The translations under genes and the position numbers were made by a program. This document shows positions 1-27,087 of a DNA stretch of 27,087 nucleotides, piece by piece. This stretch comes from a virus, in IMG/VR virus record IMGVR_UViG_3300045016_000019, positions 1-27,087 of that record; one strand, given 5' to 3'. The notes under the pieces are model-generated. The model searched no databases. It saw nothing but the letters and a program-made list of their open reading frames with translations, and was not told the DNA's origin. Each line of letters opens with the position of its first letter. Positions within the stretch are counted from its first letter, which is position 1.

Positions 1-927
1 CCACGTTACGCCCTCAGGAGTCATTTCTGTTTCTCCGTAAGGCGCATCACGATATACGATAGCGCAAGGCAATTCAGCATTATCTGTGTTATCGTAGTAC
101 AATTCTGTATACGGTATATTGCTAAACTGCCTCAGCAATTGATCGCACGTAATCATACGCTGTCCGACGATCTGATTGAGCCGCCACGGAACACCCTTTA
201 CCGGACCAAACCGCTTGAAGTCTATCTTGAATACCAACGGCTCTCCGCTAGCATCGACCCACTGACCGCGCAACATTTCGATCACTAGATGCGCCAATGG
301 AACTTCTGAATGTTCGTTCCAGTTGACTGCTTCCGATATGACCTTGTGCCATCGCGGAATATCTATGATCCCTGGTATCAATGCCAGTTCGCTTGCCGCT
401 TTCTCTTTTGCGTTCTTGTCTATTGTCGCAGCAATATCTCCGATGACTCGCGCTAGATTGGCAGGAAGCGCCATTGGATTAACCAAAGTGTCGGCCACTG
501 CCACTGCCGCTATTCCTCCAGATGTATCCCACCTGACCTGTTGTGCAAATGTCGAGAACAACGCACTCAACCTTACTTGCCCAACCGACAGGCATCTACT
601 CCAATCACTTCCATTAATCGTCCACCATCGAACCTCGACGCCGTTACTTTCGACAGATGTTCGGCATGTCAATCCATCAACAATACCAAGCCACGTTGAC
701 TTGTTTTCGTTGTTAACAATTGTCAGTGTTACCCAATCGTCATCACGAACAACTCGCTTCAGCCGTATATCAAGCAAGTCGTCATGTGGAATCTTAAGCG
801 TAATAGTCCAAGTGCCAGTCGTAGACCCACTTAACGACTTGTTTCTAGACACGCTGGTGATGTATCTGGATAGGTCTGTCGTGTTTTTGTCGTAATGACT
901 CCTGATTGAGAAAACCACCTGTATCAT
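1..927 (-). CDS. Baseplate hub-like tail protein, 3' end outside window
   Basis: The frame is open for 309 codons from an ATG at 927 to the window edge, so the C-terminus is missing. The start lies 4 bases after the tape measure stop, with GGTGAG just upstream as a weak ribosome binding site. The N-terminal ~120 residues are beta-rich and follow the pattern seen at the start of many phage baseplate hub proteins (gpD/gp27-like): a 'DLSRYITSVS' segment, then 'TWTITLK', then a stretch ending in 'INGSDWSRCL'. Position directly after the tape measure gene is where myophages keep hub and baseplate genes. The expected role is to form part of the hub at the tail tip on which the tube is built. The family call is from pattern and gene order only; a different baseplate or tail-tip protein is possible. 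Confidence 0.65.
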   Translation of the reverse strand, partial: MIQVVFSIRSHYDKNTTDLSRYITSVSRNKSLSGSTTGTWTITLKIPHDDLLDIRLKRVVRDDDWVTLTIVNNENKSTWLGIVDGLTCRTSVESNGVEVRWWTINGSDWSRCLSVGQVRLSALFSTFAQQVRWDTSGGIAAVAVADTLVNPMALPANLARVIGDIAATIDKNAKEKAASELALIPGIIDIPRWHKVISEAVNWNEHSEVPLAHLVIEMLRGQWVDASGEPLVFKIDFKRFGPVKGVPWRLNQIVGQRMITCDQLLRQFSNIPYTELYYDNTDNAELPCAIVYRDAPYGETEMTPEGVTW

Positions 928-931
928 CGAC

Positions 932-2752
932 TCACCATGACGCAGCAGCCATCGCTATATCATTCATCTTCACATCAATGGGTCTTGATCGCTCCGATTT
1001 TATATCTTCGGCCAATTGCTTGAACACATCAGCCAGTACAGCCAGATTTTCTATCGCCGATTGTGACACCGTACTCATTTGTTCAAGACCTTTTGTCAAC
1101 TCACCTATCTTTGCCCCGAACGTAATTATGTTCTCGGATGTTGCTTGCTGTGTCAGCAGTCCTGTCTCCGGGGTGGCAGCATAAATGGACCTCGCCAATT
1201 CTTCTGCGCCACCAAACAGCGTTGTCCATGGACTAGCGCCCTTGGGCCGTGCCTTCCTTGCAGCGGCCATAGTGCCCCATTCCTGATAGCCGGTGACTTG
1301 CCCCATCGCCAATGTCTGAAAGTCTTCTGGCAGGATATTGCTCATATCCTGAGCGAACGAAAGCATTCCTTCAGGGCTTCTTCGGACAGTCTCCAGTGCC
1401 GACATCATTCCCTTCGGCGTTGCCCCGCCGCGTAATGCCAATGCCCGCAATCCCATTGCTTGTATCAATTGCTGCGGCATGAACAGATCCTTCACGGTCT
1501 GTCCGAGTCCTGCCCCAAAATTAGCTACACCACTGAGGCCAGCAACACCCATCATCCCCTTGATACCCGCCGCAGCTAACCCCCTTTGCCAGTTCGCAAC
1601 ACCCTCCGCGCTGATTGTCACGCCACGTTCTACTAATTGTTCATTCAACGCTGAGATACGTTGCAGATACTCGCCAAGTCGGGCCTCCTGGATTCCAGCC
1701 TTCAGACCAGCGGCCATCGTATTGCGGAGAAGCACTTCGGTTGATAACACATTGAATCCACCTGGCATCGTAGCCCCGGCACCGGGCTGGAATGCCCTTT
1801 GCCAGCGTCCGAACGTTCCAGCATCTATCCCATAGGCACGCTCCATCCCCAATACGCCCATCACATTCGTCTTTGTTCCACCAGCGGCAGCAAACGCTTG
1901 ATATCGCTGCGCGACATCCGACGATTCAAACCCTAGTTGTGTTGCCCTCTTGAACTCTTCCGCGCCGGGCATACCCATTCCAAACGCACCAAGCGACAGC
2001 CCAACTCGTGCTAAACCACTCCTGGCTTCAACTGCTCTTTGGAATACTTGAACTGCTGATTGTTGTGCGCTAGACATACGCGCAATTTGCGCATTGGCAG
2101 CCGCAGTACCCCAACGCGCCGCAAGCGACAACAGCACCCCACCCGCAAGCAATGCCCATCCTACCGGCCCGCTCACCGCTGCCGTTCCACTTGCCCCTAT
2201 AAGACCCGCTCCGCCAGCAACCATCATGCCGCCACCCACAGCACCGGCAGCACCCCACAACAGCTGTGGAGTACCAGTAACCATCTCCCTTGCGGCATGC
2301 GCCTGAATCGACGCACCCATGGCGTTATATAACGAACCAGAAGTCAGTCCTCCGGTTAACGGACCCATGGTGCCGTAGTACGCCTCAATACGGCCACCAA
2401 TTTCATTCATCACCTTATAGCCAACACCACCAGCGAAGGCGCGCAACATGCGTCGTCTAGCAGAACCAGGTCTATCTCTAGCAGTCTCTCGCGCATCTCT
2501 ACGTGTTTGTTCCGCATCCGTCCGCGCTTGTTCTCGATCTATTATACCTTGTAGTCTTGCTGCCTCGTGTTGCTGATATGCTTCTTCACGCTGTTGTCGT
2601 TCATTGGCTCGTCGTTGACCTATCGCCCCAATGGATTCCTCGGCGATTCGCGCGGCAGTAGACACGCGCTCCAATCGCTGAATGAGCGTATCTAGTTGGG
2701 CGATACCTTTAGTTACATCAACTGTTATAGTGGTATCCTTAGAACCTGGCAT
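932..2752 (-). CDS. Tail tape measure protein
   Basis: 606 residues. Residues ~14-95 are charged and helical (many Gln, Glu, Arg), probably a coiled coil. Residues ~164-211 form a long Gly/Ala/Val hydrophobic stretch, and the rest is Ala- and Gly-rich helix. This composition is typical of tape measure proteins, which fill the tail tube, set its length and are ejected with the DNA. AGAGG six bases before the ATG supports the start. It sits directly after the two-frame chaperone and before the hub-like gene, the standard position. At about 1.5 angstroms per residue, the length would suggest a tail of roughly 90 nm, a rule-of-thumb inference. No lytic transglycosylase or peptidase motif was seen inside it. 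Confidence 0.85.
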   Translation of the reverse strand: MPGSKDTTITVDVTKGIAQLDTLIQRLERVSTAARIAEESIGAIGQRRANERQQREEAYQQHEAARLQGIIDREQARTDAEQTRRDARETARDRPGSARRRMLRAFAGGVGYKVMNEIGGRIEAYYGTMGPLTGGLTSGSLYNAMGASIQAHAAREMVTGTPQLLWGAAGAVGGGMMVAGGAGLIGASGTAAVSGPVGWALLAGGVLLSLAARWGTAAANAQIARMSSAQQSAVQVFQRAVEARSGLARVGLSLGAFGMGMPGAEEFKRATQLGFESSDVAQRYQAFAAAGGTKTNVMGVLGMERAYGIDAGTFGRWQRAFQPGAGATMPGGFNVLSTEVLLRNTMAAGLKAGIQEARLGEYLQRISALNEQLVERGVTISAEGVANWQRGLAAAGIKGMMGVAGLSGVANFGAGLGQTVKDLFMPQQLIQAMGLRALALRGGATPKGMMSALETVRRSPEGMLSFAQDMSNILPEDFQTLAMGQVTGYQEWGTMAAARKARPKGASPWTTLFGGAEELARSIYAATPETGLLTQQATSENIITFGAKIGELTKGLEQMSTVSQSAIENLAVLADVFKQLAEDIKSERSRPIDVKMNDIAMAAASW

Positions 2753-2773
2753 GGGCGACCTCTTCTCGGGTCG

Positions 2774-3085
2774 CTATCGGCGGCCCGTGACTTCTAACTC
2801 ATAGAACTTTCGTTCCCATTCATCAACCACCGGATCGCCAGTCTCAGACGGACCATCTACTGATACTCTCAGTGGCGCCTTCCCAACATCTTCCAATTTG
2901 TCGGAATCCGCCAAGTACCTCTGATATGCTTCAAGGAACGATACGTCACTAACCCTTCGACCCGATTCCTTCGCTACCAACTGGACCCATGACCACAGTG
3001 GGTTTCCCCTCCGTTGTCTCTCCGTCTCCAGCGCGCGCTTGAAACGTACTCTGCTGCCACTCCCAATAGGCAGCCGCAAGGGCAA
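2774..3085 (-). CDS. Tail assembly chaperone, second frame (GT-like extension)
   Basis: Open frame of 103 codons overlapping the end of the preceding chaperone gene by 137 bases and lying one base downstream in frame. The frame has no ATG or GTG codon; its first possible start is TTG at 3085, with no convincing ribosome binding site. It begins just after a stop near 3094. The part beyond the overlap, from about residue 30, reads as a real protein ('FLEAYQRYLADSDKLEDVG', acidic C-terminus). This is the layout of lambda G/GT and its relatives, where the downstream frame is made only as an extension of the upstream chaperone through a programmed ribosomal shift, and binds the tape measure protein. 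Joining at the candidate site at 3000-3008 would give a product of about 211 residues. The frameshift is inferred, not shown. Confidence 0.65.
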   Translation of the reverse strand: MPLRLPIGSGSRVRFKRALETERQRRGNPLWSWVQLVAKESGRRVSDVSFLEAYQRYLADSDKLEDVGKAPLRVSVDGPSETGDPVVDEWERKFYELEVTGRR

Positions 3086-3410
3086 GAATCAAGTCAGGCT
3101 TAATCAGAGGACTGGCGCCAGTCTTGTCATACCAATCAGGGCTCTTCTCAAGTACCATGCCCAGTAAAGCTACTGCCGCGAACAACTCCTGCGCCTCTGG
3201 AGCGAGACATTCAAACGCTACGCCTTGTGCGAGGCGCGCTCTGCGGATCTCATATTCGGCCTGCTGACCAAGCGTCATGTCCTTGAATGTGAACACTCCG
3301 GTCAATACCTGATTGGCGCCGATCCGGTACTCTACTCTCCGTGAATATTTGCCCGGCTCATCAGGAACCTTTTCAGGCGCCTGCGGAGTCATCACAGCTT
3401 GCAGATCCAT
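2949..3410 (-). CDS. Tail assembly chaperone, first frame (G-like)
   Basis: 154 residues from the ATG at 3410. The frame is open further upstream to 3512, but that part lies inside the tube gene; the ATG at 3410 makes a TAATG junction with the tube stop and has GGGAG and GAGG upstream, so it is the better start. The protein carries 'RRVEYRIGANQVLTGVFTFKDMTL', a helical middle and 'PDLILALAAAYWEWQQS', then a loose Gly/Glu tail where the second frame overlaps. Its size, position between tube and tape measure, and overlap with a start-less second frame fit tail assembly chaperones, which hold the tape measure soluble while tube subunits polymerise. No distinctive sequence motif was recognised, so the call rests on layout. 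Confidence 0.75.
   Translation of the reverse strand: MDLQAVMTPQAPEKVPDEPGKYSRRVEYRIGANQVLTGVFTFKDMTLGQQAEYEIRRARLAQGVAFECLAPEAQELFAAVALLGMVLEKSPDWYDKTGASPLIKPDLILALAAAYWEWQQSTFQARAGDGETTEGKPTVVMGPVGSEGIGSKG
3000..3008 (-). promoter_or_regulatory. Candidate programmed frameshift site GGG AAA CCC (A)
   Basis: On the minus strand the first-frame codons here are GGG AAA CCC followed by ACT. A +1 slip of a proline tRNA from CCC to CCA enters the second frame directly; CCC-based +1 sites are known in the tail genes of Listeria phage PSA. GGG to GGA is an alternative +1 slip. The shift must happen between about 3090 and 2949, so other positions are possible. No stimulatory structure was worked out. 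Confidence 0.4.
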
Positions 3411-3847
3411 TACGCCTCGCTCCCTTCCTTGAAGATCCTGCCAACCCACTGCGAATCGACCATGGCGACCGACCTGGCGCCAACAGTCATATTCCGCGAC
3501 GTGCAACGACAACCAACAACAGTCGCAATCACATTGTCACCAATGCGATCCTGAATCACGATGTTGACCTCGGGCCACTGAACAATGTCATTGGTGTTCC
3601 AGCCAGGAACAATCCCGGCCGCGACCATGTCCTCTGTTGATTCGTAGAGCTTCACATAGCGCGCCGTAATTGTGCAAGACCGTCCGACCTCCAGCAATGC
3701 GCTGGCCTCAATCATCCCAACCTCTTCCACTGGAAGAATGGTTGAATTGATTGTCATTGACAAATCGGTGGCATGCCCAATATCAACATTGTTGATCTGA
3801 ATCTTCGCTCGCGGTCCACTGAATACACGCTGCGACAAATCCGCCAT
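3410..3847 (-). CDS. Contractile-tail tube protein
   Basis: 145 residues, the usual size for inner tail tube subunits of contractile tails. The N-terminus 'FSGPRAKIQINNVDIGHATDLSMTI' followed by alternating beta segments fits the tube beta-barrel, with hexamers stacking to form the DNA conduit inside the sheath. AGGAG six bases before the ATG at 3847 fixes the start. It lies 12 bases after the sheath gene and overlaps the chaperone by one base, matching the sheath-tube-chaperone-tape measure order of Mu-like and other myophages. Identification is by size, fold pattern and order; no active-site motif exists for this family. Confidence 0.8.
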   Translation of the reverse strand: MADLSQRVFSGPRAKIQINNVDIGHATDLSMTINSTILPVEEVGMIEASALLEVGRSCTITARYVKLYESTEDMVAAGIVPGWNTNDIVQWPEVNIVIQDRIGDNVIATVVGCRCTSRNMTVGARSVAMVDSQWVGRIFKEGSEA

Positions 3848-3859
3848 TTTGATCTCCTA

Positions 3860-5923
3860 TTACGCTACCGTTGTCGAAGACATGCGCGCAACATGCGCCG
3901 TCTGGCGAATCCACGTCACAGCTTCAGTTGGCGCGAACCTGTAGTCCACATCAAACCCATTGCCGAAGTCAGTGATTGCAATTGACCTGGGATCGTAATC
4001 CTTGATCTCGTTGTTCGCCTTCTGGCGCCCCAGTTCTCCCAGCACAATCTGCCGGATAGTCTGGACCGTTCCGGTGAACGTACCACGACCAATCACTGCC
4101 TCAAGCACGGCACGAACATTCTTCACGCTGATATTCGTGCTTTCATTGGCGTACACCGAACAGAAGATAGGATTCTGGTCGGTGAGATACGTTGTCACAT
4201 CGCGACTCCACTTGCGCAATCCGGTCGCAACATCCTTTCGCAGCACCAATACACCATGGGCCAGCAAATCTTCCAGATTGTCGCGAACCGTCCAGGAATC
4301 TGCTCCGTCGTCTGGATTGTCCTTCACATCAAGAACATCAACATTCGCCCAGATCAACGACACATCCGTCAACCGGCCAGCATCACAACCACACGCCAGA
4401 ACCGCCGTGTACTGCGGATCAAACCACGTTGCGGTCCCGGTATGATCGTATACATTGATCTGCTGCGCGCAGAACGACAGATTGCGATTGTTGAGCGCCA
4501 ATGTCTTCGTCCACAGATCTCCAATGTTCGTCTGGGCTGGACAACCGCAAAACCCGTTGCGTTCGTTTTTTCCCCGACCTGCCATGTAGGTCAGATGCGT
4601 TCCGAGCAATGCATGAACTGCCGCATCCGTAGTCAAGCATACAACGTGATTGATATTGATATCCTGAATCGCCGTCAGACCATCATCCCAATCTCCACCA
4701 GTACCGGTGCTTGCTACGCCGTCTGTACCTCCAGTCAGGTTCGTCAATCCGAAATCGGCCGGAATATCATCGCCTGTTGCGGTCACACGCTCCGCATCTA
4801 CCAAGGTGATATTGGCATTGATTCCAGCAATCAGATAATACAACTGCGCCTCGAACGTTTCCTCTGTTCCGATTAACGGAAGCGTTTTCGGCCCATCTGC
4901 ATCAAGATCGGCTACCAGGAAACCAGTATTGGCAATCTTCGCTGTCGCATCGAATCCATTAGCAGTTTTCTGCTGAATGCGAGCGATCACCTTGGCGATT
5001 GTATTGTACGTTGCCTTGATCATATCAAAGGCATACCAATTAACCACGGCCGTTGTATCCGTTGTCAGATTGGGAACTGTAATGCTGGTGATAGACGAAT
5101 AGGCATACGCTGTGGTCTTCGTCAAATCGCCAACAAATGATAATGTCTCGGTAACAGTTGCCCCAGTATCCTTGCGCACACCAATGATAGTAAAATCGAC
5201 CGTCTGAGCATGAGCGCAAGTAAAGGTCAACTTGCCATCAAACGCTACTGAATCAGTTGCTAGCACCGTCCATGTGTGCAATTCGCCAATGGTGACATTT
5301 TGACTTACTACAACACCGGAAGTAGACAATGCGCCAAGCGTTCCCAATGGATCGATTTGCACTGTCGTTGCATGCACTGTTACGCTTGCATCAGTGATTG
5401 AATCTGTATGCTCAAATCCAATCACATCATTGTCTACTTTGATATCGTCCGCTACTTCTGTAGTTGATCCAGCCACAGCGGTAACTTTCTTGTACCCAGC
5501 ACCAGAAGTACCGGCCTCCAACTTGCACTGGATATCATTCCCGAGCACTCCATAATCGTAAGCCAGCAACTTCATTGCCGGGTCACCGCCGGCATCATTA
5601 CGTGTCAGGCTCGCCTGGGTCGCTGGATTGACCCTTACGAAGTACACTGCCGCTGCTCCGCCAGGAATACGCGGATCTTTCGACGGATTGAACAGAAGAT
5701 TGCCTACTACCGTCGCATCCGGCTCAGTCAGATATTGTCTCAATACGGCGGCATTGGAACATCTGACTGGCGTTTTCGGTTGTCCTCCAGTTGGTGATTC
5801 CATCAACAGTGCCACTACGCCCTTGGCAGCCGGCGATACGCCGGACACTCCCGAACTATCAATGGACGTATAGACTCCCTCACCATACGTCACCTGACCA
5901 TTGATCAGAATACTGTCAGCCAT
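3860..5923 (-). CDS. Contractile tail sheath protein
   Basis: 687 residues. The N-terminus ('GVYTSIDSSGVSGVSPAAKGVVALLMESPTGG') and the region around 'PGGAAAVYFVRVNPATQAS' match the start of phage sheath proteins. The C-terminal third ('FCSVYANESTNISVKNVRAV' onward to 'DYRFAPTEAVTWIRQTAHV') matches the conserved inner domain that forms the inter-subunit mesh and drives contraction. The protein is longer than compact sheaths (Mu gpL is near 495). The excess appears to be a Thr/Val-rich beta segment at about residues 150-290 that looks inserted and would sit on the outer surface. GGAGGTTGAA before the ATG at 5923 is a strong ribosome binding site. This gene is the main evidence that the phage is a myophage. 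Confidence 0.92.
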   Translation of the reverse strand: MADSILINGQVTYGEGVYTSIDSSGVSGVSPAAKGVVALLMESPTGGQPKTPVRCSNAAVLRQYLTEPDATVVGNLLFNPSKDPRIPGGAAAVYFVRVNPATQASLTRNDAGGDPAMKLLAYDYGVLGNDIQCKLEAGTSGAGYKKVTAVAGSTTEVADDIKVDNDVIGFEHTDSITDASVTVHATTVQIDPLGTLGALSTSGVVVSQNVTIGELHTWTVLATDSVAFDGKLTFTCAHAQTVDFTIIGVRKDTGATVTETLSFVGDLTKTTAYAYSSITSITVPNLTTDTTAVVNWYAFDMIKATYNTIAKVIARIQQKTANGFDATAKIANTGFLVADLDADGPKTLPLIGTEETFEAQLYYLIAGINANITLVDAERVTATGDDIPADFGLTNLTGGTDGVASTGTGGDWDDGLTAIQDININHVVCLTTDAAVHALLGTHLTYMAGRGKNERNGFCGCPAQTNIGDLWTKTLALNNRNLSFCAQQINVYDHTGTATWFDPQYTAVLACGCDAGRLTDVSLIWANVDVLDVKDNPDDGADSWTVRDNLEDLLAHGVLVLRKDVATGLRKWSRDVTTYLTDQNPIFCSVYANESTNISVKNVRAVLEAVIGRGTFTGTVQTIRQIVLGELGRQKANNEIKDYDPRSIAITDFGNGFDVDYRFAPTEAVTWIRQTAHVARMSSTTVA

Positions 5924-5970
5924 TTCAACCTCCGCTTCTCGGCATATACTCTAGCAATTCAACACCGCCG

Positions 5971-6627
5971 TCAATGATTCAGTGTAGGATCAACCTTGCC
6001 TACATGCCCATTGCCAAGGTCCACCCCATCCAGCCCAACGTATGCAGGCGGATAAACTACTTGTCTATCTCTCGCCGCAGGCATTGTCCAGTTCATCAAG
6101 AACTTCCATGTCTGAACTCTTGCCCATAACGTTTCTGGCAAGTAGTTTGACTGCGGCGCTAAATCCTGCATCCCAATATACGAATAGCTATCTACTCCAG
6201 CCGCAACTATATCACGCAGACTCGCCAGAATGATCCCACAGGCGATCTGCGATTGCACTCTGGTCACATCTGGGTTTTCCGAATATACGATGATGCTTAC
6301 TTCCTGTTCGCTGAGCATCGAATACGTCAACTCATCCGTATCAATATCTGATTCAGACAAGATCACCCGTTCGTTTTTGCCAACGAATTCCTCTCCAGTA
6401 TTGTCGCCAGTCAATACAACCGCCCATAGCGGCCATGGATCATTCTGTCGAGCGAAACCTAGTTTGACTGTCGGTGGATTGGCTCGGAAATCATTCCTGT
6501 ATGGCACTTCGGCGCCTGCCGGTTGCCCGTCGAATATCTTCGTCCATAGAGCATTGTCCGTCATCAGAGGGCCAGCAACATATGCCTTCATCAGTTCTTG
6601 GACGATCTTGTCAGGCCCCTGAATCAT
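5971..6627 (-). CDS. Probable tail terminator / tail completion protein
   Basis: 218 residues, starting on the base after the stop of the previous gene, with GGGAG six bases upstream. It lies between the neck genes and the sheath, where myophages encode the protein that caps the tail tube and sheath and joins the tail to the head. The sequence has an N-terminal helix ('MIQGPDKIVQELMKAYVAG'), a beta-rich middle and a C-terminal region with 'WARVQTWKFLMNW', compatible with the small alpha/beta fold of tail terminators, though I do not recognise a specific family motif. Function is inferred from order. A baseplate or neck role is the main alternative. Confidence 0.6.
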   Translation of the reverse strand: MIQGPDKIVQELMKAYVAGPLMTDNALWTKIFDGQPAGAEVPYRNDFRANPPTVKLGFARQNDPWPLWAVVLTGDNTGEEFVGKNERVILSESDIDTDELTYSMLSEQEVSIIVYSENPDVTRVQSQIACGIILASLRDIVAAGVDSYSYIGMQDLAPQSNYLPETLWARVQTWKFLMNWTMPAARDRQVVYPPAYVGLDGVDLGNGHVGKVDPTLNH

Positions 6628-7395
6628 CTAAGTCTCCCATATCTTAGGAGCTTCCCGCTCGATGAAAGCCAACACGTCAAGATGGAACTTGCGTGGTGAC
6701 AACCCAGGATGATGCCAACTGCCAGGTTCCCCTCCGATGGCCGATATTGTTCGGTACGTCTTATAAGACGATACTGTTCCTCCAGCGCCAGTCTTCCGAG
6801 TTCCGCGTTGCATTCTCGTGTAGATCCCCGTGGAATGCCACGACTGCTCTTGCCGCTGAATCATCTGCTTTGTTCTGAGCAATGGCCCCCCCTTGTCCGC
6901 AGACAAGGATTGCCCCCTTTTCAGGGCCTTGGCGGCTGCCCTGACCGCGTTCCCAAGCGCCTCCGCCTCTTGCATGCCCTTCGCTTGCCCGAACTGCGCA
7001 ATCATCATCGGACCATAAGCAGAACCAGGAATCTGACCATTCACTCCACTAGCATCCTTGCTGATATTATAGTCGAACGGAACCCTTACGAATGGCCTGC
7101 CTTTAAGGATTGTTGTTCGCAGATCCCACGGCTTCATTCCCCATTCGATTCCATCGACAAATCCATTGCCGGTTGACCCATCAAGTGTTACCGACCCCAC
7201 ATATTCATCAACTATCTCCGGCAAGATTGACGACACATATGCCCGCTGAGTCGATAGCAACCGATCCTTCGATACCCTGATCCATTCCGCTCGTGTCTGC
7301 GCCATTAGACGCACAAGGTTTTGCTGTATCTTTGTATAATTTGGCACCACCGCTCGAACCATGCCAACAAAATCATGCAAGTACAGCTTTGGCAT
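6628..7395 (-). CDS. Neck / tail completion protein (gp10-like position)
   Basis: 255 residues from the ATG at 7395, which forms a TAATG junction with the upstream stop. A GTG at 7407 would add four residues but has a poorer context. The N-terminal half is helical; the middle has 'EWGMKPWDLRTTILKGRPFVRVPFDYN'; the C-terminal part is basic, with 'YTRMQRGTRKTGAGGTVSSYKTYRTIS' and then 'WHHPGLSPRKFHLDVLAF'. A short 'W-H-x-P-G' motif followed by a C-terminal helix is common in phage proteins encoded between head closure and tail terminator (HK97 gp10-like minor tail/neck proteins). It probably acts in joining head and tail. The assignment is from position and this short motif. Confidence 0.6.
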   Translation of the reverse strand: MPKLYLHDFVGMVRAVVPNYTKIQQNLVRLMAQTRAEWIRVSKDRLLSTQRAYVSSILPEIVDEYVGSVTLDGSTGNGFVDGIEWGMKPWDLRTTILKGRPFVRVPFDYNISKDASGVNGQIPGSAYGPMMIAQFGQAKGMQEAEALGNAVRAAAKALKRGQSLSADKGGPLLRTKQMIQRQEQSWHSTGIYTRMQRGTRKTGAGGTVSSYKTYRTISAIGGEPGSWHHPGLSPRKFHLDVLAFIEREAPKIWET

Positions 7396-8189
7396 TATTC
7401 TATCCACTCCAGTTTTGCGTTGAACTGGACTGGCAGTGAATCAGCATGATCTGCCGAAGTCTTTGCGCCATTAGTTCGCTTCGTTCTGGTATCTCGGAAA
7501 TCATGCGGAAATGTTGTAACCCGATATACCGGCATAGTGTAGTAGCAAATCGAATATAACGATCCCACAGCCGGAGCAGTTTGTCTGGCTATTCCAAGCG
7601 TCCAGTCTATGTTGCCTGACGCGTTGATTACAAAATCAGTGCCCTTGACCAAAATCGATCCTGGCGAACCGCCTACCCCTGACGACCTTAGATGCGTCAC
7701 GTCGAGCGTCTTTATGACTCCACTGCTATTTGTATACAACTTTGCAGTCACAGGATATCTTAATGTATCGACCGTCCCGCGACGTTTCACCAAATCGTTG
7801 TATGCAATTCTAGCATCCAACAACGTAAGCCTGTCGAACATGGCCGGCGCATGTTCTCCGCGCGATGTAAATGATGCCTCTCCAAACCGGAACTCACCGA
7901 ATCTCTCCCACAACGACAGATTGGATCGAACTCCAACAGCCATCAGTCGTACAATCTGATCGTGATGCACCTCCCATCCGCTTCCCCCACATACAGGACA
8001 CTGCAATTTCTGTGCGTTCTGATCCGCAGATCCGCAAGGGCATCTTGCCATTGCCTCCCACTTCGCACGCACCGCCAATTGCATGAACTCCTGGTATATC
8101 TGCGTGAGGTTGAATTCACCACGGCCACCCTCCTTGGACGGCCACCACACATCGCTGATAAACCCAGGATCAGTAAGAGGCGTAATCAC
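7395..8189 (-). CDS. Probable head closure / neck protein with zinc knuckle
   Basis: 264 residues. It starts at a GTG that overlaps the previous stop (GTGA), with GAGG close upstream. An N-terminal helical part is followed by a four-cysteine knuckle (C50-x-C52, C64-x-x-C67 in 'CPVCGGSGW'), which very probably binds zinc. The C-terminal ~190 residues are beta-rich. The gene lies between the head-tail adaptor and the neck protein, where head closure proteins (SPP1 gp16-like) are encoded; they seal the portal channel after packaging. The cysteine knuckle looks like a structural add-on. Function is inferred from order; the zinc site is visible in the sequence. Confidence 0.6.
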   Translation of the reverse strand: MITPLTDPGFISDVWWPSKEGGRGEFNLTQIYQEFMQLAVRAKWEAMARCPCGSADQNAQKLQCPVCGGSGWEVHHDQIVRLMAVGVRSNLSLWERFGEFRFGEASFTSRGEHAPAMFDRLTLLDARIAYNDLVKRRGTVDTLRYPVTAKLYTNSSGVIKTLDVTHLRSSGVGGSPGSILVKGTDFVINASGNIDWTLGIARQTAPAVGSLYSICYYTMPVYRVTTFPHDFRDTRTKRTNGAKTSADHADSLPVQFNAKLEWIE

Positions 8190-8932
8190 ACGACCCTCAT
8201 CGGCATTCCATGGAATCTACGACGAACAATCGGAAGATCCCGGTCGATATCTCTACGATACTGAGTCAGCATCGACCCATAGCCACTTGCAGACGGCGCC
8301 AACGTCGTATTAACCGACTGCGACACACCATCAACAGCAACTGTTTTCGATGCCAATCCAGCCCCAATAATCAGATTGCCGGCCGTTATCAACGGATGTA
8401 TTGCTGCATGCTTCCCGCCAAGGTCCAATACATCATATGGCATCTCAGTTGTGTCATATCCAGCATCGTATACTACCCGATACCAACCAGGCACCTTGCC
8501 ATATGTCGATAGCATTGACGCCGCATAGAATGCCAACTGCGCCAACGGCCAAGTCATCAATGTTCCTGAGTCCGGCACCAATTGAACTTGACCAGTCTCG
8601 GGCACCACCTCGGTAATCCATGACGACGGAATCTGCAAGACTTCCATCGAGCCAAACTGCATATGGATCTCTTTGATCTGTCGCACCGGCCGCCTATCCA
8701 GATTGATCAGCCACCATTCCCCAAACTGCATTGAGTTGAAATCATGGCGGTCAGTATAGGTCGCCTTTGGAATCACAATATCGAGTTGGTTCATCAGCCA
8801 TTGCTTGGCCGAGTCCAGACCGAATTGATAGATGTCATCTGGAAAAGCATTGCCCTGATCATCTGTCAGATCAATGCCAGTCAGATAGACCTTTTTTAGC
8901 CAGTTGATTGTCCAGGGAGTCTCAAGTGGCAT
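8186..8932 (-). CDS. Probable head-tail adaptor (connector) protein
   Basis: 248 residues with GAGG six bases before the ATG at 8932. The first half carries 'FPDDIYQFGLDSAKQWLMNQLDIVIPKATYTDRHDF' and then 'INLDRRPVRQIKEIHMQFGS', a helix followed by a 'DRRPV--I' beta element often seen in adaptor proteins that dock under the portal (HK97 gp6 / SPP1 gp15 type). The middle has 'VVYDAGYD----MPYDVLDLGGKHAAIHPLITAGNLIIGAG', where the helix probably binds the portal ring. It is the first connector gene after the capsid and overlaps the head closure gene by four bases. The call comes from these motifs plus position. Confidence 0.65.
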   Translation of the reverse strand: MPLETPWTINWLKKVYLTGIDLTDDQGNAFPDDIYQFGLDSAKQWLMNQLDIVIPKATYTDRHDFNSMQFGEWWLINLDRRPVRQIKEIHMQFGSMEVLQIPSSWITEVVPETGQVQLVPDSGTLMTWPLAQLAFYAASMLSTYGKVPGWYRVVYDAGYDTTEMPYDVLDLGGKHAAIHPLITAGNLIIGAGLASKTVAVDGVSQSVNTTLAPSASGYGSMLTQYRRDIDRDLPIVRRRFHGMPMRVV

Positions 8933-8961
8933 GTGCCGCCTCTAGTCCGCGCACGGCCAGA

Positions 8962-9396
8962 CTAGCACCCGGCAACGTGCAGTGTCAACGTATGTGCTCC
9001 ATCAACACCGGAAACAGCCTGCACAAACACATCTCGATATCCTGTACTCACGACTGTTTCGATATCACTAACGCCATCAAATTCAGCCGTGGCAACACGC
9101 TTCCATGACACAGCACCAGATTCTCTGGCCCATACATGCAATACCATTGTGGCCGCAGCAGACATTTCCGGCCACATCGCGATCTTTCCAAACTGTTCCT
9201 CGGCGTAAATAATCCTGGAATGATCAGGTGCCGCTGTATTGGGATCGCTCTCATTTGCCAGTAGTGGCCCCCAAGGACTACCACTCCACGTCCTCGGAGC
9301 ATTGCCACCATCAATCACATGAAGCGCAAGGGCATTCCGATCCCAAGCGCGCGACATCTCTTCAAAGTTCTGCGCACGCTGGTTTCTGCGCGTCAT
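8962..9396 (-). CDS. Small beta-rich virion protein, possible capsid decoration
   Basis: 144 residues; AGGAG seven bases before the ATG at 9396. I recognise no family. The N-terminus is polar and basic ('MTRRNQRAQNFEEMSRAWDRNALA'); from about residue 65 it is beta-rich with regular hydrophobic alternation ('MVLHVWARESGAVSWKRVATAEFDG', '-HTLTLHVAGC'). It is encoded just after the major capsid gene, behind a possible hairpin. That position is used for decoration, head-stabilising or minor head proteins. Function is unproven. Confidence 0.6.
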   Translation of the reverse strand: MTRRNQRAQNFEEMSRAWDRNALALHVIDGGNAPRTWSGSPWGPLLANESDPNTAAPDHSRIIYAEEQFGKIAMWPEMSAAATMVLHVWARESGAVSWKRVATAEFDGVSDIETVVSTGYRDVFVQAVSGVDGAHTLTLHVAGC

Positions 9397-9419
9397 CAGT
9401 CTCTCCTGTCAACGTAGCC

Positions 9420-9457
9420 GGGCGGGGAGAAGCGCCCTACGACACCTCCCCCCGCCC
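9420..9457 (-). other. GC-rich stem-loop between capsid gene and next gene
   Basis: GGGCGGGG at 9420-9427 can pair with CCCCGCCC at 9450-9457, and AG/CT can extend the stem past a two-base bulge. The hairpin lies 22 bases after the capsid stop. No run of T follows on the minus strand, so it is not a standard intrinsic terminator. It could stabilise or process the capsid mRNA, or partly reduce transcription of the downstream genes. Confidence 0.35.
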
Positions 9458-9479
9458 AACTATCGTTTCTACACCCCGA

Positions 9480-10898
9480 TTAGGTCGCGCGACCGATGTT
9501 CTTGATCGCGTAGATCCGCTCGGGCGCCAGCCACAGCGGCATCCCATACAGCCCGTAGGCGAACGGAATGTTCAGATCCACCATCGCGAGCTGGATGCGG
9601 AAGAAATCAAGCAACTGCTTCCACACATACACGCGCGGATCTTCCTGTACGATGAAGCACCACATCGTATTCGCACGGTAGGCATTCAGATCCACAATCG
9701 GCGTCGCATCAGGAACCCCGAGACCGTCACGGTGCTGCGGCACCTTCATGATCTCGTAGTAGTCGCTTCCGCCCTTCTCCGTCCGCAGAATGCTGTAGTA
9801 CAGCACGTTGTCGGAACCCGGCGCCTGGATGGTACACCCAGCAGCATCCCCGGCCGCAGCGACAGTCACTGGAGCCGCAGCAGTCGCCGCCGACTTGCCC
9901 AGCGCCCCAACCGCCACGATCCGGTAGTTATACACCCCGGTATCAGTGGAGTTGAACACCGACCCGCCAGTCGCGCCAAGATCGGCCCAGGCCACGCTGA
10001 TTGTCGGGGTGGATGGATACGTGGTCCCAAGCGCCGTGAAAGCAGTCACCTTCTTGAAGGAAGGAGACATGAAGATATCCCGCTCGAACGGAACAACGCC
10101 ATCCTTGGTCGGAGCGTTGATGCCGGTCGCGGTCTTCCCCATCATGGTCACAGCATCCGCGCCCATGTAACGAACGTGCGGGAAGATCACCTGATCCAGA
10201 TCGTTCTGCAACTCAGGCGCAATCCAGACCTTATTCGGCATGCCGTAGTACGGAGCAACCATCAGGTTCGCAATCACATCTCGAACCTGCTTGGTGTCCA
10301 GAGGCGACCCCTGCATATCCAGCACATTGCCCTGCGTCACGCAGGTCTTGGCGATGCCGTTGAACTGGTAGGGATTCGCCGACTCGTCGCCCCACAGAAG
10401 ACCCATGTTCAACTGACGGGCCTGCCAATCGGCCGCGTCGATGTTGGCCTTCTCGATGGCGCTGTTCGCCCCGATGATGGAATCGAACTGGCTCATCGGA
10501 TGGGTCACAACGCGCTTGTGGACGAAGAACTTGCACCTGGCGTAAAGAGCCTGGAACACGGAATCAATCGACGGACCAACCGACCCCTCGGCCGCGAACC
10601 CGTCCAGGTCGATACCGAGGCTGGTCTGCCGACGGTATTCGTGAACGGCATTCTTGATCTTCGTCGCATCCTTCGGGAACTTCTGCCAAAAGACCGAATG
10701 CTCGGCCTTCGACGTGATCTGAGTCAGCGTCATCTCGATGGACTGCGGCAGCAGCGGACCACCGACACCACCACCAGAATACGAGGGAACCGGCGTTCCG
10801 GCATCCAACGACTTCTGGGCTTCCATCAACTCCTGGAAACTCTTGAACGGGGAATCCCCGCCCATCTTGTCAACCAGACCCCCAAGCATCTCACTCAT
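9480..10898 (-). CDS. Major capsid protein (HK97 fold) with fibronectin-like insert
   Basis: 472 residues, with a strong GGGAGG seven bases before the ATG at 10898. An N-terminal arm (1-~55) contains a Gly-rich motif shared with the preceding protease-scaffold gene. From about residue 56 the protein reads as a capsid of the kind that starts 'LPQSIEMTLTQITSKAEHSVFW'. It continues with a helix-rich core ('RQLNMGLLWGDES', 'NLMVAPYYGMPNKVWIAP') and ends in 'DFFRIQLAMVDLNIPFAYG'. At about residues 293-408 an inserted beta domain has 'GVYNYRIVAVGALGKSAATAAAPVTV' and 'YYSILRTEKGG', the pattern of a fibronectin III/Ig-like domain, probably displayed on the outer surface. It follows protease and scaffold, as expected. 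Bases are GC-rich with strong C/G third positions, consistent with high expression. Confidence 0.88.
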   Translation of the reverse strand: MSEMLGGLVDKMGGDSPFKSFQELMEAQKSLDAGTPVPSYSGGGVGGPLLPQSIEMTLTQITSKAEHSVFWQKFPKDATKIKNAVHEYRRQTSLGIDLDGFAAEGSVGPSIDSVFQALYARCKFFVHKRVVTHPMSQFDSIIGANSAIEKANIDAADWQARQLNMGLLWGDESANPYQFNGIAKTCVTQGNVLDMQGSPLDTKQVRDVIANLMVAPYYGMPNKVWIAPELQNDLDQVIFPHVRYMGADAVTMMGKTATGINAPTKDGVVPFERDIFMSPSFKKVTAFTALGTTYPSTPTISVAWADLGATGGSVFNSTDTGVYNYRIVAVGALGKSAATAAAPVTVAAAGDAAGCTIQAPGSDNVLYYSILRTEKGGSDYYEIMKVPQHRDGLGVPDATPIVDLNAYRANTMWCFIVQEDPRVYVWKQLLDFFRIQLAMVDLNIPFAYGLYGMPLWLAPERIYAIKNIGRAT

Positions 10899-10920
10899 TC
10901 TTTCCTCCCTTTGTTCCTAT

Positions 10921-11634
10921 TTACTCAATCACCTTCACGCCTTCCGCCGTCAGGCGGTCGCGCGTGAACTTCTCACCAGCATCAGCCGCAGTCATCAGGG
11001 CACCAATTCGATTGCGCTCTCCCTGATTGGTCGCAGCATTGAACGCCGTCAGAAGAGACTTGGCCATCACGGCACGCGTAAGCGGCTGCGGACCAGAACC
11101 ACCATTGTCCATGCTCTTTACCATCACGTCGCCTGGCTGCACGCTCTTGCGATGCACCGGGATCTTGAGCGACTTCTCGATCTCTTCCAGCCGCGCCGCC
11201 AGCGGATTCACAACCTCGCCGATCTTGTCGGTCAGACTCTTCGACAGATCGCCGAACGACTTCGACAGATCCAGCGTCGGGGCCGGAGTCAACTTCTCAG
11301 CAGCCTTTTCACCCTTGCTCAGAAGATTGATCTCGACCACTCCGCCCTTGGCGACATGCTCATCAGCCTGCCTGAATGCCTCACGAAGAGACAGACTCTT
11401 CAGAGCCTCCTCTTCCTTCTTCTCCTCCGCCTTCGTCTCGCCCTCTTCCTTCTTCTCTTCGGGCTTGACGTCCTCGGCCTTCTCCATCTTCGTGTCCTTG
11501 TCCTTGTCCTTGTCCTCTTCCTTCTTCTCCTCGGCCTTCTCCTCCTCCCAAGCGCCGACAGCCTTCAGGGCTTCCTTCTGCTTCTCGGGGGCGAGACTGC
11601 CAAACGCACTCGCCAGATCCTTCTCGTCCTTCAT
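10921..11634 (-). CDS. Nested in-frame scaffolding protein (internal start)
   Basis: The ATG at 11634 is codon 227 of the protease-scaffold frame and is preceded by GGGAGG six to seven bases upstream, as good as the ribosome binding site of the capsid gene. It would yield a 237-residue scaffold without the protease, beginning 'MKDEKDLASAFGS', exactly at the change from linker to the Lys/Glu-rich helical region. Lambda makes its scaffold Nu3 from an internal start in the protease gene C in the same way. What is visible is the start signal; use of it is inferred. Confidence 0.65.
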   Translation of the reverse strand: MKDEKDLASAFGSLAPEKQKEALKAVGAWEEEKAEEKKEEDKDKDKDTKMEKAEDVKPEEKKEEGETKAEEKKEEEALKSLSLREAFRQADEHVAKGGVVEINLLSKGEKAAEKLTPAPTLDLSKSFGDLSKSLTDKIGEVVNPLAARLEEIEKSLKIPVHRKSVQPGDVMVKSMDNGGSGPQPLTRAVMAKSLLTAFNAATNQGERNRIGALMTAADAGEKFTRDRLTAEGVKVIE

Positions 11635-12312
11635 CTCCGAACCTCCCTTGTAGATTTTCACCAACCCCTGATTAAGCGACTGGGGCAACGTTGCCCCGCC
11701 GCTGCCTCCACCGGAATATGTAACAGATGTATTTCCAGCATCAACGGACTTGCTCATCACCGACAGAAGACTCTTGGCTACAACTTCAAACGTTGCCTCG
11801 GGATTAACCGGATGCCGCGTAACAGCAACATCCATGACAAGCGCCTTGGCAATCGTCTTTCCATCTTCGCCAGTTCGACTGACAATTGGTCCCTGAATAC
11901 TGAACCCAAGTTGTCTGCCGGCTTCCTGTGCCCTCATTGCCAAATCGGCAATCTCTTCACCCTTCTGCGTCGCCAGAAGATAACCCTCAACATAGGCCGC
12001 CCGCCCCTTACGACCAGTCTTGGGATTCTCGTATTCGACATCCGGCTTCACGTCCAATGGAAGCCCAACACCGCCGGCCGTTGTCTTGTCATGATCATCG
12101 TTGAACCAACCATGATCCTTCCAGTACGACCAATCTAGTCCATCCTGTAGGACTCTTTCGCCCTGATAATCAGCCGGAAGATCGGTCGAGGCATATCCGC
12201 GAATGATCGTTCTATTCTTGCGCCCCTTGGCAACCTCAGCCGGAACAAAGACACTGAACGTATCGTGTACGTTCCATTCTGTTCCGCCAATCATTACCTT
12301 CGAAGCAATCAT
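10921..12312 (-). CDS. HK97-type prohead maturation protease fused to scaffold
   Basis: 463 residues; GAGG five bases before the ATG at 12312. Residues 1-~182 are an S78-family prohead protease: 'IIRGYAST', His67 in 'KDHGWFND' (His74 is an alternative), Ser138 in 'QLGFSIQG' and the closing 'MDVAVTRHPVNPEATF' element. Residues ~188-213 hold a Gly-rich motif almost repeated in the capsid N-terminus. Residues 227-~400 are Lys/Glu-rich and probably helical, typical of scaffolding protein, and the last ~60 residues are helical, probably the capsid-binding end. Protease and scaffold would guide assembly of the prohead and then be cleaved out. The next gene is the capsid. A nested start for free scaffold is listed separately. 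Confidence 0.88.
   Translation of the reverse strand: MIASKVMIGGTEWNVHDTFSVFVPAEVAKGRKNRTIIRGYASTDLPADYQGERVLQDGLDWSYWKDHGWFNDDHDKTTAGGVGLPLDVKPDVEYENPKTGRKGRAAYVEGYLLATQKGEEIADLAMRAQEAGRQLGFSIQGPIVSRTGEDGKTIAKALVMDVAVTRHPVNPEATFEVVAKSLLSVMSKSVDAGNTSVTYSGGGSGGATLPQSLNQGLVKIYKGGSEMKDEKDLASAFGSLAPEKQKEALKAVGAWEEEKAEEKKEEDKDKDKDTKMEKAEDVKPEEKKEEGETKAEEKKEEEALKSLSLREAFRQADEHVAKGGVVEINLLSKGEKAAEKLTPAPTLDLSKSFGDLSKSLTDKIGEVVNPLAARLEEIEKSLKIPVHRKSVQPGDVMVKSMDNGGSGPQPLTRAVMAKSLLTAFNAATNQGERNRIGALMTAADAGEKFTRDRLTAEGVKVIE
11494..11516 (-). repeat. Hexanucleotide tandem repeat in scaffold region
   Basis: On the plus strand the hexamer gtcctt occurs three times in a row (11494-11511), followed by a partial fourth copy. 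It encodes the Asp-Lys repeat 'DKDKDKD' in the charged part of the scaffold. Repeats of this kind can change copy number without breaking the frame. Confidence 0.75.
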
Positions 12313-12366
12313 CTATACCTCAAAACTACAAAAGCCACCTCAACGCAATTATTACGTCTTGGCAGC

Positions 12367-12395
12367 CTTATAGTTCGGCCTCGATGCCGTTTTAA
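12367..12395 (-). promoter_or_regulatory. Candidate sigma-70-type promoter before protease-scaffold-capsid
   Basis: In the 108-base gap 12313-12420 the minus strand has TTAAAA (12395-12390) and TATAAG (12372-12367) separated by 17 bases. The -10 box matches 5 of 6 consensus positions and the -35 box 4 of 6. It lies about 55 bases before the protease start. This is one of the few sizeable gaps in the structural region and could allow separate expression of scaffold and capsid. No other feature was seen in the gap. Confidence 0.35.
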
Positions 12396-12420
12396 GATAT
12401 CGGCAGAATACAAGAACTTG

Positions 12421-12630
12421 TCAAGCGTTTTTTTCGACCACTTCAATACGGATGCGTATGGACGGCAATCTTGTATCCTGATAACAAACTGGACACACAA
12501 GCTCAGCCACGCCATCTTCGCCAAATGCGATCAATCGTGACTTGACCATCAGCTTGACTTTGCCAGCAGCGCAACGACTAAGCGTCGAACCACACTTCTC
12601 GCATCGCAGTGTTACGTCCGGCATAATCAT
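12421..12630 (-). CDS. Small zinc-ribbon protein
   Basis: 69 residues from an ATG that overlaps the previous stop (ATGA). It has two CxxC pairs, C10-x-x-C13 ('CEKCG') and C46-x-x-C49 ('CPVC'), 32 residues apart, with beta segments between, the layout of a zinc ribbon. Small proteins of this type in phages include Com of Mu, which binds mRNA, but the spacing here is longer and I would not call it Com. It is encoded just upstream of the promoter candidate and the protease gene, so a regulatory or assembly role is equally possible. Confidence 0.7.
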   Translation of the reverse strand: MIMPDVTLRCEKCGSTLSRCAAGKVKLMVKSRLIAFGEDGVAELVCPVCYQDTRLPSIRIRIEVVEKNA

Positions 12631-14519
12631 CTTTTTAACTTCGACAGTTGCGCATAAAGAATCGTTGATGTTTCTCCTGCTGTTTTCTTTCCATCAAACA
12701 ACTCGCGAATCGCACGTCGGGCTTCATCAAGCGCTGCGTCTGTAAACATCTTGCTGATTGGTCCTTCTTCACCTCTATCTGCTACGGCGCGATTAATCTG
12801 CAACATCAGGTGGGCATGTTTTGGATATCTGTCCAAATCATCTCGTCTGCGATTCTCAGCCGCGCGAAGCATTTTCTTAAACCAATCGCGCATGTCATCG
12901 CCTGTTTTATCGAACTCCCTTGTTATCCTCGTTGGCTCCGCCTTGCGGTCATAACCACCAGTCCCAGGATCGTACTTATTGATATGCACCGATGTCTTAT
13001 ACTTTCCGCTCGGCAGTCGTGTTACATACATTCTGCCCTGAGCGCCGGTAATCAGTGGATGCGCGATTGTATAATCAGTCGCGCCTTCGCCCATGTGCTC
13101 GGTCGGAGATACAACTTCCCAGTCCTTCTTGCCAAGAATCAAGTTCTTGATTTCATTCATCCATGCCGTCTTGGGCTTCTTCGGCGCTTCCGGTTCGCCC
13201 TCTTCTCGACGCTTGATCTCCTGCTCTGCACGCCTAGCTACTTTCTGCCATTCAGCCAGTTGCTTCAATCCAGCTTCGTGTTCAACCGCATTGAACGGCT
13301 CAAGATCATTACGCAAAGCATCATTCTTGGCTGTGGCCACCTCATCCAGCGCAAACTTCATTGCGGCAGCTTTGCCTTCGTGTCTGCTGCCCCTGGATAG
13401 TTTGTCACCACGATGAAGTATAACGCCCCATATATCCTTCGTCGGATGCAGTCGATACATAGATGCGCCAATCCTGGACTCGTCGTCCCAATACTGCCGA
13501 GTCGATTCCAATTCCTCGCGCGCGTTCTTTATATATGTATTCTGCTGCGCAGGGGTCAAAGCCGAAATTGTGATTGGCTTCTTGGTGATTTCTGGCTCTG
13601 GCTTCTTGCCTTCCTCATGCTCCTTGATCTGTTCCTTAATCAGCTTCACGGCTGCCGCCGTAGTCCCCTTGACCTCCGGGGTTTCTTTTGGCTCACTCGG
13701 CTTGACCGCCGGCTTGTCTTTTTTCTTCGTGACTCCGGGCAATCCAAAGAACTCTCGCCAAGTCGTAGCGCCCTGAGTCAATTGACCAATCACGTCCGAC
13801 ATTGCTCCCGGACGCAACTTCATTCCATACCTGATCTGTACTTCCTCGTCGCCCCTGAAGACGACAATCGTATCTCCGATATACCTGAATCCATCATCGA
13901 CACGCTCGAACGCAATCAACTTCCCGCCATGCTCATTGGATACGACTTCTCCAATGTCAATCCCAGCGAACGCTCCACCAACAGCAACTCCAGTTTCCTT
14001 CGATTGTGCTTCCTTGGTCGTCTGTTTCGTAACGCCAAAAAACTGTTTCCAGGTCTGTGCGCTGCCGGTCAGTTGTTCGATGAAAAATGCAATACTGAGC
14101 AATGTTCTTCCGCCCGGATTGAACTGCTTTTCTTTGCCTCTGAATGTCAGTTTAATCGGATCGCCCTGATACCGGAATCCACCTGGAACAACCTCGAATG
14201 CGATCCGTCTGCCCTCGAATTCACGCTCAAGAATTTGTCCGGGCTGCAACTTGATTGTCTTGAACTTGCTGGTCGGTTCTTCCGGGGCCGCTTGTCGCGG
14301 CACAGTCGGAGATGGCGGCACAAGTGGCTTGGCAGCTAGCTTCCCAGTAGACGTCCTGACGTACTGTCTGCCAGTGCTGGAGACGTAATCAGTAGGTTGT
14401 TTAGCAAGCCATTCTTCCCAACCGGATTCGTTCTCGGCCTTTGCCAATTCCCCACAGTCCATTACTGGACCAAGGATACTTCGCAATACCCCAAATCCGC
14501 CCTTGGAAAGAAAGTCCAT
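12627..14519 (-). CDS. Unrecognised head-module protein with duplicated domain
   Basis: 630 residues, start at 14519 one base after the previous stop. No known family was recognised. Residues 1-60 include 'ESGWEEWLAKQPTDYVSSTGRQYVRT'. Two similar ~75-residue modules follow at ~93-166 and ~189-264, each ending in 'TW-x-FFG', joined by Lys/Pro-rich linkers. From ~325 to 630 the protein is mostly charged helix with a beta patch near 'TDYTIAHPLITGAQGRMYVTRLPSGKYKT'. It lies between minor head genes and the maturation protease. Candidate roles are an internal head protein, an ejected protein or an accessory morphogenesis factor, none supported by a motif. The Lys/Pro linkers suggest separately folded domains. 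Confidence 0.8.
   Translation of the reverse strand: MDFLSKGGFGVLRSILGPVMDCGELAKAENESGWEEWLAKQPTDYVSSTGRQYVRTSTGKLAAKPLVPPSPTVPRQAAPEEPTSKFKTIKLQPGQILEREFEGRRIAFEVVPGGFRYQGDPIKLTFRGKEKQFNPGGRTLLSIAFFIEQLTGSAQTWKQFFGVTKQTTKEAQSKETGVAVGGAFAGIDIGEVVSNEHGGKLIAFERVDDGFRYIGDTIVVFRGDEEVQIRYGMKLRPGAMSDVIGQLTQGATTWREFFGLPGVTKKKDKPAVKPSEPKETPEVKGTTAAAVKLIKEQIKEHEEGKKPEPEITKKPITISALTPAQQNTYIKNAREELESTRQYWDDESRIGASMYRLHPTKDIWGVILHRGDKLSRGSRHEGKAAAMKFALDEVATAKNDALRNDLEPFNAVEHEAGLKQLAEWQKVARRAEQEIKRREEGEPEAPKKPKTAWMNEIKNLILGKKDWEVVSPTEHMGEGATDYTIAHPLITGAQGRMYVTRLPSGKYKTSVHINKYDPGTGGYDRKAEPTRITREFDKTGDDMRDWFKKMLRAAENRRRDDLDRYPKHAHLMLQINRAVADRGEEGPISKMFTDAALDEARRAIRELFDGKKTAGETSTILYAQLSKLKR
13728..14243 (-). 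repeat. Tandem duplicated ~75-residue module
   Basis: Two copies, at about 14243-14022 and 13955-13728, within one gene. Shared residues include IAFE, GFRY-x-GD, FRG, a 'QLT--A-TW' segment and a terminal FFG. The copies are clearly diverged, pointing to an old duplication kept by selection rather than a recent one. Confidence 0.75.
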
Positions 14520-14520
14520 G

Positions 14521-14997
14521 CTACGCCCCGATTACAATCCGAACACTCTTCTCGACCTTCGCTAACTTAGTGTAGTAGTTTTTATCTTCCGACAGGTGAT
14601 CCAATGCGATTTGCTTCGCTTCTTTCGGATCGTCTGTATGTTCACGTTCTATCTCGATGCCAACCTTCAACTCTTCCGGGTCTGCATCAGCCTCAGTGAA
14701 CCTTTCCTTTTCGGACTCACCACCGGACAGCGCCTTTTCATGCTCCGCCCAATGCTCCTTGAGCCATGTCTGCGCCTTCTTCTTGTCGAACTTCGGCTTC
14801 GCAAACAGCAATGTTTGCGCTTCCATTGGCCCATCCTTGGTCTTTTTGCCGAAGACAGCCTCTACCCCATCAGTCAACTGCTTGGTTCTGAACGTCTTAT
14901 CATCGAACTCATCCGGGTCAATCAGCCTATGCCGCCAGTGATTCTCTTTCTCATCCCAACCGCCCTTTACTACGTCACCAATTCTATAGGTAATCAT
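14521..14997 (-). CDS. DUF5661-like phage protein
   Basis: 158 residues; GAGG seven bases before the ATG at 14997. The C-terminal segment 'KVGIEIEREHTDDPKEAKQI' followed by 'DHLSEDKNYYTKL' is the pattern I associate with DUF5661, a small helical domain of unknown function frequent in phage head gene clusters. The N-terminal half ('HWRHRLIDPDEFDDKTFRTK', then 'AQTLLFAKPKFDKKKAQTWL') is a segment often seen with it or with XkdF-like proteins. It overlaps the 36-residue Cys-rich ORF by four bases. Role unknown; the neighbourhood suggests head assembly. Confidence 0.75.
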   Translation of the reverse strand: MITYRIGDVVKGGWDEKENHWRHRLIDPDEFDDKTFRTKQLTDGVEAVFGKKTKDGPMEAQTLLFAKPKFDKKKAQTWLKEHWAEHEKALSGGESEKERFTEADADPEELKVGIEIEREHTDDPKEAKQIALDHLSEDKNYYTKLAKVEKSVRIVIGA

Positions 14998-15104
14998 TCG
15001 TTGGCCTCACATCTTGACTTACCATTGCACTGACAGACAATAGCACTAGAGCGCCACCGACAGTCAATGAATCCGCCCTTGCGCATCCAAGTGCCCATCG
15101 GCAT
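14994..15104 (-). CDS. Small Cys-rich protein, 36 residues
   Basis: An ATG at 15104 (or the third codon, ATG at 15098, better spaced from GAGG) opens a 36-residue frame that ends in an ATGA overlap with the next gene. It has four cysteines ('DCRWRSSAIVCQCNGKSRC') that could bind a metal. It fills most of the otherwise empty 148 bases between its neighbours, and both the ribosome binding site and the coupling to the next gene favour a real gene. No family is recognised. Confidence 0.5.
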   Translation of the reverse strand: MPMGTWMRKGGFIDCRWRSSAIVCQCNGKSRCEANE

Positions 15105-15145
15105 GACCCTCACTGAATTCCCCCAAAGCCGTTGGCGCTCTTCTT

Positions 15146-16024
15146 TCAATCCGACACCAACTGCCACGCATCATTAAAGTGAGTCCCTTCTGGTGTGGAC
15201 AAAAGTGTACATGCGCAGTTCATATGTGCCGGACCCACAGTCGGCCTCCAATCAGCTTTCTTGCGACCTACGTTCGTTCCATTCGCCTGCAACTCAGACA
15301 ACTTGAATACCTTCGGCTTTCCAGTTTCGTCCAGAAACAACTTCCGGCATGTATTGCAAGCCTGCGGACTCGGCATCTTCGCAACCAGTGCGTCCTCACC
15401 ATCGTACTTCTCGATCCAGTCAGCGATACCTTGCTCGTGCGCTGCTGTGATTTCGTTCTGCGCTACCAGTTTCCAGTTGCGATCCCAATCACCCGTGCGC
15501 CGACCTATCTTGCCAGCAATCTGAGACGCCGATTCGCGCCGAACCATTCCTTCCGCGATCTCTTCACGAATGATTTCGCGTTGAGCTTCGGCCGCATCTC
15601 CCGTCAACTCTACTTCTGGGTTGACATATCCTTGGGCCATCTTCACCACTTCTTCGTCGGCCCTTTGTACCATTCCACCGACGTACTCTGCGGCTCGTTT
15701 GCGAGCATACTCAATGGCAGTCTTCTGTACTTCCGTCAGTGGCACCAATCGCGCCAGCCTGCGCATCTCCGACAGAGACAACGAGTTCATCTCGGTTATC
15801 CCCTCGGCAGCCATATTGGCCCGAATGCGTCCGAACACATATGCATCTTTGATTGGATCGATGTTCGCCGCTGCCTCATTAGAAAGCAGCCCGGCGCTCA
15901 CGAGATCCGCAATGTCTGTCCTGCTCAGTCCGAGAGTCTTCGCCCCGTAAGTCTGTATTCCAACCAGAATGACGGTCCTGGTTGCCAGGGCGCGCAGTTC
16001 TTCCAGATCATTTTTGTTCAGCAT
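15146..16024 (-). CDS. Minor head protein, Mu gpF / SPP1 gp7-like
   Basis: 292 residues; GGAG seven bases before the ATG at 16024, overlapping the previous gene by 17 bases. The N-terminal two-thirds is helical. The C-terminal domain has the phage head morphogenesis signature: 'AQNEITAAHEQGI', C223-x-x-C226 with 'KLF', 'ANGTNVGRKKADWRPTVGPAHMNCACTL' split over residues 247-274, including H267, C270 and C272. The Cys/His set probably binds zinc. In Mu and SPP1 this protein associates with the portal inside the prohead and helps head assembly or DNA entry. Its place shortly after portal agrees. Confidence 0.88.
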   Translation of the reverse strand: MLNKNDLEELRALATRTVILVGIQTYGAKTLGLSRTDIADLVSAGLLSNEAAANIDPIKDAYVFGRIRANMAAEGITEMNSLSLSEMRRLARLVPLTEVQKTAIEYARKRAAEYVGGMVQRADEEVVKMAQGYVNPEVELTGDAAEAQREIIREEIAEGMVRRESASQIAGKIGRRTGDWDRNWKLVAQNEITAAHEQGIADWIEKYDGEDALVAKMPSPQACNTCRKLFLDETGKPKVFKLSELQANGTNVGRKKADWRPTVGPAHMNCACTLLSTPEGTHFNDAWQLVSD

Positions 16025-16484
16025 TCCGTCGCTCCAGAATGCTACGCAATCTTTCGAGCCCTTCTTCGTTCAGTGCCACGGCCGCTACCGGCTTGCCGCT
16101 TCCATCCTTCTTCTCTAGTTCTAGATACATTGATCCATCATCAGCTTCCTTGACAATGCCAACAACATATCGGCCAGTCTTGGAGTTGCGAATCCTGATC
16201 TTCTTGCCGTCTTTTTCAGAGTAGACATTCACTCCCTTGGTAGGCCCAAAGGCAGTCTTGATCTTCTGTGCTATCTCTTCGCGCTGCTTGGGTGGATGCT
16301 TCTCAAGACGCTTCTTGCGCGCCAGTTCGCGCTTCTCGCGCTCGGACATATTGCGCTTCGCCTCTCGACGCATCTCTTGTTCTTGCAATTCGACGAGCTT
16401 CTCGCGGCTGACGTAGTGCCTGCTGCGTCCCGATTCCTGGATGATTATCCCGCCGCGCTCGCCTATCTTTACGATCTCCGGCAT
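16008..16484 (-). CDS. Basic coiled-coil protein of unknown function
   Basis: 158 residues, starting three bases after the portal stop. Residues ~24-75 are a strongly charged helix rich in Glu, Arg and Lys, followed by a small beta-rich domain ('KIRIRNSKTGRYVVGIVKEADDGSMYLELEKKDGSGKPVAAVAL') and a C-terminal helix. I recognise no family. Being encoded between portal and minor head protein, it may be a portal-associated or head assembly factor. Net charge is high and positive in the first half, so nucleic acid binding is possible. Confidence 0.7.
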   Translation of the reverse strand: MPEIVKIGERGGIIIQESGRSRHYVSREKLVELQEQEMRREAKRNMSEREKRELARKKRLEKHPPKQREEIAQKIKTAFGPTKGVNVYSEKDGKKIRIRNSKTGRYVVGIVKEADDGSMYLELEKKDGSGKPVAAVALNEEGLERLRSILERRNAEQK

Positions 16485-16487
16485 GGA

Positions 16488-19385
16488 TTAACTCGCTTGT
16501 TCTTTGAGCTTCGCTTCGATCCGCCTGAACACTTCAGATATCTTCTCAGTCGGTTTCTCAGATGTTTCCTTTACCAGCGCATTCATCGCCGGGATCTCAG
16601 ATTCATCCTCGTGACTTAACGACTTCTCTTCACTTACGGCCTCTTCAAGATTGCCTTCAGCCGACTCTCCTTCCCCGATTACTGGCCCGGACTCGCCCCT
16701 TTCCCCAGAGGGCTTTTCTGCCCCTTCCCCGGCCATGTCTACATTGGCTTTCTCCTCTTCTCCTGGAGGTGGCTGCTGCGCCTGAATCTGCTTCTGCGCT
16801 TCGGCCAACTGGTGAAGTTGAACGATGATTGGATTACACGGGATATCACCGGCTGGACCAAGATCCGACAGATCCTTCTCGGCGCGAAGTTCATTGGGCT
16901 TCAAGTACGTCTGCAACCGCATCTGGTCCAGTTGCGCTTGCTCCATCTCTGACAAGGTACTCAGCCCGAGGAATCGAATCTCGAAGTCTGGATTGATTCG
17001 CCAGATAATGTAGCGATTCAACCAGTATGAAATCGAACGTAGCAGTGGACGAAGGCCCTTGTCCTTGCCTGCTTTCAGTTTTGCCTCCGGCGATGTCTCA
17101 AACATAGGACTCGACCGACCGCCCTCCGGCTGATAGTAGAATCCAACTTCCGATGGCTCAATTTGGAAAAGTGAACAATTATGGACACACACCTGACTTG
17201 CAACATAGGTATGTGTTCTACTTGTTTCTAAGTTAAACACATCACCGACGAATCGTTCAGTCGATATATCTGTAATAGGCACACAGTAATATCCGTCCAA
17301 ACTATAGCTCTTTGATCGCATCGGCGAGCAATCACCATTGGCAACCTTTTTATCCCGATTCGCCAATTGGCAACGAAGCAAATCGCCCTTCTCGCCCAAC
17401 AACCATTTCGCTATTGAGTACAAACTCGTTCCATTGACTCGATATGACTGTAGCGATTTGTGTTTTTTATCTTGCCTTTTTGTTTCATAGACTCCCCCAT
17501 AAACACCCTGCCTAAGCATCATGCTTTGAAATTCAGTGACGGCACGTTCGGACACAGATGAGTAACTCAATGATACAACATTGTTGCCTGTTACCCATAC
17601 GGAACCATCACCAGCAATTGCCCCAGATAAAAACGCTTTCTGTATATTGCGTGGGGCATCCCATAGTTCATCAGGGATCTTAATGTCCACCGAACCGCCA
17701 CCGAACATTTTCCTAAAAGCTCGACCATATACAGCCGAATTTATCTGGACAACTGCACCGTTGGTTTTTTCATACCTGACAACATTAGACTTGCATCCGA
17801 TTCTCTCGGCAAATCTAATAGCTCGATTAATCAGTTCCGTTTCATTTATATTAAAACTATATGTGATCCGATAGTCGGTTGTTGATCCTTCTGCCATGAA
17901 TAAACCAAGCACAAACGCACTTTCTTCGTCCAGATCGATGTATCTAGCAACGGTCTTTGCGTGATTGCCATTAGGCTTTATTGAGTCTTGCTCGATATTA
18001 AAATCTCCATATTTCGATACATCAATACGGCTACACGTTCCTTCATCGCTGGCAGGTTTCGGAACGACAAGAAAATCACCCACTGCTAAGTCTCGCGAAC
18101 TTCTCCATTCTGGTTTCCCAAATATCCTCGGTGTGTGATTGACTGCACTAGAAGGTACAACCAAAAACGGATGTTCCGATGTCGCCTTAATTAACCGACC
18201 CCCTACTCGGATAGCATATATATCTTCATCAATCTCCTTGCGTTGAATGTTTGCAACGCTATCTGCTTTCCCATCAACCGCCAGTACCTTGTCACCGGGA
18301 CATATATCCTCAATAGCCTTGTGTTGCCCATTTGCAAGCATTACCGGCGTTCCATCGACAAAACACAACAGTCTGAAGTTAGCATTCACCCATTCGGCAA
18401 ACTGAATGTCGCTTGGACTTGCCCCAGTGAACGGAATCCACTTGAGATCCGCTCCCTGCCCGGCAGGATTGACCACCACAGTCCTGTGCGCGTTCTTGAC
18501 GCTCACAGCCTGGAACATCAACTGCCGCTGGAACACACGGAAGTTCTTCTCAGGCATATCCCCCAGCACCGCCAGCACGCCCTTGGGGCCTCCCTGCCGG
18601 AAGAAGTTCATGTTGTACGACCATCCGAACATCATGGCCGTCAACACGTTAATCAGTTCGACCAACTCCGGGTATCCATACAGACCGGACTTAACATCGG
18701 TTCTTGGCCGACGAATACCGAAACACATCTCATCGGCGGAGAACCAATTCTTTCTTGTGCCATCTATTACCTGGACATACGCAGCATCATCTTCGGCATA
18801 ATCGCCATACTCGTTTTTTGGTGCTACCTTATAAATCGTCGAAGCATCGACTGCCACCCATCTTGCCGGTATTCCTCGTTTGTCTGGAATTATCTCAAAT
18901 ACCGAGGCATCATATGTAAGGCTATCCCATGTAATCTTGCGAAGGAATGTCTCGAATGAATCTGCTGTCGTAGAGTACAAACTATCAATCGGAGACCCAC
19001 AAGTCATCATCAGATCGCGAATGCGATCCATTTCACGCCGTTCATACGGCTGCGGATGCTTCTTGGGATCTCGCGTCGCAATTACAAACCCCATCTCGAA
19101 TTGGCTCTGGCGTGGCGTCGCAAACTCAGATACCTGATTCTGCCGTGTCGAGATTACAGCAGAGGCCCATGGCTGTACGGCCATCTGTTTCAGCGCGAAG
19201 GCCCCATATGGATTGTGTGATTGGAGAGAGTCAATGTACTCCTCCATCAACTGCATCTCATAGGGGTCAACGATTAACGACCGACGTTCCTTGGGAGGAC
19301 GCTTCTCTCGTGTGTATTCCCTGCGTCCCTTGCCGCCCTTGGCCGATAGTCTGTCTGGATTGTTGTGAAGCATGGCGCCGCCCAT
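16488..19385 (-). CDS. Portal protein interrupted by an intein
   Basis: 965 residues; GAGG six bases before the ATG at 19385. Residues 1-340 and 737-965 together (569 residues) make a portal protein: 'QPWASAVISTRQNQV', 'TWDSLTYDASVFEII', 'YGYPELVELINVLTAMMFG' and, across the splice point, 'NANFRLL/CSLFQIEPSEVGF', the conserved portal segment near the crown and stem. The last ~100 residues are acidic, Glu/Gly-rich and probably disordered. Twelve copies would form the ring through which terminase packages DNA. Residues 341-736 are an intein, listed separately. The portal can work only if the intein removes itself. Confidence 0.9.
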   Translation of the reverse strand: MGGAMLHNNPDRLSAKGGKGRREYTREKRPPKERRSLIVDPYEMQLMEEYIDSLQSHNPYGAFALKQMAVQPWASAVISTRQNQVSEFATPRQSQFEMGFVIATRDPKKHPQPYERREMDRIRDLMMTCGSPIDSLYSTTADSFETFLRKITWDSLTYDASVFEIIPDKRGIPARWVAVDASTIYKVAPKNEYGDYAEDDAAYVQVIDGTRKNWFSADEMCFGIRRPRTDVKSGLYGYPELVELINVLTAMMFGWSYNMNFFRQGGPKGVLAVLGDMPEKNFRVFQRQLMFQAVSVKNAHRTVVVNPAGQGADLKWIPFTGASPSDIQFAEWVNANFRLLCFVDGTPVMLANGQHKAIEDICPGDKVLAVDGKADSVANIQRKEIDEDIYAIRVGGRLIKATSEHPFLVVPSSAVNHTPRIFGKPEWRSSRDLAVGDFLVVPKPASDEGTCSRIDVSKYGDFNIEQDSIKPNGNHAKTVARYIDLDEESAFVLGLFMAEGSTTDYRITYSFNINETELINRAIRFAERIGCKSNVVRYEKTNGAVVQINSAVYGRAFRKMFGGGSVDIKIPDELWDAPRNIQKAFLSGAIAGDGSVWVTGNNVVSLSYSSVSERAVTEFQSMMLRQGVYGGVYETKRQDKKHKSLQSYRVNGTSLYSIAKWLLGEKGDLLRCQLANRDKKVANGDCSPMRSKSYSLDGYYCVPITDISTERFVGDVFNLETSRTHTYVASQVCVHNCSLFQIEPSEVGFYYQPEGGRSSPMFETSPEAKLKAGKDKGLRPLLRSISYWLNRYIIWRINPDFEIRFLGLSTLSEMEQAQLDQMRLQTYLKPNELRAEKDLSDLGPAGDIPCNPIIVQLHQLAEAQKQIQAQQPPPGEEEKANVDMAGEGAEKPSGERGESGPVIGEGESAEGNLEEAVSEEKSLSHEDESEIPAMNALVKETSEKPTEKISEVFRRIEAKLKEQAS
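17178..18365 (-). mobile_element. Intein with LAGLIDADG homing endonuclease in portal
   Basis: 396 residues (341-736 of the portal frame). It starts with Cys341 in 'CFVDGTPVMLANG', has the block B 'ATSEHPFLVV' (T402, H405) and ends in 'THTYVASQVCVHN' with His735-Asn736, followed by Cys737 as the +1 residue: all residues needed for standard class 1 splicing. Two LAGLIDADG-like helices, 'FVLGLFMAEG' (E499) and 'FLSGAIAGDG' (D593), keep their acidic residues, so cutting activity is plausible. The DNA is visibly AT-rich: 17821-17880 has 20 G/C of 60, against about 40 of 60 at 18541-18600 in the portal. That contrast supports recent arrival from another genome. Confidence 0.93.
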
Positions 19386-19408
19386 ATTCGGCCTCGATTC
19401 AGGAAGGA

Positions 19409-20287
19409 TTACTTCTTCTCGGTCACATCAGGCTGTGCCCCGCCGTTGCCATTGGTGTCTTCCTTCTCAGGCCCTTCGAGATCCTTCGCCAGAGACAAAA
19501 TGGTGTCATTCAGCCACTTGCGGAACTTCTTCACGCCGCCCTTCGAGCGCATGGCCAAAAGCATATCGTCGCGATATGTGATACGACTAAGCAGTTCGTC
19601 GGCACACTTCCTGGCAAACTCTTCGGCAGACGGCTTGATCGGCTGCTTATCTGTCCCGTCCATGCTCATCGGGATTGGAACGCATGGATAACAAAAGTAT
19701 GGCATATTGCCGGAATGCCATTCACAAACATATCGCTCAAGTTCGATCTCAATCAGGTCCGCTGCCTCTTCGGCCTTCATCGTGATCTCTGGAATGCGCA
19801 CTGACTTCTCAGCCATATCACCCCATACGCCCTTCATTGTCTCCTCCTTCTTCTCTTTATCCACTACTTCACTGTCATCCAGTTCCCATTCGGGAATCGT
19901 CACGTCATCACCACCGCCACCATCATACTTGCAAGCAACAGCAACCCATGCCTTGAACTCTTCCTCTCCCCCAACGCTCTCAACAACGTCAGGGTGATCC
20001 TTGGCCATCTGCTCGGTAAGGCGCTTGACGAAATCATCAGTCGTCTCGCCTTCCTTGCGCTCGGTGAATCCTTCCCCATTGCCACTGTTCCACGCCTTGA
20101 AGTAGCGGACCAGCAATGGAAGCAACTGGGCCTCGGGAAGATTCTCGGCGTCATCCCCATCATCATTCTTTTCCTCGCCGGGGCGTTGGCCTTCTCCAGC
20201 GGCAGTCGTCACTGATTTTACAATTTCAGATTGCCTATCATCAGGCACGATCCTGAACCGCTTCGGATCAATCACGATGGTCTGCAT
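19409..20287 (-). CDS. Acidic protein of unknown function, between terminase and portal
   Basis: 292 residues. The frame extends to a TTG at 20293, but the ATG at 20287 has GGAGG seven bases upstream and is the better start. The first ~150 residues contain acidic low-complexity stretches ('EEKNDDGDDAENLPEA', 'DDSEVVDKEKKEE') around a helical part. The C-terminal half has 'VCEWHSGNMPYFCYPCVPIPMSM' and a charged helical end. I recognise no family. Its position suggests a head or packaging accessory. The paired cysteines around 'YFCYPC' could be structural. Confidence 0.75.
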   Translation of the reverse strand: MQTIVIDPKRFRIVPDDRQSEIVKSVTTAAGEGQRPGEEKNDDGDDAENLPEAQLLPLLVRYFKAWNSGNGEGFTERKEGETTDDFVKRLTEQMAKDHPDVVESVGGEEEFKAWVAVACKYDGGGGDDVTIPEWELDDSEVVDKEKKEETMKGVWGDMAEKSVRIPEITMKAEEAADLIEIELERYVCEWHSGNMPYFCYPCVPIPMSMDGTDKQPIKPSAEEFARKCADELLSRITYRDDMLLAMRSKGGVKKFRKWLNDTILSLAKDLEGPEKEDTNGNGGAQPDVTEKK

Positions 20288-20312
20288 GGTCAAGCCTCCA
20301 AAATCGCCTTCA

Positions 20313-20339
20313 AGTATAACACAATCAACCAGAACGCAA
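20313..20339 (-). promoter_or_regulatory. Candidate extended -10 promoter
   Basis: Between the terminase stop and the next start the minus strand reads TGTTATACT, an extended -10 element with TATACT at 20318-20313 (5 of 6 to TATAAT). A weak -35 (TTGCGT, 20339-20334) is only 15 bases away, so the extended -10 would carry most of the activity. It would drive the gene at 20287 and portal. Confidence 0.3.
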
Positions 20340-21908
20340 CTACTGCCAGTTGATTAACGCCTCGACCATTGCCGGATCATCACCAAAGTCCTGCTTGATC
20401 TCTTCAATCTCTTCAATGGTCATGTCATTCAAGCCAAGGTCTGCTATGGTCGGCGCTCTGGTTGATGTAACGCCAGGAGTTGCCAACACTACCGGGCCAC
20501 TGGGCGTATTCCGTCCATAGTTGGTTATGTCGATTGTGTTCTCGTCAAGGAAGTTCATGCGCCATTCCTTGACGTGGGCCAACGCATTTACCGCTAGCAT
20601 CGCAGCCCACGCGCTGTCCGAGTGACCCGTTGCGGTTCTAGGTGAATCGTATCGTATGATTTTGCTTATATTTAAGTATGTAGACCTGATTGACGACAGA
20701 TCGGATATCAAGTCATTGTCAGGGCACAGCGCAAGCACGCCTCGCTCAAGCTGCGCCTGCATGGTGGTGACAAGTTCGCCTTTGCGTTCAGCCGTGAAGT
20801 ACACTGGTTGGACGATATGAGGGAAGGCAATCTGTAGATTTTCGGCCATCTGACGGCCAATACCTGATGCATCGATCCATAGCTTGTGTACTTCGCCGCT
20901 TTGCAGCAATGTCGTGACATATTTTTCTTGATCGATAAATCGCGCCTTTGCCAACTGCTTCGTCTTTGGAATCCTGAATCGCCCTTCTGGATACTCAATG
21001 CACCAGACGATAGACGATCTATCGTGAACACGTCCGATATCCATTCCCAGAGCAACCCTGACCTGACCACGCTTAAACTGCTCATATGATGGCTTATCGA
21101 GTTCCGCGTAGTGATCCATTGCCGACCGCAACAGATCGCTACTGAACACAGAGGTCATGTTCGACACGAACCGGCACATATAATTCTGATCCCACGTCAG
21201 GCTGTCGTATTGCCCACGTAGAGTCTTCAGATCATGTGGCGCGCCCTGCTTCACAGCATCTACGATATTGATTTCATGCCTGGACCAACCAGGCATTCTT
21301 CCCTGGCATACCTCAAAGAACTTACCAGTATCGCCCCAAGGCGTACTGGTGATGCGCATTACGTAGTTCTCATCAGATGACGTAATCGGATGGATTGCCT
21401 CATAGACCAACTCGTCATGCGGAGTCTTGGCTGCCTCATCCCAGAATACATGACCGTGATAACCAGCCAGCGTATTGGGATTGGATGACAGCGATATGAT
21501 TCTATTGCCATTCCAGAACTGAATGCGCTCGGTTGACGGCTCTGCTGAGAAAATCGACATTCCAGTCAACTTGCGCGCATAGTCATCGAACATTCTAGCC
21601 CAACGCACCACCTTGACCATCAACTCCTTGGCCTGTTTCTCAGAGGCCGATACCATGATGATTGCATCGTCCGGTCGCATGGGCCTATCAAGGCCAAGCA
21701 GGACCGCTTCGACTGATATCATCTCGCTCTTGCCTACTTGTCTGGCGAGATTTCCTATCTTGTACTTGGACTTGTCTTGAAGCCACGCCAGTTGATACGG
21801 TCTGCACCACTTGAGAAGGAATTCAATGATGGCGTTGTTGAGCAACTTCTGTTGCTCTGGCGTCAAACGCCTATAGTTTTTGATCGTCCGATTTATCTTG
21901 GCCGTCAA
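20340..21908 (-). CDS. terL: Terminase large subunit
   Basis: 522 residues. ATPase: Walker A 'ARQVGKSE' (55-62), Walker B 'VFWDEAA' (154-160), coupling motif 'STPWG' (188-192). Nuclease (RNase H fold): D290 in 'GMDIGRVHDRSS', D346 in 'WIDASGIG', D431 in 'HSDSAWAA'. The set resembles Mu gp28-type large terminases. It cuts concatemeric or integrated DNA and pumps it through the portal. The start is uncertain: the frame opens at a TTG (21908) after a stop nine bases upstream, and no strong ribosome binding site is seen; the first internal ATG would remove Walker A. A TTG at residue 15 is an alternative. Confidence 0.93.
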   Translation of the reverse strand: MTAKINRTIKNYRRLTPEQQKLLNNAIIEFLLKWCRPYQLAWLQDKSKYKIGNLARQVGKSEMISVEAVLLGLDRPMRPDDAIIMVSASEKQAKELMVKVVRWARMFDDYARKLTGMSIFSAEPSTERIQFWNGNRIISLSSNPNTLAGYHGHVFWDEAAKTPHDELVYEAIHPITSSDENYVMRITSTPWGDTGKFFEVCQGRMPGWSRHEINIVDAVKQGAPHDLKTLRGQYDSLTWDQNYMCRFVSNMTSVFSSDLLRSAMDHYAELDKPSYEQFKRGQVRVALGMDIGRVHDRSSIVWCIEYPEGRFRIPKTKQLAKARFIDQEKYVTTLLQSGEVHKLWIDASGIGRQMAENLQIAFPHIVQPVYFTAERKGELVTTMQAQLERGVLALCPDNDLISDLSSIRSTYLNISKIIRYDSPRTATGHSDSAWAAMLAVNALAHVKEWRMNFLDENTIDITNYGRNTPSGPVVLATPGVTSTRAPTIADLGLNDMTIEEIEEIKQDFGDDPAMVEALINWQ

Positions 21909-21998
21909 GAAATGCTACCATCGCCATGTTGGCAACAGCAGTCTGCCGGTAAATCATATGTGAGTCAAGATAGATGAAATTGTGGCTACTTACGACAG

Positions 21999-22070
21999 TC
22001 GCAACGGGAGGACTCGAACCTCACGCGAACATGGTTATGGGCCACGCCGAAGCATCCCGCTTTCGTTGCG
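21999..22070 (-). tRNA. tRNA-like gene, anticodon CAT (Met or Ile2 type)
   Basis: On the minus strand, CGCAACG (22070-22064) pairs over 7 bp with CGTTGCG (22006-22000), followed by A as discriminator. A short D arm AAGC-GGGAT-GCTT, an anticodon stem CGTGG/CCATG closing the 7-base loop CCCATAA (22041-22035, anticodon CAT at 22039-22037), and a T arm with GGTTCGAGTCC are visible. Oddities: base 33 is C instead of the almost universal T; the D arm is short; the outer T-stem pair is T-C. No CCA is encoded. It lies one base after the upstream gene's stop and would be cut from the mRNA. It could be functional or decaying. Confidence 0.7.
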
Positions 22071-22071
22071 T

Positions 22072-23088
22072 TTATCCATCCTCGTCCTCAAGCATCTTCC
22101 GTTCCGCCGCCGTCAAAGCCTTTGTTGTATCAGTCATTGGAATACGACGACGAGCTAGTTCGTCAAGCAATCCGCCCAAGGCGCCCTGCACATCACCCGA
22201 TACTTCCAGCACTGCCGCCTCTTCACCCTCAATTGGCGTCCTGGATATCTCTTCGTTCAACGCTACAAACTTGGGCAATGCTTGCAACCATACTCTCGGA
22301 GGCACCTTCGCCGATCTTTCTGGATCAGCCAGCACTTCATTGATCTGCCTTAGCGTCTCCTCCATCACGCGTCTGATTGCAAATCGACCCGTCGCAATTG
22401 ACTTTGCAGTTTCGTCCACATCCATCTGATTGACGCGAAGGTTGACTGCCGCCAGTTTGCGTTCAAGCGAAGGAATATTCGCAGATGGGTTTCCAATCTT
22501 CACCAATCTCACGATATCAGCAGACGACAGTTCCGGCATGCCAATCTTGATTGCATCAACCGTGGGATTTGCCTTGTAAATCTCCCATGCCTTTAGATGG
22601 TGCTCTATTGTGATTCGATTCTCTCTTTGATTTCTCCTGATCTTTTTCGCCCACTCACGCCACGTCGAGATATCTCTTTTGGGTTCCCCATCTACCTCTT
22701 CCTGAAGCGCCGCCAATCCACCATGAGGCTCCTCTTGAGCATGCGCCAACTCCTCTAGTTGTCGTTGTTCAATCTCTGCCGCAGTAGAAAGCGGAAGATC
22801 GGGCTCCGGCGTGACGCTGTAATCAGGTCCGGGTCTACCCCTTATCTCCCGCTCAATCTCTTCGATCTCCTCGTCGGACAATGATTCCTGAATCTCATTT
22901 TGTCTTCCTATGACTGCTTTACCAAGGACTTCGCTGGTTGCCTGTTCGTCAACCTTCTCAAGTTCAGCCAGACCATCCTTGGCAGAGTCATTGATTCTCT
23001 GTCTACGCTTTTCGTCTAAAGTCGATGATATGATCTGCGTCCAGGACTTCGGTGACAAAGTGGCGTCCAAATCGTCGTCCTTCTTCAT
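22072..23088 (-). CDS. Probable terminase small subunit
   Basis: 338 residues from the ATG at 23088, chosen because GGAG lies at a good distance upstream; the frame extends to 23145 inside the preceding gene. The first ~130 residues are polar and acidic. Residues ~130-260 are helical ('STWREWAKKIRRNQRENRITIEHHLKAWEIYKA' split around 140-175, then 'IPSLERKLAAVNLRVNQM'), which may include a DNA-binding and an oligomerising segment. The role is inferred mainly from its position directly before the large terminase, with the tRNA-like gene in between. It is longer than usual small terminases (often 140-200). It overlaps the upstream gene by 86 bases. Confidence 0.6.
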   Translation of the reverse strand: MKKDDDLDATLSPKSWTQIISSTLDEKRRQRINDSAKDGLAELEKVDEQATSEVLGKAVIGRQNEIQESLSDEEIEEIEREIRGRPGPDYSVTPEPDLPLSTAAEIEQRQLEELAHAQEEPHGGLAALQEEVDGEPKRDISTWREWAKKIRRNQRENRITIEHHLKAWEIYKANPTVDAIKIGMPELSSADIVRLVKIGNPSANIPSLERKLAAVNLRVNQMDVDETAKSIATGRFAIRRVMEETLRQINEVLADPERSAKVPPRVWLQALPKFVALNEEISRTPIEGEEAAVLEVSGDVQGALGGLLDELARRRIPMTDTTKALTAAERKMLEDEDG

Positions 23089-23461
23089 AGTACATCTCCG
23101 GCACTTCTGCCTCTGGAAGTATATTGGGCTTTTGTCTATTGCCAACAGTTCGAGCCAACCATTCAGGCCACGCCCGTATTACCTCCTGATCTTCAACTGC
23201 AACACCATCCAGGAAATCTGGCGGAATGAAATCAAAGAATTCTTCCGCCGGGCATCCAAACAACTCACACATTGCCATTAGAGATTGAATGCCTGGAACT
23301 CTCCCGTGCTTTGTTTTCGTTGTCCAACAGATAACGCTTTTCAGTGTTATCTTGAGATCGGGGTCCAGCATTTTCAATGCTTCAAGAAACTTGGCATAGG
23401 ATGTAATCTGCTTCATCCCGTACAGTTTCAACCGCAATCTGGCCGGACTCCACCGCCTCAT
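23003..23461 (-). CDS. Possible HTH DNA-binding protein
   Basis: 152 residues from an ATG overlapping the previous stop (ATGA). Residues ~16-80 read like a Cro/CI-type helix-turn-helix region: 'FLEALKMLDPDLKITLKSVICW', then 'VPGIQSLMAMCELFGCPAEEFFDF', the ending being typical of the helix after the recognition helix. The remainder is unassigned. An alternative start is the ATG at codon 16. It may regulate the late genes or take part in packaging. Evidence is pattern-level only. Confidence 0.6.
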   Translation of the reverse strand: MRRWSPARLRLKLYGMKQITSYAKFLEALKMLDPDLKITLKSVICWTTKTKHGRVPGIQSLMAMCELFGCPAEEFFDFIPPDFLDGVAVEDQEVIRAWPEWLARTVGNRQKPNILPEAEVPEMYYEEGRRFGRHFVTEVLDADHIIDFRRKA

Positions 23462-23751
23462 TCGTTAGATTCTCTCATGATCTGCAACCAGTCCTCGCAC
23501 ATTGTCACACATTTTTCTCTAGCCCGAATCAGATTCGCACATGACACTCTCCCTTCGGCCCACGATCTCTCCACATTATACGCGGTATAGCTTTTGTTGG
23601 GCGTGATGTTGGTGCGAATCTCCGGCATCATGTCTATCCTGGCGCCCATCGGCTCCAATATCACTCTATATTGCTCTATCGGACATCTGCCCGGCGCTTC
23701 GACTCCGCAAGGCCGATGAAATACCGGATCTTCACGAATTGATGTTATCAA
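23458..23751 (-). CDS. Small Cys-containing protein of unknown function, TTG start
   Basis: 97 residues. The start is TTG at 23751, forming TTGA with the previous stop and preceded by GGGAGG six bases upstream. The ATG three bases earlier is in another frame and ends after seven codons, so TTG is supported. Cysteines are at 'PCGVEAPGRC' and 'SCANLIRAREKCVTMC'. The C-terminal part is helical. No family is recognised. Base composition marks it as part of the phage body rather than the GC-rich cassette upstream. Confidence 0.65.
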   Translation of the reverse strand: MITSIREDPVFHRPCGVEAPGRCPIEQYRVILEPMGARIDMMPEIRTNITPNKSYTAYNVERSWAEGRVSCANLIRAREKCVTMCEDWLQIMRESNE

Positions 23752-24644
23752 TCATTTCCTCCCATGATTTCTTTCAGCATCTTCCTTGCCGCCTCCAAAT
23801 CCGCATCAGTATGCGCCGTGCCGCCGCAGTTGAACTTGATGTAGAACCGCAACCGCTTCTCCAGCGGCCAGTCCACATAGACCACCCGCATGTCTGGCAG
23901 GTTCGTGTAATCGTTCTCGTTCATGTCACATGCCCAAAACACCCGCCCGTCCGACACTTCGGCCGGAATCTCCCCGGCAAACCAGTGCGCAATCGCCCGG
24001 CACCGCTGCTGCCCGTCAATCACTTCGGGCCGCAAGTTGCAGTAACTCTGGACCACCGCGCGATCCTCCGGGGTCACGTTCTTCCAGGAATCGTACCGCT
24101 GGACGAAGATCGGGTTGACCTTGCCACCCTCCAGCAAGTGCCCGATGAACAGGGACGCCTGCCGGTCCGTCCAGACCGCTCCCCGCTGATACGCCGGGTT
24201 CAGATTCCAGCGCCGCCAGTAGCTCCCCTCACTCTCCCTTTGCCCGGTCACGAAGTCATTGATGAACCGCATGGACTGGTCCACGCCATCGATGTACTTG
24301 AAGCCACGATCCATCAGCGCACAAACACCGATCCCCTGCCCGACCTCACACGTCCGGCCCGCCTTCAAGATCGGCACGGCCCAGTCGAAGAACTCCGCTG
24401 TGCTCTTGCACACCTTCTCCAACGGCAGGTCCATCCATGTCGTCGGGTGCCCCGCACCGCCTTCCATCCGGCCACGCACCAAGAACTCCCCGTCCACGTT
24501 CGGGAACCGGCCACCGATGAAGATGCGGCTATGGCCGTACTGGATTGACCACCCATCTTGAGCCGTCCGGGCGTATACCTGCAAGCCCGTCAACTCGCAC
24601 AGACGGTCAACCAATGCCTTCAACTTCTCGTCATATTGTCCCAT
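23748..24644 (-). CDS. DUF262 / ParB-like domain protein
   Basis: 298 residues; ATG at 24644 forms TAATG with the upstream stop. Residues ~115-298 hold a DUF262 domain: 'NLNPAYQRGAVWTDRQASLF' (147-166), the hallmark 'VIDGQQR' (208-214), and the C-terminal 'FYIKFNCGGTAHTDADLEAA'. DUF262 belongs to the ParB/Srx superfamily and occurs in GmrSD-type restriction enzymes and in many stand-alone phage proteins; the DGQQR motif is linked to nucleotide binding or hydrolysis. The first ~110 residues are a separate domain I do not recognise ('YGHSRIFIGGRFPNVDGEFLV'). There is no HNH nuclease domain, so this is not a complete GmrSD. Function is open. Confidence 0.8.
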   Translation of the reverse strand: MGQYDEKLKALVDRLCELTGLQVYARTAQDGWSIQYGHSRIFIGGRFPNVDGEFLVRGRMEGGAGHPTTWMDLPLEKVCKSTAEFFDWAVPILKAGRTCEVGQGIGVCALMDRGFKYIDGVDQSMRFINDFVTGQRESEGSYWRRWNLNPAYQRGAVWTDRQASLFIGHLLEGGKVNPIFVQRYDSWKNVTPEDRAVVQSYCNLRPEVIDGQQRCRAIAHWFAGEIPAEVSDGRVFWACDMNENDYTNLPDMRVVYVDWPLEKRLRFYIKFNCGGTAHTDADLEAARKMLKEIMGGND

Positions 24645-25687
24645 TATTCCATCACTCTCTGCTTGCCGTCATTCATTTTCTCGATTGTGCCCCACAAGCC
24701 TTGCTCCACCAGCCTCACGCACAAATCATTCAGTGCCTCTCGGGCAGGTTCCCTGCGAAGCGCACACGTCTGGTAGAGCGCGTCCATTCTGGCCTCCTGC
24801 GCTTCCGCCCACTCGACAAGTTCGTCGTAGGACCATGCACCCTTGCGAATGGCCCGGATCTGATCCGCGTCCCGGTCCCCACGCCAGACATGACACTTGC
24901 CTGTCTCCAGAATTTCCACGCCCATCGTTAACAGACGGTACAGGTGTCCAGCGTGCTTCACGTCGTAACCGTACTGTGCCTCCAACGCAGCACGCGCCGG
25001 ATTGCGGTTGGCCTGCCAGTTGGTGTAGCTGTCCCAGTTGGCCTTGGCGTCGGCATAGGCCCGCTCTCGCCGCAGAAGCTCCACGCCTTTATCGTCGAGT
25101 CCTAGCCCGCGCTGTTCGGCTGGCGTGAGCATCAGTAGGGCGTTCAATTGCTCCGGCCGCACTACCTTGTGGTCGATGGGCAAGCCGTAGCCCGGCCGCT
25201 CGGGCTTCTCTCCAGGCGGGTTCAGCAGCCAGTCGCGGTGTGTGCGGATGCGCTTCAACTGCGCCATGGCGTAGCCCGCGAACGTCCAACGCGCCTTCTT
25301 CGTCAGAAACAGGTCGCGACTTTCGCGCAGGATGCGCCCCAGGCGTGTCTGTAGCCGCACGTCCTCGTCCCGGCAGAACAGCACGTCCAGGATGTTGGGG
25401 TTGCAGTCGGCCGCCAGCCCGATGAACTTCTGGATGCCGTAGACTGCGCCCTCCAGCTTCGTAGCCGTGGCAACCGCGCGCTCCTCGTCCGTCAGTAGAT
25501 CGGTAAACGCCGTGAAGTGCCCCGGCTTATCCGCCTGCTCGAATGGGTGGGCAAAGCCCAACACCACGGACCGTGGCGGAATACACACGCCCTTGCAGTC
25601 CACGTCCGACTCCTCGGTGTGGATGCCGTAGGCGCGCGAGCCTGCCAGCGTGAACAGGATAGTACGCGAGCGCAGGTCGAAGTTCAT
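24644..25687 (-). CDS. RlaP-like nucleotidyltransferase-fold protein
   Basis: 347 residues, overlapping the upstream gene by four bases. The N-terminus has the polymerase beta-type nucleotidyltransferase signature 'LAGSRAYGIHTEESDVDCKG' (GS, then D-x-D), and residues ~80-110 have 'GIQKFIGLAADCNPNILDVLF', as in the COG3541 / RlaP family of predicted nucleotidyltransferases. T4 encodes RlaP next to an RNA ligase, and similar proteins are frequent in phages. The rest is helical. The substrate of this family is unsettled; RNA or tRNA repair is a guess. The sequence is strongly GC-rich. Its neighbours are a DUF262 protein and an adenine methyltransferase. Confidence 0.85.
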   Translation of the reverse strand: MNFDLRSRTILFTLAGSRAYGIHTEESDVDCKGVCIPPRSVVLGFAHPFEQADKPGHFTAFTDLLTDEERAVATATKLEGAVYGIQKFIGLAADCNPNILDVLFCRDEDVRLQTRLGRILRESRDLFLTKKARWTFAGYAMAQLKRIRTHRDWLLNPPGEKPERPGYGLPIDHKVVRPEQLNALLMLTPAEQRGLGLDDKGVELLRRERAYADAKANWDSYTNWQANRNPARAALEAQYGYDVKHAGHLYRLLTMGVEILETGKCHVWRGDRDADQIRAIRKGAWSYDELVEWAEAQEARMDALYQTCALRREPAREALNDLCVRLVEQGLWGTIEKMNDGKQRVME

Positions 25688-25887
25688 TCGACCTCCACCA
25701 CCGGCAACTTGTCAATGCGCACGTACCGCTGCTCTTCAAATGACTCATGCGCAACCACAAACTTCACTCTGTCCCCATCCCGAGCAACCGACACAATCTC
25801 GGCTCCATTCGGGAGCATCCCTTGCAATTTCTCAATGTCCATCCCGTTGCCAACCTTCACACTGAACACCTTCTTGCGATTCGTCAT
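25684..25887 (-). CDS. Small protein of unknown function, 67 residues
   Basis: 67 residues with AGGAG six bases before the ATG at 25887 and a four-base overlap with the next gene. Alternating hydrophobic residues ('KVFSVKVGNGMDIEKLQGML', 'AEIVSVARDGDRVKFVVAHE') suggest a small alpha/beta fold. No family was recognised. It is probably co-translated with the nucleotidyltransferase gene. Confidence 0.7.
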   Translation of the reverse strand: MTNRKKVFSVKVGNGMDIEKLQGMLPNGAEIVSVARDGDRVKFVVAHESFEEQRYVRIDKLPVVEVE

Positions 25888-25896
25888 TTTCCACTC

Positions 25897-26019
25897 CTAC
25901 TGATTGTCCGAACACAACGACCTTCGCTGTGCTTCCCGATACAATTTCGCTGCCGCCGCACCAATCGCCCTTCGTGCATCCTTGCTCTCGACAATCTCCC
26001 CCGACGCCTCTCTCTCCAC
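25897..26019 (-). CDS. Possible 40-residue protein
   Basis: A GTG at 26019, six bases after the methyltransferase stop codon, opens 40 codons ending at a TAG that runs into the ribosome binding site of the next gene. The peptide ('IVESKDARRAIGAAAAKLYR') looks like an amphipathic helix. There is no proper ribosome binding site for the GTG, so it would depend on coupling. It fills most of a 138-base gap in which I see nothing else. Confidence 0.3.
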   Translation of the reverse strand: MEREASGEIVESKDARRAIGAAAAKLYREAQRRSLCSDNQ

Positions 26020-26025
26020 ACTCTT

Positions 26026-26610
26026 CTAGCAATTGCTTGCCTCCAGCACCTTCACGCGCCCCTCCGCCCGTGGTATGCGGGACGGCCAGACGAACCAGGC
26101 GTAGTCCGTGGCGTCGCTGCCCTTGCTGGTGAAGCTGGGGCGCTTGGGCAGGATGTAGATGTCTGGAGCATGCTCGCGGAAAAAGGCCGCCCGCTTCTGC
26201 GACGCCAGGAACGGCAGGCGCAGCAGCATCACCACCGGGCCGTTCGTAACCTTGAATGCCCGCTGGATGAACTCCATGGCCAGCGAATAGGGTGGGTTGG
26301 TGATCACGACATCCACCCTCGGTTCCAGTCCGTAGACGATGCTCAGCGGTTTGAGCCAATCCCGCTCCTCGGTCGGCACGTCGAGCGAATACAGCACCTT
26401 GCACGCTTCCTTCCTGACCTCGGCCGCGTACCACTCCACGCCATCCATGACCTCAGTGACTGCCCGGATGATCGCGCCCTCCCCAGCCGCCGGCTCAAGC
26501 CACCTTCCGGGCGGCAAGCGCACCTCCCGCAGCAGGGCATGGACGCACCACGCCGGGGTGTAATAGGCGTCATTCTTCAACCGCACGTCGCTCCGGCCGG
26601 TGGCGCTCAC
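26026..26610 (-). CDS. N6-adenine DNA methyltransferase
   Basis: 194 residues, GTG start at 26610 with AGGAGG four to seven bases upstream and a GTGA overlap with the previous stop. Motif X-like 'DAYYTPAWCV' (14-23), SAM-binding motif I 'LEPAAGEGAI' (38-47) and catalytic motif IV 'NPPY' (105-108) are present, in the order of Dam-like/gamma amino-methyltransferases. It would transfer a methyl group to N6 of adenine, most likely to shield phage DNA from host restriction. It is short, with no clear target recognition domain beyond ~60 C-terminal residues. No restriction nuclease is encoded in the window. Confidence 0.88.
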   Translation of the reverse strand: MSATGRSDVRLKNDAYYTPAWCVHALLREVRLPPGRWLEPAAGEGAIIRAVTEVMDGVEWYAAEVRKEACKVLYSLDVPTEERDWLKPLSIVYGLEPRVDVVITNPPYSLAMEFIQRAFKVTNGPVVMLLRLPFLASQKRAAFFREHAPDIYILPKRPSFTSKGSDATDYAWFVWPSRIPRAEGRVKVLEASNC

Positions 26611-26786
26611 TCCCCCTCCTTTCGCACAACCGCCTCAAGCGCGGCCGCCGCCCGCCGCAGGCATTCGGCGCACAGCACCACGTTGCGCTTGTCGCCGACG
26701 CCGGGGCTGATGAGCGCGTACTCCTTGACGACCGCGCCGCAGGAAGCGCACTCCCTGCCGCTGGGGTTCAAGACAATCATCATCAT
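26607..26786 (-). CDS. Small zinc-finger protein, 59 residues
   Basis: 59 residues starting at the first of three consecutive ATG codons (26786), overlapping the previous stop as ATGA and the next start as GTGA. It has C-x-x-C pairs in 'RECASCGAVVKE' and 'VVLCAECLRRAAAA', a treble-clef or zinc-ribbon-like layout. The tight coupling on both sides makes it a real gene. It may bind DNA or assist the neighbouring methyltransferase, but this is a guess. Confidence 0.7.
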   Translation of the reverse strand: MMMIVLNPSGRECASCGAVVKEYALISPGVGDKRNVVLCAECLRRAAAALEAVVRKEGE

Positions 26787-26956
26787 CGCTTGTTCTCCAG
26801 TCTGAGCGTTCCCTGCTTCGCCCGCCTCTCGGCCTCCACCCGCCTGGCCCGCCGGGCTTCCGCGTGCGGGTCTTTGCCCGCGTCGCCGGCCCCCTGCCAG
26901 CGGGCGTACAAACGCTCGTCGTCGGTGGTGATGGGGTGGGGAGTGTACTGGTTCAT
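26783..26956 (-). CDS. Small basic helical protein, 57 residues
   Basis: 57 residues from the ATG at 26956, chosen because GGAGG lies seven bases upstream; an in-frame ATG at 26983 has no such site. It overlaps the upstream frame by four bases (ATGA) and the next gene by ATGA. It starts 'MNQYTPHPITTDDERLYARW' and continues as an Arg/Ala/Glu-rich helix. No family was recognised. Confidence 0.55.
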   Translation of the reverse strand: MNQYTPHPITTDDERLYARWQGAGDAGKDPHAEARRARRVEAERRAKQGTLRLENKR

Positions 26957-27087
26957 GCCATGCCCTCCACGCTGATCACGCATCGCTCCCGCGGCCGGTT
27001 GTTCAACTCGCCAGCGATCCTCGCGCGTGCTCCCACGTCCGGCCGGCGGCGCGGTCCGCCGCTATCCGGGCACACGCCCCTCTCTTC
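26953..27087 (-). CDS. C-terminal fragment of an upstream gene
   Basis: The frame is open from the window edge for 44 codons to a TGA at 26955-26953 that overlaps the next start (ATGA). The end reads 'ARIAGELNNRPRERCVISVEGMA'. A second frame, ending near 27005, is also open from the edge, so the choice rests on the coupling. Nothing can be said about function. Confidence 0.4.
   Translation of the reverse strand, partial: EERGVCPDSGGPRRRPDVGARARIAGELNNRPRERCVISVEGMA

Follow-up and report, generated by a model that had tools for sequence, protein, structure and literature searches.

A copy of the mature capsid N-terminal arm in the protease tail of SPO1-type phages and its possible role in capsid assembly

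The window, a stretch of 27,087 nt representing the ~27 kb record IMGVR_UViG_3300045016_000019 of a virus of bacteria, carries a head-and-tail module of the contractile-tail type on its minus strand. The module encodes the terminase, the portal, a Mu F-like head protein, a protease-scaffold, the capsid protein and the sheath. The portal protein (16488–19385, minus strand) is interrupted at about residues 340–736 by an intein that includes a LAGLIDADG homing-endonuclease domain (Pfam Intein_splicing and LAGLIDADG_3). Also on the minus strand, a nucleotidyltransferase of the RlaP RNA-repair family (24644–25687; Pfam PF10127, phrog_388) is directly adjoined by a gene for a GmrSD_N/DUF262-like domain protein (23748–24644; Pfam PF03235). 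A DUF5661 protein (14521–14997, minus strand; Pfam PF18905) is encoded between the portal region and the protease-scaffold, and its C-terminal end is a Lys-Ser site (KVEKSVRIVIGA).

The major capsid protein (9480–10898, minus strand; 472 aa) belongs to the SPO1-type HK97-fold proteins by its profile (PHROG 752, E=2.3e-57) and by a fold match over the whole protein. Its sequence matches SPO1 gp6.1 (PDB 9vel) with E=1.6e-34, and its AlphaFold model matches chain 9vel_D (Foldseek E=2.8e-33, TM 0.73). It is distantly related to SPO1 gp6.1 and to the capsid protein of phage 812. Residues 29–54 (10737–10814, minus strand; KSLDAGTPVPSYSGGGVGGPLLPQSI) contain the first copy of the motif studied here and form the predicted start of the mature N-arm; residues 30–46 are predicted to be flexible in the AlphaFold model. 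The predicted maturation cut, Lys29|Ser30 (10809–10814, minus strand), has its homologous bond in phage 812.

The protease-scaffold fusion protein (10921–12312, minus strand; 463 aa) was identified by its match to head maturation proteases (phrog_1028, E=1.6e-35). Its protease domain, residues ~34–178 (11779–12213, minus strand), contains the candidate catalytic residues His74 and Ser138, both of which are invariant in 49 sequences. The model of this domain has pLDDT values mostly of 84–98, and its fold is nearest to the EBV and HCMV proteases (Foldseek probability 0.98–1.00). Profile, conserved His and Ser, and herpes-protease fold together place it among the tailed-phage prohead proteases of the herpesvirus-assemblin fold. 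The second motif copy occupies residues 188–213 (11674–11751, minus strand; KSVDAGNTSVTYSGGGSGGATLPQSL), or 180–220 in a gapped match, in a tail that is predicted to be disordered (AlphaFold pLDDT < 50 at 181–186 and 191–227). The scaffold part follows at residues ~228–463 (10924–11631, minus strand), with predicted coiled helices and seven Lys-Ser sites. An earlier note on this DNA had taken KSMDNGGSG at residues 399–407 (11092–11118, minus strand) for a shorter relative of the motif. The sequence is found at that position in the C-terminal region of the scaffold, but it is one of the scaffold's series of Lys-Ser sites and not a third arm copy; an RKSV...EKSF-type context resembling its surroundings occurs in 45 of 132 scaffolds.

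An ungapped alignment of capsid residues 29–54 with protease-scaffold residues 188–213 gives 16 identities over 26 residues and 47 over 78 bases. Our recount thus reproduces the alignment of the earlier note exactly, and places it far above chance. The matching bases number 16, 21 and 10 of 26 at codon positions 1, 2 and 3, respectively, and the same codon is used at 6 of the 16 identical residues. When both proteins were shuffled, the best ungapped 26-residue match reached at most 10 identities (60 shuffles). The gapped match, which spans capsid residues 19–61 and protease residues 180–220, scored 89, whereas 200 shuffles reached 64 at most. Among the proteases of 142 phages, the best match to the window's capsid arm was its own protease tail (89; next 58), and a search of the whole record for the arm found these two copies only.

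Relatives were gathered by capsid-alignment scans, yielding 145 non-redundant capsid/protease pairs (142 usable) of the SPO1-type capsid lineage, which includes SPO1, 812, P100 and Thermus phages. The largest scan used FWKK- and TVEEY-like patterns and was unselective for the match, because these patterns lie outside the shared arm; the protease profile included the tails, which may have mildly biased the set. Single-protein scans of viral contigs returned one 99% relative without the arm, or nothing, and a scan of genome contigs returned four myxobacterial MAG contigs. In 123 of the 142 phages (~85%, about five-sixths), the capsid N-terminus matched its own protease above all 60 shuffles, the typical pairing being between capsid residues 20–65 and the tail directly behind the protease domain. 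The motif is thus present in homologous pairs at the same two places, where the earlier note had suggested looking for it. The match can be seen by eye in the capsid and protease, respectively, of SPO1 (KALEAGHTVNPLDLEGGGAFRVESL and KSLEAGYEVDPEKMEGGDVFRKESL), 812 (KSFQTGYGITPDTQIDAGALRREIL and KSFLTGHGTSPDTQVDAGALRKEEI) and the Thermus phage phiMa (TAGDPHALDFKAGLTGVPAIRLES and TAGDPHALDPKSGLTGVPAIRRES). Ten of 11 complete phage genomes have the arm at exactly two places, the capsid protein and the protease, and Lalka8 has it at one; no third copy scored above 50 in the neighbouring genes (2704 ORFs). A clear copy is missing from about 15% of the relatives, whose capsids presumably form without one. 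When HK97, T4, D3, LE1 and DAC19 were checked, no arm copy was found, and T4 gp21 matched neither gp23 nor gp24.

The position at which the match begins was analysed by aligning the pairs on the conserved lysine. Own-pair identity, 0.11 at P2, jumps to 0.82 at P1 and then stays at ~0.3–0.8 across some 30 residues, while upstream of P1 it is at the cross-phage background. In the 122 aligned pairs, the match therefore starts at the predicted cut lysine of the capsid and covers the prime (C-terminal) side only; the aligned tail dipeptide is KA, KS, KT or KG in 97 of them. The position of capsid Lys29 is invariant in 41 capsid proteins. The mature capsid chains of phage 812 (PDB 9row, 9rox and 9roz) comprise 439 aa, residues 25–463, and start at Ser25. 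Because these chains begin one residue past the motif lysine, the lysine very probably marks the cut site. For SPO1, the 445 modelled residues of chain 9vel_B equal 468 less 23, the chain length expected if gp6.1 is cut there as well.

On this evidence, the Lys|Ser bond of the capsid protein is very probably cleaved, and the motif is, as far as the alignments indicate, the cut site together with the N-terminus that the capsid protein acquires on maturation. As the shared part lies wholly C-terminal of the cut, it would be kept in the capsid protein as its mature N-arm. The placement of the motif at the maturation cut by the earlier note thus holds for its start, at the probable cut Lys29|Ser30, whereas nearly all of the motif would be kept in the mature capsid. 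The bond aligned with this cut in the protease tail, Lys188|Ser189 (11746–11751, minus strand), is the predicted site of a self-cleavage.

Lys-Ser dipeptides are abundant in the scaffolds, occurring 899 times in 132 proteins versus 272 expected (a 3.3-fold excess) and often being followed by a hydrophobic residue; in the capsid shells, they are depleted (110 versus 146 expected). Despite this excess, the arm copy is absent from the scaffolds. Scaffold Lys-Ser sites without the arm suggest that cleavage probably needs little beyond Lys-Ser/Ala-hydrophobic, in which case the remaining ~28 residues must have another role. To call the motif a protease recognition site therefore covers half of what is seen: the Lys|Ser bond is very probably cut, but the ~30-residue extent towards the C-terminus and the scaffolds without an arm do not agree with this description.

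Independent drift of two copies from an old duplication would leave a phage's capsid arm no better matched to its own tail than to the tail of another phage. Instead, the own match exceeded the cross-phage match in 97–100% of cases at capsid identities of ≤40%, in 94% at 40–50%, in 92% at 50–60% and in 77% at 60–70%, so that the excess rises with divergence. Concordant changes in both copies were found at 25 positions versus 7 in a swapped control (46 independent neighbour pairs; p=0.002). At 2387 identical residues in 106 pairs, 1104 codons were identical, where 1080±23 are expected from codon usage. Copies that are matched within phages and differ between them, with codons that show no excess from DNA copying, indicate that the proteins co-evolve, and the constraint is, judging from the sequences, one that acts on the proteins.

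Across phages, the capsid arm predicted how similar the tail copies are (beta 0.79); when the arm was left out of the model, this similarity was predicted by the capsid shell (0.58) and also by the scaffold C-terminus. The protease domain, which lies in the same polypeptide, did not predict it in the pooled set (0.05, p=0.28); as a control, the protease C-terminal region beyond the tail does track the protease domain (0.34). With the length-matched capsid segments 2 and 3, no protease-domain effect above chance was seen, while segment 1 gave a small effect with a beta of 0.17 (p=0.037). For the Jeremy/Thermus-like phages, part of the pair specificity is explained by the protease domain (beta −0.27, p=0.010). 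The analysis of discordant phage pairs as possible recombinants covered 103 clean pairs, free of truncated protease fragments. These results, which are correlations among linked genes, favour the capsid or the scaffold as the partner of the tail. The earlier note had suggested testing the motif for co-variation with the protease; in the pooled set, the tail copy follows the capsid arm and not the catalytic domain. Together with the length of the shared part and the scaffolds that are without it, this makes docking, targeting or exosite binding a better fit than a protease recognition site alone.

Chance is an unlikely source of the paired copy, which has the look of a functional signal for docking and cutting during capsid assembly. 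We propose, with belief and doubt about evenly balanced, that the tail copy is a self-cleavable docking tag, a mimic of the capsid N-arm that allows prohead entry. During assembly, the flexible protease tail would bind the same partner as the capsid arm, which we guess to be either the capsid lattice or the C-terminus of the scaffold. Docking of the tail would bring the protease, here as the protease-scaffold fusion, into the prohead beside its substrates. At maturation, the protease would cleave behind the lysine of each of its targets, namely the capsid protein, the scaffold and its own tail; the self-cut would free the protease, while the capsid cut would expose the mature arm. Of these steps, we infer the docking, its partner and the self-cleavage.

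The docking-tag reading is in line with a tail predicted to be disordered, with the weaker copies in fused proteins and with precedents in SPN3US and HK97. The location of the tail behind the catalytic domain fits, by position, a predicted C-terminal capsid-targeting signal. Copy strength had a median of 50 in fused and 101.5 in separate protease-scaffolds (p=1.6e-4, uncorrected for kinship, the fused examples being mostly interrelated with a mean capsid identity of 0.53). Weaker copies in fusions fit a docking tag because a fused protease reaches the scaffold without one. The window's own protein, however, is a fusion with a strong copy (89), which counts against this reading, as do the protease-domain effect among the Jeremy/Thermus-like phages and the relatives that lack a clear copy. 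A more specific form of the proposal, to which we give somewhat less than an even chance, is that throughout the lineage the protease passes into the prohead in the guise of a capsid subunit. The tail would then be a co-evolving decoy of the mature N-arm that occupies an arm-binding site in the lattice or on the scaffold and is subsequently self-removed.

The main alternative is extended substrate recognition, in which an exosite of the protease would bind the ~30 prime-side residues, and the tail would act as a cis-substrate or as an autoinhibitory pseudo-substrate until assembly. A similarity that begins at P1 and is confined to the prime side is what such binding would produce, and the Lys, Ser/Ala and following hydrophobic residue common to both copies, as well as the independent protease-domain effect in the Jeremy/Thermus-like set, point the same way. 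We nevertheless consider it a rather doubtful explanation, given the many scaffold Lys-Ser sites without an arm, the independence of the tail from the catalytic domain in the pooled set and with segments 2 and 3 (segment 1 being the exception), and a monomeric AlphaFold model that places no ordered tail on the protease domain. A motif conserved through protease recognition only, as the earlier note had it, would account for the invariant Lys29 and its homology to the mature N-terminus of 812, but a match that extends ~30 residues past the cut, varies between phages and is missing from the scaffold cut sites makes this improbable.

Functionless repeated copying of DNA between the two genes, by duplication or gene conversion, would be helped by their closeness and could give an own-phage-specific match. 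It is very improbable, as codon matches at identical residues are no commoner in the 106 pairs than codon usage predicts and the copy has a single place and a single start residue across the set; on the codon counts, we reject gene conversion between the capsid and protease genes. Finally, the window motif is rich in Gly and Ser, as a linker would be, but shared composition or chance is refuted by relatives that pair likewise with quite different sequences and, in the window itself, by a score well above the shuffle maximum, leaving this explanation practically no weight.

The closest known system is the Herelleviridae head module of SPO1 (gp3.2 protease, gp3.3 scaffold and gp6.1 capsid), which has homologous capsid and protease proteins, the same gene order and both arm copies in the corresponding positions. 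Protease and scaffold are fused into one protein in the window and in 13 other tested relatives, whereas in SPO1 they are separate genes. In HK97 and D3, where the capsid protein carries the scaffold as a domain, the protease gene adjoins the capsid gene and the system is of the same kind, but the protease is without a capsid-arm copy, unlike that of the window. The HK97 capsid protein is cut between Lys103 and Ser104, and the C-terminus of the HK97 protease is reportedly a capsid-targeting signal (Duda et al. 2013). In encapsulins, a short cargo-loading peptide at the tail of an enzyme loads it into an HK97-fold shell. The protease tail would, as proposed, load its enzyme into such a shell in a like manner; unlike it, encapsulin peptides are not known to be cut off or to be copies of the shell protein. 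The protease gp245 of SPN3US has a C-terminal propeptide that is self-removed at a substrate-type site and has been proposed to be a targeting signal (PMC7411985). SPN3US gp245 and T4 gp21 resemble our proposal in their C-terminal propeptide and capsid-targeting sequences. Their cleavage motif is short and T4-like, and no ~30-residue copy of the mature arm that co-evolves with the capsid is described there.

C-terminal targeting signals and self-cut propeptides of proteases are therefore already known. A ~30-residue arm copy that co-evolves with the capsid is undescribed in the literature searched, which excluded most subscription papers, among them the original SPO1/A511 work, and should be regarded as not found rather than not known. 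The loading and restraint of prohead proteases are poorly understood outside HK97 and T4, and the arm copy marks a protease segment of interest in SPO1, 812/K relatives, P100 and many uncultured phages. It predicts both cut sites, may serve as a sequence-based predictor of mature capsid N-termini and offers a natural tag for loading proteins into these capsids. Four relatives in the set (L030, L048, L049 and L051) have kept a typical capsid arm and lost the protease-tail copy, and are natural deletion cases for a comparison of protease loading.
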